A stretch of DNA of 64,000 nt from Rhodobacteraceae bacterium HTCC2083 (GTDB taxonomy: Bacteria; Pseudomonadota; Alphaproteobacteria; Rhodobacterales; Rhodobacteraceae): positions 500,017 to 564,016 of the forward strand of contig DS995276.1 in the NCBI GenBank assembly GCA_000156115.1, written 5' to 3'. The position numbers and the translations under genes were made by a program. The notes below the pieces were generated by a model, which saw only the letters and a list, made by a program, of their open reading frames with translations, did not search any database and had not been told where the DNA came from. How positions within the stretch are numbered: position 1 is the first letter of the stretch; every line of letters starts with the position of its first letter. This document shows, one piece after another, positions 1 through 64,000 of this stretch.

Positions 1-1
1 C

Positions 2-1906
2 GAAAGCTTTCTTTGGGCCGTACGGGGCCATTTGCATTTGATCGCACGTCGCCCAATGGAACAACTAACCTTTGATCTGCAAGTCGAAGTCGCCGCCCAA
101 ATGGGCTACGCGGATGCACGCGGTCGGCGTGCTGTCGAAATCTTTATGCAGGACTTCTTTCGCCACGCCACATCCGTAGGCGATCTGACCCGCATTTTCC
201 TAACCAAGCTTGAAGCGATGCATGCCAAAAGCGAACCCTTGCTTGAGCGTATGTTCCGTCGCAGGCCTAAACTGAAGTCGGGCTATATCGTCGTACATGG
301 ACGTTTATCACTGGCTAATACAGACACTTTTCTCAACGATAAACTGAATATTCTTCGACTTTTTGAGGAGGGTTTGCGCACGGGTATGCTGATTCATCCG
401 GATGCGATGCTGTTGGTGAAAGCGAACCTGCATCTGATCGACGATGCCATGCGCAACGATCCGGAAGCGCGGCGAATCTTTCTTGATCTGATGCTGAAAC
501 ACGGCAACCCCGAGCGCGCATTGCGGCGAATGAACGAGCTTGGGGTGTTGGGCGCTTTTATCCCGGAATTCGAAGTCATTGTCGCGATGATGCAGTTCAA
601 TATGTATCACCACTACACAGTTGATGAACATACAATCCAATGCATTCGCAACCTGTTTGAGATTGAACAAGGAGATCTTGAAGAAGAGCTGCCTATTTCC
701 ACGGAAATTCTGACCAAAGATATCAATCGCAAGGTGCTTTATGTCGCCATGCTTTTGCATGATATCGGCAAAGGTCGTTCGGAAGATCACTCGATCTTAG
801 GCGCGCAGATCGCACGTAAGGTCGCGCCGCGCTTAGGTCTGAGCAAGAACGAGACCGAAACGGTCGAATGGTTAGTGCGCTATCACCTGCTGATGTCGGA
901 TATGGCGCAGAAACGCGACATCGCCGATCCGCGCACGGTGCGGGATTTTGCAAAAGCGGTTAAAGATGTGCGGCGGTTGGATCTGCTGACTGTACTCACG
1001 GTCTGTGACATTCGCGGTGTTGGCCCTGATACTTGGAACAACTGGAAAGCGGTGCTGATCCGCGCGCTCTATCGTCAAACACGCTATGCGCTTGAGAATG
1101 GTCTGGAAGATCTCAACCGCGAGCAGCGCGGAACCGACGCGAAACGTGTGTTGCGCGACGCGCTAAAAGATTGGCCGAAGAAAGATATCAAGGCAGAAAC
1201 ATCACGGCACTACCCGCCTTATTGGCAAGGGTTTCACATCACCGCACATGTCATTTTCGCTAAGCTCTTGCGTGATATCGAAGACGACAAGATCGCGATT
1301 GATATTCACCCAGATGAGGATCGCGATGCCACGCGCGTCTGTTTTGCTTTGGCGGATCATCCTGGCATCTTCTCACGTCTTTCCGGTGCCTTGGCGCTTG
1401 TAGGTGCGAACGTTGTTGATGCGCGCACGTTCACGTCAAACGATGGCTACGCGACAGCGGCATTCTGGATTCAAGACGGCGATGATGGCCCCTATGAGGA
1501 GGCGCGCATTCCGCGGCTTCGGAAAATGATCGAGAAAACGCTCAGCGGTGAAGTCGTCGCCACCGAGGCCATAAGAGATCGCGATAAAATCAAAAAGCGC
1601 GAGCGCGCGTTTCGGGTGCCGACGCATATCACGTTTGATAACGAAGGCTCTGAAATCTACACGATCATTGAGGTCGATACGCGGGATCGCCCTGGTCTGC
1701 TGCATGATTTGACCCGCTGCTTGGCAAGCATGAACGTCTACATTTCCTCCGCCGTGATCGCGACTTACGGTGAACAGGTAGTGGATACGTTTTATGTGAA
1801 AGATATGTTTGGTTTGAAGTACCACGCGGCAAGCAAGCAGAGAACTTTGGAAAAGAAAATGCGCGAAGCAATTTCAAAAGGCGCGGAACGGGCGAAAACC
1901 GCATGA
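2..1906 (+). CDS. glnD: Bifunctional uridylyltransferase/uridylyl-removing enzyme GlnD (C-terminal part)
   Basis: GlnD uridylylates PII proteins when glutamine is low and deuridylylates them when it is high, so it is the cytoplasmic nitrogen sensor. The reading frame is open from the first base of the window, so roughly the first 300 residues, with the nucleotidyltransferase active site, lie outside. What remains holds the end of the PII-uridylyltransferase region, an HD phosphohydrolase domain (MLLHDIGKG near base 750, followed by EDHS) and two C-terminal ACT domains (ADHPGIFSRLSGAL near base 1350 and DTRDRPGLLHDLTRCL near base 1680) that bind glutamine. The stop TGA overlaps the murJ start as ATGA, an arrangement common in alphaproteobacteria that implies coupled translation. 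Family identity is clear; only the N-terminus is missing, because of the window edge. Confidence 0.97.
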   Translation, partial: ESFLWAVRGHLHLIARRPMEQLTFDLQVEVAAQMGYADARGRRAVEIFMQDFFRHATSVGDLTRIFLTKLEAMHAKSEPLLERMFRRRPKLKSGYIVVHGRLSLANTDTFLNDKLNILRLFEEGLRTGMLIHPDAMLLVKANLHLIDDAMRNDPEARRIFLDLMLKHGNPERALRRMNELGVLGAFIPEFEVIVAMMQFNMYHHYTVDEHTIQCIRNLFEIEQGDLEEELPISTEILTKDINRKVLYVAMLLHDIGKGRSEDHSILGAQIARKVAPRLGLSKNETETVEWLVRYHLLMSDMAQKRDIADPRTVRDFAKAVKDVRRLDLLTVLTVCDIRGVGPDTWNNWKAVLIRALYRQTRYALENGLEDLNREQRGTDAKRVLRDALKDWPKKDIKAETSRHYPPYWQGFHITAHVIFAKLLRDIEDDKIAIDIHPDEDRDATRVCFALADHPGIFSRLSGALALVGANVVDARTFTSNDGYATAAFWIQDGDDGPYEEARIPRLRKMIEKTLSGEVVATEAIRDRDKIKKRERAFRVPTHITFDNEGSEIYTIIEVDTRDRPGLLHDLTRCLASMNVYISSAVIATYGEQVVDTFYVKDMFGLKYHAASKQRTLEKKMREAISKGAERAKTA

Positions 1907-3447
1907 GCAAAAATCGCATGATCGTAGGTGTTTTTACGGTTGGGCTCTGGACCCTTTTAAGCCGCGTAATGGGGTTTGTGCGCGACGCGTTAATCCTGTC
2001 CTACCTCGGCACGGGTCCCGCGTATCAAGCGTTCGTCGTCGCCTTCCGCCTCCCCAACATGTTTCGGCGTTTCTTTGCAGAAGGCGCGTTCAACCTCGCG
2101 TTTGTGCCAATGTTCGCAAAACGATTGGAGGCGGATGATCAGCCTAACGCCTTCGCCAATGAGGCGTTCTCTGGCCTCGCGAGCGTTTTGATCGCCCTCA
2201 CGATCATCGCGCAGATCTTTATGCCCTGGCTTGTTTACGCATTGGCAAGCGGCTTCGCGGGCACCGAAACCTTCGATCTCTCTGTGATCTTTGGGCGTAT
2301 CGCGTTTCCCTACATATTGTTTATCTCGCTTGCAGCACTGGCCTCTGGTGTTCTCAATGCAGCCGGCCGCTTTGCCGCCGCAGCGGCTGCGCCTGTTTTG
2401 CTGAATGTCCTGTTGGTCAGCGCAATCCTATGCGCCGCCTATGCTGGCTTTGATGTTGCGTTTGCTTTGATCTGGATGATCCCGCTGGCAGGGTTCGCAC
2501 AACTGATGCTGGTTTGGATCGCCGCGCGCCGCGCTGGGATAACACTGCGCCTGCAACGCCCGCGCTTTACACCGGATATGAAGCACCTCGTGAAAATCGC
2601 CGTGCCTGCGGCCATGGCGGGCGGTGTGATGCAAATCAATCTCCTCGTGGGCCAGCAAGTCGCTAGCTATTTTGATCGCGCTGTCGGGTGGCTGTTTGCC
2701 GCAGATCGCCTGTATCAACTGCCTTTGGGTGTGGTCGGCATCGCTGTCGGCATTGTCTTATTGCCCGACCTGTCCCGCCGCCTTCAAGCTGGGGATGAAG
2801 CCGGTGCGAAAGACGCGTTTTCGCGCGCTACAGAAATCTCGCTCGCTTTGACCATCCCCGCCTCTGTCGCGCTGATGGTGATCGCCTTGCCGCTTGTTTC
2901 TGTGTTGTTTGAGCGGGGCGCTTTGACGTCAGATGATAGCGCCGCCATTGCAGTCGCGGTCACGATCTACGGGTTCGGCCTTCCTGCGTTTGTGCTGCAA
3001 AAGACCCTACAACCCCTGTTTTATGCGCGAGAAGATACCAAATCCCCGTTTCGCTTCGCACTTATTGCGATGGCAGTAAATGCGGTTCTGGCGTTTGGCC
3101 TTACGCCCTATATTGGCTGGCTCGCCCCCGCAATCGCAACGACATTTGCGGGCTGGGTCATGGTCCTGTGTCTTGCACTGGGCACACGCCCCATGGGCGA
3201 TGTCGCGCGCTTTGACGCCCAACTGAAGCGCCGGATTTGGCGGATTTGTGCAGCCTCTGCCGCCATGGGCACGATCTTGTGGAGTGCGAGCGCTTCCATG
3301 TCGACCTTCCTGGGGATGGCGGGGTGGCGCTACCTCGCACTCGCCATTCTCATCGGGATCGGCATGTTAAGCTACTTCGTGATCGCCCATCTAACCGGTG
3401 CAATTCGCTTGTCCGAACTGAAAGGTGCGATGCGCAGAAGGCGTTAA
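1903..3447 (+). CDS. murJ: Lipid II flippase MurJ (MviN)
   Basis: MurJ flips the peptidoglycan precursor lipid II across the inner membrane. The protein has 514 residues, the usual length, and is a polytopic MOP-superfamily membrane protein with about 14 hydrophobic segments. The N-terminus carries the family hallmark RVMGFVRDAL followed by AFRLPNMFRRFFAEGAF, the arginine-rich loop facing the central cavity. The start ATG overlaps the glnD stop by four bases, so no separate ribosome site is expected. The stop TAA interlocks with the stop of the convergent rhomboid-like gene in the palindrome TTAA. Confidence 0.97.
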   Translation: MSKNRMIVGVFTVGLWTLLSRVMGFVRDALILSYLGTGPAYQAFVVAFRLPNMFRRFFAEGAFNLAFVPMFAKRLEADDQPNAFANEAFSGLASVLIALTIIAQIFMPWLVYALASGFAGTETFDLSVIFGRIAFPYILFISLAALASGVLNAAGRFAAAAAAPVLLNVLLVSAILCAAYAGFDVAFALIWMIPLAGFAQLMLVWIAARRAGITLRLQRPRFTPDMKHLVKIAVPAAMAGGVMQINLLVGQQVASYFDRAVGWLFAADRLYQLPLGVVGIAVGIVLLPDLSRRLQAGDEAGAKDAFSRATEISLALTIPASVALMVIALPLVSVLFERGALTSDDSAAIAVAVTIYGFGLPAFVLQKTLQPLFYAREDTKSPFRFALIAMAVNAVLAFGLTPYIGWLAPAIATTFAGWVMVLCLALGTRPMGDVARFDAQLKRRIWRICAASAAMGTILWSASASMSTFLGMAGWRYLALAILIGIGMLSYFVIAHLTGAIRLSELKGAMRRRR

Positions 3448-4145
3448 TCCCGCCGTACCATATCCCGCAAACGCGCAAAGCCACCAGGACTAACAACAAA
3501 CGACATCGCAAAACCAGTAGCAAACCCAAAGACATCAGCGAGCCAGTCGTTCTGCACATCAAAAAACACGCCAAAGATCAGCTGGATTCCCATCAAAAAC
3601 CCGATCAGCGAGAAAGCACGCACCTGTTGCGCGCCCATCTCTCCCAGCCTCAACCAAAGCAGATAGGTGAACGCACCAATTAAGCCATAAACTCCCGGGA
3701 ACCCGCCGATCAGCGGTGCTTGTTCATCTAAAATGAGCGCATAGGCCAGCGCACCGATAACGCCGGAGACAATAAAAACGCTTAACGTGGCAAAGCCCGA
3801 GAAGACTTCGCCCACCATCTTGCCCAGCGCCAAAAGCATGACGCAGACGAACAGCGCGTGGGTGAAACTGCCATGGACGAATAGATAGCTGACAAAACGG
3901 ATCAACTGATCCACAGGCCATTGATTATTGGCCAACATCCAGTCAAAAATCGGCCCCGAGAACGCGTAGGTCTGAAGCACATCTAATCGCCAACCGACAC
4001 CACCAGGCCCACCAATGAGGCCAAGTGCAGCCAGGGTCAGCGTCGCCTCGATCCCCATAATCATCAAGAACAACGCCACCACAACGGGTGGCAAAGGATT
4101 CACAGGAGAGATAATTTCCGGTGCGCGATCTGGATCTTGGGACAT
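3444..4145 (-). CDS. Rhomboid-family membrane protein lacking catalytic residues
   Basis: This is a six-helix membrane protein of 233 residues with rhomboid topology. Active rhomboids use a serine in a GxSG motif on one helix and a histidine on a later helix. Here the matching stretch reads LIGGFPGVYGLIGA, so the serine position is phenylalanine. The later helix reads ADVFGFATG where AHLGGFxxG is expected, so the histidine is also gone, as is the usual asparagine after the first histidine region. I therefore call it a rhomboid pseudoprotease, perhaps a membrane-protein binding factor like iRhom or derlin. I chose the start at 4145 (MSQDPDRAP) because an in-frame extension to 4244 would run into trpS. 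It is divergent from trpS. Confidence 0.85.
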   Translation of the reverse strand: MSQDPDRAPEIISPVNPLPPVVVALFLMIMGIEATLTLAALGLIGGPGGVGWRLDVLQTYAFSGPIFDWMLANNQWPVDQLIRFVSYLFVHGSFTHALFVCVMLLALGKMVGEVFSGFATLSVFIVSGVIGALAYALILDEQAPLIGGFPGVYGLIGAFTYLLWLRLGEMGAQQVRAFSLIGFLMGIQLIFGVFFDVQNDWLADVFGFATGFAMSFVVSPGGFARLRDMVRRD

Positions 4146-4164
4146 GGGGGCCTGCCTGCTTTGC

Positions 4165-4193
4165 TTGACGTGTCTTGCCCCCATGGGTAGATC
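4165..4193 (+). promoter_or_regulatory. Probable sigma-70 promoter of trpS
   Basis: TTGACG at 4165-4170 is followed after exactly 17 bases by TAGATC at 4188-4193, about 34 bases before the trpS start. The element lies in the 81-base divergent gap between the rhomboid-like gene and trpS. Confidence 0.5.
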
Positions 4194-4226
4194 AGCCGAA
4201 CCTAACAATCCAGATGGAGATTTATT

Positions 4227-5246
4227 ATGACAGAGGTGGTCCACACACCCCGTGTCTTTTCAGGCATACAGCCCTCGGGCGGCCTGACCCTTGGCAACTA
4301 CCTTGGCGCGATCAAGCGTTTTGTAGACATGCAAGAAAGCGGTGTCGAGACGCTCTACTGCATGGTAGATCTCCACGCTATTACTGTCTGGCAAGACCCC
4401 GCCGATCTGCGCCACAACACGCGCGAATTGGCAGCCGGCTACATCGCGGCGGGCCTCGATCCGACGAAATCCATTTTGTTCAATCAATCGCAGGTCAGCG
4501 CCCATGCCGAACTTGGCTGGATCTTCAATTGCGTCGCCCGCATGGGGTGGATGAAACGCATGACCCAGTTCAAAGACAAGGCGGGCAAGAACGCTGAAAA
4601 CGCCTCATTGGGTCTATTTGGCTACCCTGCCCTTATGGCGGCTGACATTTTGATTTATCACTCGACCCATGTTCCGGTTGGCGAAGATCAAAAGCAGCAC
4701 CTTGAGCTGACACGCGATGTCGCAACCAAATTCAACCATGATTTCGGCGTGGATTTCTTTCCGATCACCGAACCCGTGATTGAAGGCGCAGCGACGCGCG
4801 TGATGAGCTTGCGTGACGGCTCAAAAAAGATGTCAAAGTCTGACCCGTCTGATGCGAGCCGTATCAACATGACGGATGATGCTGAAACGATCGCTAAAAA
4901 GATCCGTAAAGCAAAGACCGATCCAGATGCGCTTCCTTCAGAGGCAGATGGCCTGAAAGAACGCCACGAAGCGCGCAACTTGGTAAACATTTTTGCTGCC
5001 CTAAGCGATCAAAGTGTCGATGCAGTGCTCGCAGATGTTGGTGGTAAGCAGTTCTCTGAATTCAAGCCAATGCTTGTGGATCTCGCTGTTGAAAAGCTCT
5101 CGCCGATCAGTACAGAAATGGCGCGACTAATGAATGATCCCGCAGAGATTGATCGCATTTTGGGTGAAGGATCGAACCGCGCACGCACAATCGCCAATCC
5201 CATCTTGCAAAAAACCTATGATATCGTTGGCATGATCCGCTCTTAA
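4227..5246 (+). CDS. trpS: Tryptophan--tRNA ligase
   Basis: TrpS charges tRNA-Trp with tryptophan in the cytoplasm. At 339 residues it matches the bacterial family. The class I signature appears as [14 protein letters not shown] near residue 14 (the HIGH-equivalent), and [10 protein letters not shown] near residue 200 is the KMSKS loop that binds ATP. A GGAG-type ribosome site precedes the ATG at 4227 (GATGGAGATTTATT). A short terminator follows immediately. It is transcribed alone, divergent from the rhomboid-like gene. Confidence 0.98.
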
Positions 5247-5270
5247 GCGCTCCGTCCTACCGGCAATCAC

Positions 5271-5296
5271 AAGGGCGCAGCTTCGGTTGCGCCCTT
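5271..5296 (+). terminator. Rho-independent terminator of trpS
   Basis: An inverted repeat AAGGGCGCA ... TGCGCCCTT with a short TTCGG-type loop starts 24 bases after the trpS stop and ends in a short T run. Confidence 0.75.
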
Positions 5297-5479
5297 TCTC
5301 AATCACTCATTATTTGCCAAATGCTAGGCAAGTAATTTGCATAGTTTCGACATTTTCCGCAGATATGGTAGAATGGCTAAAGGGAGTAGGTTTGTCTTTA
5401 TTGCTAGACAACGGCAAAGGAGTAAACAGCGCCAGTATTTTCGAATTTGGCCTACTCAAACACAGATCTAGGCCGCCCC

Positions 5480-6435
5480 GCAGATTCTATTTTGACAGGA
5501 ACATTCACGGTCGCCTGTGCGGACGCGGTAATAAAATGTGCTCGATAACGACAGCGTGTTTGATGACGAAAGCACGGGGGCGGACAAACATTAGATAGCA
5601 GCCAGCAGGTGCTCGATTCCGCCTTTGACGGCAGCTACAGCGCAGGCCAAGATGTGCGCTCGGTCTTTTGATATAATGTGACAAACAAAACGACAGGTGA
5701 CACTGGCACGGCCTACTTGATCCGCATTTACACAGGGAGCGATCCCGTATCCCTGATGGCCAAGAGGGCCCCAACGACAACGCCTTTGACATCCCCGTTT
5801 CCGTGGGTGACTCGATCACGTTGTCATCGGGCAATTACATTGGGCAGGTGGAATATTCCGATCTTGTTGTGTGCTTCACATACAGCACGGAGATTCTGAC
5901 AAAACGGGGCAAGCAACCCATCGAAAACCTACGCGTCGGTGACATGATCGTAACCCGCAACAATGGCTTGCAACCGCTCAATTGGATCGGCTCGAAAACT
6001 GTGCCTGCTGAGGGCAAAGCTTCGCCAATTTGCATTTCAGCTGGCACGCTTGGTAACTTGAGCGATCTATTAATATCCCCCAATCACCGCATGCTGATCA
6101 GTGCCGCCTCAAGTGATTTGCTCTTTGGGCAACAAAAAGTTCTCATCAACGCAAAGCGTCTGCTACGCACCCCCAGGCATCTATGAGCAAAGCGGCGGCG
6201 AGGTCACCTACATACATCTGCTGTTTAATCGCCACGAAATCGTCTTTGCCAACGACGCCCCAAGCGAAAGCTTCTTTGCTGGTGAGCCAGCGCTGAACGC
6301 CCTTGAAGACGCCGTGTGCGATGAAGTTCTTTCGCTATTCCCAGAGCTAAAAATCGCACCAATTCAAACTTCGCCTCGACCGCACGGCTTTGCCTCAACC
6401 ACGCGGAAGCGCGTCTGCTCGTCAACGCCCTGTAA
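5480..6435 (+). pseudogene. Decayed Hint-domain (Hedgehog/intein) protein gene
   Basis: Pieces of one Hint_2-type protein can be followed through several frames: ADSILTGTFTVA from 5480, LDNDSVFDDESTGADKH from 5541 ending in TAG at 5592, LDSAFDGSYSAGQDVRSVF ending in TGA near 5669, YLIRIYTGSDP near 5720, then FDIPVSVGDSITL and the Hint core (CFTYSTEILTKRGKQPIENL, SPNHRML) in another frame to about 6165. A further shift brings EVTYIHLLFNRHEIVFAND, and a last one gives NHAEARLLVNAL ending at TAA 6433-6435. At least two in-frame stops and about five frame changes make it a clear pseudogene. A functional relative is intact at 59994-61058. The stretch 5297-5479 before it shows no gene; it may hold the eroded N-terminus. 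Confidence 0.85.
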
Positions 6436-6450
6436 AGCTATCAAGCGCTC

Positions 6451-6505
6451 CTTCGTACCGAAAACACCTCGGGGGGGGCATCTTTGATGGACGGGGCAGC
6501 GTCCC
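6451..6505. repeat. Dispersed GC-rich intergenic repeat, copy 1
   Basis: The sequence begins CTTCGTACCGAAAACACCTC, runs through a G tract and ends GACGGGGCAGCGTCCC. It matches copies at 47278-47334 and 56015-56075 and, more loosely, 59897-59940. It follows the end of the Hint pseudogene directly. The rest of the gap to 6618 shows nothing recognisable except the usp ribosome site. Confidence 0.6.
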
Positions 6506-6618
6506 AAACCTCACAAAACTGGGTTTGCGCAACACACTCCTTTTGACCAAAGCCGAAACCCATTGCACCGCTCTCCCCCTTGCGCCATCATCATCCCTAG
6601 CCTGCAAGGAGCAAAGAC

Positions 6619-7074
6619 ATGCGTAAATTTCTGGTAGTTCTCGATGATAGCCGTGAATGCTTGAACGCGATGCGCTTTGCCGCAATGCGCGCTGCGAATA
6701 CAGGCGGAGGTGTGGAGATCCTGTCAGTCATTCCGCCGGATGAATTTAACCACTGGATCGGCGTTGGCGACATCATGCGCAAAGAAACCCGCGAACGGAT
6801 CCATGCCCACTTCGAGGTCTTCGCTAAGTGGATGCGCGACAAGCAAAACATCGTCCCGGAACTGGTCATCCGCGAAGGCGACCCAGTCGAGCAAATCTTG
6901 GCTCAATGCAATGACGATGCAGAGGTGGGCGTATTGGTTCTTGGTGCCAGCACCGACAAAAAGGGCCCCGGCCCGTTGGTGACGCAACTGACCAAGAATT
7001 CTGGCAGTTTGGATATCCCAATCACAATTGTCCCAGGCGAGTTAAGCAAAGAACGCCTCGAAGCAATCACATAA
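6619..7074 (+). CDS. Universal stress protein (UspA family)
   Basis: This is a single-domain Usp of 151 residues with the Rossmann-like fold of ATP-binding family members: VVLDDSRECLNAMRFA at the N-terminus and the nucleotide loop pattern G-2x-G-9x-G(S) near residues 112-128, seen as LGASTDKKGPG followed by NSGS and IPITIVPG. Such proteins dimerise in the cytoplasm and help survival under starvation or oxidative stress, although targets are rarely known. A strong site AAGGAG sits before ATG 6619. The VOC protein begins three bases after its stop, so they are probably co-transcribed. Confidence 0.9.
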   Translation: MRKFLVVLDDSRECLNAMRFAAMRAANTGGGVEILSVIPPDEFNHWIGVGDIMRKETRERIHAHFEVFAKWMRDKQNIVPELVIREGDPVEQILAQCNDDAEVGVLVLGASTDKKGPGPLVTQLTKNSGSLDIPITIVPGELSKERLEAIT

Positions 7075-7077
7075 CGC

Positions 7078-7467
7078 ATGATGCAGCATATTTCTGCCGT
7101 AGTTTTGGTCGTGCCTGACTACGACGTCGCGCTCCGTTTTTACGTAGGCATTCTCGCCTTTGACTTGATCGAAGACACACACCTCAGCGACACCAAGCGC
7201 TGGGTTTTGATCGCGCCTAAAAATGCACAAACGCGGCTATTGCTTGCTAAAGCACATGGGCCAGAGCAAGTCGCGGCAATCGGCAATCAAACCGGAGGAC
7301 GGGTTGGATTTTTTCTGCATACCGATACGTTCGATGAAGACTTTGAAAGAATGACTGCCGCGGGGGTGCAGTTCGAAGAAAGTCCGCGCAAAGAACCCTA
7401 CGGTCAGGTTGCCGTCTTTCAAGATCCGTTTGGCAATCGTTGGGACTTGCTCCAGCTCAGCAGCTAG
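7078..7467 (+). CDS. VOC/glyoxalase-superfamily protein
   Basis: This 129-residue protein has the paired beta-alpha-beta-beta-beta pattern of vicinal oxygen chelate proteins: HISAVVLVVPDYDVALRFY at the start and GQVAVFQDPFGNRWDLLQL at the end. Potential metal ligands are His4 and the acidic residue in NRWDLL. The substrate cannot be told from sequence; relatives include glyoxalase I, extradiol dioxygenases and antibiotic-resistance proteins. Two ATGs lie at 7078 and 7081. It directly follows usp. Confidence 0.85.
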   Translation: MMQHISAVVLVVPDYDVALRFYVGILAFDLIEDTHLSDTKRWVLIAPKNAQTRLLLAKAHGPEQVAAIGNQTGGRVGFFLHTDTFDEDFERMTAAGVQFEESPRKEPYGQVAVFQDPFGNRWDLLQLSS

Positions 7468-7486
7468 TTTAGAATTATTCCAAACA

Positions 7487-7515
7487 TTGACAAAGTGCTG
7501 CGCGCTTCACATATC
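7487..7515 (+). promoter_or_regulatory. Probable promoter of the nfuA operon
   Basis: A perfect TTGACA at 7487-7492 is followed 17 bases later by CATATC, or by ATATCT at 18 bases. The nfuA start lies about 27 bases further on. The -10 match is weak. Confidence 0.45.
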
Positions 7516-7541
7516 TAGCGCACCCTGCCGGAGAGATGCAT

Positions 7542-8108
7542 ATGTTCATTCAAACAGAATCCACGCCAAACCCAGCCACGTTAAAATTCCTGCCCGGACA
7601 AACCGTGCTAGAAATGGGCACGGCCGATTTCCCAAGCGCAGTTGGCGCAGACGTCTCCCCACTGGCCGCACGTATTTTCGCCGTAGAGGGCGTGACGGGC
7701 GTGTTCTTTGGCACGGACTTTGTCACAGTCACCAAAGCAGACGCAGTTGAATGGGATCACATCAAACCCGCACTCCTCGGCGCGATCATGGAGCATTTCC
7801 AATCCGGCGCTGCCGTGATGGCAGGCGATATGGCACCACCGAATTCCGGTCATGCCGAGCATACAGGCGAAGATGGCGAAATCGTTGTTCAAATCAAAGA
7901 ACTGCTCGATAGCCGCGTGCGCCCTGCTGTGGCGCAAGATGGCGGTGACATCACATTCCACGGTTTTGAGCGCGGCATCGTTTATCTACACATGCAGGGC
8001 GCTTGCGCGGGTTGCCCTTCGTCTACTTTGACGCTGAAAATGGGTATCGAAAACCTATTGCGTCACTACATTCCAGAAGTCACCGAAGTGCGCCCCGTCG
8101 CTGTCTAA
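7542..8108 (+). CDS. nfuA: Fe-S cluster carrier NfuA-like protein (NifU C-terminal domain)
   Basis: This protein carries Fe-S clusters from assembly machinery to target enzymes. The first ~90 residues form the Nfu N-terminal domain (MFIQTESTPNPATLKFLPG), and the C-terminal ~75 residues form the NifU-like domain with the cluster-binding pair C-A-G-C (GACAGCPSSTLTLK, near residue 154). I chose ATG 7542 over the in-frame ATG at 7536, because GGAGAG at 7530-7535 abuts the first ATG but is correctly spaced from the second. It heads a tight run nfuA-GFA-tsaB-rimI. Confidence 0.94.
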   Translation: MFIQTESTPNPATLKFLPGQTVLEMGTADFPSAVGADVSPLAARIFAVEGVTGVFFGTDFVTVTKADAVEWDHIKPALLGAIMEHFQSGAAVMAGDMAPPNSGHAEHTGEDGEIVVQIKELLDSRVRPAVAQDGGDITFHGFERGIVYLHMQGACAGCPSSTLTLKMGIENLLRHYIPEVTEVRPVAV

Positions 8109-8537
8109 ATGAGCGTCACGGGCATCACAGCACGGTGTTATTGCGGGCACGTCTCGATGCGCAAGCCAAGGCCATCTCTGACGGTGGCCTTTTGCCATTG
8201 CAAAGACTGCCAGCCTTGGACAGGAAACCCTGCGCCAGCTTTCGCCGCGTTTGCTCCTAAGGACCTGACAACGCAGCCTCCGCATGGAGCACCCGCTTTC
8301 ACAAACCCAAGTGTCTCGCGTTGGAACTTCAAGGACTGCGGCTCGCCTCTGGCCGCGGCGTTAGAATATATCCCCGACCAGATCTACGTCCTACTGGGTT
8401 TGATTTACCAAGCGAATCAGTTGCTTGCCGAAATCCACTGTTTCAGCAAAAAGCAACTGCCATGGCTTCATATCGAAGATAATGCCGCTCGGGGGATCGG
8501 CACGGCGCGCGATGCGCTTGTTGAAGAACCCGAATGA
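8109..8537 (+). CDS. GFA/CENP-V-type zinc protein, incomplete cysteine set
   Basis: This 142-residue protein resembles the glutathione-dependent formaldehyde-activating enzyme (GFA) family, which binds zinc through several CxC/CxxC motifs. CYCG near residue 10 and CHCKDC near residue 29 are present. The later CxxCG motif reads FKDCGSP, with phenylalanine in place of the first cysteine, so one zinc site may be altered. Its role is unknown; most family members are not proven enzymes. It starts immediately after the nfuA stop and its TGA overlaps the tsaB start as ATGA, so it is translated within the operon. Confidence 0.75.
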   Translation: MSVTGITARCYCGHVSMRKPRPSLTVAFCHCKDCQPWTGNPAPAFAAFAPKDLTTQPPHGAPAFTNPSVSRWNFKDCGSPLAAALEYIPDQIYVLLGLIYQANQLLAEIHCFSKKQLPWLHIEDNAARGIGTARDALVEEPE

Positions 8538-9112
8538 TCGTTCTTGCCTTTGATACCAGTGCTGCGCATGTCGCTGTAGCGCTTATCCGGGACGCACAAA
8601 TCCTAAAGGCGCACCGCGAAGAAATGTCACGCGGACAGGCCGAACGTTTGATGGTTCTGTTAGATCAAATGCTTGCTGAGCAAAACAGCAAATGGCGACA
8701 GCTTGACGCGATAGGCGTTGGCATTGGCCCCGGTAATTTCACAGGCATCCGCGTTTCCGTCAGCGCCGCGCGGGGGCTCGCGCTTGGGCTCGGCATACCT
8801 GCGATTGGCGTGACCCGCTTTGATGTGATCAAAGCAATGAATGGTGAAACAGGCATTCCCAGCATCGCAGCTCCGCAAGACAAAGTATATGTGGAAGAAA
8901 CAAGTGGTGCGCCCCGCTTGATAGAGCGGTCGGAGGCGGAAGGCTTAGGACGGCCACTTCGGTTTGATCCTGAGGGCTTCAATCCCGCGCCTTTGATTGC
9001 TAAGATTGCGGCGAGGCGGATCAATGATCTCCATCCACGCCCTGCCCCGCTTTATATTAAATCAGCAGATGCGGCCCCTGCACGCGATGCGCCACCTCGG
9101 ATCGTCCCGTGA
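8534..9112 (+). CDS. tsaB: tRNA threonylcarbamoyladenosine biosynthesis protein TsaB
   Basis: TsaB is the scaffold partner of TsaD and TsaE, which place threonylcarbamoyl on A37 of ANN-decoding tRNAs. The protein (192 residues, somewhat shorter than the E. coli form) shows the ASKHA-fold N-terminus IVLAFDTSAAHVAVAL and the motif GIGPGNFTGIRVSVSAARGL near residue 62. The start overlaps the upstream stop, and the stop overlaps the rimI GTG start. The tsaB-rimI pairing is widespread in bacteria and supports both calls. Confidence 0.95.
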   Translation: MIVLAFDTSAAHVAVALIRDAQILKAHREEMSRGQAERLMVLLDQMLAEQNSKWRQLDAIGVGIGPGNFTGIRVSVSAARGLALGLGIPAIGVTRFDVIKAMNGETGIPSIAAPQDKVYVEETSGAPRLIERSEAEGLGRPLRFDPEGFNPAPLIAKIAARRINDLHPRPAPLYIKSADAAPARDAPPRIVP

Positions 9113-9513
9113 CGCCCGAGCAATTGTCAGAGTTGCACGCGAAAGTCAGTGACACCCCGTGGAGCGTGCAGAGCTTCGAAGAACAGCTCTCCCACGAAAA
9201 TGCGGTCTTCGTAGCGCACGCACAGGCCTTTGCACTCGGCCGAGTTACACTGGACGAAGCGGAACTTTTGCAAATCGCGACCAATCCAAATCACCAACGC
9301 CGTGGCCTTGCCAAACAGATGCTCTGTGACTTTGAACACTTGGCCAACGTGCGAGGATGCTCGCGTCTGTTGCTTGAAGTCGCCGCTGATAACTCGCCAG
9401 CACTCGCCCTCTACTCAGCCACGGGCTGGACACGCGACGGGCTTCGTCGTGGTTACTATCGCTATAACAACGGGCAGCGCGTCGATGCTATTCTTATGTC
9501 CAAAACAATCTAA
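9109..9513 (+). CDS. rimI: Ribosomal protein S18 alanine N-acetyltransferase RimI-like
   Basis: This is a GNAT-fold acetyltransferase of 134 residues. The acetyl-CoA loop is seen as QIATNPNHQRRGLAKQML near residue 45, and the C-terminal ALALYSATGW pattern is typical of RimI. It starts at GTG 9109, overlapping the tsaB stop by four bases (GTGA). RimI acetylates the N-terminal alanine of ribosomal protein S18; adjacency to tsaB supports this over a generic GNAT. Confidence 0.88.
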   Translation: MTPEQLSELHAKVSDTPWSVQSFEEQLSHENAVFVAHAQAFALGRVTLDEAELLQIATNPNHQRRGLAKQMLCDFEHLANVRGCSRLLLEVAADNSPALALYSATGWTRDGLRRGYYRYNNGQRVDAILMSKTI

Positions 9514-9598
9514 CTTTTGCCACATAAGGACAACGGTTCAATGACGCTAAGTCAACTTAAGCGCTCAGCCTCGGTCACCCGAAAACATTAAGAATCGG

Positions 9599-9628
9599 TT
9601 GACCCCGCCCCTCTCGTGCGCCCTAATC
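9599..9628 (+). promoter_or_regulatory. Possible promoter of the BMP transporter operon
   Basis: TTGACC at 9599-9604 and CTAATC at 9623-9628 are separated by 18 bases in the 204-base gap 9514-9717. The gap shows no gene; an in-frame extension of the next gene back to 9616 has no signal-peptide sense. The assignment is weak. Confidence 0.3.
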
Positions 9629-9717
9629 GTTTAATGAGCGCGCGAGCCTTCGCGCAAGGTATGACGCGGACGTATTCCGCCTCACTGCCCTCACACAAAA
9701 ACAATTGGGAGACTTCA

Positions 9718-10713
9718 ATGTCTGTAATGAACAAAATTCTGGGTGGCGCAGCTGCTTTGGCGATGACAGCCGGCGCACTCGCTGCCGAGCCTGCTATGAT
9801 CTTCGATCTTGGCGGCAAGTTCGACAAATCCTTCAACGAGTCTGCATTCTCTGGCGCTCAGCGTTGGGCAGAAGAGACAGGCGGCACTTTCCGCGAGATC
9901 GAGCTTCAGTCCGAAGCTCAGCGTGAGCAAGCCTTGCGTCGTTTCGCAGAAGCGGGCGCAAACCCAATCGTGATGACGGGTTTCGCATTCGGCAACGTTT
10001 TGGGCGAAGTCGCACCTGACTACCCTGACACAAAGTTCGCAATCATCGACATGGTTGTTGATCAGCCAAACGTGCGTTCCGTTGTCTTCAACGAGCATGA
10101 AGGCTCCTACCTCGTTGGCATGATGGCCGCGATGGCGTCCAAATCCAACACAGTTGGCTTCATCGGTGGCATGGACATTCCATTGATCCGCAAATTCGCA
10201 TGTGGCTACGCGCAAGGCGTGAAAGCTGCAAACGCGGACGCGACAGTTGTGGCGAACATGACGGGCACGACACCTGCGGCCTGGAATGATCCGGTAAAAG
10301 GCTCAGAGCTGACGAAAGCACAGATCAGCCAAGGCGCAGACGTAGTCTACGCAGCAGCTGGTGGCACAGGCGTTGGTGTTCTTCAGACAGCAGCGGACGA
10401 GGGCATCTTGTCTGTTGGCGTTGATAGCAACCAGAACTACCTGCACCCAGGCAAAGTTCTGACATCCATGATGAAGCGTGTTGATAACGCTGTGTATCAG
10501 GCGATGACAGACGGTCCTGAAATGGAAACTGGCTTCAACGTCATGGGCGTTGCAAATGGCGGCATTAGCTTCGCGATGGACGACAACAATGCGAGCCTCG
10601 TAACGGACGCCATGCGCGCAAATGCTTATGAAGCAGCGTTGAAAATCGCAACTGGCGAGTTGATGGTCCACGACTATATGTCTGACGACAGCTGCCCAGC
10701 GCTGAGCTTCTAA
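9718..10713 (+). CDS. BMP-family (PnrA-like) nucleoside-binding periplasmic protein
   Basis: This is the periplasmic substrate-binding lipoprotein-like component of an ABC importer, 331 residues. A signal peptide is visible (MSVMNKILGGAAALAMTAGA, then LAAEP). The mature start MIFDLGGKFDKSFNESAFSG matches the basic membrane protein/PnrA family, which binds purine nucleosides. The start at 9718 follows GGGAGACTTCA. The ATPase and two permeases follow in the same direction, so this is a complete importer. A strong hairpin after the stop probably lets the binding protein be made in excess over the membrane components. The exact substrate is inferred from the family. Confidence 0.93.
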   Translation: MSVMNKILGGAAALAMTAGALAAEPAMIFDLGGKFDKSFNESAFSGAQRWAEETGGTFREIELQSEAQREQALRRFAEAGANPIVMTGFAFGNVLGEVAPDYPDTKFAIIDMVVDQPNVRSVVFNEHEGSYLVGMMAAMASKSNTVGFIGGMDIPLIRKFACGYAQGVKAANADATVVANMTGTTPAAWNDPVKGSELTKAQISQGADVVYAAAGGTGVGVLQTAADEGILSVGVDSNQNYLHPGKVLTSMMKRVDNAVYQAMTDGPEMETGFNVMGVANGGISFAMDDNNASLVTDAMRANAYEAALKIATGELMVHDYMSDDSCPALSF

Positions 10714-10733
10714 GACCTAGGTCCTTACTAACG

Positions 10734-10767
10734 AAAAGGCCGCGCACAATGGTGGCGCGGCCTTTTT
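10734..10767 (+). terminator. Terminator/attenuator between binding protein and transporter genes
   Basis: An eight-base-pair stem GGCCGCGC ... GCGCGGCC is followed by TTTTT at 10763. It lies inside the operon, so partial read-through would set the ratio of binding protein to ATPase and permeases. Confidence 0.85.
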
Positions 10768-10796
10768 GATTTACTATTTTCTTTCGGAGAGATCAT

Positions 10797-11162
10797 ATGA
10801 CCGACAGCATAACCACATTTTTTGATGCTTGGGGCATGATCGACGACGTGCCACGTTTGGAAGCGATCAGCGCTGCATTCAAAAGCGATGGTACGTATGC
10901 GGACCCACGCTCTCTCGATGCTTTGCAAGGCCCAGCAGCTATTGCAAGCTACGTTAACAATTTCAGCGCAGGTGTGCCTGGTTGGACGGCAAAGGTGGTA
11001 AACCTCAGCACAATCGGCACCTCGCATCGCGCGACAGTCGCATTTGGCGGCATGGGGCCAGATGGCAAAGAAATGGTGCAACACGGCCAATATTTTGCGG
11101 ATATGGACAGCGACAAAATTGCGCGCATGGTCGGTTTCGTCGGTATCGGAGAGCCAGAATAA
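10797..11162 (+). CDS. NTF2/SnoaL-like fold protein
   Basis: A small cytoplasmic protein of 121 residues with the alpha+beta cone pattern of the NTF2-like superfamily: an N-terminal helical part (FFDAWGMIDDVPRLEAISAA), then YADPRSL and an acidic C-terminal sheet. Similar proteins are enzymes or ligand binders, and I cannot name the reaction. A site TCGGAGAG precedes ATG 10797. Its stop overlaps the ATPase start as TAATG, so it is embedded in the nucleoside importer operon and may act on the imported compound. Confidence 0.75.
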   Translation: MTDSITTFFDAWGMIDDVPRLEAISAAFKSDGTYADPRSLDALQGPAAIASYVNNFSAGVPGWTAKVVNLSTIGTSHRATVAFGGMGPDGKEMVQHGQYFADMDSDKIARMVGFVGIGEPE

Positions 11163-12697
11163 TGACAGTCGCCCCCGCCATTGAACTCAAAGGGATCTCA
11201 AAAGCGTTTGGCCCAGTACAAGCGAACAAAGATATCTCTATCCGCGTGATGCCCGGCACGATCCATGGGATTATTGGCGAAAATGGCGCAGGCAAATCGA
11301 CGCTGATGTCTATTTTATATGGCTTTTACAAAGCCGACAAAGGCCAGATTTTTATTGGCGGTATGAAGACATCTATCCCCGACAGCCAAGCCGCGATCGC
11401 TGCGGGCATTGGCATGGTGTTCCAACACTTCAAGCTAGTGGAAAATTTCACGGTACTTGAGAATATCATTCTGGGCGCAGAAGATGGCGCAATGCTGCGG
11501 CCCTCTTTGGCGAAAGCGCGTCAGTCGTTGACGGATTTGGCTAAAGAATACGGACTTGATGTTGATCCTGATGCGATTGTCGAAAACCTGAGTGTCGGAC
11601 ATCAACAGCGTGTCGAAATCCTCAAAGCGCTGTACCGCCAAGCCGATATTCTGATCCTTGATGAACCGACTGGCGTGTTGACCCCTGCCGAGGCGGATCA
11701 GTTGTTCCGCATCCTCAATCGTCTGCGCGAAGAGGGCAAAACGATCATCCTGATCACCCATAAACTGCGCGAGATTATGGACACAACCGACACGGTCAGC
11801 GTGATGCGTCGTGGTGAAATGACGGCGACGGTGAAGACGTCAGACACTTCTCCCGCTGGATTGGCAGAGTTAATGGTCGGGCGTAAGGTTTTGTTGCAAG
11901 TGGATAAAGTCCCTGCGACCCCGAAAGAAACAGTGCTTGAAGTCGAGAACCTGCGCGTTGTCGATGAAAAGGGTGTTGAACGTTTGAAAGGGATTTCGCT
12001 GGACGTGAAAGCGGGCGAAATTCTCGGCATCGCAGGTGTTGCTGGCAACGGTCAGTCTGAACTACTTGCAGTGCTCGGCGGCATCACATCAGGCACAGGT
12101 GTGATCCGTGTGAACGGACAAGATATCGACCTGACGGGGAAATTCTCCGACGGACAATCCCGCCGCGCACGCGGCATTGCGCATGTGCCAGAGGATCGCC
12201 AGCGCGAAGGTTTAATCATGGATTATATGGCGTGGGAGAACACAGCGTTCGGATATCACCGCGACCCCGCCTATCAATCCGGCATCTTAATGAATAATGC
12301 GGCGATCCGTGCGGACACGGAAGAGAAAATGGAGCGCTTTGATGTGCGCCCACCGAATCCGAGGCTCACTGCCAAAAACTTCTCGGGCGGCAATCAGCAG
12401 AAAATCGTCCTAGCGCGGGAGATTGAACGAAACCCTGATTTACTGCTCGTAGGCCAACCCACGCGCGGCGTCGATATTGGGGCGATTGAGTTTATCCACC
12501 AACAAATTGTCGCTTTGCGAGATCAGGGTAAGGCAATCTTGCTAGTGTCTGTTGAGCTAGACGAAATTTTCGCGCTCTCGGATCGTATTGCGGTGATGTT
12601 CGACGGGCAGCTTATGGGTTTCCGTGATCCTGCGAAAACAGATGAAAAAGAGCTGGGCCTGATGATGGCTGGCGTCGTTGAAGAAGAGGCAGCATAA
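11162..12697 (+). CDS. ABC transporter ATPase with two nucleotide-binding domains (nucleoside uptake)
   Basis: At 511 residues it is a fused double ATPase like RbsA or NupA. The first domain has a complete Walker A (GENGAGKST) and the signature LSVGHQQRVEI with LILDEPTGVLTP. The second has the degenerate Walker A GVAGNGQSE and signature FSGGNQQKIVLAREIER, as usual for this class. The start ATG overlaps the upstream stop by one base (TAATG), which fixes it against a longer in-frame reading. The stop overlaps the permease start in the same way. Confidence 0.94.
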   Translation: MTVAPAIELKGISKAFGPVQANKDISIRVMPGTIHGIIGENGAGKSTLMSILYGFYKADKGQIFIGGMKTSIPDSQAAIAAGIGMVFQHFKLVENFTVLENIILGAEDGAMLRPSLAKARQSLTDLAKEYGLDVDPDAIVENLSVGHQQRVEILKALYRQADILILDEPTGVLTPAEADQLFRILNRLREEGKTIILITHKLREIMDTTDTVSVMRRGEMTATVKTSDTSPAGLAELMVGRKVLLQVDKVPATPKETVLEVENLRVVDEKGVERLKGISLDVKAGEILGIAGVAGNGQSELLAVLGGITSGTGVIRVNGQDIDLTGKFSDGQSRRARGIAHVPEDRQREGLIMDYMAWENTAFGYHRDPAYQSGILMNNAAIRADTEEKMERFDVRPPNPRLTAKNFSGGNQQKIVLAREIERNPDLLLVGQPTRGVDIGAIEFIHQQIVALRDQGKAILLVSVELDEIFALSDRIAVMFDGQLMGFRDPAKTDEKELGLMMAGVVEEEAA

Positions 12698-13791
12698 TGG
12701 AAAAGATGCCAGCATGGGCCGACGCGGTCCTCGTCCCGCTTATCTCGCTGTTGCTCGCAGCTATTCTTTCAGCGCTTGTGATCATTGGCATCGGTGAGGA
12801 CCCCGTGGCGGCGGTCAAGCTCATGGTGCAAGGCTCTTTGGGCAGCACATATGGCTGGGGTTACACGCTTTATTACGCGACGAACTTCATGTTCACAGGG
12901 CTCGCTGTCGCCGTTGCCTTCCATGCACGCATGTTTAACATCGGCGGTGAAGGCCAAGCGATGCTGGGCGGGCTAGGTGTGGCTGTTGTTTGCCTTTACA
13001 TGCCTTGGCCACATTGGTCATTGGCCTTGATTTTCGCGACCTTGTCATCCGCTGTGTTTGGCGCTGCTTGGGCGTTCCTACCTGCGTATTTACAAGCGAA
13101 ACGCGGCAGTCACATCGTGATCACGACAATTATGTTCAACTTCATCGCTGCGGCTTTGCTCAATTATCTCCTCGTTAACGTTATGCGCCCCAAAGGATCG
13201 ATGGACCCAGCAACCGCGAAGTTTCCTGAAACGACGCATCTACCGACGCTGCACGATATCCTAGAACCTTTCGGCATCGCATTCTCCAAAGCAGCCCCAG
13301 CGAATGTGTCGCTGATCGTTGCAATCATCGCCTGTGTCGCGGTCTACTTCCTAATCTGGCGCACGCGTTTGGGCTACGAAATCCGCGCTTTCGGACACTC
13401 AGAGTCAGGTGCGAAATACGCAGGCATCAGCCCTGTGAAAATCACAGTTGTCGCGATGCTTATTTCAGGTGGCCTCGCTGGTATGATGGCGATCAACAAT
13501 GTCATGGGCGAAGGCGAGCGCCTAATCATGAACTCGACAGAAGGCGCAGGTTTCATAGGTATCGCTGTCGCACTAATGGGGCGTTCACATCCCTTCGGAG
13601 TATTCCTTGCCGCGATCTTGTTCGGCTTCCTCTACCAAGGCGGGGCAGAGTTGGCGCTTTGGACGACCATCCCACGCGAATTGATCGTGGTGATCCAAGC
13701 GCTGGTGATTCTCTTCACAGGCGCGCTTGATAATATGGTGCGTATGCCGCTTGAAAAACTCTTCCTGATATTTCGCAAGGGAGATGCATGA
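12697..13791 (+). CDS. ABC transporter permease, nucleoside/BMP type (first subunit)
   Basis: This 364-residue inner-membrane permease of the BPD_transp_2 family has about eight to ten hydrophobic helices and the conserved stretch FNIGGEGQAMLGG near residue 85, typical of BmpB/NupP-like proteins. It begins at the TAATG junction with the ATPase and ends in an ATGA overlap with the second permease. The pair forms the heterodimeric channel. Confidence 0.93.
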   Translation: MEKMPAWADAVLVPLISLLLAAILSALVIIGIGEDPVAAVKLMVQGSLGSTYGWGYTLYYATNFMFTGLAVAVAFHARMFNIGGEGQAMLGGLGVAVVCLYMPWPHWSLALIFATLSSAVFGAAWAFLPAYLQAKRGSHIVITTIMFNFIAAALLNYLLVNVMRPKGSMDPATAKFPETTHLPTLHDILEPFGIAFSKAAPANVSLIVAIIACVAVYFLIWRTRLGYEIRAFGHSESGAKYAGISPVKITVVAMLISGGLAGMMAINNVMGEGERLIMNSTEGAGFIGIAVALMGRSHPFGVFLAAILFGFLYQGGAELALWTTIPRELIVVIQALVILFTGALDNMVRMPLEKLFLIFRKGDA

Positions 13792-14756
13792 TGGACTTTC
13801 TGACAATCATCCAAGTGCTCGACAGTACTGTGCGCCTCGCTACACCGCTTTTGTTGGCATGCCTTGCTGGCTTGTACTCTGAACGTGCGGGTATCTTCGA
13901 CATCGGGCTTGAGGGCAAAATGCTCGCCGCAGCTTTCTTTTCTGCTGCGATTGCGGCGATGACAGGATCTGTTTGGCTCGGGCTTCTTGCGGGTATTGCC
14001 GCGTCGCTCGTTCTGTCTGGCGTGCATGGTCTCGCCTCCATTACATTCCGTGGCAATCAGTTGATTTCCGGGGTCGCAATCAATTTCCTTGCGGCTGGCA
14101 TGACGGTCCTCATCGCACAGAGTTGGTTTAAACAAGGCGGGCGCACGCCCTCTCTTATTGGCGGAGGTCGTTTCAACCCGATTGAATTGCCTTTCGCAGA
14201 AACGCTCAGTACCTTTCCGATCCTTGGCCCGATATATTCAGAGCTGATTTCAGGCCATTCCATCCTTGTCTATGTCGCTTTCGCCGCTGTGCCAGCTACT
14301 TGGTGGCTGCTCTACCGCACACGTTTCGGCCTGCGTCTCCGTGCTGTCGGCGAGAACCCTGCCGCGGTTGATACGGCAGGTGTCTCTGTCGTTGGCCTGC
14401 GCTTTGCGGCCGTTGCGATTTGCGGCGTTCTTTGCGGTATTGCGGGTGCCTACCTCGCCACAGGTTTGCAAGCTGGGTTTGTTAAGGAAATGACCGCTGG
14501 TCGTGGCTTTATCGCGCTAGCTGCGCTCATTTTCGCCAAATGGCGACCTTGGTATGCACTGAGTGCTTGCCTGTTGTTTGGTTTCTTACAAGCCATCGCG
14601 CTGCGCTATCAAAATATCGACCTCGGCGCATTCACGGTGCCTGTACAGGTGATGGATGCGCTTCCCTACATCCTAACGGTAGTCATCCTCGCAGGCTTTG
14701 TAGGTAAAGCCGTTCCGCCGCGTGCGGGGGGTGAGCCGTATGTGAAAGAGCGTTAG
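13788..14756 (+). CDS. ABC transporter permease, nucleoside/BMP type (second subunit)
   Basis: The second permease has 322 residues. It shares FDIGLEGKMLAAAFF near residue 42 with its partner, the equivalent of the cytoplasmic-loop motif, and ALIFAKWRP near the C-terminus. The start ATG at 13788 overlaps the preceding stop; ATG 13791 is an in-frame alternative. It closes the importer operon. I see no obvious hairpin in the 93 bases that follow. Confidence 0.93.
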   Translation: MMDFLTIIQVLDSTVRLATPLLLACLAGLYSERAGIFDIGLEGKMLAAAFFSAAIAAMTGSVWLGLLAGIAASLVLSGVHGLASITFRGNQLISGVAINFLAAGMTVLIAQSWFKQGGRTPSLIGGGRFNPIELPFAETLSTFPILGPIYSELISGHSILVYVAFAAVPATWWLLYRTRFGLRLRAVGENPAAVDTAGVSVVGLRFAAVAICGVLCGIAGAYLATGLQAGFVKEMTAGRGFIALAALIFAKWRPWYALSACLLFGFLQAIALRYQNIDLGAFTVPVQVMDALPYILTVVILAGFVGKAVPPRAGGEPYVKER

Positions 14757-14849
14757 GGTAAGTCCAGTTCCGCGATCCATATCAGTCCTGTTGTCGCAGA
14801 GGGGGCGCGCTGACTTGCATAAGACGCCCGCATGGGTTTAAGGAACCCC

Positions 14850-15767
14850 ATGCAAATATACCTCCCCATCGCCGAAGTTTCGGTTAACGCTTTCCTCCTT
14901 TTGGGGCTGGGCGGCATTGTGGGAATACTATCAGGTATGTTTGGCGTTGGTGGCGGCTTTTTGATGACGCCACTATTGTTCTTTATCGGCATTCCCCCTG
15001 CTGTCGCGGTTGCGACGGAAGCGAACCAGATTGTCGCTTCCTCATTCTCCGGTGTTCTTGCTCATGTGAAGCGAAAATCTGTCGATTTCAGGATGGGAAC
15101 GGTTCTGCTGATAGGCGGCCTTGTGGGCGCAGCTTTAGGTGTTCTTGTCTTCAACTACCTAAAGAGCATGGGCCAAGTCGATCTGCTTGTGAAGCTATGC
15201 TACGTACTGTTCCTTGGCATCATCGGCGCGCTCATGTTTGTCGAAAGCCTGAACGCGATCCGCAAATCCAAAAAGCCCGGAAGTGCGCCCAAGCGCAAGC
15301 AGCGTGGCTGGATTCACGCATTGCCGTTCAAAATGCGTTTTCGCACGTCAGGTCTTTATATTTCAGTTATTCCGCCACTAATCGTCGGTGTTTGCGTGGG
15401 CATTCTTGCAGCGATCATGGGTGTTGGTGGTGGCTTTATCATGGTGCCCGCGATGATTTATCTGCTGGGCATGCCAACCAAAGTGGTTGTCGGCACATCC
15501 CTATTCCAAATTATCTTCGTGACTGCCTTCACAACGCTCTTGCACGCCACAACCAACTTCACGGTGGACATGGTCCTTGCGGTTCTATTGCTGGTCGGCG
15601 GCGTATTTGGTGCGCAGATTGGAACGCGGATCGGCACTAAGCTTAAGGCTGAACAGTTGCGCATTCTCCTTGCGATTATGGTACTCACGGTGTGCGGCAA
15701 GCTCGCCTTCGATCTTCTTGTGATGCCATCAGAACTATATTCGCTTGGCGCGACGGGGGGGCACTGA
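14850..15767 (+). CDS. TauE/SafE (TSUP) family anion exporter
   Basis: A polytopic inner-membrane protein of 305 residues with the internal duplication of TSUP proteins: GILSGMFGVGGGFLMTPLL near residue 30 and GILAAIMGVGGGFIMVPAM near residue 190. The family exports sulfite, sulfoacetate or other organic anions. I chose ATG 14850 because AAGGA sits five bases upstream; an in-frame ATG at 14832 lacks such a site. The stop overlaps the next start (TGATG). The TIGR02186 partner that follows is a recurrent companion of this exporter type. Confidence 0.92.
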   Translation: MQIYLPIAEVSVNAFLLLGLGGIVGILSGMFGVGGGFLMTPLLFFIGIPPAVAVATEANQIVASSFSGVLAHVKRKSVDFRMGTVLLIGGLVGAALGVLVFNYLKSMGQVDLLVKLCYVLFLGIIGALMFVESLNAIRKSKKPGSAPKRKQRGWIHALPFKMRFRTSGLYISVIPPLIVGVCVGILAAIMGVGGGFIMVPAMIYLLGMPTKVVVGTSLFQIIFVTAFTTLLHATTNFTVDMVLAVLLLVGGVFGAQIGTRIGTKLKAEQLRILLAIMVLTVCGKLAFDLLVMPSELYSLGATGGH

Positions 15768-16525
15768 TGTTGCGCTGGCTCGCCATTCTCGTTGCCCTCG
15801 CCCTGCCCGCATCCGCGGAAGAGGTCGTGCTTGGCATGTCCCAAGACAAAGTCGCGATCACAGCGAATTTTGATGGCTCGGAAATCCTGATCTTTGGCGC
15901 GGTGAAACGTGAAGAAGCGATTCCCGAGGGAGATCCTTTGCAAGTGATCGTTGCAATCCAAGGTCCATCAGAGCCGATTACCGTGCGCCGTAAAGAAAAG
16001 CGTTTTGGGATCTGGGTGAATACGCAATCTGTGGACGTTGACGCAGCCCCGAGCTTTTACGCTGTCGCCACAAGCGCACCATTCGACGAGGTCCTCAGCT
16101 CGACCGAGGACCTGCGCTATAAGATCTCGATCCCAAGCGCGATCCGCTCTGTGGGTGCACCAATGACGGTGCAAGATTCCCAAAGCTTTACGGATGCGGT
16201 GATCCGCGTGCGCAAGGCCAACAGCCTGTTTCAGCTGAATGAAGGCAGCGTCGAGTTTTCGCAGGACACCCTGTTTAAAACGTCGATTGCGATGCCTGCG
16301 AACCTGACTGAGGGCGCATATCGCACGCGCATTTATTTGACCCGATCCGGCGTCGTTGTTTCAGAGTATGAGACGGAAATCGACGTGCGCAAAGTAGGCT
16401 TGGAACGTTGGCTTTACACGTTGTCGCGTCAACAACCTTTGATCTATGGGTTGCTATCCCTCGCCATCGCAATTTTCTCGGGTTGGGCTGCCTCGGCGAT
16501 CTTTACGGGTTTGCGCCGCGGCTAA
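15767..16525 (+). CDS. TIGR02186 family membrane-anchored periplasmic protein
   Basis: A 252-residue protein with an N-terminal signal sequence (MLRWLAILVALALPASAEE), a beta-rich periplasmic body and one C-terminal transmembrane segment (PLIYGLLSLAIAIFSGWAA). This matches the alphaproteobacterial family TIGR02186, of unknown function. Translational coupling to the TSUP exporter suggests it works with that exporter, perhaps presenting or sensing the substrate on the periplasmic side. The last part is inference. Confidence 0.85.
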   Translation: MLRWLAILVALALPASAEEVVLGMSQDKVAITANFDGSEILIFGAVKREEAIPEGDPLQVIVAIQGPSEPITVRRKEKRFGIWVNTQSVDVDAAPSFYAVATSAPFDEVLSSTEDLRYKISIPSAIRSVGAPMTVQDSQSFTDAVIRVRKANSLFQLNEGSVEFSQDTLFKTSIAMPANLTEGAYRTRIYLTRSGVVVSEYETEIDVRKVGLERWLYTLSRQQPLIYGLLSLAIAIFSGWAASAIFTGLRRG

Positions 16526-16551
16526 CAAATCATCCGTCGTTAGAATGGGTT

Positions 16552-18081
16552 TCAGCTCTCTTCGCTTTCCAAGGTCAGTGTTGCCGCCGGTGTGGCGCGC
16601 AAATCATCCACCTGCAACAGACCTGAAGGGCGCGACAAGCGGTTGCGCGTCACCCAGATAAGCCGCTCTTGAGCACGGGTGATGGCAACATAAGCAAGAC
16701 GCTTCCAAAGCGGTTGGCCGGCTTCGACCCGCCCCATGCGCGCCGCAACAAATAGATCCGGCGAAAACACTTGCACCGTATCCCACTGACTTCCTTGCGC
16801 TTTATGAATTGTAACGGCGGCACCATGTAAGAAGGTCGCACCCATGCGGGCCGCAAACGGGATGAACGGTTCCTCTTCATCAGGCATTTCGATTTTCACG
16901 ATTGATGCTGCCGAGACTTGCGGGTCTTCGGCGCCCATCACGTGCAAACGCGAAAATCCGGGCTTGCGACCGGGTCCAAGGTAGATGACCTGCGCCCCTT
17001 TAATCAGGCCGCGTGCTTCCAGATCGAGACGCTTTTTGCGGTGCTTCAACGGGAGTTCGATACCATCACAAATTAACGGTTCCCCCTCAAGAAGCGCGTC
17101 AGACGGTGCGGCATGCACGGAGCGGAACGCGTTGATCAACCTGATCCGCGTCGCATTGCGCCACACGAGAACAGGGGAGCGCGCCATCAAATCAACTTCG
17201 ACGCGCTGACCCCAAACAACGCGCTCATCTTTCTGCGCGGCCTCTTCAACCATCTTTTCAAACGACTGAAAATCCAATTGCGGGTCCGCCAAAGCATGAG
17301 CAAGATCAAGAATCGGATTGTCCGCATCTTGGCGATGAATTCGGCTGAGCTCCAATTTGCGCGGACCACTCAACCCATCAAACACCATCGCACCCGATTG
17401 ATTGACAGGCGCAAGCTGAGCAGGGTCGCCGAACAAAACCAAGGTCGGGAAAATCTCTTTCAAATCATTGAACTGCTTTTCATCGAGCATTGAGGATTCA
17501 TCGACAAACCCAATATCAAGCGGATCTTCACGACGTTTCCAGCCTGTGATGAAGTCAGATCCGCGCAAACCTGCTGTCGCCAATGCGCCAGGGACGGACT
17601 TATTGAGCTGGTAAAACTCCATCGCGCGATCAAGCGCTTCGTCTGTAAGTCCCTCAATGCTGGGACGTTCACCATTACCCGCAAGCCATTCGGCAACTTT
17701 TTCATATTCTGGATCATATACGGGGGTGTAAAGAATGCGGTGGATGGTCGTCGCAGGCACGCCACGCATCCGCAAAACGAATGCGGCTTTGTTTGTGGGT
17801 GCGAGAATCGCAAGCGTGCGCTTGTCTTTCTTTTTGCGGCTCTCAAATTCGCCGGACACAATGCCAACGCCAGCCGCTTCAAGCGCTTTGTAAAGTTCGG
17901 CCAAAAGCAACGTTTTCCCAGAACCCGCCTTACCGATCAGAGCCATTACGCTTTGCTCTGGACCTTGCGGGGGCATGAGCAGCGAGTCCTCTAGATCGAT
18001 GCCCGCAGAACGCAGCATATCTGTCACCGCATCAAAAGCGGCAGCCTGATCGTCAGAGAGGGTAAGGGATGGGAGCGACAT
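16552..18081 (-). CDS. RecD-like ATP-dependent DNA helicase (SF1)
   Basis: A 509-residue superfamily 1 helicase. Walker A is GKAGSGKT near residue 50, Walker B DESSML near residue 190, and the C-terminal motifs are TIHKAQGSQWDTVQV and YVAITRAQERLIWV, as in RecD/UvrD C-terminal domains. It lacks the long N-terminal barrel region of RecD2 and is not next to recB or recC, so it is a stand-alone helicase of unknown pathway. I took ATG 18081 (MSLPSL) rather than TTG 18090. It is convergent with the TIGR02186 gene. Confidence 0.9.
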   Translation of the reverse strand: MSLPSLTLSDDQAAAFDAVTDMLRSAGIDLEDSLLMPPQGPEQSVMALIGKAGSGKTLLLAELYKALEAAGVGIVSGEFESRKKKDKRTLAILAPTNKAAFVLRMRGVPATTIHRILYTPVYDPEYEKVAEWLAGNGERPSIEGLTDEALDRAMEFYQLNKSVPGALATAGLRGSDFITGWKRREDPLDIGFVDESSMLDEKQFNDLKEIFPTLVLFGDPAQLAPVNQSGAMVFDGLSGPRKLELSRIHRQDADNPILDLAHALADPQLDFQSFEKMVEEAAQKDERVVWGQRVEVDLMARSPVLVWRNATRIRLINAFRSVHAAPSDALLEGEPLICDGIELPLKHRKKRLDLEARGLIKGAQVIYLGPGRKPGFSRLHVMGAEDPQVSAASIVKIEMPDEEEPFIPFAARMGATFLHGAAVTIHKAQGSQWDTVQVFSPDLFVAARMGRVEAGQPLWKRLAYVAITRAQERLIWVTRNRLSRPSGLLQVDDLRATPAATLTLESEES

Positions 18082-18134
18082 GAGGCTCAAACTATCTGCA
18101 CCCCATGCAAAGTGCCAGCACTGGTTTGTTTAAC

Positions 18135-18770
18135 TCAAGCGAATTCTGATACTTTTGGGGCGTCTGATCCGAAGGCACGCTCGAACCAGAGCTTTGAAAG
18201 TGCGGCAGAAATTCCTGCTTTTTGTGCGACACGCATACGCGCTTCATCGGTGAAAGACCAAAGTCCGACGCTAATTTTCTCGCGACCGTCACCTGTGCTG
18301 CCCAGCACCTCAGGGCTTGCCCCTATCATGCGATAGATGCGCACCATGCGCGCATCAAACACACCGACAAAATGCTTCACCCCAAAGTTCTCCATGACCT
18401 CGCCCCCAGCCAGCATTAAGGCTGCGGCTGTGCGCGGCTCTGTGTTGCGTGCAAGACAAAATCGGGTGCATTCCCAGATAAATGGATTGCGCACATCACC
18501 GCCACCAAGGATCTCAGAGAAGTGTTCATTCACCATTGTACGCCCCGTGCTGGGCAGTAACCGCATCGAGCCACCGTGCGTACCATCCGCTTTTTGATAG
18601 ATCACATAGAGAGGGTTGTGGCTGTCGTATTCATCGCGCTCATAGCCATTGTCTTCAAGCTTCACATCCCAACCAAGCCGTATTTTGAATTGATCCGCAC
18701 GGTCGAGAAACATGGTTTCTTTCAACAAGGGCGCTGTCTTAAGTTCATTTGCATACAAGTATCTGATCAT
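18135..18770 (-). CDS. luxI: Acyl-homoserine-lactone synthase (LuxI family)
   Basis: LuxI proteins join an acyl chain to S-adenosylmethionine and release an acyl-homoserine lactone signal. The 211-residue protein keeps the invariant residues: Arg, Phe and Trp in FLDRADQFKIRLGWDV, the acidic pair in DEYDSHNPLYVI, Arg in GSMRLLPSTGRTM and Glu/Arg in WECTRFCL. The acyl length cannot be read from the sequence. I chose ATG 18770 because GGAG lies seven bases upstream. It is transcribed downstream of luxR on the same strand with an 84-base gap. Confidence 0.95.
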   Translation of the reverse strand: MIRYLYANELKTAPLLKETMFLDRADQFKIRLGWDVKLEDNGYERDEYDSHNPLYVIYQKADGTHGGSMRLLPSTGRTMVNEHFSEILGGGDVRNPFIWECTRFCLARNTEPRTAAALMLAGGEVMENFGVKHFVGVFDARMVRIYRMIGASPEVLGSTGDGREKISVGLWSFTDEARMRVAQKAGISAALSKLWFERAFGSDAPKVSEFA

Positions 18771-18779
18771 TGCCGCACT

Positions 18780-18798
18780 CCACACAAATTTGATGTGG
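18780..18798. promoter_or_regulatory. Imperfect palindrome overlapping the luxI ribosome site
   Basis: CCACACAAATTTGATGTGG has CCACA/TGTGG arms round a CAAATTTG core, offset by one base. It sits 10-28 bases before the luxI start and covers the GGAG site. It might be a lux-box-like operator or an RNA structure. Confidence 0.35.
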
Positions 18799-18854
18799 CA
18801 GCTTGCGACTAATGATTTTAGGGCATGTGAACGGGCCGCGCGGTAGCTTAAATC

Positions 18855-19583
18855 TTACACAACGATCAGCCCATGGCTCATCGCGCGCGCGACAGCGTGG
18901 GTCGTATTGATTGCCCCCAATTTGAAGCGGGCAGATTCAATGTAGACCCGCAACGTGTGCTCCGAGATCTCCATCGTATCGGCTGCTTTCGCACGGTTGA
19001 AGCCCATAGCGAGAAATGTCATCGCGTCCGTTTCACGCGGCGACAGCGTTTTTAAGGCTTCGGGAACGCGGTCGGGTTCGAACTCCAACGCTTTCTGGTT
19101 GAAGAAATGCGCGAGCAGGATCAACTGGCGGCGGTGTTTATTTTTGAAGGTTTGCCAATCCTCATCAGAGCAATGATGTGACGCCGTGAACAACGCGTAT
19201 TGCCCGTTCGGCCCCCTCATCGGGATAGAGAAACCTTGATTGCCAACCCCATATTCCAACGCTTCCGCGCGAAAACCGCGCGCCGCTTTTGATGACCAAT
19301 CGAGACGTTTCCAATCAACGGGATGAAACCTTTGATAGCACCCTAAAATCACCGGATCTATGCGAAGGTATTCTTTCTCTAAATATCGTTCAACCCAACC
19401 AGGTGAATATGTGCCACACCCGTATTGGTCCCCCTGGCTATTTACCCAGTGATAGACCATATGGTCGATCTTGTAGGCCTCGCACAGCTTGACGATAGCC
19501 GTCTGTAGGTCTTCACGCCCGGAAGCGCGTTCCAACTCGGCCAGGCTGCGGTCCACGTCCACGTTGTTCAGTTTTTGAGCCAA
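18855..19583 (-). CDS. luxR: LuxR-family acyl-homoserine-lactone-responsive regulator
   Basis: A two-domain quorum-sensing regulator of 242 residues. The N-terminal autoinducer-binding domain shows the pattern DHMVYHWV, then YLRIDPVILG and FHPVDW, which supply the Tyr, Trp, Asp and Pro residues of the ligand pocket. The C-terminal LuxR helix-turn-helix runs from LSPRETDAMTFLAMG to HTLRVYIESARFKLGA. The start is taken as TTG 19583, preceded by AAAGG at good spacing; no suitable ATG exists. It lies directly upstream of luxI and presumably controls it. Confidence 0.93.
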   Translation of the reverse strand: MAQKLNNVDVDRSLAELERASGREDLQTAIVKLCEAYKIDHMVYHWVNSQGDQYGCGTYSPGWVERYLEKEYLRIDPVILGCYQRFHPVDWKRLDWSSKAARGFRAEALEYGVGNQGFSIPMRGPNGQYALFTASHHCSDEDWQTFKNKHRRQLILLAHFFNQKALEFEPDRVPEALKTLSPRETDAMTFLAMGFNRAKAADTMEISEHTLRVYIESARFKLGAINTTHAVARAMSHGLIVV

Positions 19584-19728
19584 GGATTGGCCTTTCGATC
19601 AATGCATCAAGTTCTGCGGACGCCACGCGATGTGCGCATTCAAGCTCGTTCTCCAAAGCTTTGAGGCCGTTCATAGAAGCGAAAGCTTTCAAGTCCGTTA
19701 GAACGTCAAGTATCCAAGTGTTGTTCAT
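19513..19728 (-). CDS. Small ORF upstream of and overlapping luxR
   Basis: A 71-codon frame starts at ATG 19728 after GAGAG and runs 71 bases into luxR in another frame. The first ~50 residues (MNNTWILDVLTDLKAFASMN, then GLKALENELECAHRVASAEL) look like a compact amphipathic helical protein; the last part, inside luxR, looks like out-of-frame read-through. Translation could feed into the luxR TTG start. I do not recognise a named family, and the function is unknown. The 115 or so bases above it hold two TCATTAAC repeats and an imperfect dyad that may be the luxR promoter region. Confidence 0.5.
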   Translation of the reverse strand: MNNTWILDVLTDLKAFASMNGLKALENELECAHRVASAELDALIERPILGSKTEQRGRGPQPGRVGTRFRA

Positions 19729-19880
19729 AAATGACTCTCGTTATTAGATGTTAATGAATAGTTAACTCAACCCTAACAGGAGTCGGTTAATGAGTAGTAT
19801 TCACGGAAAACAACTCCCCAGAAGTAGCGAGGGAGAGAAATGCAACCTATTGAGAATGCGTTTAACACCTCTGAAACGCG

Positions 19881-19918
19881 AAGCGCCCGCGATCAAAAAC
19901 CTGATTCGCGGGCGCTTT
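19881..19918. terminator. Hairpin terminator downstream of ccrA
   Basis: A long stem AAGCGCCCGCGA ... TCGCGGGCGCTT with a 13-base loop lies 27 bases beyond the ccrA stop. The T run is poor on both strands, so it may act bidirectionally between ccrA and the luxR leader. Confidence 0.65.
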
Positions 19919-19944
19919 GGTTTCCAAATTGGAAACAGCTAAGC

Positions 19945-21228
19945 CTATTTAGCAGAAAGAGCGTCTTCAAAAGTACGCAGACCCGTCTTCGGCGCTTGCA
20001 CGAGTACCGACATATTGCCCGGCTTATGTTCATTGCGCAGCATTTTCATGTGAGCTTCGCGAAGATCGTTCCATTCGAACACTTCGGACATGCATGGATC
20101 AAGACGACGCTCCAGCATCAACTGGTTCGCAGCAGAGGCCTGCTTGAGGTGTGCAAAGTGGCTGCCCTGAAGACGCTTCTGGTGCATCCACATATAGCGC
20201 ACGTCAAACGTCAGGTTAAAACCGGATGTGCCCGCACAGATGACAACCATGCCACCCTTCTTCACCACAAACGTGGAAACAGGGAAGGTTGCTTCGCCCG
20301 GGTGTTCGAACACCATGTCGACGTTGTTGCCTTTACCTGTGATGTCCCAGATCGCCTTGCCAAATTTGCGCGCTTCTTTGAACCAATCTGCATATTCGGG
20401 CGTATTCACCGTTGGCAGTTGACCCCAGCAGTTGAAATCCTTGCGGTTCAACACGCCTTTGGCGCCCAAACCCATAACAAAGTCGCGCTTGGATTCATCA
20501 GAGATCACGCCAATCGCATTTGCGCCAGCCGTATTGATCAACTGGATCGCATAGGATCCAAGACCGCCAGATGCGCCCCAAACAAGAACGTTTTGACCCG
20601 GTTTCAAATCATGCGGTTCATGCCCAAATAGCATCCGGTACGCGGTCGCGAGAGTGAGCGTATAGCACGCCGCCTCTTCCCAAGTCAGATGCTTAGGACG
20701 GTGCATTAGTTGCTGCGCCTGCACGTTGGTGAACTGCGCGAACGAGCCGTCAGGCGTTTCGTAACCCCAGATACGCTGGCTTGGCGAATACATCGGGTCG
20801 CCGCCATTGCAATGCTCATCATCACCATCGTCTTGGTTGCAGTGAACGACGACTTCATCGCCAACTTTCCAGCGCTTCACTTTGTCACCAACCGCCCAAA
20901 CGATGCCAGACGCATCAGAACCCGCAATATGGAAGGGTTTACCGTGACCATCAAACGGTGAAATCGGCTGACCCAAAGAAGCCCAGACACCATTATAATT
21001 CACGCCTGCGGCCATCACGAGAACAAGCACTTCATGGCTATCGAGCACTGGAACGTCGACCACTTCCTGCTGCATCGCTGTATCAGGCTCGCCATGGCGT
21101 TCGCGGCGGATCGCCCATGTATACATTTTCTTCGGGACATATCCGAGCGGGGGCATTTCGCCCATTTCATACAGGTCCTTCTCCGGCGCATCATACGCCA
21201 CAATCCCAGTCTCTGTGTCTAAAGCCAT
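19945..21228 (-). CDS. ccrA: Crotonyl-CoA carboxylase/reductase
   Basis: This enzyme reductively carboxylates crotonyl-CoA with CO2 and NADPH to (2S)-ethylmalonyl-CoA, the key step of the ethylmalonyl-CoA pathway of acetate assimilation. At 427 residues it is a zinc-free MDR-fold enzyme with the NADPH loop LVWGASGGLGSYAIQL near residue 220. Conserved carboxylase features include GVNYNGVWASLG, RIWGYETPDGSFAQF and MVFEHPGEATFP, where Asn, Phe-Glu and His residues hold CO2. A strong GAGGAGGG site precedes the ATG. It is followed by a hairpin terminator and stands alone, with ecm nearby on the other strand. Confidence 0.97.
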   Translation of the reverse strand: MALDTETGIVAYDAPEKDLYEMGEMPPLGYVPKKMYTWAIRRERHGEPDTAMQQEVVDVPVLDSHEVLVLVMAAGVNYNGVWASLGQPISPFDGHGKPFHIAGSDASGIVWAVGDKVKRWKVGDEVVVHCNQDDGDDEHCNGGDPMYSPSQRIWGYETPDGSFAQFTNVQAQQLMHRPKHLTWEEAACYTLTLATAYRMLFGHEPHDLKPGQNVLVWGASGGLGSYAIQLINTAGANAIGVISDESKRDFVMGLGAKGVLNRKDFNCWGQLPTVNTPEYADWFKEARKFGKAIWDITGKGNNVDMVFEHPGEATFPVSTFVVKKGGMVVICAGTSGFNLTFDVRYMWMHQKRLQGSHFAHLKQASAANQLMLERRLDPCMSEVFEWNDLREAHMKMLRNEHKPGNMSVLVQAPKTGLRTFEDALSAK

Positions 21229-21343
21229 GGTGCCCTCCTCAATACAGTGCTGTGGCGCAGAATCGCCGTGTCATATTCTGGGGTAGAGAGGTTCACGCAA
21301 CAATGCAACTCAAGAAAGTCAATTTGCGTAACTTTATAACCCA

Positions 21344-21371
21344 GCAACCGCAGCATTGATGCTGCGGTTGC
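21344..21371 (-). terminator. Hairpin terminator of the PlsB-like acyltransferase gene
   Basis: A perfect 12-bp stem GCAACCGCAGCA / TGCTGCGGTTGC with a four-base loop begins four bases past the acyltransferase stop. The following T run is weak. It also insulates the ccrA promoter region (21229-21340). Confidence 0.7.
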
Positions 21372-21374
21372 ACG

Positions 21375-22730
21375 CTACCGTTTCAAGTGCGCAATAGAGT
21401 TGGCATAATAGCGCAACGCAAAACGCTGCTTCTCATCAACGACAATCATATCGCCTTCTGTTTGTAAAATGCGGCGTTCACTCAGGTGCTTGAGCGCAAT
21501 TTCAGCAGCATAACTAATCTCACCACGCGGCATATGAATGTGCGCGCTTTTCAACTTGCTCAGCTCAGCATCCAGAAGCGCGGGCAATTCATCGCATTTC
21601 ACGCTTTCGCGGTCGCACATCACGGAGGCAAGCAAAGGTACAGGGACGACAGGGACAATATCCGCGATCCTTTGCATTAGTTCTGTCGCCAATTGCTCCG
21701 CATCAGGCGCGCCGTGGGTCTGCACATGAGCGCTAAGCGAAACAGCGGGACCGAAACTGACCGCGGCATATCCGAAACGATGAAAGCGTCCGCTAATGCG
21801 CAGCCAAAACTGTTTAACAAAAAAACCGGTCACAACACTAATGCGCGCACGAAACCGGCGCGTGCCTGCCACATCCGCAGCCATCAGAATGCGATCTTCT
21901 AGCACCCTGTCATAGTTCAAAGCGACTGGGACGAATAAAACATCGCGGTCGCCATTGGTGTAACCATCGGTGATATATTTGAGCAGGCCCAGTTTCGGCG
22001 GTGCTAATTTCCCATCGAGTGATAGCCCACCCTCAGGAAACATCGCTTGCGTGACCCCGGCTTGCGTTGCCAGACGCACATATCGCGCCAAAACCCGTCG
22101 ATAGAGATCCCCGCGTGATTTGCGGCGGATAAAGTAGGCACCCATCGCCTTGATTAAACGGCTCAGCGGCCAAACCCGCGCCCATTCCCCAACGGCGTAA
22201 GCAAGCGCGGAGCGTTCAGCCGCCAAATAAGTGACCAAAACATAATCCATGTTGGAGCGGTGGTTCATCACAAAAACAATCGTCGCGTCTTTGTCCAGCG
22301 CGCTTAGCCCCGCACCATCATGATAGCCCAAGCGCACACGATAAAGCGCATTGCTCATCCCGCGCGCAATTCGGATCGCGATACCGAAATAGGCAGTTGC
22401 ACTGAACGAGGGGACAATTTCGCGGGCATATTTGCGCGCTTGCTCGAACGCTACGTTTTCAGGGACGCTGTTGCGTTTTGCGTGATCCGCGATCGCTTGG
22501 CTCACCTCAGGATCATAGATCAGGCGTTGGATCATGTCGTAACGCCGCGCCAATTTGAATGGTTCAATCGGGCGTTCTAGACGTTCGTTCACACGCTTTA
22601 CGACGCGCTCCATCCGGCGGCGAAAGAACCAGCGCACAGACGGGAACAGAAAATGGGATGCAAAGGTAACCACCGCAAAAAGCAGGATCAAAATAAAGAG
22701 CCAAATCGGCAGTTCAACAGTTTGCATCAT
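21375..22730 (-). CDS. PlsB-like glycerol-3-phosphate/lysophosphatidate acyltransferase
   Basis: A 451-residue membrane-anchored acyltransferase. A hydrophobic N-terminal helix (LPIWLFILILLFAVVTFA) is followed by a basic segment, then motif I NHRSNMD (HxxxxD) near residue 157 and motif III FPEGG near residue 240. It likely transfers acyl groups to glycerol-3-phosphate or its lyso form in phospholipid synthesis at the inner membrane. I chose ATG 22730, although ATG 22727 is equally possible. It is divergent from a GNAT gene across a 71-base gap. Confidence 0.85.
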   Translation of the reverse strand: MMQTVELPIWLFILILLFAVVTFASHFLFPSVRWFFRRRMERVVKRVNERLERPIEPFKLARRYDMIQRLIYDPEVSQAIADHAKRNSVPENVAFEQARKYAREIVPSFSATAYFGIAIRIARGMSNALYRVRLGYHDGAGLSALDKDATIVFVMNHRSNMDYVLVTYLAAERSALAYAVGEWARVWPLSRLIKAMGAYFIRRKSRGDLYRRVLARYVRLATQAGVTQAMFPEGGLSLDGKLAPPKLGLLKYITDGYTNGDRDVLFVPVALNYDRVLEDRILMAADVAGTRRFRARISVVTGFFVKQFWLRISGRFHRFGYAAVSFGPAVSLSAHVQTHGAPDAEQLATELMQRIADIVPVVPVPLLASVMCDRESVKCDELPALLDAELSKLKSAHIHMPRGEISYAAEIALKHLSERRILQTEGDMIVVDEKQRFALRYYANSIAHLKR

Positions 22731-22737
22731 CTGCGGA

Positions 22738-22752
22738 CCCTTGCAGCAAGGG
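22738..22752 (-). promoter_or_regulatory. Small hairpin over the acyltransferase ribosome site
   Basis: CCCTTG-CTG-CAAGGG on the coding strand folds a six-pair stem that includes the AAGGG ribosome site eight bases before ATG 22730, so initiation may be dampened. Confidence 0.35.
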
Positions 22753-22801
22753 CCCCGAGGGTAAATATGTTTCTTATCAGCATGCAAAGGATATCTCAAA
22801 A

Positions 22802-23401
22802 ATGTCGAGCTTTCGCATCACTCAAGGGTTCACAGAGGCCGAGCGCTCCATCGTCGCAGCACTGTTTTGGGAAGCCTTTGGTGCAAAGCTCTCTGTTGGT
22901 CTCGGCCCCGAGGCAAAAGCGCTGAAGTTTCTAGCGCGCGTTGCTGACCCACAATTTGCGCCTTGCGCGCGTGATGCCAACGGGACCCTATTGGGCTTCG
23001 CGGGCTTCAAAACAAGCGAAGGCGCGTTGATCGGAGATGGGTTTGGCAACCTGCGCGCGGTGTTCGGTACACTGGGTGCCATATGTCGCGCTGCATTGCT
23101 GTCATTGCTGGAACGCTATTTGAAAAACGAAACCCTGTTGATGGATGGCATCTTCGTCACACAGAATGCGCGTGGTATGGGGTTTGGCAGCGCATTGCTG
23201 CAAGCAATCGAGGCCGAAGCAAACCAAAAAAACTGTCGCGACGTGCGTCTCGATGTGATCGACAACAATCCTCGTGCACACGAATTGTGTGAGCGCGAAG
23301 GCTTTGTCGCTGGCAAAGTACAGATGCTTGGTCCTCTCAAACATTTCTTCGGGTTTTCAAGTGCCACTGAAATGCGCTTTACGCTGCACTCGCATTCTTG
23401 A
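22802..23401 (+). CDS. GNAT-family N-acetyltransferase
   Basis: A 199-residue protein with the GNAT fold. The acetyl-CoA loop QNARGMGFGSALLQAIEAEA is near residue 120, preceded by the strand LLMDGIFV and followed by DVIDNNPRAHELCEREGF, the usual C-terminal pattern. The acceptor substrate is unknown. It is divergent from the acyltransferase, and its stop is followed by a GC-rich element and the ecm promoter. Confidence 0.85.
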   Translation: MSSFRITQGFTEAERSIVAALFWEAFGAKLSVGLGPEAKALKFLARVADPQFAPCARDANGTLLGFAGFKTSEGALIGDGFGNLRAVFGTLGAICRAALLSLLERYLKNETLLMDGIFVTQNARGMGFGSALLQAIEAEANQKNCRDVRLDVIDNNPRAHELCEREGFVAGKVQMLGPLKHFFGFSSATEMRFTLHSHS

Positions 23402-23421
23402 AAATGCCGCAACGCGGCGAA

Positions 23422-23451
23422 TTGACAGTTGCGTAAAATTCCACATATACA
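23422..23451 (+). promoter_or_regulatory. Strong sigma-70 promoter of ecm
   Basis: A perfect TTGACA at 23422-23427 is followed after 18 bases by TATACA at 23446-23451. The start codon lies 46 bases further. A GCCGCAACGCGGC element (23406-23418) sits just upstream of the -35 box, where an activator could bind. Confidence 0.7.
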
Positions 23452-23497
23452 TTTCCAAACGCAATAAAATTACTCAAGTGATTCAAGAAGGCTCGCC

Positions 23498-25477
23498 ATG
23501 ACTGATACACAAACTGCCGTTAAAAAAGATCGCCCTTGGCTCATTCGGACCTATGCGGGCCACTCAACAGCGAAAGCGTCCAACGCGTTATACCGTGGGA
23601 ACTTGGCAAAAGGTCAAACCGGTCTGTCCGTCGCTTTCGATCTTCCAACGCAAACAGGCTATGACAGCGATCATGTGCTCGCTCGCGGTGAAGTTGGCAA
23701 AGTTGGCGTGCCCGTGTGCCACCTCGGCGATATGCGCACGTTGTTCGATCAAATTCCGCTTGAGGACATGAACACATCAATGACGATCAACGCGACCGCC
23801 CCTTGGTTGCTTGCTCTGTATGTGGCCGCTGCAGAAGAGCAAGGTGCGGATGTATCCGAACTGCAAGGCACCGTGCAGAACGATTTGATCAAAGAATACC
23901 TGTCGCGCGGTACATATATTTGCCCGCCAAAACCCAGCCTTAAGATGATCGCGGATGTGGCAGAATATTGCTACACGAACATCCCCAAATGGAACCCGAT
24001 GAACGTTTGTTCCTATCACTTGCAAGAGGCAGGCGCGACGCCAGAGCAAGAGCTGGCCTTCGCCTTAGCAACCGCTACAGCCGTTCTCGATGAACTCCGC
24101 CCGCGCGTTCCTGCCGAAGACTTCCCAACCCTTGTTGGGCGTATCTCTTTCTTTGTGAATGCGGGCATTCGGTTTATCACTGAGATGTGCAAAATGCGCG
24201 CGTTCGTAGATCTATGGGATGAAATTTGTCTAGAGCGTTATGGCGTTCAGGACCCAAAGATGCGCCGCTTTCGGTACGGTGTTCAGGTCAACTCGCTTGG
24301 TTTGACCGAGCAGCAACCAGAGAACAACGTCTACCGGATCCTCTTGGAAATGCTGGCAGTGACCTTGTCCAAAAATGCCCGCGCCCGCGCCGTGCAACTC
24401 CCTGCATGGAACGAAGCACTTGGCTTGCCGCGTCCTTGGGATCAGCAATGGTCGATGCGCATGCAACAAATCCTTGCCTATGAAACGGACTTGTTGGAAT
24501 TCGATGATCTGTTTGACCAAAACCCTGCCGTGGATCGCAAAGTTGAAGAGCTTAAGTCAGGCGCGCGTGCGGAGCTTGCGAACCTTAGTTCCATGGGCGG
24601 AGCCATTGATGCGATTGATTACATGAAGTCGCGTCTGGTGGACTCCAACGCAGATCGCCTCAACAAGATCGAGCGCAATGAAACCATCGTCGTGGGCGTG
24701 AACAAATGGCAGCAGGGTGAGCAATCACCATTGCAAACAGAAGATGGCGGCATCATGGTCGTGGATCCCGCGGTGGAAGACGAGCAAATTGCGCGTCTAA
24801 ACGATTGGAAAGCCAGTCGCGATGCCCAAGCTGTGCAAACTGCGCTCTCAGACTTACGCGAGGCATCAAGCAAGGGCGAAAACGTAATGCCTGCCTCCAT
24901 CCAAGCTGCGAAAGCTGGCGTCACCACTGGCGAATGGGCCGCCGAAATGCGCAAAGTCCACGGTGAATACCGCGGCCCGACAGGCGTCTCCGCATCCGTG
25001 TCGAATAAGACAGAAGGCCTCGACGATATCCGTGAGGCTGTGAACGTGGTCAGCGATAAACTTGGTCGTCGCCTTAAGTTCCTTGTGGGAAAACCGGGTC
25101 TTGATGGGCACTCCAATGGGTCCGAGCAGATTGCGTTCCGTGCACGCGACTGCGGTATGGATATCGAATACGATGGTATTCGTTTGACGCCTGAAGAGCT
25201 TGTCTCCTCAGCGATTGAGACCAAAGCACATGTGGTCGGGCTATCGATCCTTTCTGGCAGTCACATCCCATTGGTCGAAGACCTGATGAAACGCATGAGC
25301 GATGCGGGGCTTGGCGACACCCCCGTAATCGTTGGTGGCATCATCCCAGATGATGACGCTGAGCGTTTGCGCGCGATGGGTGTTGCACGGGTCTATACGC
25401 CCAAAGATTTCGAATTGAATGCGATCATGAAAGATATCGTCACGCTTGCTGAACCCAATGCAATTGCGGCTCAGTGA
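23498..25477 (+). CDS. ecm: Ethylmalonyl-CoA mutase
   Basis: A B12-dependent acyl-CoA mutase that converts (2R)-ethylmalonyl-CoA to (2S)-methylsuccinyl-CoA, the carbon-skeleton step that follows crotonyl-CoA carboxylase/reductase in the EMC pathway. At 659 residues it has the TIM-barrel mutase domain (FDLPTQTGYDSDH near residue 46, MTINATAPWLLALYVAAAEE near residue 91) and a C-terminal cobalamin-binding domain (GKPGLDGHSNGSEQIA near residue 530, with the DxHxxG histidine; GLSILSGSH). The single-polypeptide form and short N-terminus fit Ecm rather than methylmalonyl-CoA mutase, and the location beside ccrA agrees. Confidence 0.95.
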   Translation: MTDTQTAVKKDRPWLIRTYAGHSTAKASNALYRGNLAKGQTGLSVAFDLPTQTGYDSDHVLARGEVGKVGVPVCHLGDMRTLFDQIPLEDMNTSMTINATAPWLLALYVAAAEEQGADVSELQGTVQNDLIKEYLSRGTYICPPKPSLKMIADVAEYCYTNIPKWNPMNVCSYHLQEAGATPEQELAFALATATAVLDELRPRVPAEDFPTLVGRISFFVNAGIRFITEMCKMRAFVDLWDEICLERYGVQDPKMRRFRYGVQVNSLGLTEQQPENNVYRILLEMLAVTLSKNARARAVQLPAWNEALGLPRPWDQQWSMRMQQILAYETDLLEFDDLFDQNPAVDRKVEELKSGARAELANLSSMGGAIDAIDYMKSRLVDSNADRLNKIERNETIVVGVNKWQQGEQSPLQTEDGGIMVVDPAVEDEQIARLNDWKASRDAQAVQTALSDLREASSKGENVMPASIQAAKAGVTTGEWAAEMRKVHGEYRGPTGVSASVSNKTEGLDDIREAVNVVSDKLGRRLKFLVGKPGLDGHSNGSEQIAFRARDCGMDIEYDGIRLTPEELVSSAIETKAHVVGLSILSGSHIPLVEDLMKRMSDAGLGDTPVIVGGIIPDDDAERLRAMGVARVYTPKDFELNAIMKDIVTLAEPNAIAAQ

Positions 25478-25513
25478 TTGACCCTGCCGCGAGGCGGTTC
25501 TACCGTCCAGCGC

Positions 25514-25960
25514 ATGACAAACACTCTCAACATCCGCCCGCTTAAGCAAAGCGACGAAGCAGATTGGCACCGTCTTTGGTTCGCATATCTCGAATTTTAT
25601 GAAAGCAGCGTTCCCGAAGAGGTCTATGCGACCACATTCGAGCGTCTAATTGACCCTGCAAACACCGCGCAATGCGCCGCTTTGGCGTTTAGCGATGACA
25701 AGCCTGTCGGCCTCGTCCATTGGATTTATCATCCGCACAACTGGAAGATCGAAGACGTCATCTACCTGCAAGATCTCTACACCGATCCATCTGTGCGCGG
25801 CAAAGGCATCGGGCGAGCTTTGATCGAACATGTTTACGATGTGGCCGATCAAGGCGAGACGCCGACGGTCTATTGGATGACGCAAGAATTCAACGCAACA
25901 GCGCGCCAACTTTATGACCGCATCGCAAGCAAAACCGAATTCGTACAATACAAACGTTAG
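25514..25960 (+). CDS. GNAT-family N-acetyltransferase
   Basis: A compact 148-residue GNAT with the acetyl-CoA site YTDPSVRGKGIGRALIEHV near residue 95 and the C-terminal RQLYDRIASKTEFVQYKR. I start at ATG 25514, 36 bases after the ecm stop, rather than at an in-frame TTG abutting that stop. The substrate is unknown. It lies between ecm and deoD and is probably carried on the same transcript. Confidence 0.82.
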   Translation: MTNTLNIRPLKQSDEADWHRLWFAYLEFYESSVPEEVYATTFERLIDPANTAQCAALAFSDDKPVGLVHWIYHPHNWKIEDVIYLQDLYTDPSVRGKGIGRALIEHVYDVADQGETPTVYWMTQEFNATARQLYDRIASKTEFVQYKR

Positions 25961-25969
25961 GACTCGCCC

Positions 25970-26674
25970 ATGACCATTCACATCGGTGCCGACAAAGGCC
26001 AAATCGCTGAAACCGTCCTTATGCCCGGTGATCCCTACCGCGCGAAATGGGCGGCTGAGACATTTCTTGAGGGCGCAGAGCTTGTAAACGAAGTGCGCGG
26101 AATGCTGGGTTTTACGGGCACTTGGAAAGGCAACCGCGTGACGATCCAAGGCAGCGGAATGGGCATGCCATCACTGTCGATCTATGCCAATGAATTGTTG
26201 AAAGATTATGGTGCAAAGACCTTGATCCGCATCGGGTCTTGCGGAGCGATGCAGCCTTATGTCGGCATCCGAGACGTGATCATCGCGATGACCTCTTCGA
26301 CGCTCTCCACACCTTCGCTAGGGTTTTTCAAAGAGCTAAACTACGCGCCCTGCGCCCACTGGGGATTGTTGAGCGCGGCTGTGAGTGCGGCAGAAGCAAA
26401 GGGCACCAAGACGCATGTTGGCGGCATCTATTCAGCAGATGTTTTCTATGATGAGCGCCCTGATCTGAATGAGCAGATGACCCGACATGGCATCCTTGGT
26501 GTGGAGATGGAAGCGGCAGAACTTTACACGCTTGCCGCCCGCTATGACGCGCGCGCCTTGGCAGTGCTGACCGTGTCGGATCACTTGATCACTGGTGACG
26601 CTTTGCCCTCTGACGACCGCGAAAGCAGTTTTGGCGAAATGGTAGAAATCGCTTTGGAAGCGGCTTTTGCCTAA
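25970..26674 (+). CDS. deoD: Purine nucleoside phosphorylase DeoD
   Basis: DeoD cleaves purine (deoxy)ribonucleosides with phosphate to a free base and ribose-1-phosphate. The 234-residue protein matches the hexameric bacterial class: [10 protein letters not shown] for phosphate binding, IGSCGAM near residue 89, [10 protein letters not shown] near residue 178 (the EME ribose site) and TVSDHL near residue 203 with the catalytic aspartate. It may use nucleosides delivered by the BMP-type importer at 9.7-14.8 kb. Its TAA shares bases with the stop of the convergent DUF1989 gene (CTAA). Confidence 0.96.
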
Positions 26675-27516
26675 CGCCCGTGCGTGCCGTCGTACCCGTT
26701 TGGTTGCGGCGTCTCCCACCCTATTAGCGCGTCAGCTTTGGGCTTGAACACTTCGACCAACAGCGGATGACATTGCGCCTCGTCGCTAGAATGAACACTT
26801 GAGCAATCCCCGCCGGGGCAAGCGCTGAGTGCACCAAGCAGGTCAATTTCTGCGAAAAACTCCAGATAGTCATCTGGCCGCACAGGGCTGGATTTCATGA
26901 AATACTGACCAGTATCGCGCGTAAACCCAGTACACATGAAAACGTTGAGCACGTCATGCACATGCGGTTCTGCTTCTTTCAGGGAGACGCCAAGGTGATC
27001 CGCCAAAGCACGCGTCAGGTTCGAATGACAGCAATGGTGATATTGCGTTCCAGACAGTAGATTGCCCGTGTACGGATCGCAGCGTGTGCCGATCACATCG
27101 TGCACAGAGCCGCCATAGCGATCGATGCCATACCACTCAAGCGTGTCCATAGTGATTGTCGCCATAGGTCGCAAGGTGGGAAGAGAACTCCACATGCTCT
27201 CAGCTTTGGTGATATGCGTGCCATGCAGCGCCCGCGTTTTGCCGGAATAAAAACGCTCGCTCAGATCATTTGCATTCCATAGATTTAGATCGCCCACTTG
27301 AGGGCCATCGGGGCACGAGATGCTAAAGAAATGGCCCGCGGGCGCGTGAAATGTGCGCGCATCACGCGCAGGCACCTGTACCTCATCAACCTTCACAGCA
27401 TCTTTGCGGGCTTCGCTGTAAAGCGCCATATCCCGCTTTGGCAAACCGGCAACAGGATAGCATACTACAGGCTCAATGTTGCGTCGATCTTCGGCATCGC
27501 TTGGTTGGTTTGGCAT
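26671..27516 (-). CDS. DUF1989 (urea carboxylase-associated) family protein
   Basis: A 281-residue cytoplasmic protein of the DUF1989 family, whose members often occur near urea amidolyase genes. Recognisable stretches are [31 protein letters not shown], a Cys/His-rich segment around [22 protein letters not shown] and CPGGDCSS, which could bind a metal. No urea genes are near, so the role here is open. I chose ATG 27516 because GAGGGAG precedes it; an upstream in-frame start at 27540 lies in the sdhB terminator. Confidence 0.8.
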
Positions 27517-27540
27517 TTTACGCTCCCTCATTAAGAGCAT

Positions 27541-27572
27541 AAAAAACCCGCTGCACCAAAACGCAACGGGTC
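27541..27572 (-). terminator. Terminator of the sdhCDAB operon
   Basis: On the minus strand a hairpin with arms ACCCGTTGC / GCAGCGGGT is followed by TTTTTT. It starts about 30 bases after the sdhB stop. Confidence 0.85.
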
Positions 27573-27601
27573 AGTTTAATTTTTCTAGAAAAATCGCGTT
27601 C

Positions 27602-28381
27602 TTAAACGGTGCGCTCGACCATCATTTTCTTGATCTCTGCGATTGCCAGCGCAGGGTTCAAACCCTTCGGGCATGTCTTTGCGCAGTTCATAATCGTGTG
27701 ACAGCGATAAAGTTTGAATGGATCTTCGAGTTCATCCAGCCGCTCACCCGTCGCCTCATCACGGCTGTCGATAATCCAGCGATATGCATGCAGCAATGCA
27801 GCTGGTCCAAGATAGCGATCGCCATTCCACCAATAAGATGGGCAAGACGTAGAGCAACACGCGCACATGACGCATTCATAGAGACCGTCAAGTTTCTTGC
27901 GATCCTCAATAGATTGCTTCCACTCTTTCGCTGGGCGATTTGTCTTTGTCTCAAGCCAAGGCATGATCGACGCGTGTTGTGCATAGAAATGCGTCAGGTC
28001 CGGGATCAAATCTTTCACGACAGGCATGTGTGGGAGCGGGTAGATCTTAACATCGCCCTTCACCTCATCCATGCCATAAATGCAGGCGAGTGTGTTGATC
28101 CCATCGATATTCATCGCACAGGATCCGCAAATTCCCTCACGGCACGAACGGCGGAATGTCAGCGTCGGATCAATCTCGTTCTTTATCTTGATCAGCGCGT
28201 CCAAAATCATTGGGCCGCAATTGTCCATATCAACCCAATAGGTATCTACAGACGGGTTTTTTCCGTCATCTGGGTTCCAACGATAAATCTGGAATTTACG
28301 GATATTATTCGCACCTTCCGGTTTCGGCCACGTTTTGCCGGTCGTCATGCGGGAATTCTTGGGGAGGGTCAGTTGTACCAT
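27602..28381 (-). CDS. sdhB: Succinate dehydrogenase iron-sulfur subunit
   Basis: SdhB carries electrons from the flavoprotein to quinone in complex II. The 259-residue protein has an N-terminal plant-type ferredoxin domain for the 2Fe-2S cluster ([15 protein letters not shown]) and a C-terminal part with [12 protein letters not shown] and [14 protein letters not shown] for the 4Fe-4S and 3Fe-4S clusters. It is the last gene of sdhC-sdhD-sdhA-lipoprotein-sdhB and is followed by a terminator. Confidence 0.98.
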
Positions 28382-28393
28382 CGTCTCACTCCT

Positions 28394-28711
28394 TTACGTG
28401 AACAGGCCAAGGCCGTTTTTTGAAATACAATGCATCGTGTCAGGACGCGGCGCGATCCCTGTTACAATTTCGACTGTCGCGGGTATTACACTAGTCGCTC
28501 CAGCTTTGGCGATTTCGAAGATCTCTCCCCGCGAGGCATTATCTATTACACAGTCTGTGATCGGGGCTGCATTCACGCCTATAAACTTCTGCGCGACAAC
28601 CCCGTTCACCACAGTTTTCGCCGTGTTGCGCGCAACTGTGCCAGCGGCGTCATTTGCTTGCAAACAGGCACCAAGGGTGAATGCGACAGAAATTGCTTGC
28701 AAAATCCGCAT
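28394..28711 (-). CDS. Small predicted lipoprotein inside the sdh operon
   Basis: A 105-residue protein with a lipobox-like signal [16 protein letters not shown], so Cys16 would be lipidated and the protein anchored in the envelope. The mature part is rich in Ala, Val and Thr and contains two more cysteines (ITDCVID, MHCISKN). No family is recognised. Its ATG overlaps the sdhA stop as TAATG, and sdhB starts 12 bases after its stop, so it is made together with complex II. A role near the complex is only inferred from position. Confidence 0.75.
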   Translation of the reverse strand: MRILQAISVAFTLGACLQANDAAGTVARNTAKTVVNGVVAQKFIGVNAAPITDCVIDNASRGEIFEIAKAGATSVIPATVEIVTGIAPRPDTMHCISKNGLGLFT

Positions 28712-30516
28712 TAGAAAGTCCGCTCTTTTGGGGCGATCTTCTTGAGGCTGATGCCACCGTCGGCCTCAGTCGTCAGCGGATCGGTCACAACAGGACGGTG
28801 CGAGAGCGCAACGTTCTTGCCATCAACGCGGCTGATCGTGTGCACGCGCCAGTTTTCATCATCACGCGTCGCGTAATCCTCATGCGCATGTGCACCACGG
28901 CTTTCTTTGCGCGCCTCGGCACCAACAATCGTCGCCAAAGCGTTCGGCATCAGGTTTGTCAGCTCAAGCGTTTCCATCAGATCGGAATTCCACACCAAAG
29001 AGCGATCCGTCACTTTCAAATCATCCACTTTGGACGCGACGTTCGTCATCTTTTCTACGCCTTCTTTCAGCGTTTTATCGGTGCGGAAGACCGCTGCGTC
29101 TTCTTGCATGGTTTTCTGCATTTCGAGGCGCAGTTCAGCAGTTGGCGTTGCGCCACTTGCGTTACGCAGGCCATCAAAGCGATCAAATGCGAAATCAACA
29201 GAGGCTTGATTCAGGGCTGCGGGCACTGCCTCCGCATCCACAACTTTACCAGCGCGGATCGCAGCGGCGCGGCCAAAGACCACGAGGTCGATCAGCGAGT
29301 TGGAGCCAAGACGATTCGCGCCGTGCACAGACGCACAGCCCGCTTCACCAACAGCCATAAGGCCCGGAACAACGGCGTTCGGATCTTTCGCTGTCGGATT
29401 CAGAACTTCGCCGAAGTAGTTCGTCGGAATACCGCCCATATTATAGTGAACCGTCGGCAGAACTGGAATTGGCTCTTTGTTAACGTTCACGCCGGCGAAA
29501 ATCTTAGCGCTTTCCGAGATACCTGGGAGGCGTTCCGCCAGAGCATCAGCAGGCAAGTGCGACAGGTTCAGGTGGATGTGATCGCCGCCCGCACCAACAC
29601 CACGCCCTTCGCGGATCTCCATAGTCATACAGCGCGATACATAATCACGCGGCGCGAGGTCTTTGTAGTTAGGCGCATAGCGCTCCATGAACCGTTCGCC
29701 CTTGGAGTTGGTGAGATAACCGCCTTCCCCGCGCGCACCTTCCGTGATCAAGCAGCCAGAGCCGTAAATCCCTGTCGGGTGGAACTGAACAAACTCCATG
29801 TCCTGCAAAGCGAGACCCTGACGTGCGACCATGCCACCGCCATCACCCGTGCATGTGTGCGCAGACGTCGCAGAGAAATACGCGCGCCCATATCCGCCCG
29901 TCGCAAGCACAACCATCTTCGCATTGAAGACATGCATCGTTCCGTCATCAAGCTTCCAGCAAACAACGCCTTGGCATTGGCCGTCTTCGGACATGATCAA
30001 ATCAATCGCGAAGTATTCAATGTAAAATTCCGCATTATTTTTCAGGGATTGGCCATAGAGCGTGTGTAGGATCGCGTGACCTGTGCGGTCCGCTGCGGCG
30101 CATGTGCGCTGCACGGGTGGACCTTCGCCGAATTCTGTCGTGTGACCACCGAATGGACGCTGATAAATCTTGCCCTCTTCTGTGCGTGAGAAGGGAACGC
30201 CGTAGTGCTCCAACTCATAGACCGCTTTAGGCGCTTCGCGCGCGAGGTATTCCATCGCGTCGGTATCGCCCAGCCAATCAGAGCCTTTGACGGTGTCATA
30301 CATATGCCACTGCCAGTTATCTGGACCCATGTTGGACAAGGACGCGGCAATGCCACCTTGCGCTGCAACTGTGTGCGAACGCGTCGGGAAAACCTTGGTC
30401 ACACATGCTGTGCGCAGGCCCTGCTCTGCCATGCCAAGCGTCGCGCGCAAACCTGCGCCACCCGCGCCAACCACCACAACATCATAGTCGTGGGTTTCAT
30501 ATTCATAAGCTGCCAT
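28711..30516 (-). CDS. sdhA: Succinate dehydrogenase flavoprotein subunit
   Basis: SdhA oxidises succinate to fumarate with covalently bound FAD. The 601-residue protein starts with the dinucleotide fold [19 protein letters not shown] and has the flavin-attachment histidine in [11 protein letters not shown] near residue 46. [18 protein letters not shown] near residue 395 and the active-site region [13 protein letters not shown] near residue 360 are also typical. It is the third gene of the operon, 17 bases after sdhD. Confidence 0.98.
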
Positions 30517-30533
30517 CTGGGATGCTCCGAAAC

Positions 30534-30905
30534 TTAAAGGGCGAGTTTAGCGATGGCGAAAATGCCAACCGCTGCTGCGCCGTAGCTGAGGCAGGTTAGG
30601 AGAATGATCAGAACTTTCTGCATGAGACCATGCACATAATCCTCAATCAGCACCTGTGCGCCGTCATTGAAATGTTTGAACCCGACAAGGGTCGTCAAAG
30701 CGGCGACAATCGCAGGAAAGGGCCGTCCGAAATAGGTCATGACCTCAGCGTAGTTAGATCCGAGGGTACCGCCGAATGTGAAGATGAACATCGGCAAAAG
30801 AAAAAGCAAAGCCACGGAGCTTACTTTCATCGACCAGAAGTGATGAGTGCCAGATTTTGCGCTGCCCATGCCGGTTGCGCGTTTTCGGTCTGTTAAGAAT
30901 GCCAT
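30534..30905 (-). CDS. sdhD: Succinate dehydrogenase membrane anchor subunit D
   Basis: A 123-residue inner-membrane protein with three hydrophobic helices ([48 protein letters not shown]). The stretch [16 protein letters not shown] between helices two and three supplies a heme-ligand histidine and quinone-site residues. Together with SdhC it anchors complex II. Confidence 0.94.
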
Positions 30906-30918
30906 GTCTCGCGCCCCT

Positions 30919-31302
30919 TTAAATGATGATGACAGTGATAAGCGTCAGCAAGATCGAACCGCCGATCACAGCGTAGCCCATCTTTTCGGCTGTGTTGATC
31001 TCTAGACCAATCGCATTGTCCCAGATCAAGTGACGCACGCCCGCGAGCGTGTGATACCACATGCCCCAAAGCGACAAGAACAGCACAACATCGCCGAACC
31101 AGCTGGTCAGGAACCCATTTGCGACCGCGAAATAGCTCTCCGATGTGGCGGCGGCCAAGAACCACCAAACAATGAGCAGTGCTGCAAGGAGCATTGCGTT
31201 GCCTGTGATCCGCGTCAAAATCGAAGTCATAGATGTCAGTTGCGGCCGGTATATTGAGAGATGCGGCGAGAGCGGGCGATTGCCCCTATTCACATCAGCC
31301 AT
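30919..31302 (-). CDS. sdhC: Succinate dehydrogenase cytochrome b556 subunit
   Basis: SdhC is the first gene of the operon: 127 residues, with the signature RPLSPHLSIYRPQLTSMTSI at the N-terminus and WYHTLAGVRHLIWD near residue 85, where the histidines bind heme b and line the quinone site. Three transmembrane helices are evident. An AAAGGATT ribosome site precedes the ATG. The 150-base leader holds a palindrome and a double operator. Confidence 0.96.
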   Translation of the reverse strand: MADVNRGNRPLSPHLSIYRPQLTSMTSILTRITGNAMLLAALLIVWWFLAAATSESYFAVANGFLTSWFGDVVLFLSLWGMWYHTLAGVRHLIWDNAIGLEINTAEKMGYAVIGGSILLTLITVIII

Positions 31303-31352
31303 GATTAAATCCTTTTTCGAGTCCCTATATTCTTTTTAGCGCATTATTCGCC

Positions 31353-31368
31353 CCTGTCACCTGACAGG
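31353..31368. promoter_or_regulatory. Perfect inverted repeat in the sdhC leader
   Basis: CCTGTCACCTGACAGG has seven-base arms round a two-base centre. It lies 51-66 bases before the sdhC start. It could be an operator or a short RNA hairpin in the 5' leader. Confidence 0.45.
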
Positions 31369-31415
31369 ATCTAAACAACGCGCGGTAATTTGGCGCAATT
31401 TGCAGAAATTTTGAA

Positions 31416-31452
31416 TTTTGTGATCACACAAACTTTAGCTGTGATCACAAAA
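31416..31452. promoter_or_regulatory. Double TGTGATCACA operator upstream of sdhC
   Basis: Two perfect ten-base palindromes TGTGATCACA at 31419-31428 and 31440-31449 have centres 21 bp apart. T runs flank the left and A runs the right, so the whole 37-base element is itself close to a dyad. It ends just before the stop codon of the DUF4344 gene and lies 117-147 bases upstream of the sdhC start. The same arrangement occurs at 38436-38472 before sucC. Spacing by two helical turns suggests cooperative binding of two dimers of one regulator. Confidence 0.8.
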
Positions 31453-32148
31453 TTAATTCGTACTAATTTGTTTGGCAATTCCGCTCAGCCAGCCTGTCAA
31501 CTCACGGCACATTGTTATGCTCGGTTCATCTAGATCGTAGAATGCGTTAGCTTCGCCGCAGTCTTCCAGCTTGACTGGAATATCGCGCGGCCAACTGAAC
31601 TCAACGTTCAGAGCTTTAATCTCTTGCGAGATTACTGAGTTTTCAGCACCCGCTTGCAAGACCAGCTTGCCTTTTAGAGCGTTGCTTTTGCTCATCTCAT
31701 CAAGGACGCCGTTCCAGCTATCCGACGCCATAGCGAATTCGTCTTCGCAACCATCCGCACGCTCTTGCGGCAGCTCAAGATCGCTGGCGAAATCTTCGCG
31801 CGCATCAGGATCAGCCCCATAAAACAAACACACAGTATTGAAATAACGTTGTTCGTCAGGCCCGTGTGTGTCCCAAAAAGCCGGCTCATCCTGCGCTTCA
31901 GCCCAGAAAAGGCTGGCGCTGTCATAGGCAATGACTTCCGCATCATCACTTTCATAGAGCGCGTCGATCAACAGGATCGAGAGCGAGTCCGCTGCATCTT
32001 CTTCCTGCCCAAAGATCGGCACTTGCATCTGATCAATGACCGCGTGGCCCAATTCATGGTAGAAAATCGCTAAGAGGTTGTTCGCTGTAAAATCCGCAAA
32101 TGCTGGGGCCGGCAGAAGAGTTAAGGCCGTCATAAACGCACGGATCAT
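31453..32148 (-). CDS. DUF4344-type secreted metallopeptidase-like protein
   Basis: A 231-residue protein with a signal peptide (MIRAFMTALTLLPAPAFA) and a zincin motif HELGH near residue 31 (YHELGHAVIDQ). Further acidic residues (QEEDAADSL) could complete the metal site. It fits the DUF4344 family of putative metallopeptidases and is probably periplasmic. The ATG at 32148 overlaps the mch stop as ATGA, so it is co-translated with an EMC-pathway enzyme although no functional link is known. Confidence 0.82.
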   Translation of the reverse strand: MIRAFMTALTLLPAPAFADFTANNLLAIFYHELGHAVIDQMQVPIFGQEEDAADSLSILLIDALYESDDAEVIAYDSASLFWAEAQDEPAFWDTHGPDEQRYFNTVCLFYGADPDAREDFASDLELPQERADGCEDEFAMASDSWNGVLDEMSKSNALKGKLVLQAGAENSVISQEIKALNVEFSWPRDIPVKLEDCGEANAFYDLDEPSITMCRELTGWLSGIAKQISTN

Positions 32149-33176
32149 TTCGGCAATACCACCCAATAATCAAGATCCAGCAGAACATGCGACATGTGTT
32201 TACCGTTCTCGCCTTTCAGCTGGAACACGGCGTCACCCTTGTAGGCCACCAAGCGCAAACGCAGTGCACCAACGCCCGGAGCGGAGGTGTCAGCTTTGTC
32301 CAGCACCTCGGACCACGCGCGCACAGTGTCACCGCTAAAGCACGGGTTTGCATGGGCACCGCCATTCAAGCCAACAATCATTTGTGCGTTCGCCAAACCG
32401 TTGAACGACAATGTGCGCGCCACGGAAATCACGTGACCGCCGTAAATCAGGCGTTGCCCATCATCGCGGTGGGTGGCGTCGAAGTGCACTTTCGCCGTGT
32501 TCTGCCAAAGTCGCGTCGCCATCATATGCTCGGCTTCTTCGATAGTCACACCATCAACGTGGTCGATCTTTTCGCCAATCTCATAGTCACCCCAGCGATG
32601 CGGTTCGCCTGACATCGTGGTGTCATAGTTGGTAAAATCTAGACCATCAGGGATCACCAGATCGGAAATATGCAGCGTGCCCTTGAGGTCTGGAACAACC
32701 GTTTCCGGCGCAGGCGCAGTGTCATCGCGTTTGCGCACCATCACCCAGCGCACAAATTGCATTACAGGTTCATCGTTCTGATTAATGCCAGAGGTCCGCA
32801 CATAAACGACACCGGTTTTACCGCTTGAATTTTGCTTCAAACCGATCACTTCGGACACAGAACGCAACGTGTCACCCGCATACACAGGCTTGAGCCAACG
32901 CCCCTCTGCATATCCAAGGTTCGCAATCGCGTTGATCGAAATATCGGGCACCGACTTGCCAAAGACCACGTGAAATGCAGCCAAATCATCCAAGGGTGAA
33001 GCTGGCAAACCACTTTGGCGCGCGAATTCATCGGAGGAATAAAGCGCGTGGCGCGCAGGATAAAGCGCGTGATAGAGCGCGCGCTCACCCCCAGATACAG
33101 TGCGCGGCACGGCATGATGGATCACATCTCCGATAGAATAATCTTCGAAAAAGCGGCCCGGGTTGGTCTTGAGCAT
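32145..33176 (-). CDS. mch: Mesaconyl-CoA hydratase (beta-methylmalyl-CoA dehydratase)
   Basis: Mch hydrates mesaconyl-C1-CoA to beta-methylmalyl-CoA in the EMC pathway. The 343-residue protein contains two MaoC-like hotdog domains: FFEDYSIGDVIHHAVPRTVS at the N-terminus and RWGDYEIGEKIDHVDGVTIE near residue 195, followed by the hydratase segment RLIYGGHVISVARTLSFNGL. Location in an operon with a malyl-CoA thioesterase and next to sdh matches the arrangement known in Rhodobacter. It starts directly after the DUF1737 stop. Confidence 0.95.
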   Translation of the reverse strand: MLKTNPGRFFEDYSIGDVIHHAVPRTVSGGERALYHALYPARHALYSSDEFARQSGLPASPLDDLAAFHVVFGKSVPDISINAIANLGYAEGRWLKPVYAGDTLRSVSEVIGLKQNSSGKTGVVYVRTSGINQNDEPVMQFVRWVMVRKRDDTAPAPETVVPDLKGTLHISDLVIPDGLDFTNYDTTMSGEPHRWGDYEIGEKIDHVDGVTIEEAEHMMATRLWQNTAKVHFDATHRDDGQRLIYGGHVISVARTLSFNGLANAQMIVGLNGGAHANPCFSGDTVRAWSEVLDKADTSAPGVGALRLRLVAYKGDAVFQLKGENGKHMSHVLLDLDYWVVLPK

Positions 33177-33383
33177 TTATTGTGCTCCCAGTTTCATGTC
33201 CGGTGTGTAGGGTGCGTCGACGTCTTTGGTGACCGATTGCCCGCAACGCATGATCCCTTTGACAGGATCAAAGGTTTGCGTCGGGGAGCCATAAAGCTCC
33301 CAACCCTTCGCCAATGCATCGCTGACCTTGTGGCAAAAGACTGATGTGTCATCTTCGCTAAGGAAGCGGTAGATCTTACTCAT
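33177..33383 (-). CDS. DUF1737 domain small protein
   Basis: A 68-residue cytoplasmic protein with the DUF1737 pattern: KIYRFLSEDDTSVFCHKVSD, then LAKGWELYGSPTQTFD and MRCGQSVTK. The function is unknown. It is placed tightly between nnrU-like and mch genes, touching both, so it belongs to the mcl2 operon. Confidence 0.85.
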   Translation of the reverse strand: MSKIYRFLSEDDTSVFCHKVSDALAKGWELYGSPTQTFDPVKGIMRCGQSVTKDVDAPYTPDMKLGAQ

Positions 33384-33386
33384 GGA

Positions 33387-33932
33387 TTAACCTCCAAAGG
33401 GCGACACGCCTAGCAGTAAGTGGATGGTTGCGACAACGAGGAAGCTGACCAAGGTGATGATGACCAAAAGTTTGTCTTTCTTGGCATCGCCCGGCTCCGG
33501 GCGCACCCACTCTTGGCTGCGATTGATCAAAATCACCGAAACGACCGCCCAAGCGAGCATGCCGCCAAACAGTATGATCGAGGCGAGATCGCCATTCACT
33601 AACAAATGCGCCAACGCCCAAATCTTTACCGCTGTGAGCTGCGGATGACGCATCTTGCCGCGCAAACGACCTGTCGTCGCGCTCATCCCGAAGACGAAAA
33701 ACGCGCCCAGCATCAGAAGATTGTTGATATGAGTGAAGAACGCAGGTGGCGACCAAACAGGTATAAATACGGCCCAGCGATAGCCAAAGATCATCAACAG
33801 CAAGGATAGGAACAACACAAACGCAATAGGTCCCTTGCCTTTTTCACCCAGTTTTGCGCGATGCGCTGGCAAAAGACGTTTGTAAAAGTGGGCGAGGCTC
33901 CACAGAAGCAGGCCGAGAATCAAAAGGGTCAT
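33387..33932 (-). CDS. NnrU family membrane protein
   Basis: A 181-residue inner-membrane protein with about five hydrophobic helices and the conserved stretch RHPQLTAVKIWALAHLLVNG near residue 117, diagnostic of the NnrU family. NnrU was named for an association with nitric-oxide/nitrite respiration, and relatives include the isoprenoid enzyme 15-cis-zeta-carotene isomerase. No denitrification genes are near, so the role in this operon is open. Confidence 0.88.
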   Translation of the reverse strand: MTLLILGLLLWSLAHFYKRLLPAHRAKLGEKGKGPIAFVLFLSLLLMIFGYRWAVFIPVWSPPAFFTHINNLLMLGAFFVFGMSATTGRLRGKMRHPQLTAVKIWALAHLLVNGDLASIILFGGMLAWAVVSVILINRSQEWVRPEPGDAKKDKLLVIITLVSFLVVATIHLLLGVSPFGG

Positions 33933-33938
33933 GGCTGG

Positions 33939-34796
33939 CTATTCCTTTGCTAGCGCGTCTATTGCCTTTGCTTTTGCCAGAATTTCACCTGCGCTGGCAA
34001 CGTGTAGGTTTTCAACGATGCGTCCATCAACGACTGCGACGCCCTGCCCGTCGGCTTTAGCGGCTTCAAAAGCTGCGATTTGGCGATTGGCGAGATCAAT
34101 CTCGGCATCACTTGGCGCGAAGGCGGTGTTGGTCACAGCGACCTGTGCAGGATGGATCAACGTTTTGCCGTCAAAGCCCATGTCACGCCCCTGCTCACAT
34201 TCTAACGCGAGGCCGTCATCGTCTTTGAACGCATTATAAACTCCATCAACAATAACCAACCCTTCGGCTTTCGCAGCAAGCAGACACAATTGCAGCGAGG
34301 TCAGCATCGGTAAGCGGTCCGCACGGAAACGGCATTGCAGCTCTTTGGCAAGATCATTGGTGCCCATCACCATGCCCTCAAGTTTAGGATGCGCTGCGAC
34401 AGCGCTTGCATTCAACATGCCGCGCGGGGTTTCCATCATCGCCCAGATTGGCAAATGACCTGTGATCTGAGCCAAAGCATCAAGATCTGCAGGCGCGGCG
34501 ACCTTTGGTAGCAAGACTGCATCTGCCTTCATCTGCGCGACGGCTTTGGCGTCATCTAAACCCCACTCAGTGTCAAAGCCGTTGATCCGAACGACCTTGT
34601 AGCGCGCACCGTAACCGTCTATTTCCAGAGCCTTCTTCAAGGTGTCGCGCGCAGCGACTTTTTCATCAATTGCAACCGCATCTTCGAGATCGAAAATGAT
34701 CGCATCGACCTGTATGCCACGCGCTTTATCCAACGCGCGCGGTTTTGAAGCTGGAATATAAAGAACGGAACGAAACGGGCGCTGTCGCAAATCCAT
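33939..34796 (-). CDS. mcl2: (3S)-malyl-CoA thioesterase (CitE-like family)
   Basis: A 285-residue TIM-barrel protein of the CitE/malyl-CoA lyase family: RSVLYIPASKPRALDKARG at the start, DAIIFDLEDAV near residue 31 with the metal-binding acids, MMETPRGMLN near residue 120 and GKTLIHPAQV near residue 215. In Rhodobacter sphaeroides the paralogue next to mch and the TCA operons is the thioesterase Mcl2, which releases malate from malyl-CoA. Length and position here fit that paralogue better than the lyase Mcl1. It heads mcl2-nnrU-DUF1737-mch-DUF4344. Confidence 0.88.
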   Translation of the reverse strand: MDLRQRPFRSVLYIPASKPRALDKARGIQVDAIIFDLEDAVAIDEKVAARDTLKKALEIDGYGARYKVVRINGFDTEWGLDDAKAVAQMKADAVLLPKVAAPADLDALAQITGHLPIWAMMETPRGMLNASAVAAHPKLEGMVMGTNDLAKELQCRFRADRLPMLTSLQLCLLAAKAEGLVIVDGVYNAFKDDDGLALECEQGRDMGFDGKTLIHPAQVAVTNTAFAPSDAEIDLANRQIAAFEAAKADGQGVAVVDGRIVENLHVASAGEILAKAKAIDALAKE

Positions 34797-35108
34797 GGAA
34801 GTGTCCTGAGGCTTGAATGTAATAATGTTGCGCTCAACTGCGCATTTATTTCCATTTCATTCAAGCTGAAAATGCCGCGACGCAGCAAAAATACTTCAAA
34901 TTCGATCCAACACCGCCATAGCGCACGTCGGCTTAACTGAATTTACACACCTCGCCTTGCATGCTGGTTTGGTCGATCATTGCGAGACGTTGCCCAGTAG
35001 AACACTGGTTTTTAGTTCCTGCACTGGACGACCAACTGAACCGAAAGGCGCCGTTCTCAACATCCTCTGAACGCACTTCGTAGCGCCATTTTTCAAAAGG
35101 AAGATGCG
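34797..35108. other. Intergenic region between mcl2 and a small secreted-protein gene
   Basis: This 312-base gap holds the mcl2 promoter region with a TGCGC-N6-GCGCA inverted repeat (34829-34844) and a GCCGCGACGCAGC element (34874-34886). The part from 34933 shows a minus-strand frame that enters the next gene's antisense and does not look coding. No RNA gene is evident. Confidence 0.5.
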
Positions 35109-35426
35109 ATGAACAAGCAAATGATATTTGGTGCGCTCGGGTTTGGAATTCTTGCACTCGCGGGCTCGACAGCCTTTTCACAAACCAATCGCAACTGCGC
35201 GCCGCGCGACGTTGTCGTGGAACGACTTGCGCAAAAATATGGTGAGGCCCGCCAATCGGTCGGCCTCGGGGCCAACAACTCTATTGTTGAAACATTCTCC
35301 TCGTCGGAAACAGGCACTTGGACAATCACTGTAACGCTTGCCAATGGAACCACGTGTTTGGTCGCCACTGGCCAGAATTACGAAGCGCTCGCAGAAGTTC
35401 TGCCAGCCAAAGGCAACGACGCTTAG
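35109..35426 (+). CDS. Small secreted protein of unknown function
   Basis: A 105-residue protein with a clear signal peptide (MNKQMIFGALGFGILALAGS, then TAFSQ). The mature part has two cysteines (NCAPRD and TTCLVATG) that could form a disulfide, and the segment VVERLAQKYGEARQSVGLG. Comparable small periplasmic proteins occur in Roseobacters without a known role. AAAAGGAAG precedes the ATG. Its stop interlocks with that of the convergent TSUP gene. Confidence 0.75.
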   Translation: MNKQMIFGALGFGILALAGSTAFSQTNRNCAPRDVVVERLAQKYGEARQSVGLGANNSIVETFSSSETGTWTITVTLANGTTCLVATGQNYEALAEVLPAKGNDA

Positions 35427-36190
35427 GTGAGTGCGTCGAAAATCAACTTGGTTCCCGTTAAAACAAGCAAAACGTAAGTTGTTGCGTAAAACGGCTTTTC
35501 GGGCACCAAATTATGCGCTTTCACACCCAGCCACGCGCCCAAAAGCGCAAATGGGGCGAGCGCAAGGTTTACCAGCAATAGATCCAGTGTGAATATTCCA
35601 AGAATACCGTAGGCCACCGCCTTCAGCACATTGATGATCCAGAACACAAAAACTGTGTTCGCTTGATACTCGGTTTTACTAAGCTTCAAAGACAGCATAT
35701 ACATCGTAGAGGGTGGGCCTCCTGCGTGGCTAACAAAACTGGTGAACCCAGATGTCGCACCCACGATCAGGCCGACGCTATCGGGCAAAGGTCGCGACGA
35801 GATCTTCAACACCCCCCATGCACGCGCTATTTGCCAAATCACAAACAGCAGTGACATGGCACCGATCAAAAACCGGATCACGTCATCATTTGTCATGCGG
35901 TACACCAAAGCCCCGATAACGACACCCGGCACACCTCCGATCAACAATAAACGTGCAGATGGCCAATGCCACTTGCGCCAATAGGGCCGCAACGTCGCGA
36001 AGTCGATCAACATCAGCAATGGCAACATCAGCCCAAGTGCTTCGCCCGGCGTGAGCACAAGCGCCAGAATCGATGACGCCGCAAAAGCCGCACCTGACCC
36101 AAATCCGCCCTTTGAAATACCTGCAAAAATCACCGCAGGGATTGCGACAGCGAAAAAGGAAAAGTCCCAAAGCACAGCTACGTCTTTCAT
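35423..36190 (-). CDS. TauE/SafE (TSUP) family membrane transporter
   Basis: A 255-residue protein with about eight transmembrane helices and the TSUP signatures GISKGGFGSGAAFA near residue 24 and GATSGFTSFVSHAGGPPSTM near residue 148. It probably exports a small sulfur-containing or organic anion; the substrate is unknown. It is divergent from mdh, which may suggest a link to organic-acid metabolism, but this is only positional. Confidence 0.9.
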   Translation of the reverse strand: MKDVAVLWDFSFFAVAIPAVIFAGISKGGFGSGAAFAASSILALVLTPGEALGLMLPLLMLIDFATLRPYWRKWHWPSARLLLIGGVPGVVIGALVYRMTNDDVIRFLIGAMSLLFVIWQIARAWGVLKISSRPLPDSVGLIVGATSGFTSFVSHAGGPPSTMYMLSLKLSKTEYQANTVFVFWIINVLKAVAYGILGIFTLDLLLVNLALAPFALLGAWLGVKAHNLVPEKPFYATTYVLLVLTGTKLIFDALT

Positions 36191-36314
36191 TTTATACGCT
36201 TTGACATAGCTTTAGCGCGCTAAGTGGGGTCTTGCCAGCCTTCACAATCTTGACGCCGCAGCGCAGCACACTTGCGCAGCTCAGCAGAACACACTAGCCA
36301 TGCGCCAAATTTAA

Positions 36315-37295
<981 letters not shown>

Positions 37296-37318
37296 AATGA
37301 GTTTTTCTTAACAATTCG

Positions 37319-37352
37319 AAAAGCCTCGGTCTGTTTCGACCGGGGCTTTTTT
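37319..37352 (+). terminator. Rho-independent terminator of mdh
   Basis: A ten-base-pair stem (AGCCTCGGTC / GACCGGGGCT, one G-T pair) is followed by TTTTTT, about 25 bases after the mdh stop. Confidence 0.9.
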
Positions 37353-37414
37353 ACTGCATTTCATTGCAACACCGCTGAGGGTGAAAGGATATTCTCAAAA
37401 ACATAGGTTTCCTC

Positions 37415-37927
37415 TTGAAATACGTGAAATTCATAGCACCGCTTTTGCTTTTAGCGTCAACATTCGCTGCAAAAGCTGACTCTACATTTACGACGAACGT
37501 TCATCAATATGCTGTAAAAGCGGTTTGCGCATCGGAAGGTGAGCTCGCCGAAAGCGAAATTTTTGGCTTTCAAAGCACGACGATCAATCTGCACAATCCG
37601 TTCTACGAAGATACTAAACTGCGATGGAAATTGGCGGCTGCGCAGTCTGGCTACCAAGGCGAAATCTCTAAATTTATGGATACCGATCTCCGGCCTGATG
37701 GTGCCATGCGCATCGATTGCAGCCAAATCCGAAGATGGGGCGAGGAGCACAATGCGCTCGAAAATGGCGGCTTCGAAGGTTTCGTCGTCATCCAATCTGA
37801 AAACGAATTGGATGTAACTTCGTTTCACTATGCTGGCGACAAAGAAAGCGCGCGATCAGTCGAAGTAGAAACATACCAAGTACGCAAGATAACTGCTCCA
37901 GAGAGATTTTCAGTGTCACAATGGTGA
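37415..37927 (+). CDS. Secreted protein of unknown function
   Basis: This 170-residue frame starts at TTG 37415 (an in-frame GTG lies at 37424) and has a signal peptide MKYVKFIAPLLLLASTFAAK. Two cysteines (VKAVCASEG, RIDCSQIRR) may form a disulfide. The body resembles no family I can name. A weak ribosome site makes the start uncertain. It lies between the mdh terminator and the suc operon with one further small frame after it. Confidence 0.6.
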   Translation: MKYVKFIAPLLLLASTFAAKADSTFTTNVHQYAVKAVCASEGELAESEIFGFQSTTINLHNPFYEDTKLRWKLAAAQSGYQGEISKFMDTDLRPDGAMRIDCSQIRRWGEEHNALENGGFEGFVVIQSENELDVTSFHYAGDKESARSVEVETYQVRKITAPERFSVSQW

Positions 37928-37934
37928 CGCTCCG

Positions 37935-38375
37935 ATGGAGGCGTTTTCCGGTTGGACAAGCCCGCAGGGGCCAGTCCGGTTTTCTAGCGCCGCTGGCGGC
38001 CAGCATATTTCAGGTGTGCCCTGGATAACTATTGGTGGGACCGGACCAAATCTAGCGCGCTATCCGAATAGCTTTTTCTTTGTCACATTGGATTTTTGCT
38101 TGTGCGACGACGGCGCGGCCAATGTGGTCGTAGATAGCCTACGAGCAGACAACTACGCACAGACGTTCTTGGACGGTCAGATCTTAACACCGAGCGTAAC
38201 AAACAACTTTGGTGGAGGTCCTGCAGGAAGCGGTTCACTTGCAGCGCTTCCTTCGGCAGGACAGCATCAACTGGTCGTTTTTGCGAGAAATTTTGGCAGC
38301 TCATCAAACACACCCACTAGATTTGGTGTTGCTTTAAGCGGCACGCTTTCCTTTGAGAACGGCTATCTCGGCTAG
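37935..38375 (+). CDS. Galactose-binding-like beta-sandwich domain protein, possibly 5' truncated
   Basis: A 146-residue frame begins seven bases after the previous stop. It contains SFFFVTLDFCLCDDGAANVV followed by DSLRADNYAQTFLDGQIL and LVVFARNFG, a pattern resembling carbohydrate-binding jelly-roll domains of secreted proteins. There is no signal peptide, which is odd for such a domain, and the ribosome site is poor. It may therefore be the surviving end of a longer gene, or be coupled to the frame before it. Confidence 0.45.
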   Translation: MEAFSGWTSPQGPVRFSSAAGGQHISGVPWITIGGTGPNLARYPNSFFFVTLDFCLCDDGAANVVVDSLRADNYAQTFLDGQILTPSVTNNFGGGPAGSGSLAALPSAGQHQLVVFARNFGSSSNTPTRFGVALSGTLSFENGYLG

Positions 38376-38435
38376 TGTGAATAGGACTTGGTTCAAATTT
38401 CGCTTTGATTCTTGGGTGTTTCACATCTAGTTGAA

Positions 38436-38472
38436 ATTTGTGATCACAGTATCAAATCGTGTGATCACAAAT
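38436..38472. promoter_or_regulatory. Double TGTGATCACA operator upstream of sucC
   Basis: Perfect palindromes TGTGATCACA lie at 38439-38448 and 38460-38469, centres 21 bp apart, flanked by ATT on the left and AAT on the right. The element is 101-131 bases upstream of the sucC start in a 194-base gap that otherwise holds only promoter-like AT-rich sequence. It copies the arrangement in front of sdhC. Confidence 0.8.
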
Positions 38473-38569
38473 GTGCGATTTATCCGGTCTACTGCATTTT
38501 ATCGTTTAATCCGCCCTTAATATTCACACTATAGGGGCAAATAATCGAAGCAAGACGGGACCGTTTCTA

Positions 38570-39766
38570 ATGAACATCCACGAATACCAAGCCAAGGCAC
38601 TGCTCAAGAGCTATGGTGCGCCAGTTTCAGATGGCCGCGCTGTGCTCAAAGCAGAAGACGCCAAAACAGCCGCTGGCGAGATGGACGGCCCACTTTGGGT
38701 TGTTAAGGCGCAAATCCACGCAGGTGGTCGCGGCAAAGGCACCTTCAAAGAGGCCGATGCAGGCGAAAAAGGTGGCGTACGCCTCGCTTTCTCCGCCTCC
38801 GAGGCTGCTGATGAAGCTAAAAAGATGCTTGGCCGTACATTGGTCACACACCAGACTGGCCCAGCGGGCAAGCAAGTGAACCGCATCTATATCGAAGATG
38901 GCTCCGACATCGAAGCGGAGCTTTATCTCGCTCTGCTCGTGGATCGTCAAACATCGCGGATTTCCTTCGTGTGCTCCACAGAGGGTGGCATGGACATCGA
39001 AGAAGTTGCAGCAGCAACGCCTGAGAAAATCATCAGCTTTTCCGTTGATCCCGCGACAGGTTACCAAGCGTTCCACGGTCGCCGCATCGCATTTGAGCTC
39101 GGCCTCAAAGGCGCGCAGGTAAAACAGTGCGTTAAGCTGATGGGTCAACTTTACCAAGCCTTCGTTGAGAAGGACATGGAGCAACTGGAGATCAACCCGT
39201 TGATCGTTCTGGAAGGCTCTGGCGATCTTAAGGTTCTCGACGCGAAGGTCGGTTTCGACGGCAACGCACTTTATCGCCACGCCGACATAATGGCACTGCG
39301 CGATGAGACAGAAGAAGACAGCAAAGAGCTGGAGGCATCCAAGTATGACCTCAACTACATCGCACTTGATGGCGAAATCGGCTGCATGGTCAACGGTGCA
39401 GGTCTCGCGATGGCGACGATGGACATCATCAAACTTTATGGTGCAGAACCTGCAAACTTCCTCGACGTAGGCGGCGGCGCTACCAAAGAGAAGGTGACAG
39501 AGGCCTTCAAAATCATCACCTCCGACCCACAGGTCAAAGGCATCCTCGTGAACATCTTCGGCGGCATCATGCGCTGCGATGTGATCGCGGAAGGCGTTGT
39601 CGCTGCGGTGAAAGAAGTCGGTCTGCAAGTTCCACTTGTTGTGCGCTTAGAGGGCACAAACGTGGAAGAAGGCAAAGCAATCATCAACAACTCCGACGTT
39701 GACGTGATTGCAGCGGACGACCTGAAAGACGGTGCACAGAAAATCGTCAAAGCGGTGAAAGGATAA
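38570..39766 (+). CDS. sucC: Succinate--CoA ligase, beta subunit
   Basis: SucC with SucD interconverts succinyl-CoA and succinate with substrate-level ATP/GTP formation. The 398-residue protein has the ATP-grasp N-terminus [20 protein letters not shown] and [13 protein letters not shown] near residue 46, EINPLIVL near residue 206 with metal-binding residues, and the CoA-ligase domain [18 protein letters not shown] near residue 297. It opens the operon sucC-sucD-DUF805-sucA-sucB, four bases before sucD. Confidence 0.98.
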
Positions 39767-39770
39767 TCCC

Positions 39771-40652
39771 ATGGCTGTTCTCGTAGACGAAAACACAAAA
39801 GTAATTTGCCAAGGCCTCACAGGTTCGCAAGGTACATTCCACTCCGAGCAAGCGATTGCATATGGCACAAAGATGGTCGGTGGCGTGACACCCGGCAAGG
39901 GCGGTACCACGCATCTTGACCTGCCGGTCTTCAACTCCGTGCACGAAGCACGTCACGTGACCGAAGCGAACGCATCGGTAATCTACGTACCTCCTCCCTT
40001 CGCGGCGGATTCAATCCTAGAGGCGATCGACGCCGAAATGGAATTGATCGTGTGCATCACCGAAGGCATTCCAGTGCTCGACATGATGCGTGTTCAGCGC
40101 GCTCTTGAAGGCTCTTCTTCGCGTCTTATCGGACCTAACTGCCCAGGCGTGATCACACCTGACGCTTGCAAAATCGGCATTATGCCGGGTCACATCCACA
40201 AGCGCGGCTCTTGCGGCGTTGTTTCCCGCTCCGGCACGCTAACGTATGAAGCAGTTAAGCAAACGACGGATCTTGGTCTTGGCCAATCCTCTGCTGTCGG
40301 CATCGGTGGCGATCCGATCAAAGGCACAGAGCACATCGACGTGCTGGAAATGTTCCTCGGGGATCCAGAAACACAGTCCATCATCATGATTGGTGAAATC
40401 GGTGGTTCTGCTGAGGAAGAAGCAGCGCAGTTCCTTGCGGATGAGAAGAAAAAGGGCCGTTGGAAACCAACAGCTGGATTCATCGCAGGTCGCACCGCCC
40501 CTCCCGGCCGCCGCATGGGCCACGCTGGCGCGATTGTCGCTGGTGGCAAAGGTGGAGCCGAGGACAAGATCGAAGCTATGCGCTCTGCTGGTATCGTTGT
40601 GGCAGACAGCCCCGCAACACTCGGCGAAGCCGTGATCGAAGCGATCGGTTAA
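39771..40652 (+). CDS. sucD: Succinate--CoA ligase, alpha subunit
   Basis: SucD binds CoA and carries the phosphohistidine. The 293-residue protein shows [19 protein letters not shown] at the start, [11 protein letters not shown] near residue 121, [13 protein letters not shown] near residue 146 and [20 protein letters not shown] near residue 240, with the phosphorylated histidine in RMGHAGA. Its stop overlaps the next start (TAATG). Confidence 0.98.
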
Positions 40653-41242
40653 TGTCCTTCACGGACGCCATAAAGACGTGCTTTCGCAAGTACGTCACAT
40701 TCTCGGGCCGCGCCACGCGGGCCGAGTTTTGGAATTTCGTTTTGTTTATGCTGATAGCTAGCATTGCGCTGACAATTGTGAACTCAATCATATTCGGACC
40801 GACAATTCTCCAAAACGTATCTGTGACTATCAACAGTGCTGGCGAGCAAACTCAGTCGAACTCAATCACAAAGCAATACAACGCTGGATGGCTCGGGACG
40901 TTTTTCCCGATCGCAGTGTTTCTACCCGCTTTGTCCGTCACCATCCGCAGGCTGCAAGATACTGGAAGAAACTTTAGGCACTTGCTCATCCCGATTGGAT
41001 GCGCAGGCCTTAGTGCCACTATATTTTTTGCGACGTCTAAATCAATACCAATTGATACGAGTATGTTTCCCGATCCATCTACGATGCCAACTTCGCTCCG
41101 AATGCCAGGCAATATTCCTGTCATGATAGGTTTGGCGTTACTGACGTTCGCGTCTTATGTTTTTTTCCTGATCTGGCTTTGCAATAGCTCGGAACCAACG
41201 ACAAACGAATTCGGTCCTTACCCTCGCGAGGTGTCTTCATGA
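40652..41242 (+). CDS. DUF805 family membrane protein inside the suc operon
   Basis: A 196-residue inner-membrane protein with the DUF805 pattern: KYVTFSGRATRAEFWNFVLF at the N-terminus and RRLQDTGRNFRHLL near residue 98, with about four hydrophobic helices. Function unknown. The start is fixed by TAATG overlap with sucD and the stop by ATGA overlap with sucA, so it is translationally coupled on both sides between succinyl-CoA ligase and 2-oxoglutarate dehydrogenase. Confidence 0.88.
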   Translation: MSFTDAIKTCFRKYVTFSGRATRAEFWNFVLFMLIASIALTIVNSIIFGPTILQNVSVTINSAGEQTQSNSITKQYNAGWLGTFFPIAVFLPALSVTIRRLQDTGRNFRHLLIPIGCAGLSATIFFATSKSIPIDTSMFPDPSTMPTSLRMPGNIPVMIGLALLTFASYVFFLIWLCNSSEPTTNEFGPYPREVSS

Positions 41243-44199
41243 ATGACCAAAGCCCCAACGACGTGTTTCACGCCTCCTCTTTCATGCAAGGCCATAACGC
41301 CGAGTATCTAGAGCAGCTTTATGCGCAATATGCTAGCGATCCCAATGCGGTTGACGCGGCATGGCAGGACTTCTTTTCCCAGCTTGGCGATGCTGAATTA
41401 GACGTGAAGGCTGAGGCCGCTGGCCCCTCTTGGGCGCGCGCTGATTGGCCCCCTGTTCCAAATGACGACCTAACAGCCGCGCTTGATGGTCAGTGGCCAG
41501 CGCAGCCTGAGACAAAAGCAGCGGGCGACAAGATCAAAGCGCAAGCCGCCTCCAAAGGCGTTGAAGTCAGCGACGAGGCGATCAAACGCGCGGTGCTCGA
41601 CTCCATCCGTGCGCTGATGATCATTCGCGCTTATCGCATCCGTGGTCACCTTGCTGCAGATCTTGACCCACTCGGCATGCGTGAAGCCTCCAATCATCCT
41701 GAGCTGGACCCGAAGTCCTATGGCTTCACCGACGCAGATATGGATCGCCCGATATTCATCGACAACGTTTTGGGTCTGCAAATCGCATCGATGCGCCAGA
41801 TCGTAGAGATCGTAAAACGCACCTATTGCGGCACATTCGCGCTGCAATACATGCATATTTCTGATCCGGAAGAAGCGAGTTGGCTGAAAGAGCGCATCGA
41901 GGGCTTGGGCAAAGAGATCCAGTTCTCGCGCGAGGGTCGCAAAGCGATCCTCAACAAGATGGTTGAGGCCGAAGGTTTTGAGAAATTCCTCCATGTGAAA
42001 TACATGGGCACCAAGCGTTTCGGCCTTGATGGCGGCGAAAGCCTGATCCCTGCGATGGAGCAAATCATCAAACGCGGGGGCGCTTTGGGCGTTCAAGATA
42101 TCGTCATCGGCATGCCCCATCGTGGGCGCTTATCCGTTCTTGCAAACGTGATGAGCAAACCCTACCGCGCCATTTTCAACGAGTTTCAAGGCGGCAGCTT
42201 CAAGCCTGAGGATGTGGACGGCTCTGGGGACGTAAAATATCACCTTGGTGCCAGCTCTGATCGTGAATTTGACGGCAACAATGTGCACCTTTCGCTGACT
42301 GCGAACCCCTCACACCTTGAGGCCGTAAACCCTGTAGTCATAGGGAAAGTGCGTGCCAAGCAAGACCAGCTCAACGATAAGGAGCGGATCAAAGTGATGC
42401 CGATCCTACTGCACGGCGATGCGGCATTCGCGGGTCAAGGCGTTGTTGCGGAGTGTTTTGCGCTCTCCGGCCTGCGCGGCCATAAAACTGGCGGCACGAT
42501 GCACATCGTTGTGAACAACCAGATCGGTTTCACCACGGCTCCGCATTTCTCACGCTCCTCGCCCTATCCAACAGACAACGCTTTGGTTGTGGAAAGCCCG
42601 ATTTTCCACGTCAACGGCGATGATCCAGAGGCGGTTGTTCACGCCGCGAAAGTCGCGACTGAGTTCCGCCAAAAGTTCCACAAAGACGTCGTTATCGACA
42701 TTATTTGCTACCGCCGCTTTGGTCACAATGAAGGGGATGAACCTATGTTCACCAACCCCGTCATGTACAAAAAGATCAAGACACATAAGACCACGCTCAG
42801 TCTTTATACAGAGCGGTTGGTTAAAGACGGTCTCATCCCAGAAGGTGAGATCGAAGATATGAAAACCGCCTTCCAAGCGCATCTAAATGATGAGTTTGAA
42901 GCCGGCAAGGATTACAAACCCAACAAGGCTGATTGGCTGGATGGCAAGTGGTCGCATCTGGATCGCCGCAAGGACGAATACCAGCGCGGCAAAACCGCGA
43001 TTGCGCCAGAAACGCTCGCCGAAGTGGGGACCGCGCTCACCAGAACCCCGGACAATTTCCCACTGCATAAAACAGTCGGGCGTTTGCTCGATGCAAAGAA
43101 GAAAATGTTCGAAAGTGGCGAGGGCTTCGATTGGGCCACGGGCGAGGCTTTAGCCTTTGGCGGATTGCTAACCGAAGGCATGGGCGTGCGCCTCGCTGGT
43201 CAAGACAGCACGCGCGGCACCTTCTCGCAGCGCCATTCGGGTTTGATCAACCAAGAAACCGAAGAGCGGTATCACCCACTCAACCACATCCGCGAAGGCC
43301 AAGCGCATTATGAAGTCATCGACTCCATGCTGTCGGAATATGCGGTCCTCGGTTTTGAGTATGGTTACTCAATGGCGGAGCCAAATGCGCTGACGCTTTG
43401 GGAAGCGCAGTTTGGTGATTTCGCCAATGGCGCGCAGATTATGTTCGACCAGTTCATCAGTTCCGGTGAAAGCAAATGGTTGCGCATGTCGGGTCTTGTT
43501 GTCCTTCTACCTCACGGTTTCGAGGGCCAAGGGCCAGAGCATTCGTCCGCTCGACTTGAGCGTTTCTTGCAAATGTGTGGTCAGGACAACTGGATCGTGG
43601 CGAACTGCACGACGCCAGCAAACTACTTCCACATTTTGCGCCGCCAGTTGCACCGTTCTTTCCGCAAACCCCTGATTTTGATGACGCCAAAATCGCTGCT
43701 ACGCCACAAGTTGGCCGTGAGCAAAGCGGAAGAGTTCACGACCGGCTCCAGCTTCCACCGTGTCCTCTGGGATGATGCGCAATACGGCAATTCGGACACA
43801 AAACTGGTTGCCGATGAGAAGATCAAACGCGTCGTCATGTGTTCAGGCAAGGTATACTATGACTTGCTCGAAGAACGAGACGCGCGCGGCCTTGATGACA
43901 CGTACATCATGCGTTTCGAGCAATTCTATCCTTTCCCTGCGAACTCTGCGGTCAAGGAATTGGGCCGCTTCAAGAACGCAGAAATGATCTGGTGTCAGGA
44001 AGAGCCCAAAAATCAAGGTGGCTGGACCTTTATGGAACCGAACCTTGAGTGGGTCTTGAACCGCATCAAAGCGAAACATGAGCGCCCTGTCTTTGCAGGT
44101 CGTTCGGCAAGTGCCTCCCCAGCGACAGGTCTGGCCAGCATTCACAAAGCACAACAAGCAGCACTCATCGACGATGCGCTGACACGGAAAGGGAAGTAA
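41239..44199 (+). CDS. sucA: 2-oxoglutarate dehydrogenase E1 component
   Basis: SucA is the thiamine-diphosphate decarboxylase of the 2-oxoglutarate dehydrogenase complex. At 986 residues it has the usual length. The short N-terminal E2-binding segment (YLEQLYAQYASDPNAVDAAW) is present. GMPHRGRLSVLANVMSKP near residue 291, HGDAAFAGQGVVAE near residue 392 and NNQIGFTT near residue 425 form the cofactor and magnesium site; HGFEGQGPEHSSARLERFLQ near residue 755 is the second-half active-site loop. It directly precedes sucB. Confidence 0.98.
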   Translation: MNDQSPNDVFHASSFMQGHNAEYLEQLYAQYASDPNAVDAAWQDFFSQLGDAELDVKAEAAGPSWARADWPPVPNDDLTAALDGQWPAQPETKAAGDKIKAQAASKGVEVSDEAIKRAVLDSIRALMIIRAYRIRGHLAADLDPLGMREASNHPELDPKSYGFTDADMDRPIFIDNVLGLQIASMRQIVEIVKRTYCGTFALQYMHISDPEEASWLKERIEGLGKEIQFSREGRKAILNKMVEAEGFEKFLHVKYMGTKRFGLDGGESLIPAMEQIIKRGGALGVQDIVIGMPHRGRLSVLANVMSKPYRAIFNEFQGGSFKPEDVDGSGDVKYHLGASSDREFDGNNVHLSLTANPSHLEAVNPVVIGKVRAKQDQLNDKERIKVMPILLHGDAAFAGQGVVAECFALSGLRGHKTGGTMHIVVNNQIGFTTAPHFSRSSPYPTDNALVVESPIFHVNGDDPEAVVHAAKVATEFRQKFHKDVVIDIICYRRFGHNEGDEPMFTNPVMYKKIKTHKTTLSLYTERLVKDGLIPEGEIEDMKTAFQAHLNDEFEAGKDYKPNKADWLDGKWSHLDRRKDEYQRGKTAIAPETLAEVGTALTRTPDNFPLHKTVGRLLDAKKKMFESGEGFDWATGEALAFGGLLTEGMGVRLAGQDSTRGTFSQRHSGLINQETEERYHPLNHIREGQAHYEVIDSMLSEYAVLGFEYGYSMAEPNALTLWEAQFGDFANGAQIMFDQFISSGESKWLRMSGLVVLLPHGFEGQGPEHSSARLERFLQMCGQDNWIVANCTTPANYFHILRRQLHRSFRKPLILMTPKSLLRHKLAVSKAEEFTTGSSFHRVLWDDAQYGNSDTKLVADEKIKRVVMCSGKVYYDLLEERDARGLDDTYIMRFEQFYPFPANSAVKELGRFKNAEMIWCQEEPKNQGGWTFMEPNLEWVLNRIKAKHERPVFAGRSASASPATGLASIHKAQQAALIDDALTRKGK

Positions 44200-44202
44200 C
44201 CC

Positions 44203-45690
44203 ATGAGCACAGAAATACGCGTTCCAACATTGGGCGAGTCGGTCACAGAGGCCACCGTTGCCACGTGGTTCAAAAAGCCCGGCGATGCCGTTGCTGTTGA
44301 TGAAATGCTTTGTGAGCTGGAGACTGACAAGGTTACAGTCGAAGTGCCCGCAACAGCCGCAGGTACTATGGGCGAAATCGTTGCCTCTGAAGGCACAACT
44401 GTTGGCGTTGATGCTCTGCTCGCGACCATCGTTGAAGGATCTGGTGCCGTGAGTGCGCCCGCCAAACCCGCGAAAGCCGCAGCGAAATCAGACAGTGCCG
44501 CGGCAAGCGTTGATGTCATGGTACCAACTTTAGGTGAATCTGTGACCGAAGCAACGGTCAGCACATGGTTCAAGAAAGTCGGCGACACGGTCGTGCAGGA
44601 CGAAATGCTCTGTGAATTGGAAACCGACAAAGTCTCCGTCGAAGTGCCAGCACCCTCTGCTGGCGTTTTGTCTGAAATTATCGCCGCGGAAGGCACAACA
44701 GTTGATGCTGCGGCCAAGCTCGCCGTCATTGGCGGCGCGACGGCCAGCGCGAGCGATGCACCAGCGGCTGCCGCAGCACCCGCTGCCAGCACAGGTGGCA
44801 AAGACGTGGAGGACGCGCCATCCGCGAAGAAAGCGATGGCCGAAGCGGGCGTTTCGCGCGATGCTGTCACAGGCTCTGGCCGCGATGGCCGCATTATGAA
44901 GGATGACGTTGCCAAAGCGCTCTCCGCAGCTCCGGCCCCCGCTGCCGCACCTGCACCAGCGCCGCGTGCCCCTGTTAGTGCCGACGATGCCTCGCGTGAG
45001 GAGCGTGTGAAGATGACACGCCTGCGCCAGACAATCGCGCGGCGCTTGAAGGAAAGCCAAAACACGGCAGCCATGCTCACCACCTATAACGAGGTCGACA
45101 TGACCGAGGTGATGGCCCTTCGCAATGAATATAAAGACCTGTTTCTTAAGAAACATGGCGTCAAATTGGGTTTCATGTCTTTCTTCACGAAGGCCTGTGT
45201 TCACGCGCTGAACGAAGTTCCCGAAGTGAACGCTGAGGTTGATGGCACTGACGTTGTTTACAAGAACTTTGTCCACATGGGTATTGCGGCGGGTACGCCA
45301 ACAGGTCTGGTCGTTCCCGTGATCCGCGATGCAGATTCAATGTCATTTGCGGGCATCGAAAAAGCGATCGCCGAAAAAGGCGCGCGCGCGCGTGACGGTA
45401 AACTGTCGATGGCAGAAATGCAGGGCGGCACCTTTACAATTTCCAACGGTGGCGTCTACGGATCGCTGATGTCTTCGCCGATCTTGAACCCGCCTCAGTC
45501 AGGCATTCTTGGCATGCACAAAATCCAGGATCGTCCCATGGCCATCAATGGTGAAGTCGTGATCCGCCCGATGATGTATCTTGCCCTGTCCTATGATCAC
45601 CGCATCGTGGATGGCAAAGGCGCGGTAACCTTCCTTGTGCGCGTCAAAGAAGCGCTCGAAGATCCCCGCCGCCTCTTGATGGATCTGTAA
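44203..45690 (+). CDS. sucB: Dihydrolipoyllysine succinyltransferase (E2) with two lipoyl domains
   Basis: The E2 core passes succinyl groups to CoA. The 495-residue protein has two lipoyl domains, with lipoylated lysines in [13 protein letters not shown] (K43) and [14 protein letters not shown] (K143), exactly 100 residues apart. A peripheral-subunit-binding domain follows ([20 protein letters not shown] near residue 207), joined by Ala/Pro-rich linkers, and then the acyltransferase domain ending in [14 protein letters not shown] with the catalytic histidine. Enterobacterial SucB has one lipoyl domain, so this is a duplicated form. It starts three bases after the sucA stop. Confidence 0.98.
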
Positions 45691-45699
45691 CCTACCGCG

Positions 45700-45900
45700 A
45701 TGGCCTATTTGGACCCCAAAACGCTGACCTGCCCGCATTGTGGCTTTAGCGCCAAGGTGAATTGGGTCGTCGGAGTTGGGCCACACAGCAAACCCGGTCG
45801 GACGCCCTCGCGGCGTCTGTATCATATCGCGCCTTTCACTCATGATCCGTCGGATCGAAAAGTGGTCATTTGCCCAGAATGCGAGGCTGCTGTTGCATGA
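45700..45900 (+). CDS. Small zinc-ribbon protein
   Basis: A 66-residue cytoplasmic protein with paired CPHC and CPEC knuckles (LTCPHCGFSAKVNW and VVICPECEAAV), enough for one zinc ion. The middle is basic (KPGRTPSRRLYHIAPFTHD). No function is known. It lies nine bases after sucB, and its stop overlaps the glycosyltransferase start as ATGA. Confidence 0.75.
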   Translation: MAYLDPKTLTCPHCGFSAKVNWVVGVGPHSKPGRTPSRRLYHIAPFTHDPSDRKVVICPECEAAVA

Positions 45901-46877
45901 CTAAGTCCACGAAAACAGCCGTGATGGCCTGTATGCGCAATGAGGGGCTCTTCATTGTTGAATGGCTCGCCTATCATCATGTGATTGGTTTCGATCAGGT
46001 GGTGATTTGTTCAAACGATTGCACAGATGGATCTGACGCTTTGCTCGATGCGCTCGAAGCTATCGGCGCGGTGATCCACTTACGCAACAAGGTACCCACT
46101 GGCGATACACCGCAAGACAGTGGGATGCGCGCCACGTTTCGTGCGTTAGCGCCTACAGAGATTGAGTGGCTTGTCCATATCGACGCTGATGAGTTCATCA
46201 ACATTGGCCTCGGCGACGGCTGCGTCGCAGATTTGCTGGCCTCTGCGGGTATGGGCGATGTGATCGCGCTCCCTTGGTGGGCCTTCGGTGATAGCGGTCA
46301 TACGGCGTGGCCCGGTGACGTTCTGAGCAAGTTCATGCTGGCCGAAGCCACTCCAATTGAAGCTCGCGTGAAGTTCAAATCCATGTTCCGCTTTCGCAAA
46401 TTCTCACATGCCAATGATCACATGCCGATAAGACCCCTTGAGGCAAACCCTGATGTCCGTTCGAGCCTCGGTGCGCGCCTAAGTGACGAAGGCCTATACA
46501 ACAAGAAACGCGCAAAATACCGCCCCCTCAATTTAGCACTTCAGCCAGAAGCTGCGTGCATCAATCACTATGCTGTGCCCTCGCGTGATGTTTTTTTGAT
46601 GAAAAATGACCGCGGAGACGGGCAAGGCAAATCTAGCGATAAATACCATCTGGGATCACGCTGGCACGAGATTGCAAACCAAAATGAGCAACCCAATACA
46701 TCGATCCAGCGGCATCTAAACGAAACTCAAACTGAAGAGGCACGCCTGAGGGCAATCCCAGCAATAGCTTACGCAGAAAAACACTGCTTTGATTGGTTCA
46801 AGCATCGCGCCGACACGCTTCTAACACCAGCGCAGATCAATGCTTGGTCTAAACCGCACGCAAGGAATTCACAGTAA
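45897..46877 (+). CDS. Glycosyltransferase family 2-like protein
   Basis: A 326-residue protein of the glycosyl transferase 2-like type (PF13704 class): AVMACMRNEGLFIVEWLAYH at the N-terminus, GFDQVVICSNDCTDGSDAL near residue 30, and the metal-binding triad in HIDADEF near residue 98. Similar proteins are common in Roseobacters, often near polysaccharide genes, and the acceptor is unknown. The start at 45897 is set by the overlap with the zinc-ribbon gene. It is unusual to find it between sucB and lpd. Confidence 0.85.
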   Translation: MTKSTKTAVMACMRNEGLFIVEWLAYHHVIGFDQVVICSNDCTDGSDALLDALEAIGAVIHLRNKVPTGDTPQDSGMRATFRALAPTEIEWLVHIDADEFINIGLGDGCVADLLASAGMGDVIALPWWAFGDSGHTAWPGDVLSKFMLAEATPIEARVKFKSMFRFRKFSHANDHMPIRPLEANPDVRSSLGARLSDEGLYNKKRAKYRPLNLALQPEAACINHYAVPSRDVFLMKNDRGDGQGKSSDKYHLGSRWHEIANQNEQPNTSIQRHLNETQTEEARLRAIPAIAYAEKHCFDWFKHRADTLLTPAQINAWSKPHARNSQ

Positions 46878-47266
46878 TGACACCCGAACTCATGGCTCTT
46901 ACGCTCGCGGCACTACTGCAAGTCTTGCAGTTTTGTGCATACTCAATCGCCTCAATCAGTCAGGTTGGCGTCTATAAAGCAGCGGGTCCACGTGATAAAT
47001 CCATCGAACTCACTGGCGTTGCAGGCCGACTTCAACGGACAATGAACAACCACTTTGAAGGTCTGATCCTTTTCACAATCGCCGTGGTTGTTGTCACTTA
47101 TACGGACCAATCCAGCGGCATCACGATGCTCTGCTCATTCGCCTACCTTGGCGCGCGTATTCTCTATATTCCGGCCTATGTCTTCGGCCTCGCCCCATGG
47201 CGCTCGCTCATCTGGTTCGTTGGATTGGCTGCCACCGTTGCAATGCTTCTTTCCACGCTCTTTTAA
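46877..47266 (+). CDS. MAPEG family membrane protein
   Basis: A 129-residue inner-membrane protein with four hydrophobic helices and the MAPEG motif AGRLQRTMNNHFEGLILFTI near residue 53, plus ARILYIPAYVFG near residue 95. Eukaryotic members use glutathione for eicosanoid metabolism; bacterial functions are mostly unknown. It starts at a TAATG overlap with the glycosyltransferase. Confidence 0.85.
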   Translation: MTPELMALTLAALLQVLQFCAYSIASISQVGVYKAAGPRDKSIELTGVAGRLQRTMNNHFEGLILFTIAVVVVTYTDQSSGITMLCSFAYLGARILYIPAYVFGLAPWRSLIWFVGLAATVAMLLSTLF

Positions 47267-47277
47267 CATTCGTCTTG

Positions 47278-47334
47278 CCAAATAAACTCTGGGGGAGGCT
47301 CGGCTTGCCGAGACGGGGGCAACGTCCCCACCCC
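47278..47334. repeat. Dispersed GC-rich intergenic repeat, copy 2
   Basis: The stretch CTCTGGGGGAGGCTCGGCTT continues GCCGAGACGGGGGCAACGTC and a C-rich end. GGCTCGGC/GCCGAG can pair as a hairpin. It lies between the MAPEG gene and lpdA and matches the copies at 6451 and 56015. It could act as a terminator-like or processing element. Confidence 0.65.
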
Positions 47335-47357
47335 ACTAAACCCAAAAAGGACACATC

Positions 47358-48746
47358 ATGTCTGACTATGACGTTATCGTAATCGGCTCCGGCCCGGGTG
47401 GCTATGTCAGCGCAATTCGCTGCGCACAATTGGGGCTAAAAACTGCCTGTGTTGAGGGGCGTGACACGCTTGGTGGCACATGTTTGAACGTGGGCTGCAT
47501 CCCCTCTAAGGCGCTGCTTCACGCCTCCCATCAATTGCATGAGGCGCAGCATAATTTCGCCAAAATGGGTCTCAAGGGCAAAAGTCCTTCGGTGGATTGG
47601 ACCCAAATGCTCACATACAAAGATGAAGTGATTGAGGGCAACACAAAAGGTGTCGAGTTCCTGTTCAAAAAGAACAAAATCGATTGGCTCAAAGGCTGGG
47701 GCAGCATTCCCGAGGCAGGCAAAGTCAAAGTTGGTGATGAGACACATAATGCGAAGAACATCATCATCGCGTCAGGTTCAGAACCTTCATCACTGCCCGG
47801 CATCGCGGTGGACGAAAAGATGGTTGTGACATCGACGGGCGCGCTTGAGCTTGGCAAAATACCGAAGAAAATGGTTGTCATTGGTGCGGGTGTCATCGGC
47901 TTAGAGCTTGGCTCTGTCTATGCACGTCTTGGCGCAGAGGTGACGGTCGTTGAATTTCTCGATGCGATCACGCCGGGAATGGACGCAGAAGTGCAAAAGA
48001 CCTTCAAACGGATCTTGGGCAAACAGGGCTTGAATTTCGTGCTCGGCGCGGCGGTTCAAGGGGTTGAGACCACCAAGACCAAAGCAAAGGTCACCTATAA
48101 ACTTCGCAAAGATGACAGCGAACACATCATTGATGCGGACACGGTTTTGGTTGCGACAGGGCGCCGACCGTTCACAGATGGTCTCGGCCTAGACGCCTTG
48201 GGCGTGGAAATGTCCGAACGCGGCCAGATCAAAACGGGCAGCGATTGGCAAACCAACATCAAGGGGATCTACGCAATTGGCGATGCAATTGATGGTCCAA
48301 TGCTCGCGCATAAAGCAGAGGATGAGGGCATGGCCGCCGCAGAACAGATCGCGGGTAAGCATGGTCACGTAAACTACGGCGTGATTCCCGGTGTGATCTA
48401 CACGCATCCCGAGGTCGCGAATGTGGGCAAGACAGAGCAAGAGCTCAAGGATGCTGGCCAAAATTACAAAGTTGGCAAGTTCTCATTCATGGGCAACGGT
48501 CGCGCCAAAGCTAACTTTGCGGGCGACGGCTTCGTTAAGATCCTCGCGGACAAGGATACAGACCGCATTTTAGGTGCTCATATCATCGGACCAAGTGCGG
48601 GTGACCTAATCCATGAAGTCTGTGTTGCGATGGAATTTGGGGCCTCGGCAGAGGATTTGGCGATGACCTGTCACGCGCATCCGACCTACTCAGAAGCCGT
48701 GCGCGAAGCAGCGCTTGCTTGCGGTGATGGCGCAATTCACGCATGA
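47358..48746 (+). CDS. lpdA: Dihydrolipoyl dehydrogenase (E3)
   Basis: E3 reoxidises the dihydrolipoyl arms of 2-oxoglutarate dehydrogenase with FAD and NAD. The 462-residue protein has [20 protein letters not shown] for FAD, the redox-active disulfide in [16 protein letters not shown] near residue 37, [19 protein letters not shown] for NAD and the C-terminal active-site [15 protein letters not shown] near residue 440. An AAAAAGGACAC site precedes the start. It is the last TCA-cycle gene of the cluster and is convergent with plsC, with only four bases between the stops. Confidence 0.98.
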
Positions 48747-48750
48747 GCTT

Positions 48751-49488
48751 TTAAACTTCGAAACCCGCTTCACGCATCAACGCGTTAGAGCGGGTTTCAA
48801 CCCGCTCTTCGAGCAAAGCCATGAACTCTTCACGCGTAAGGCCCGCAGCGATTGGCTCAAGAAATTCGACAACGGCCACACCTGGTTTACGGTAAATCCC
48901 TGTGCGCGGCCAAAACACTCCGACATTAGTTGCAACAGGATAACAGGTTTGTCCCATCTGCTCGTAAAGAACGCCCGTGCCAACCTTGTAAGGCTTCTGC
49001 ACACCCGGTGCGACGCGTGTACCTTGGCTGTAAATAATCAGCTGACCCGCTTCGACCAAGCCTGCCTTTACATCCGCGACCATCTTTTCAATTGCCGCCC
49101 CACGCTTGCCGCGATCCACAGCGATACAGTTCAACAGCTTCGCATATTGCCCAATCACTGGCGTCCACAGGATTTGCTTTTTCATGATAAACTTCCCCGC
49201 AGTAGTAGCGGTAAAGATCATCATGATATCTAGAAAGCTCTGGTGCTTGGCTGCAACCAATCCCGGCTCTTTTGGTGGTATGCCACGCACTTCCACCTTC
49301 AAGCCCACCATCCAGCTTGCGGTCCAAAAAACCCAGCGGCTGTAGGTCTTGCAACAGGTGCGCGCACCGCGCCTTGAAAACAACGCCCAAGGTGCAAACA
49401 GCAAACCAATTACCGGCATCATGAAATAGATTTGCCCTACAAACAAAAGCGAACGCAGCCATTGCAAAGGATTTTTCTTTTCGTTCAT
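48751..49488 (-). CDS. plsC: 1-acyl-sn-glycerol-3-phosphate acyltransferase
   Basis: PlsC acylates lysophosphatidic acid to phosphatidic acid at the inner membrane. The 245-residue protein has motif I KHQSFLDIM (HxxxxD) near residue 82. Motif III reads YSQGTR where EGTR is usual, so glutamine replaces the glutamate. Two hydrophobic N-terminal segments anchor it. The ATG at 49488 overlaps the ftsX stop, so it is translated behind ftsEX. Confidence 0.9.
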   Translation of the reverse strand: MNEKKNPLQWLRSLLFVGQIYFMMPVIGLLFAPWALFSRRGARTCCKTYSRWVFWTASWMVGLKVEVRGIPPKEPGLVAAKHQSFLDIMMIFTATTAGKFIMKKQILWTPVIGQYAKLLNCIAVDRGKRGAAIEKMVADVKAGLVEAGQLIIYSQGTRVAPGVQKPYKVGTGVLYEQMGQTCYPVATNVGVFWPRTGIYRKPGVAVVEFLEPIAAGLTREEFMALLEERVETRSNALMREAGFEV

Positions 49489-50387
49489 GTGAGGCTCCGT
49501 AGAGTATTTCGCGCAGCTAGGCGCGTGGCAAGGAACGCTACGGCAGCCGCAAGGATAGGGATCAAAAGAAGCAAAAGCCAATGCCCGCCTTGCAAGCCAA
49601 GTCCCGTCAAGAACCCACCCTCTTCGGAGGCGCTGGGAAGAAACAACAAAGCAACCCCGCCAAGGACGGTACCCACCGCCGCGCCCGTCAAGGCACGTAG
49701 GGTAAAGCGCCGCATGAACGCCTGTGCAATGTAGGAATCGCGCGCACCCACGAGCCGCATAACTGCGATCACTTGCGCGTTGGCTGCGAGCGCGGCGTTC
49801 GCGGCCAGTGTAATCATCGCGCCTGTCGCCAGGGCGATCAGAATGATCGAAATCCAGCCCAGCATCCGAAGTGAGCCGGCCGCAGACACCAAAGGTACGC
49901 GCCAGCTTGCATGGTTGTCCAAGACCGCGCCGGGAACTTCACCGCTGAGGCGCAAACGCAGCCCGTCGCCGTCAAATCCTTGCGCGGTTTCAATCACTTC
50001 GATCATTTGCGGCAAGGGCAATGCATCAAGGGGAAGCTCTGAACCGAACCAAGGTGCGAGCAGATCGCGCTGCTCGTCAATGCTTAACGCACGCGCATTT
50101 TCAACACCTTCTGTCGTGCTAAGAACATTCAACGCGGCTTCTGTTTGTGCCGCCATTTGCTCCACCGGCGCAGAAATGCGCACTGTTGCACTGCGTGCAA
50201 GTTCATCACCCCATCGATCTGCAAGGCGACCCGCAGCCAGCGACAGGGCTAAAGCAAAGACCACCAAAAATGCCATCGCAGCGGCGCTAAAGACGGTTAG
50301 TCGTACTGTGAAACCCGTTGGCGGCACCGCTTTTTCTGCCTGCGCATCGCCAATCGCGAAATCAATGACGGAGCGAAGCGCGCTCAT
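49485..50387 (-). CDS. ftsX: Cell division protein FtsX
   Basis: FtsX is the membrane partner of FtsE and regulates peptidoglycan hydrolases at the division site. The 300-residue protein has an N-terminal transmembrane helix (FSAAAMAFLVVFALALSLAA), a periplasmic domain of about 110 residues, and three further helices, including the FtsX-like stretch VIAVMRLVGARDSYIAQAFM. Overlapping starts and stops tie it to ftsE upstream and plsC downstream. Confidence 0.92.
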   Translation of the reverse strand: MSALRSVIDFAIGDAQAEKAVPPTGFTVRLTVFSAAAMAFLVVFALALSLAAGRLADRWGDELARSATVRISAPVEQMAAQTEAALNVLSTTEGVENARALSIDEQRDLLAPWFGSELPLDALPLPQMIEVIETAQGFDGDGLRLRLSGEVPGAVLDNHASWRVPLVSAAGSLRMLGWISIILIALATGAMITLAANAALAANAQVIAVMRLVGARDSYIAQAFMRRFTLRALTGAAVGTVLGGVALLFLPSASEEGGFLTGLGLQGGHWLLLLLIPILAAAVAFLATRLAARNTLRSLT

Positions 50388-51061
50388 AAATCCGCACCTG
50401 CCAATTGCAAACGTCGCCCGGAAATACGCAAAACCCGCGCCTGAACATGATTTTTGGCAGCGCGGATCAGGCCTAAATCATGGGTCGCAATCATTATGGT
50501 TTTACCCATGCGGTTCAACTCGATCAAAAGCGTCAAAAGGCGCTGTGACATTTCCCAATCGACATTGCCGGTCGGTTCGTCCGCCAAAATAACATCGGGC
50601 GACATGATCAAAGCACGCGCAAGGGCCGCGCGTTGACGTTCGCCACCAGACAGTTCCGGCGGCATCGCATCAGCACGCGCCGTAAGGCCGACCCAAACCA
50701 TCAGTTCTCTCAAATTTGCGTCATCATCCAACGCTTCATGACCACTGACAGTTAAGGGCAGCGCAAGGTTTTCACGCAGGCTTAAATGATCGAGGAACTG
50801 GCAATCTTGATGCACGACACCGACGCGTCGACGCGCCATTGCGATGTCATCACGGCTCATTTGGCGCACGTCTTCGTCAAAGATCCGCACAACGCCGGAG
50901 GTCGGAACCAAGGCTCCATAGCACAGTTTTAAAAACGTCGTTTTGCCAGAACCCGATGGTCCCGTCAGGAAATGAAAGGAGCCGGGTGCCAAGCGCAGCG
51001 ACACCTCGTTGAAAAGCTCACCACCGCTGTAGCTATGGGCAACTGTATCGAGTTCGATCAA
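50384..51061 (-). CDS. ftsE: Cell division ATP-binding protein FtsE
   Basis: FtsE is the ATPase of the FtsEX complex. The 225-residue ABC domain has Walker A TGPSGSGKTTFLKL, signature LSGGERQRAALARAL and Walker B VILADEPTGNVD. I start it at TTG 51061 (IELDTVAHSYSGG), because AGGAAAGG lies at proper spacing and the length then fits FtsE. In-frame ATGs upstream (for example 51175) would add a basic, low-complexity extension and are less likely. Confidence 0.92.
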   Translation of the reverse strand: MIELDTVAHSYSGGELFNEVSLRLAPGSFHFLTGPSGSGKTTFLKLCYGALVPTSGVVRIFDEDVRQMSRDDIAMARRRVGVVHQDCQFLDHLSLRENLALPLTVSGHEALDDDANLRELMVWVGLTARADAMPPELSGGERQRAALARALIMSPDVILADEPTGNVDWEMSQRLLTLLIELNRMGKTIMIATHDLGLIRAAKNHVQARVLRISGRRLQLAGADL

Positions 51062-51252
51062 GCTCTGGCCTTTCCTACCTGCTGCCGTTTGACGACAAAC
51101 CTGAGCCCTGTTGTGCCTGAGCGCGCGCGCGGTTTCAATCACTCGTCTCGCGATCGTGCGTATGGGATTTACCATATTGTCTGCGCGGCATATGGTATAC
51201 GCTGAAAAGGCCGTGTTTGGTCTGCTGAATATGCCAGAAGGCAAGGTGTGAT

Positions 51253-52074
51253 ATGCGTTTGATTTGTCCAAATTGCGGGGCTCAATATGAGGTTCCAACG
51301 GAAGTCATCCCAACTGAAGGACGCGATGTCCAATGTTCAGCGTGCTCAAACACGTGGTTTCAAGCGCATCCCGATCATGATGCAGGCCTTGCGGATGAGG
51401 TGGATCGCCCCAGCGTAGAACCTGTCGCGCCACCGCCAGAACTTGAACCTAAACCTGCGCAAGAAACACCGGCGATGATCCGGCAAGAACTGGACCCTGA
51501 CATTTCCGACGTTTTGCGCCAAGAGGCGGAGTTCGAAGCCGCAGCTCGCGCCGCAGAGCTGGGTGCGCCATTGGAAACACAACCTGATCTTGGATTGGAA
51601 GCACAGCCAGAAAACGAAGGCGAGCGCCGTGCACGCGAAGCGCGCGAGCGGATGGCGCGTATGCGTGGTGAACCTGTGCCGGACGAAGTTGCAGTCGCCG
51701 CAGTGACCGCAGCTGCTGGATCGCGCCGCGATTTGCTGCCTGATATCGAAGAAATCAACTCGACATTGCGCTCATCTGGTGAGCGTCGCCGCCCGGCCGA
51801 AGCAGATGATGCAGATTTGCCCGGAACAACACCGCGTATTAAGCGCAAAGGTCGCGGGTTCAGGCGCGCTTTCGTCACGACGATAATGCTTGGCGCTGCC
51901 GCCGTTGGTGCCTACATGTTTGGCCCCCAAATTATAGAATTTGTCCCCGCTGCTGAACCTTATGTGGCGCAGTATAGTGCGTTGGTTGAGGATGCGCGCA
52001 CTTGGTTAGACGGGTCTGTTGACAGCGGTCTTGCGTGGTTGGATCAAAAGGCTGCGGAAACAACCCAACCTTAG
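51253..52074 (+). CDS. MJ0042-type zinc-ribbon membrane protein
   Basis: The 273-residue protein begins with the MJ0042 zinc finger (MRLICPNCGAQYEVP and VQCSACSNTWFQ), continues with a long acidic, Pro/Glu-rich and charged disordered region (residues about 45-195), and has one transmembrane helix (FVTTIMLGAAAVGAYMFG) near residue 205 with a short outer tail. This layout is typical of alphaproteobacterial proteins of unknown function divergent from ftsE. Its stop interlocks with the convergent TIGR02302 gene. Confidence 0.88.
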   Translation: MRLICPNCGAQYEVPTEVIPTEGRDVQCSACSNTWFQAHPDHDAGLADEVDRPSVEPVAPPPELEPKPAQETPAMIRQELDPDISDVLRQEAEFEAAARAAELGAPLETQPDLGLEAQPENEGERRAREARERMARMRGEPVPDEVAVAAVTAAAGSRRDLLPDIEEINSTLRSSGERRRPAEADDADLPGTTPRIKRKGRGFRRAFVTTIMLGAAAVGAYMFGPQIIEFVPAAEPYVAQYSALVEDARTWLDGSVDSGLAWLDQKAAETTQP

Positions 52075-54656
52075 AACCGATCCAGCAATCGTCGAAGGTA
52101 ATCGCGTTCGACTTCCGGTCGCACGCTCTCGCCGCTGCGCTTGCGGATTTCGTCCAGCAGTTCACGCGCACGACGATACACATCCTCGCCCTGCAACAAG
52201 CCTTGATCTGTACCCGCTTGCCCTGTCGCGCCGGGATTGCGACCTAAAGGATCACGTTGCTCACCGCCTTCGCGCCCGTCTGCTGAGCCTTGCTGACCCT
52301 TGCGCCCTTCCGCTTCAGCCATTGCTTCACCTAGATTTTGCATGCCTTCACGCAAAGCGTCCATAGCTTTGGCTTGTCGACCAATCGCTTCAGGTAAATC
52401 ATCACGCTGCAAAGCCTCCCCCGCCCCGCGCATCGCATCTTCTGCACGGCGCAGTGCCTCGCGTGCGGCGTCACCTGCCTCTGATCCAGCGCCGGGCAAC
52501 GCACCGCGCTGGCGCTCAACTTCGCGGCGTAAGTTTTCTTGACGCTCGGCCAAACCTTGGCCTTTGCTTTGCTGTCCATCGCGATCCTCACCAGATTGAC
52601 CCTCGCCCTGCCCCTTACCTTCGCCTGATTGTCCTTCGTGTGACTGACCACGGCCCTGACCGCCGTTGCGCCCTTCGTTGCCGTCACTTTCGCCCGCTTG
52701 CGCGCCCGGATTATATTGCTCTTGAAGATCGCGGAACGCCTGGTCCGACAAGCCTTGCTGACCACGCAGCGTATCCGCGAGACCTTCCATGGCTTGTTGA
52801 CCCTCCGATTGTTGGCCCTCCCCTTGTTGGCCCTCAGCGATCTGCATGTTCTCCATCATATCTTGCAGCTCTTGCAGGGCTTGCTCTGCCTCGGCCATGC
52901 GGCCTTCTTCCATCAACTCCTGAATGCGATCCATCATATCTTGCAGATCATCCTGCGTCATTTGCATCGCATCATCTTGCATGCCTTGCTGGCGCTCTTG
53001 GGTCTCACCATTGCGCGCAGTTTCGCGTTGTAGCTGGTTGATGTAGTTCTCATTTGCGCGCCGCAACTCATCCATCAACTCTGCAATTTCTTCGACGCTC
53101 GCTCCGTTTTTCATCGCTTCTGATAGGCGCTCTTGCGCGCGGCGCATCCGCTCCATTGCGTCCTCAACATCGCCATCTTCGAGCAAAATCGCGAGATCCC
53201 AAAGCGCGGACGCTGCTTCATCGCGCGCCTCTGGTGTAAACTGATCAAACGCGATCTGCGTCTCCAAGCGTCGCAAAATCACGCGCAACCGTAAGTATGC
53301 GATCTCAGAGCGGAACACATCATCGGGTCGATGCGAGATCGCGCGTATCATCTGTGTTGTGCGATCCGCGTTATCTTTCGACCACAAAAGCCACTGACGC
53401 TGTTCGATCAAAGCCCGTGCCATCGGATCGAAAAAACGACGGCCCGGCAAAATCAAATGCGTGGTGTTCACGGCAGAGCTTTGCCCCTTTGCATCTTGCG
53501 CCGTCATCGACAGTTTCACAGGCAAGTTCGCAAAAGGATGTTCAGAGAAATTCCCGATCAAAGCTTCAGCAAAGTCACTACGATCCCCAGCAATAGGTAG
53601 CGGCAAATCAAGCGCTATGTTGGCGCGCTCTTCTGGATCAACCGACAGCCCATAGCGGCGTGAAACCGCATTCAGATCCAGCGCTATTTCTGCTGATCCA
53701 CCCGCAACCTCATAGTCGTCAGAAGCGACAAACGGCAAGCTCATGACACCATCCGCACCCCTCTCCGCCGCGCCTACTACTTCAACGCGCGGCTGCGTGT
53801 CAGGCGTCACCACAATATCCCAAAGGCGCCCATTCAGCCCTGCAATTTCCAACGTTCCACTTGTGAGTGCGATGAAATCCTGCTCCGGATCAGCTGCGCT
53901 ACCCGTGCCTTCAATCCTTTGCGAAACGGTTTCAGCGACAGTTAACGCGCCAATCTCACCGTATAAGCGCAGACTAATACGGCTGCCCTCGGGCACATCT
54001 ATTTGCCCGTCTTGATCGTTCAGATAGAGGCTGGGTTTGCCTGTGTAGGCAGGCGGTTCAATCCACCCTTCCCAAACGGGGCCGCTTATCACTGCCCTGT
54101 CATTCTGCACAATCTCCGTGACAGTACCGACACGCCAAAGCGAGCCAAACAGCACAGCAACACCAAAAAGCAAAGTCGCAACATATCGCAGCGCGAAAGG
54201 ATCGTGCGCGGCAAGACGGACCTTTGGCTTAACGGCTTTTGCATTGGCTATCAGCTCCGCCATTCTCGATTGATGTACCCGCCAAACCGCCACAGAGGCC
54301 TCATCGCTTGGCACAATCGCTTGACTGTCCATCAGTGCTTGGATCGGGCGGCCAGCTAAACTGATATCGAGCTGGACCATCGCTTCCATGCGGTCTGGAA
54401 GGCGAAAAAGCACGAAACCACGGATCAAAAAATAAAGCGCAGAAATTGCGGAAAGAACAGCTATGCCCCAAACCGCCTCAATCGGAAAACTCTCATGCCA
54501 GCCCAACATCAAAGCGGCAAGAACGGCAATGATAATGCTCCAAAGCGGCCACAACGCGCGCGCGGCGCGTTCCGCAGTCATCCCCGCCCAAGTCAGCCAA
54601 AGCGGGCCACGCAAACGCGCGATCACCTTTAAATACTGAGATGTTTCAGAAGTCAT
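52071..54656 (-). CDS. TIGR02302 (DUF4175) large membrane protein with Q/G-rich tail
   Basis: An 861-residue protein with two or three N-terminal transmembrane helices (LWSIIIAVLAALMLGWH; AVLSAISALYFLIRGFVLF), another near residue 160, a beta-rich periplasmic part, and a long C-terminal region. Residues about 560-650 form Met/Gln/Glu-rich coiled coil (DDLQDMMDRIQELMEEGRMA). Residues about 650-740 are extremely Gly/Gln/Glu-rich (EGQQGEGQQSEGQQ and similar). It fits the alphaproteobacterial TIGR02302 family, of unknown function, usually next to lysA. ATG 54656 is chosen because GGGGAG precedes it. Confidence 0.9.
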   Translation of the reverse strand: MTSETSQYLKVIARLRGPLWLTWAGMTAERAARALWPLWSIIIAVLAALMLGWHESFPIEAVWGIAVLSAISALYFLIRGFVLFRLPDRMEAMVQLDISLAGRPIQALMDSQAIVPSDEASVAVWRVHQSRMAELIANAKAVKPKVRLAAHDPFALRYVATLLFGVAVLFGSLWRVGTVTEIVQNDRAVISGPVWEGWIEPPAYTGKPSLYLNDQDGQIDVPEGSRISLRLYGEIGALTVAETVSQRIEGTGSAADPEQDFIALTSGTLEIAGLNGRLWDIVVTPDTQPRVEVVGAAERGADGVMSLPFVASDDYEVAGGSAEIALDLNAVSRRYGLSVDPEERANIALDLPLPIAGDRSDFAEALIGNFSEHPFANLPVKLSMTAQDAKGQSSAVNTTHLILPGRRFFDPMARALIEQRQWLLWSKDNADRTTQMIRAISHRPDDVFRSEIAYLRLRVILRRLETQIAFDQFTPEARDEAASALWDLAILLEDGDVEDAMERMRRAQERLSEAMKNGASVEEIAELMDELRRANENYINQLQRETARNGETQERQQGMQDDAMQMTQDDLQDMMDRIQELMEEGRMAEAEQALQELQDMMENMQIAEGQQGEGQQSEGQQAMEGLADTLRGQQGLSDQAFRDLQEQYNPGAQAGESDGNEGRNGGQGRGQSHEGQSGEGKGQGEGQSGEDRDGQQSKGQGLAERQENLRREVERQRGALPGAGSEAGDAAREALRRAEDAMRGAGEALQRDDLPEAIGRQAKAMDALREGMQNLGEAMAEAEGRKGQQGSADGREGGEQRDPLGRNPGATGQAGTDQGLLQGEDVYRRARELLDEIRKRSGESVRPEVERDYLRRLLDRF

Positions 54657-54692
54657 GCGTTGCTCCCCGCCCTTCACGCGCGAGGATGCGCA

Positions 54693-55958
54693 TCAAAGCC
54701 ACTCTGGGATGGTATCTCGATTTATCATTTCGTCAAAGGTCGGACGAGGCCGAATTACAGCGAATTGATCACCTTTGACCAGGACTTCGGGGATAAGGGG
54801 GCGCGTATTATATTCAGACGCCATCACAGCGCCGTAAGCACCGGCGGAACGGAACGCGACCAAATTGCCCGCTTTCAGGGGCGGCATTTGCCGTCCTTTG
54901 GCAAACGTATCGCCGCTTTCACAGACGGGTCCAACGATGTCATAGGGCGTCGGCAAAACACCGACTTCTGACTCTACCACAGGTACAATATCGTGGTGAG
55001 CATCATACATCGCTGGGCGGATCAAATCGTTCATCGCCCCGTCAATTATAAGAAATTCGCGATCCTCACCGGATTTCACATAGATCACTTCGCTGACCAA
55101 AAGCCCCGCATTGCCTGCGATCAAACGACCCGGCTCAATCTCAATCTCGCAGCCCAAGTGCCCGACACATTTCTTTATCAACGCGCCGTAATCCGTTGGC
55201 GACGGTGGTGCTTCATTCGAGCGTGCATACGGGATGCCAAGCCCGCCCCCGAGGTCCAAGCGAGAGATCTCATGTCCATCGGCACGAAGTTGCTCAGTTA
55301 GCTCTGCGACCTTGTTGTAAGCGGCTTCGAACGGCGCAAGATCGATCAATTGGCTGCCGATGTGCACATCGATCCCAATCACTTTGAGACCCGGAAGCGA
55401 CGCGGCCAAGGCGTAGACCTCGCGCGCACGGCTGATCGGGATACCAAATTTGTTTTCAGACTTTCCCGTTGCGATCTTCGCATGGGTTTTCGCATCAACA
55501 TCAGGATTCACCCGAATTGTAATCGGTGCGATAACATCAAGCGCAGTCGCGATTTCCGAAATGACCTGCATCTCGGGTTCGCTCTCCACATTGAACTGGC
55601 GAATGCCACCCGTAAGCGCCTGATGCACTTCTGCGCGCGTCTTCCCGATGCCGGAAAACACGATGCGTTCCCCTGGCACGCCTGCAGCCTTCGCACGCGC
55701 ATATTCCCCGCCAGAAACGACGTCCATTCCAGCACCCAACGCTGCAAGCGTCTTGAGAATTGCCTGATTGGACGCTGCTTTCATAGCATAGCACACAAGG
55801 TGTTCTGTACCTTCAAGCGCGTCGTCGAATAGCTTGAAATGACGCTCTAAAGTCGCGGTGGAATACACATAAAACGGTGTGCCCACGCTTGCGGCAATCT
55901 CGCTCAGCGGGACGTCTTCGGCGTGCAAAGCGCCGTCTCTGTAAAGAAAATGATCCAT
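54693..55958 (-). CDS. lysA: Diaminopimelate decarboxylase
   Basis: LysA decarboxylates meso-diaminopimelate to lysine with PLP. The 421-residue protein has the PLP lysine in VCYAMKAASNQAIL near residue 55, DVHIGSQL near residue 195, LDLGGGLGIPY near residue 235 and the C-terminal CESGDTFAKGR with the active-site cysteine. I take ATG 55958 (MDHFLYRDGAL), the usual start for this family, instead of the longer in-frame start at 55994. It is followed 36 bases later by the TIGR02302 gene. Confidence 0.96.
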   Translation of the reverse strand: MDHFLYRDGALHAEDVPLSEIAASVGTPFYVYSTATLERHFKLFDDALEGTEHLVCYAMKAASNQAILKTLAALGAGMDVVSGGEYARAKAAGVPGERIVFSGIGKTRAEVHQALTGGIRQFNVESEPEMQVISEIATALDVIAPITIRVNPDVDAKTHAKIATGKSENKFGIPISRAREVYALAASLPGLKVIGIDVHIGSQLIDLAPFEAAYNKVAELTEQLRADGHEISRLDLGGGLGIPYARSNEAPPSPTDYGALIKKCVGHLGCEIEIEPGRLIAGNAGLLVSEVIYVKSGEDREFLIIDGAMNDLIRPAMYDAHHDIVPVVESEVGVLPTPYDIVGPVCESGDTFAKGRQMPPLKAGNLVAFRSAGAYGAVMASEYNTRPLIPEVLVKGDQFAVIRPRPTFDEMINRDTIPEWL

Positions 55959-56014
55959 GCGCGCGTGAGTAATGACAAACTCTCGCGCATTCAATCACTA
56001 TCGCCACGCCCCGC

Positions 56015-56075
56015 TTCTTCGGTCCTAAAATACCTCGGGGGAAGGCTCCGCTTGCTGAGACGAGGGCAGCGCGCC
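56015..56075. repeat. Dispersed GC-rich intergenic repeat, copy 3
   Basis: CTTCTTCGGTCCTAAAATAC is followed by CTCGGGGGAAGGCTCCGCTT and GCTGAGACGAGGGCAGCG. It matches copy 1 (CTTCG..ACC..AAAA.ACCTCGGGG) and copy 2 closely. It lies between lysA and the ATP-grasp gene. Confidence 0.65.
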
Positions 56076-56080
56076 AATTC

Positions 56081-57286
56081 TTAAACCTGTTGTTCTTTGC
56101 GAAGCTGCTTCATCTGCTCGGTGCGCTCTTTCAAGATCGCCTGCGTGCGCGCCTCAACACGATCAAACACGGGAGCGAAATTAGCATTATTGATTCCGCG
56201 ATCATGAGGCAATTGATAGAGCGTGTGGAACGGGTTCGCATTGCATTCGATAATCACAGGACCATCTTCGCCAACCGCGATATCCCAACCAAAAACACCA
56301 AACTCTGGGAAAAGGCTGTGACCTTGATTCGCGACTTCTTTCACCTTTTCCCAATGCGGTACTTGAAAACCGGCAAAGCTCTTGCCAGAGATCGGATGTT
56401 GCTCAAGAATTTGACGGTCGGGGCCAGCGCCAGTGATAGCATGGCTGACTTTGCCAGTCTCCGCATCAACCGCCCCCAGCATAGAACCGGATTGCCAGAA
56501 GTTATCTGACATTGCTTTCGGGGATGGGATTTTCCAAACCGCATAGAGAACACGCGGCACGCTTTTTTCGATTACTGTGACAACGCGCATGGTTCCCACG
56601 GCGTGCCCTGCCAAAGCCGAGACGGCTTTGTGCTGTCGCACAGCACTCTGGAAGGTAAATCCTTCGGGATAATCTGTGATCACCTCATGTGCGAAGGCGT
56701 CGATGTCGAACGCTTTTCCATTGCCCATCTCGATCAAACCTTTGGCGGCATCGATGCCCTCCAGCAAGGCTGAGCCTACAGATTTCGACCCTTCCAAGGG
56801 TTTTGCAAAGACCGGATAAATCGCTTCGGATTTCAGAAACCGCGACACATCCGAAGGTGCGCGCAGGGTTTTGATCCCACCGAAGCCGCGCTCGGAATGG
56901 ACAACCGCTTGGGTCTCTGTTGTGGGCAGGTTCATGCCTTTCAGCATCGTCGTGTAGAGCACTTTGTCACGAATGAATGAACGCTTGTCGCCAAGCTTCG
57001 CAGGCGAGAGGCGCAGGTTCAACTGATAGCTACCTTTTTCACCGACAAACTGAAGCTTCTCTTCCGCAGTCAAGTCCGTGCGGTAATGCTGTGCTGCGTA
57101 ATACTCACCAAACGAAATGCCCGCCTTACGATCCAGTTTGAACATTTCGCGCATTTGCTTGATTGGGCTGACACCAAACTTGCGTGCGACCTCAACGATC
57201 ATCTTGGACGCGGGCATCGCCGCTCTATCTTGCGCCGCCAAAAGCGCTTTGTTGTTGTGGATCTGCGACGCGTCGATGCTGCTCAT
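56081..57286 (-). CDS. ATP-grasp protein, sugar-transfer-associated type
   Basis: A 401-residue cytoplasmic protein with an ATP-grasp fold: VFAKPLEGSKSVGSAL near residue 165 for nucleotide binding, and FGWDIAVGEDGPVIIECNAN near residue 345 with the metal-binding Asp/Glu/Asn set. It resembles the ATP-grasp family linked to exopolysaccharide and sugar-transfer loci (PF14397 type). It probably ligates a carboxylate to an amine; substrates are unknown. ATG 57286 follows AGAGGA. It is flanked by a repeat and by a DUF2834 gene and appears to be a single-gene unit. Confidence 0.75.
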   Translation of the reverse strand: MSSIDASQIHNNKALLAAQDRAAMPASKMIVEVARKFGVSPIKQMREMFKLDRKAGISFGEYYAAQHYRTDLTAEEKLQFVGEKGSYQLNLRLSPAKLGDKRSFIRDKVLYTTMLKGMNLPTTETQAVVHSERGFGGIKTLRAPSDVSRFLKSEAIYPVFAKPLEGSKSVGSALLEGIDAAKGLIEMGNGKAFDIDAFAHEVITDYPEGFTFQSAVRQHKAVSALAGHAVGTMRVVTVIEKSVPRVLYAVWKIPSPKAMSDNFWQSGSMLGAVDAETGKVSHAITGAGPDRQILEQHPISGKSFAGFQVPHWEKVKEVANQGHSLFPEFGVFGWDIAVGEDGPVIIECNANPFHTLYQLPHDRGINNANFAPVFDRVEARTQAILKERTEQMKQLRKEQQV

Positions 57287-57423
57287 CGGATATTCCTCTG
57301 CGTGAATTGTATATTGCAGAGAAAAATTGCCTTCAAATGTGCTCAAATTTGGGCAGATTAAGGCCAAATTCAGGAAAATAGATCACATACAGCGTTTTTG
57401 TTTCCAAATTCGCAAACAAGCGA

Positions 57424-57741
57424 TCAACTGACGGGACGAGTGCGCAAAAACAAATACAAAGGCAAACCACAGCTGACACCAATGCAAAAGGTTGCGGGGA
57501 TCGCGATCACCGCACTCCAATTGCGGCGCGTAAACACCTCTGCCAAGATCCAGACCGTCAAAGCAGCCGCAGCAATTGTGAGATCCCAAACCAGGCCAGA
57601 ACTCGCCGTGTTGCTATGCCAAGCATCCACCATTTTCATGATGTCCCAGCCCTCGGCATGAAACCACTGAATGAAATAAAACATTGGATGGATCGCGCCC
57701 CAAACGGCAAGCGCGAGGTAGATCATACGTAGGGGCGACAT
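57424..57741 (-). CDS. DUF2834 family small membrane protein
   Basis: A 105-residue inner-membrane protein with three hydrophobic helices (MIYLALAVWGAIHPMFYFI; DLTIAAAALTVWILAEVF; AVIAIPATFCIGVSCGLPLY), matching DUF2834. The function is unknown. It lies downstream of argH and a tiny lipoprotein gene on the same strand, with a 19-base gap. Confidence 0.85.
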   Translation of the reverse strand: MSPLRMIYLALAVWGAIHPMFYFIQWFHAEGWDIMKMVDAWHSNTASSGLVWDLTIAAAALTVWILAEVFTRRNWSAVIAIPATFCIGVSCGLPLYLFLRTRPVS

Positions 57742-57760
57742 CGTAGTCTCCTTCTCAAAC

Positions 57761-57916
57761 TCAGTTGTTTTGTTCCTGTTCAGCGTTTTTTTGTGCGGCG
57801 GCGGCTCTTTCCTCCAGCCGTTCTTTCAATGGTTTTGTGGGTTTTGTGGGCATCCCGTCAGCTCCACAAGACGCAACAAACGCAACAACAGTCAAACCGA
57901 ACATAAGCCGGTTCAT
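57761..57916 (-). CDS. Tiny lipoprotein downstream of argH
   Basis: A 51-residue protein with a lipobox VAFVASC, so Cys17 should be lipidated after cleavage. The mature part is a short charged helix ([20 protein letters not shown]). The ATG at 57916 overlaps the argH stop as ATGA. Similar tiny lipoproteins between argH and lysA occur in related bacteria, to my knowledge; the role is unknown. Confidence 0.8.
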
Positions 57917-59304
57917 GCCAAAATCTCCCGCCAACGCGTAACTTGAGCACGCACTTGCACGGGCGCGGTTCCCCCATAGGACGTGCGCGACGCCACGGAG
58001 GCTTCCACGCTCAACACGGAAAATACATCCTGCGTGATCTCGGCACAAACAGATTGCAGCTGCTCCAAACTCAAATCAGGCAGATCGCAGCCCTCTTTTT
58101 CAGCCAAGGCTACCAAAGATCCCGTCACATGATGTGCGTCGCGAAACGGCATGTTCAACGCGCGCACACACCAATCCGCCAAATCAGTCGCAGTGGAGAA
58201 ACCCGACCCCGCCGCCGCAGCGAGACTTTCACGGTTTGCCGTCATATCGCGCACCATGCCATCCATTGCCGCCAGCGCGAGCATCCAGTTATCCGCTGCA
58301 TCAAACACCTGCTCTTTGTCTTCCTGCATGTCCTTGGAATAGGCCAAGGGGAGACCCTTCATCACGATCATCAACGCTGTGTTTGCACCGAATATCCGTC
58401 CAATCTTCGCACGGATCAATTCTGCTGCATCAGGGTTTTTCTTCTGTGGCATGATGGAAGACCCCGTCGAAAAACGATCTGACAAAGTCACAAACCGGAA
58501 TTGTGCAGATGACCAAATCACGAGCTCTTCTGCTAAACGGCTGAGATGAACCGCGCAAATTGATGCTGTGCTCAAAAACTCCAGGGCAAAATCACGATCA
58601 CTTACCGCATCGAGCGAATTTGCAGAAGGACGATCAAACCCAAGCGCCTGCGCTGTGGCATCTCGATCAATCGGAAATGACGTTCCCGCCAAAGCAGCCG
58701 CGCCAAGTGGGCTTTCATTCATGCGCACACGCGCATCTCGCACTCGCGACAAGTCGCGTCTCAACATCTCGACATAGGCCATCATGTGATGCCCCCAAGT
58801 CACCGGTTGCGCTGTTTGCAAGTGCGTAAACCCCGGCATAACCCAATCCGCGCCTGCTTCAGCTTGATCCAACAAACCGCCAATCAAAGACAAAATTGCG
58901 CCTTCGGCTGCATCCAACTGATCCCGTACCCATAGTTTAAAATCTGTCGCGACCTGATCATTACGCGAACGCGCCGTGTGCAAACGCCCTGCCGGCTCAC
59001 CGACGATTTCTTTCAAACGCGCTTCCACATTCATGTGAATGTCTTCTAAAGCGGCTGAATACTCGAACGATCCCGTTTCAATCTCTGACAAGACCGTGAG
59101 CAGCCCTTCCCGAATGGCACCCGCGTCGGTATCTCTGATGATACCTTGGGCCGCCAACATGCTTGCATGGGCTCGGGAACCGTCGATGTCCTGACGCGCC
59201 ATACGTTTGTCAAACCCGATTGAGGCATTAATTGCCTCCATAATCGCATCGGGTCCGGAAGCGAAACGGCCGCCCCACATCGCATTGGAAGAAGATTTGG
59301 TCAT
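57913..59304 (-). CDS. argH: Argininosuccinate lyase
   Basis: ArgH splits argininosuccinate to arginine and fumarate. The 463-residue protein carries the fumarase/aspartase-superfamily signature [16 protein letters not shown] near residue 280, and [13 protein letters not shown] near residue 112 and [14 protein letters not shown] near residue 157 with catalytic residues. I start at ATG 59304, because a longer in-frame extension would run across the divergent thioredoxin gene. Its start is only 21 bases from the start of that gene. Confidence 0.97.
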
Positions 59305-59325
59305 GTGCCTACCCTTGGAGGGAAA

Positions 59326-59895
59326 ATGAAAAACTTTATTGCTGCGCTGATGTATACCGCTCTGATGATGGGTGCAAATGCTGCCACCGCCGATATGAGC
59401 GAAATCGCCGCGATGCGAAGCGGGGAAATGGGAAAACTGAACTTTCATTCCGAGGCGAAACAAACCTCCGACGATGAATACGTGAAAGACGATGGCACGA
59501 CAGGCACGCTCGCAGATCACACAGGCAAAGTTGTACTACTGAATTTCTGGGCTACGTGGTGCGCTCCATGCCGTAAAGAAATGCCAATGCTCTCAGAATT
59601 GCAAAGCGAACTCGGTAGCGCTCAATTCGAAGTCCTCACGCTTGCCACAGGTCGCAACGCCCCCCCTGCGATGAAAAAATTCTTTAAAGACATCGGCGTT
59701 GATAACCTGCCGCTACACCGTGACCCGAAACAGAAAGTTGCTCGAGACATGGGCGTGCTTGGCCTGCCGATCACAGTCATTCTAAATGAAAAAGGCGATG
59801 AAATTGCGCGCCTGCGCGGGGATGCCGATTGGTCTTCAGACAATGCTAAAGACATCCTGAAAGCGGTCATCGCAAAGAGCTTCCCCGCACAATAG
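59326..59895 (+). CDS. TlpA-like periplasmic thioredoxin
   Basis: A 189-residue protein with an N-terminal signal sequence or anchor ([20 protein letters not shown]) and a thioredoxin fold with the active site W-C-A-P-C ([16 protein letters not shown] near residue 84) and the cis-proline LGLPITVI. TlpA proteins reduce periplasmic disulfides, for example in cytochrome oxidase or cytochrome c maturation. GGAGGG precedes ATG 59326; GTG 59305 is an unlikely start. It is divergent from argH. Confidence 0.92.
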
Positions 59896-59896
59896 C

Positions 59897-59940
59897 TTCT
59901 TTGGTCCCAAAATACCACGGAGTTTGAGGCACCGCCTCAA
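59897..59940. repeat. Dispersed GC-rich intergenic repeat, copy 4 (shortened)
   Basis: TTCTTTGGTCCCAAAATACC matches copy 3 (CTTCGGTCCTAAAATACC). It then diverges into a small hairpin TTGAGGC-ACC-GCCTCAA (59924-59940). It sits directly after the thioredoxin gene. Confidence 0.5.
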
Positions 59941-59965
59941 TCTGCCAGCTTTAGCGGGCTAAAAC

Positions 59966-59986
59966 TGCGCGCCCCGAAGGGCGCAC
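59966..59986 (-). terminator. Hairpin after the Hint-domain gene
   Basis: A GCGCCC-TTCG-GGGCGC stem-loop on the minus strand lies about ten bases beyond the Hint gene stop and is followed by GTTTTAG. It may serve both convergent genes. Confidence 0.6.
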
Positions 59987-59993
59987 AATAAGC

Positions 59994-61058
59994 TCACGCT
60001 GCTTCGTGGGTCAGGATCGCCGCCTCAGATTGCGACAAGATCCGTCTCGCATAGCCGCCATAACAGTTAGGGTCCGTTTCAATCTGATCATTCACACGCG
60101 CCAACCTCGCCCGATCCTCTTCGGGAATCGTCGTCAAAGCGCTTGATGCGGGATGGAAACTCTCCGTCTCCACACCATTGGCCAAAACGATCTGATGGCT
60201 TGGCAACATCAAATGAATGTAGGTAACTTCTTTCACCTGCGTATCTCGCGTCACCGTCGTGCCGTTAACAAGATCCTTTGCAGCCACCAGAACCTCTGGC
60301 GTATTGAAAAGATCACGTGCGATTGCCCCTTTGACCAACATTCGGTGATTTGGCGATACTAGGAACTCTTGATCAGGCCGCTCTAAATCAAATGCCCCTG
60401 CACGAATGCGGATCGGGCGCAGCTCAGGCATCGCAAACAGGCGCGCGCCTGTCATGCGGCGTGAGCCAATCCATTGGATGTCCTGCGCACCGCTATCACG
60501 CGTTTGCAAACGATCGCTTTCGCGCAAATCCTCGACGGCGACATTGCCCTCAGGCGTTTCAATCATGGTACCCGGCGTGAAACAGATCACGCCTCCCGAT
60601 GAAACAGACACCATATCATGCCCGCGAATGTCGATCGTGTGGTGCACGACCCACAAATCAACGTCCTTTGGAGGCATTTCATCGAGGAACATCAGTAGCG
60701 GCGCTTTACTGCCCGCCACCTCAATGACCGTCAGCGTGTAGCTTTGCGCGCCGTCCGTCACCACGAAACTGCTGTCGCGGATCGGATGCTCTACATCGGT
60801 ATCGTCAAAATTTCTGTCGTCTGTCATTGCTGCACCAACAAGTTTGCGCACCATTTTTGCTGCGCACTTGCGAATACTCGCATCACCGTCTGCCTCATCC
60901 AACCGCAACAACTCCGCTGGTCCGTCAACGCGAATTGCGTCGCCAGTCCAGGCCCAAGCCGTACCAACATCCAAGGACTGCAGTGGAACAGCCCTCATAC
61001 CATCTAACTTTGTTTGCGACCAAGAAATGACAAACGTGCCTTTTAAGCCCGTTTTCAT
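59994..61058 (-). CDS. Hint-domain (Hedgehog/intein-type) protein
   Basis: The 354-residue protein has a variable N-terminal part (residues 1-155) and a Hint_2 module. Block A starts with the nucleophile in VICFTPGTMIETPEGNVAVE near residue 158, block B is LVSPNHRMLVKG near residue 232, and the end block reads EVTYIHLMLPSHQIVLANG near residue 277, followed by ESFHP. Such modules self-cleave in hedgehog and inteins; in Roseobacters they are common and their activity is mostly untested. No asparagine/extein junction of a classic intein is seen. A decayed relative lies at 5480-6435. Confidence 0.88.
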   Translation of the reverse strand: MKTGLKGTFVISWSQTKLDGMRAVPLQSLDVGTAWAWTGDAIRVDGPAELLRLDEADGDASIRKCAAKMVRKLVGAAMTDDRNFDDTDVEHPIRDSSFVVTDGAQSYTLTVIEVAGSKAPLLMFLDEMPPKDVDLWVVHHTIDIRGHDMVSVSSGGVICFTPGTMIETPEGNVAVEDLRESDRLQTRDSGAQDIQWIGSRRMTGARLFAMPELRPIRIRAGAFDLERPDQEFLVSPNHRMLVKGAIARDLFNTPEVLVAAKDLVNGTTVTRDTQVKEVTYIHLMLPSHQIVLANGVETESFHPASSALTTIPEEDRARLARVNDQIETDPNCYGGYARRILSQSEAAILTHEAA

Positions 61059-61167
61059 CTTCTAACTCTGCCTCGTTCTTCTTTTTTTATTACCAAAGGG
61101 TTAACAAACGAAATTAGAGCTGGAAAGAATTATCTGGAGTGCACCTTGAGATTGTGACTTGAATGTC

Positions 61168-62094
61168 TCAGAATTTCAAAGCGAGCCTGATCGAGCCCAC
61201 AATTTGATCGCTCGCCTGAGTGGTAAATTCACGCCCCAAGTAGGTCACACCAAAGAAGCCGTGACTATTCTTTTTCTGCCAATACACACCTGCGCGCGCA
61301 CGGTTTCTTGTATCGCTCAAGGTGAACCCTTGGCTCGCCGGTAAATAGGCACTGTCAGAAACAATCGCTGTATCGACGCCGACAACAAACGAATACCCTC
61401 CGTCGCCCAAAAGCATAGTCCTGTAGCGCTGGCCGGTGATCCCGTCACGTATCATTAGATCGCTTTGGGTGAGCGATCCAAGCTCAAAATCAACACCGGC
61501 GCGCATCAGCGTTTCGACCCCTCTACGTGCTTCGACAAACGGGCGGAGTTGGCTGCGCGCGCCAAAGGATATCGGCTTGCCAAATTCAATAATTGCGCCC
61601 AGATAAAAGTCATTGCCAAGCTGTGAATTGCGTACCGCTTGTGACGGTGGAGCAACGCCTAACCCATCATGGAGTGCGGTTTGGAATTGATCCAAACGCG
61701 TCTGTGGACCAATGGCGACCATCTCTGCACCCATCGCAATTTCGAAACCGGAATGCTGATAGTGCGTGTGCAAGCCTAAGCTGACCGAACCCGCGTAAGG
61801 GCGATCCCCCGCCGCAGGTGACATAAGATTATCAGGCGACTTGATGTCCGCTTGCAGGCGAAATTCCAAAAACTCGCCCGCGCGCGTGGGCAGTTTGCCA
61901 CCCCATGCAGTTCCGTAGATACGGCTTGAAACATAGGACCCCGTTTGACCGCGATCTTTCAAATTCCCTAGGAAATCGTTGTTTATCAAGCGACCATAGC
62001 CAAGCTGCACACGCTCTTGAGCGTTTGAAATTGCAGGCGAAAACGTTGCAATTCCAAGCAAGGCAGCCTTCAAAGTAACGTGCAGAGCGCGCAT
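61168..62094 (-). CDS. LpxR-like lipid A 3'-O-deacylase (DUF2219)
   Basis: A 308-residue outer-membrane beta-barrel protein with a signal peptide (MRALHVTLKAALLGIATFS, then PAISNAQ). The N-terminal INNDFLGNLKDRGQTGSY and later GDRPYAGSVSLGLHTHYQHS match the LpxR/DUF2219 family, in which Asn-Asp and a histidine form the calcium-dependent active site. The C-terminus ends in phenylalanine (SIRLALKF), as outer-membrane barrels do. It likely trims or remodels lipid A. ATG 62094 follows TTGGAAA; an earlier in-frame start adds only four residues. Confidence 0.82.
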   Translation of the reverse strand: MRALHVTLKAALLGIATFSPAISNAQERVQLGYGRLINNDFLGNLKDRGQTGSYVSSRIYGTAWGGKLPTRAGEFLEFRLQADIKSPDNLMSPAAGDRPYAGSVSLGLHTHYQHSGFEIAMGAEMVAIGPQTRLDQFQTALHDGLGVAPPSQAVRNSQLGNDFYLGAIIEFGKPISFGARSQLRPFVEARRGVETLMRAGVDFELGSLTQSDLMIRDGITGQRYRTMLLGDGGYSFVVGVDTAIVSDSAYLPASQGFTLSDTRNRARAGVYWQKKNSHGFFGVTYLGREFTTQASDQIVGSIRLALKF

Positions 62095-62213
62095 ATGATT
62101 TTCCAATTCTGGTCTTCAAGACTTCACGGGTTTACCCGTTTGCCGTGCATCGAACTAGCCACATCGTGTCCCAAGCCATTTTGGGTAGAACTTCTGTGTC
62201 AAATTCGCCGCGT

Positions 62214-62600
62214 TCAATATCCCGATGCACCATCGCTCGTTAGGTCATGCACCTCCGTGCCACTAAATGGTGGGTTAAACACGCTGACCAACACCATATC
62301 TGCCCCTTTATGGACGCGCATGAAATGGCGGTCATGTTTGTCTAGCGCATAGATCGTACCTATTTCGATCGGGTATACGGTCCCGTCAGCGACCTCGATC
62401 TCGCCAGATCCCGCGATGCAATAGCATGCTTCCAAGTGGTTATTGTATTGCAAATTCGACTCAGTGCCTGCGTTTACTACCGTATGGCACACCGTGAATC
62501 CCATCTCATCAGCGCTCGTCAACAGTCGGTGACTTGTCCCATTTCCATAGTCCACGAAATGCTCTGTCTGCGCGACATCATTCAGGCTTCTTACTATCAT
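62214..62600 (-). CDS. ectC: Solitary, diverged L-ectoine synthase-like cupin (EctC)
   Basis: EctC closes N-gamma-acetyl-diaminobutyrate to ectoine. This 128-residue cupin begins MIVRSLNDV and keeps the metal-binding positions known for EctC: E57 ([12 protein letters not shown]), Y84 (TIYALDKHD) and H92. The conserved Trp near position 21 is missing (GNGTSHRLL), and the Cys usually before VF is serine (VSVFNPP). ectA, ectB and ask_ect are absent here, so it may use an imported or different substrate. It stands alone between the LpxR-like gene and the Lrp regulator. Confidence 0.8.
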
Positions 62601-62668
62601 AACAGTGTCCTATCCAAACTCACTTCAAGGTCGGATATATCTTAACCTGAGCAAGAACTTGACGCATT

Positions 62669-63130
62669 CTAAGTCACGGGCAGCGCTGTGGTCTTGAACA
62701 CCGTTCGCAACGCAAAAGAGCTTTGCATCTGTGCGACCCCCGGCAGTCTCGCGAGGTATTGGCGATGAATGCGCGCAAAATCTTCTGTGTCCTCTGCTAC
62801 AACCTTAAGAAGGTAGTCAGCAGATCCAGCCATCAAATGACATTCCAGCACGTCAGGAATGCGCGCGACCGATTTCTCAAACGCGTCAAGCACATCATCC
62901 GCCTGCCCGCGCAGCGTGATTTCAACAAAAACCGTAGAAGGCACTCCGACCTTGCGCGCATCCAGCAACGCAACATAATCGCGAATATAGCCCTCTGTTT
63001 CCAAACGCTGAACGCGCCGATGGCACGCGGAGGGCGACAGATTAACCGCGTCTGATAGAGCCGAATTCGACATACGCCCGCTCTTTTGCAAAGCACTCAG
63101 AATACGTTTATCCGTTGCATCAAGACTCAT
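62669..63130 (-). CDS. Lrp/AsnC family transcriptional regulator
   Basis: A 153-residue regulator with an N-terminal helix-turn-helix (LDATDKRILSALQKSGRMSN, then LSDAVNLSPSACHRRVQRLE) and a C-terminal RAM effector domain (VFVEITLRGQADDVLDAF; AGSADYLLKVVAED). It is divergent from alanine dehydrogenase across 140 bases, the classical position of the AldR-type activator that senses alanine. It probably binds that intergenic region. Confidence 0.93.
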   Translation of the reverse strand: MSLDATDKRILSALQKSGRMSNSALSDAVNLSPSACHRRVQRLETEGYIRDYVALLDARKVGVPSTVFVEITLRGQADDVLDAFEKSVARIPDVLECHLMAGSADYLLKVVAEDTEDFARIHRQYLARLPGVAQMQSSFALRTVFKTTALPVT

Positions 63131-63270
63131 TGTGCAAATTTCCTTTCGTCAAGGCGACCACAATTCGAATAATCTTGTGATTTTGGGCGCTACCATAGGC
63201 AATATTTCACAACACTTGCAGCCAACTTCTTGCCAATTTCAAGACAAATCGCAAACGGAGGATATGCGAG

Positions 63271-64000
63271 ATGAAAATTGGGTGCCCATCAGAAATAAAA
63301 CCGCAGGAATTTCGCGTTGGCATGACGCCAAATGCCGCGCGCGAAGCGATAGCACATGGTCATAGCGTGTTGATCCAGACTGGCGCAGGCGTCGGCGCGG
63401 GTTTCGCGGATGTGGATTATGTCACGGCAGGCGCAGCGATCGCACGTGACGCCGCCGACGTATTCGCCAAAGCGGACATGATCGTCAAAGTGAAAGAACC
63501 CCAGGCTGGTGAGCGCAAGATGCTACGCGAAGGCCAGCTTTTGTTCACCTACCTCCACCTTGCACCGGATCCAGAGCAAACCAAGGATCTTTTGGCGTCC
63601 GGGTGTACGGCCATCGCCTATGAAACCGTCACGGATCGTAATGGTGGCCTACCTTTGCTTGCGCCGATGTCCGAAGTTGCGGGCCGTTTGGCACCCCAAG
63701 TTGGCGCATGGACCTTGCAAAAGGCAAACGGTGGTCGCGGCGTCTTGATGGGCGGCGTTCCCGGTGTTGGGCCTGCGCGGGTCGCCGTCATTGGTGGCGG
63801 TGTTGTGGGCACACATGCCGCACGGATCGCAGCTGGCATGGGCGCGGATGTGACTGTACTTGACCGCTCCTTGCCACGCATGCGCTATCTTGATGATGTC
63901 TATGGCGGCACGTTCAAGACCAGTTATGCAAGTGCGGGCAACACCGCAGAACTGGTTGCAGAGGCCGATATGGTCATCGGCGCGGTCCTAATCCCCGGTG
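63271..64000 (+). CDS. ald: Alanine dehydrogenase (N-terminal part)
   Basis: Ald interconverts alanine and pyruvate plus ammonia with NAD. The frame starts at ATG 63271 after ACGGAGGAT and stays open to the end of the window (243 codons). MKIGCPSEIKPQEFRVGMTP at the start, MIVKVKEPQ near residue 70 and TYLHLAPD with the catalytic histidine near residue 94 match the family, and VAVIGGGVVGTHAARIAAGM near residue 171 is the NAD-binding loop. The C-terminal third lies outside. It is probably activated by the divergent Lrp-type regulator. Confidence 0.97.
   Translation, partial: MKIGCPSEIKPQEFRVGMTPNAAREAIAHGHSVLIQTGAGVGAGFADVDYVTAGAAIARDAADVFAKADMIVKVKEPQAGERKMLREGQLLFTYLHLAPDPEQTKDLLASGCTAIAYETVTDRNGGLPLLAPMSEVAGRLAPQVGAWTLQKANGGRGVLMGGVPGVGPARVAVIGGGVVGTHAARIAAGMGADVTVLDRSLPRMRYLDDVYGGTFKTSYASAGNTAELVAEADMVIGAVLIPG

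Follow-up and report, generated by a model that had tools for sequence, protein, structure and literature searches.

A paired palindrome upstream of sucC and sdhC as a candidate AkgR double operator in Rhodobacteraceae bacterium HTCC2083 and its relatives

The primary paper on AkgR of Rhodobacter sphaeroides is reportedly that of Imam, Noguera and Donohue (2015, mBio), where RSP_0981 is said to be described as AkgR, and we take the two names to stand for the same protein. GntR/FCD proteins are often repressors, an activator role being less typical of the family, and McbR (YncC) of Escherichia coli presumably acts on the biofilm/colanic acid gene mcbA. In class I activation, known from CRP and NarL in E. 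coli, the activator sites lie upstream of the -35 element at helical-turn steps. At ogt, NarL uses two DNA targets (PMC7419079, excerpt).

In the excerpted text of PMC4344238, the GntR protein RSP_0981 is predicted as a regulator of sucCD, of sdh and of the genes for 2-oxoglutarate dehydrogenase, no CRP analogue is predicted in R. sphaeroides, and the predicted motif of CceR (RSP_1663) is an inverted repeat, (A/G/T)GTT-N6-8-AAC(A/C/T). The available part of PMC6365646 terms AkgR an activator and gives GTGATCAC among its binding sites. According to an extract of PMC11323563, the CceR regulon of R. sphaeroides, unlike that of Paracoccus denitrificans, includes sdh and 2-oxoglutarate dehydrogenase; a second regulator may therefore act on these operons. 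Among the literature matches listed for TGTGATCACA, as far as their extracts go, there is no study of an AkgR-type regulator. Transcription start sites of R. sphaeroides have been published as a set (PMC7471390).

The paired element before sucC and sdhC

The window, the whole stretch of 64,000 nucleotides analysed here, carries two exact copies of the palindrome TGTGATCACA on the forward strand ahead of sucC: site 1, distal, at 38439..38448, and site 2, proximal, at 38460..38469, the latter followed by AA(T/A) that is conserved in the promoter alignment. The 11-bp spacer between them is GTATCAAATCG (38449..38459), the core motif GTGATCAC is exact in both palindromes, their centres are 21 bp apart, and 100 bases lie between site 2 and the sucC ATG at 38570. 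The operon that follows, on the same strand, comprises sucC (38570..39766; 398 aa, with ATP-grasp_2 and Ligase_CoA domain matches), sucD (39771..40652), sucA for the 2-oxoglutarate dehydrogenase E1 (41239..44199) and sucB for E2 (44203..45690); an lpd-like ORF for dihydrolipoyl dehydrogenase, E3, is found at 47358..48746 (+).

A second pair, likewise of exact matches, stands on the reverse strand before sdhC, with the distal palindrome at 31440..31449 and the proximal one at 31419..31428. Here the gene order is sdhC (30919..31302, start at 31302), sdhD (30534-30905, recognised by gene order and tblastn to relatives), sdhA (28711-30516) and sdhB (27602-28381), all on the reverse strand, and the spacer of this pair differs in sequence from that before sucC. 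The operons preceded by the two pairs, sucCDAB and sdhCDAB, are the predicted AkgR targets sucCD, sdh and 2-oxoglutarate dehydrogenase. The first-pass annotation had described two perfect palindromes at a 21-bp centre distance with a spacer unlike that of the sdh copy, which the exact positions of both pairs confirm. It had also set the element apart from CRP sites, rightly so: the half-sites abut with a zero-base spacer, which rules out the CRP site TGTGA-N6-TCACA, and the protein proposed to bind belongs to the GntR/FCD group.

At one mismatch or fewer the window holds 8 matches to TGTGATCACA against 2.29 expected, and 1 of 100 shuffles reached as many. The whole genome (4,018,415 bases in 5 contigs) has 9 exact copies, of which 4 make up the sucC and sdhC pairs and 5 are single. 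These two pairs are the only ones at a gap of 8-14, the reversed control pattern giving 0. Three of the single sites (L008, L010, L011) are inside listed ORFs and were rejected as operators and treated as chance. A further one, about 200 bp before nuoA (L009:1501-1510), was considered as a conserved target and rejected, since 28 of 30 nuoA upstream regions have two or more mismatches, like shuffles; the exact site occurs in our genome only, and one other region has one mismatch.

Some observations concern the surroundings of the pairs. Between sdh and mdh, at 31453-36190, lies a block with a DUF4344 metallopeptidase, a mesaconyl-CoA-hydratase-like protein, NnrU, an HpcH/HpaI lyase and a TauE/SafE protein, much of which recurs in relatives. 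Within sucD, CGTGATCACA is found at 40148-40157 and likewise within sucD of another genome (G043, L288:10178), probably as a coding constraint. In one relative (G079) a lone exact copy stands about 110 bp ahead of the lpd-like gene (L291:16615-16624).

We surveyed 292 genomes of one order, all listed as one family and comprising 113 genera. An exact pair at a gap of 10-12 was present in 201 of the 292, spread over 86 genera, with 0 in the control columns. No exact pair was seen at a gap of 0-9 in any of the 292, and at gaps of 12-41 only four genomes had one (gaps 13, 20, 25 and 29). The gap-25 case (G112; L168, G112:C1:3570764-3570808) consists of exact sites upstream of the akgR orthologue, two instead of one. 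Of 30 pair loci taken from this survey, 21 were at sucC and 8 at sdhC, while the remaining one lay between an mdh-like ORF and a sucA-like ORF for a 2-oxoglutarate dehydrogenase E1-like protein. Outside the family, in the same class, 1 of 207 genomes had a pair (G305, gap 12; L293, G305:C1:1130807-1130838). It sits between TonB-receptor-like and alpha/beta-hydrolase-like ORFs, about 2.5 kb from a GntR gene whose product is 31% identical to P0001, the candidate regulator described below; the best GntR match outside the family is 43% identical to P0001.

The sucC promoters were compared in a sample of 110, our own included, taken as the best rows by SucC similarity (some skipped) among the matches listed, and thus leaning towards genomes close to our own; 7 more were chosen, 5 from genomes without a close regulator and 2 for context. 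All 110 similarity-selected promoters have the pair at one mismatch or fewer with a gap of 10-11, whereas the 7 chosen ones divide into 3 with the pair and 4 without. The total of 113 out of 117 comprises 86 exact pairs at gap 11, 23 at gap 11 with one mismatch and 4 at gap 10 with one mismatch; in 585 shuffled sucC upstream regions the best two-site match never had fewer than 4 mismatches. Over the 109 gap-11 promoters the mean pairwise identity is 0.998 for site 1 and 0.966 for site 2, compared with 0.396 for the spacer and 0.264 for the upstream flank. The commonest substitution changes the first T of site 2 to C (20 of 109), and the spacer is unconserved except for a first base that is C or G in all 109 and an A/T-rich centre.

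Near-invariant palindromes around a diverged spacer and next to a diverged flank point to selection and not to recent copying. The earlier proposal that sites and spacing are both under selection, instead of stemming from a recent duplication, is thus upheld, the gap being kept at 10-11. That proposal named sucC promoters lacking the pair, or a freely drifting gap, as evidence against it. Where the regulator is present neither was found (110 of 110, gap 10-11); the pair is nevertheless missing in 4 of the 7 further promoters, 5 of which had been picked for an absent or diverged regulator.

Distances to the promoter and phased A/T blocks

Measured from the end of the pair to the ATG, sucC promoters fall into a short class of 95-102 (n = 36) and a long class of 106-116 (n = 77), with none at 103-105. 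Class-wise conservation, cross-checked by the shift between classes, reveals a TT that we read as part of a putative -35. In the short class it stands at +36/37 from the pair end (T in 23 and 33 of 36) and in the long class at +47/48 (T in 73 and 74 of 77). In HTCC2083, which has the short-class arrangement, this TT would be 38505..38506 (+). A weight matrix of the core promoter trained on one class falls 10-11 bp shifted in the other in 28 of 36 and 59 of 77 promoters. A putative -10, TATAGG at +61 (38530..38535, +), was read from class-wise conservation and is placed tentatively, as +72 gives the best match to TATAAT in 15 of the 77 promoters of the long class, and +61 in 3 of the 36 of the short class. 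An EM search for a -10 box returned instead a leader-side motif, mostly 27-29 bases before the ATG. The putative sucC -35 consists of the TT signal only, and its spacing to the putative -10, 19 bp, is above the usual.

For sdhC, 27 unique promoters were used after removal of 5 duplicates, chosen through exact pairs except for one with two mismatches (L292), so that this set is uninformative on how frequent the pair is. Twenty-five of the 27 have a GTGAC(A/T) box that, counted with its preceding base, starts at +57 to +59 relative to the end of the pair; in the other two it stands at +70 and +79. In HTCC2083 the box corresponds to a putative -35, GTGACA, at 31355..31360 on the reverse strand.

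A similar distance to the start codon had been put forward as a feature common to both operons. This finds no support: the distance varies from 95 to 116 at sucC and from 114 to 171 at sdhC. What stays constant, apart from steps of roughly a single helical turn, is how far the pair stands from the inferred core promoter: the -35-like positions are near 36, 47, 58, 70 and 79. Judged on these putative core elements, the sites lie upstream of the -35 at whole-turn steps, as activator sites do in class I activation. On a tree of 37 sucC genes the short class needs three changes, at least two of them forced by well-supported branches, and so the shift between classes happened more than once. The whole arrangement amounts to a natural spacing experiment, made by evolution on a candidate activator from a family known mainly for repressors.

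Downstream of the pair, the A/T fraction in the 113 sucC promoters (cf. 38470-38520 in the window) ranges from 0.19 to 0.99 and peaks at +9-12, +20-23, +29-32, +38-42 and +47-49, the last ones being due in part to the long-class -35 region because the classes were pooled. Our own promoter has the first block of this array at +9 to +12 (38478..38481, +) and one at +28 to +32 (38497..38501, +) that matches the third family peak, and the second (+20 to +23) is missing. The A/T power at 9.5 bp is 1.22, compared with 0.24 in shuffled sequences, with a phase coherence of 0.95; a subset of 48 sequences less than 55% identical gives 1.19 and 0.94. The 27 sdhC promoters, with close relatives kept in, show the same first peaks and a power of 1.25 at 10.5 bp, against about 0.25 when shuffled. 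Upstream of the sucC pair the signal is weaker (0.43 at 10 bp versus 0.25 shuffled), although 0 of 200 shuffles were as high. These blocks may be docking places for the C-terminal domain of the RNA-polymerase alpha subunit, or a curved segment joining activator and polymerase.

The candidate regulator and its own promoter

The genome has 13 FCD matches, and exact TTGTGATCACAA is found at one locus only among them, before the start of the gene for P0001. This protein of 216 aa, with PF00392 (GntR, 9.6e-13) and PF07729 (FCD, 9.6e-17) domains, is encoded at G000:C5:681304-681951, about 117 kb past the end of the window, and is our candidate AkgR orthologue. Motif, targets and neighbourhood make it likely to be the orthologue of RSP_0981. 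Its closest solved relative by sequence is McbR (YncC; PDB 4p9f, E 1.1e-20, residues 18-213), and the AlphaFold model of the Planktotalea orthologue is weak (mean pLDDT 62.1, pTM 0.40). In 5 relatives, chosen for a nearby akgR and read over about 20 kb, akgR comes right after lpd, where the mdh-suc cluster ends. Going by the RSP locus numbers given in the excerpt of PMC4344238, the regulator gene of R. sphaeroides seems to be on the sdh side, unlike in these five.

The gene of P0001 is preceded by a single TGTGATCACA 8 bases ahead of its ATG (L007:1501-1510). A scan of named genomes gave 161 relatives of P0001, and in the best 80 of these (L055-L134) a site was found upstream of the matched start in every case, 71 exact and 9 with one mismatch; it was the only such site within 300 bp in all 80 and lay 7-10 bases before the start in 60. 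In the same best 80 of 161, TTGAC occupies -17 to -13 from the site with 74-77 of 80 per base. With the box in this position, the akgR site lies over the spacer and over the place where a -10 is expected, which is the layout of an autorepressed promoter. Read in this way, the AkgR orthologue probably represses its own gene by blocking the promoter, and with the start so close behind the site the akgR mRNA may be leaderless.

We also asked whether regulator and pair occur together. A close P0001 orthologue (best E ≤ 1e-76) is present in 287 of the 292 genomes. In the other five the best E is 1.8e-11 (G023), 2.6e-57 (G110), 3.7e-27 (G141) and 1.3e-53 (G227), with no match in G232; none of these five has an exact pair anywhere, versus 201 of the 287 others. 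The sucC pair is absent altogether in four of them (G110, G141, G227 and G232), and two changes are needed to place these pairless genomes on the 37-gene sucC tree, that is, they form two branches. The fifth, G023, has a sucC pair with one mismatch (L280) and no close orthologue was found in its draft of about 80 contigs. It counts against a simple rule linking regulator and pair; perhaps the gene was missed in the draft, recently lost or replaced.

Mechanism, rival readings and described systems

From these comparisons we infer binding in HTCC2083, the sign of regulation, the contact with RNA polymerase and the autorepression. We consider it quite likely that the paired element is an AkgR double operator activating sucCDAB and sdhCDAB from upstream, with akgR itself autorepressed. 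Two AkgR dimers would each occupy one of the TGTGATCACA palindromes, at a distance of two helical turns, the 21 bp between centres placing both on the same face of the DNA, and would activate the sucCDAB promoter from upstream, the second pair acting likewise for sdhCDAB. The contact with RNA polymerase would probably be class-I-like, across A/T-rich, helically phased DNA. At akgR, the single site, placed after the conserved -35 box and where the -10 is expected, would block the promoter. A wider version, in which the whole family shares a composite element with dimers locked 21 bp apart, A/T minor-groove patches at each turn, an activator that shifts by whole turns only and single-site autorepression, is more tentative, and we put it a little below an even chance. 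If true, the sign of regulation would be encoded in how many copies of one invariant 10-mer are present and where they stand, and a GntR/FCD activator would have several conserved docking positions for the alpha C-terminal domain between itself and the promoter.

Chance palindromes or a recent duplication could be suspected from the shortness of TGTGATCACA and from the single copies that make up 5 of the 9 exact genome sites, L008, L010 and L011 among them within listed ORFs. Invariant cores with diverged spacers in 113 of 117 promoters, the 201 of 292 genomes in the survey and the reversed control of 0 refute this reading, whose probability we regard as negligible. It speaks for some other binder, such as a different GntR protein, a factor of CRP/FNR type or CceR, that the Pseudomonas regulator 32% identical to AkgR shares GTGATCAC (PMC6365646, excerpt), G023 has the pair and no close orthologue found, and CceR is reported over sdh and the 2-oxoglutarate dehydrogenase genes of R. 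sphaeroides (PMC11323563, extract). We hold such a binder to be improbable all the same: the P0001 family has the site before its own start in all 80 of the best among 161 relatives, two branches lack both the pair and a close orthologue, the six-base spacer of CRP is absent, and the GTT-N6-8-AAC inverted repeat predicted for RSP_1663 in the available text is not contained in the TGTGATCACA palindrome, the palindrome alone being compared. Comparative genomics together with the published AkgR work largely answers the question of the binder's identity.

With AkgR as the binder, its effect could still be repression or a dual one, or a loop could join the two pairs across about 7 kb. Repression fits the single site in the akgR promoter and a protein family whose members often are repressors, and the pairs do flank the sdh-suc stretch. 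Nonetheless, both pairs stand upstream of the putative core promoter and not over it, with the helical-step spacing of an activator; AkgR is termed an activator in the excerpt of PMC6365646, and no observation requires looping. We therefore judge repression or looping unlikely, if less so than another binder. The A/T blocks leave more room for doubt. Their periodicity may be unrelated to the pair, reflecting ordinary curvature or nucleoid-protein binding while the palindromes alone matter, and we give this reading a substantial chance, just short of that of the composite element. It agrees with the weaker 10-bp signal upstream of the sucC pair (0.43) and with a sliding-window measure of A/T power in which sucC reaches 1.22, sdhC only 0.79, and akgR (30 of 80 loci) and nuoA (30) about 0.55. 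Against it, power anchored on the pair is 1.22 at sucC and 1.25 at sdhC, compared with about 0.25, both arrays have their first block at +9 to +12, and the 48 non-redundant sucC sequences keep the phase fixed relative to the pair (coherence 0.94).

The reading of the pair as an AkgR double operator names a likely switch for the control of TCA operons in most of a large family, many marine roseobacters included, and predicts negative autoregulation of the regulator. It comes with a clean geometry of two dimers, fixed 21-bp spacing, helical-step promoter distance and phased A/T DNA. In the available parts of the literature citing AkgR, the paired geometry, the phasing and the A/T array are not described; we make no claim that they are unpublished.

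Set beside described systems, the element is closest to AkgR of R. sphaeroides, with which it shares the GntR family, the same predicted RSP_0981 targets (PMC4344238, excerpt) and the core GTGATCAC (PMC6365646, excerpt); it differs in genus and in having two sites at 21 bp before the targets and one before the regulator. The regulator PS417_07240 of the deoxyribonate cluster in Pseudomonas simiae is 32% identical to AkgR and has a conserved GTGATCAC near its start, yet, in the same excerpt of PMC6365646, it has one palindrome at -47 to -40 from the start codon and belongs to a catabolic cluster instead of the TCA cycle. E. coli McbR (4p9f) is akin as the closest solved sequence relative of P0001. 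Class I activation by CRP or NarL resembles the present case in its upstream sites at helical-turn steps, seen here from sequence alone, and is unlike it in protein family, in that our half-sites abut, and in that two dimers would sit at exactly 21 bp. Regulator, motif and targets are thus already known, and the geometry across the family is what the present comparison adds.
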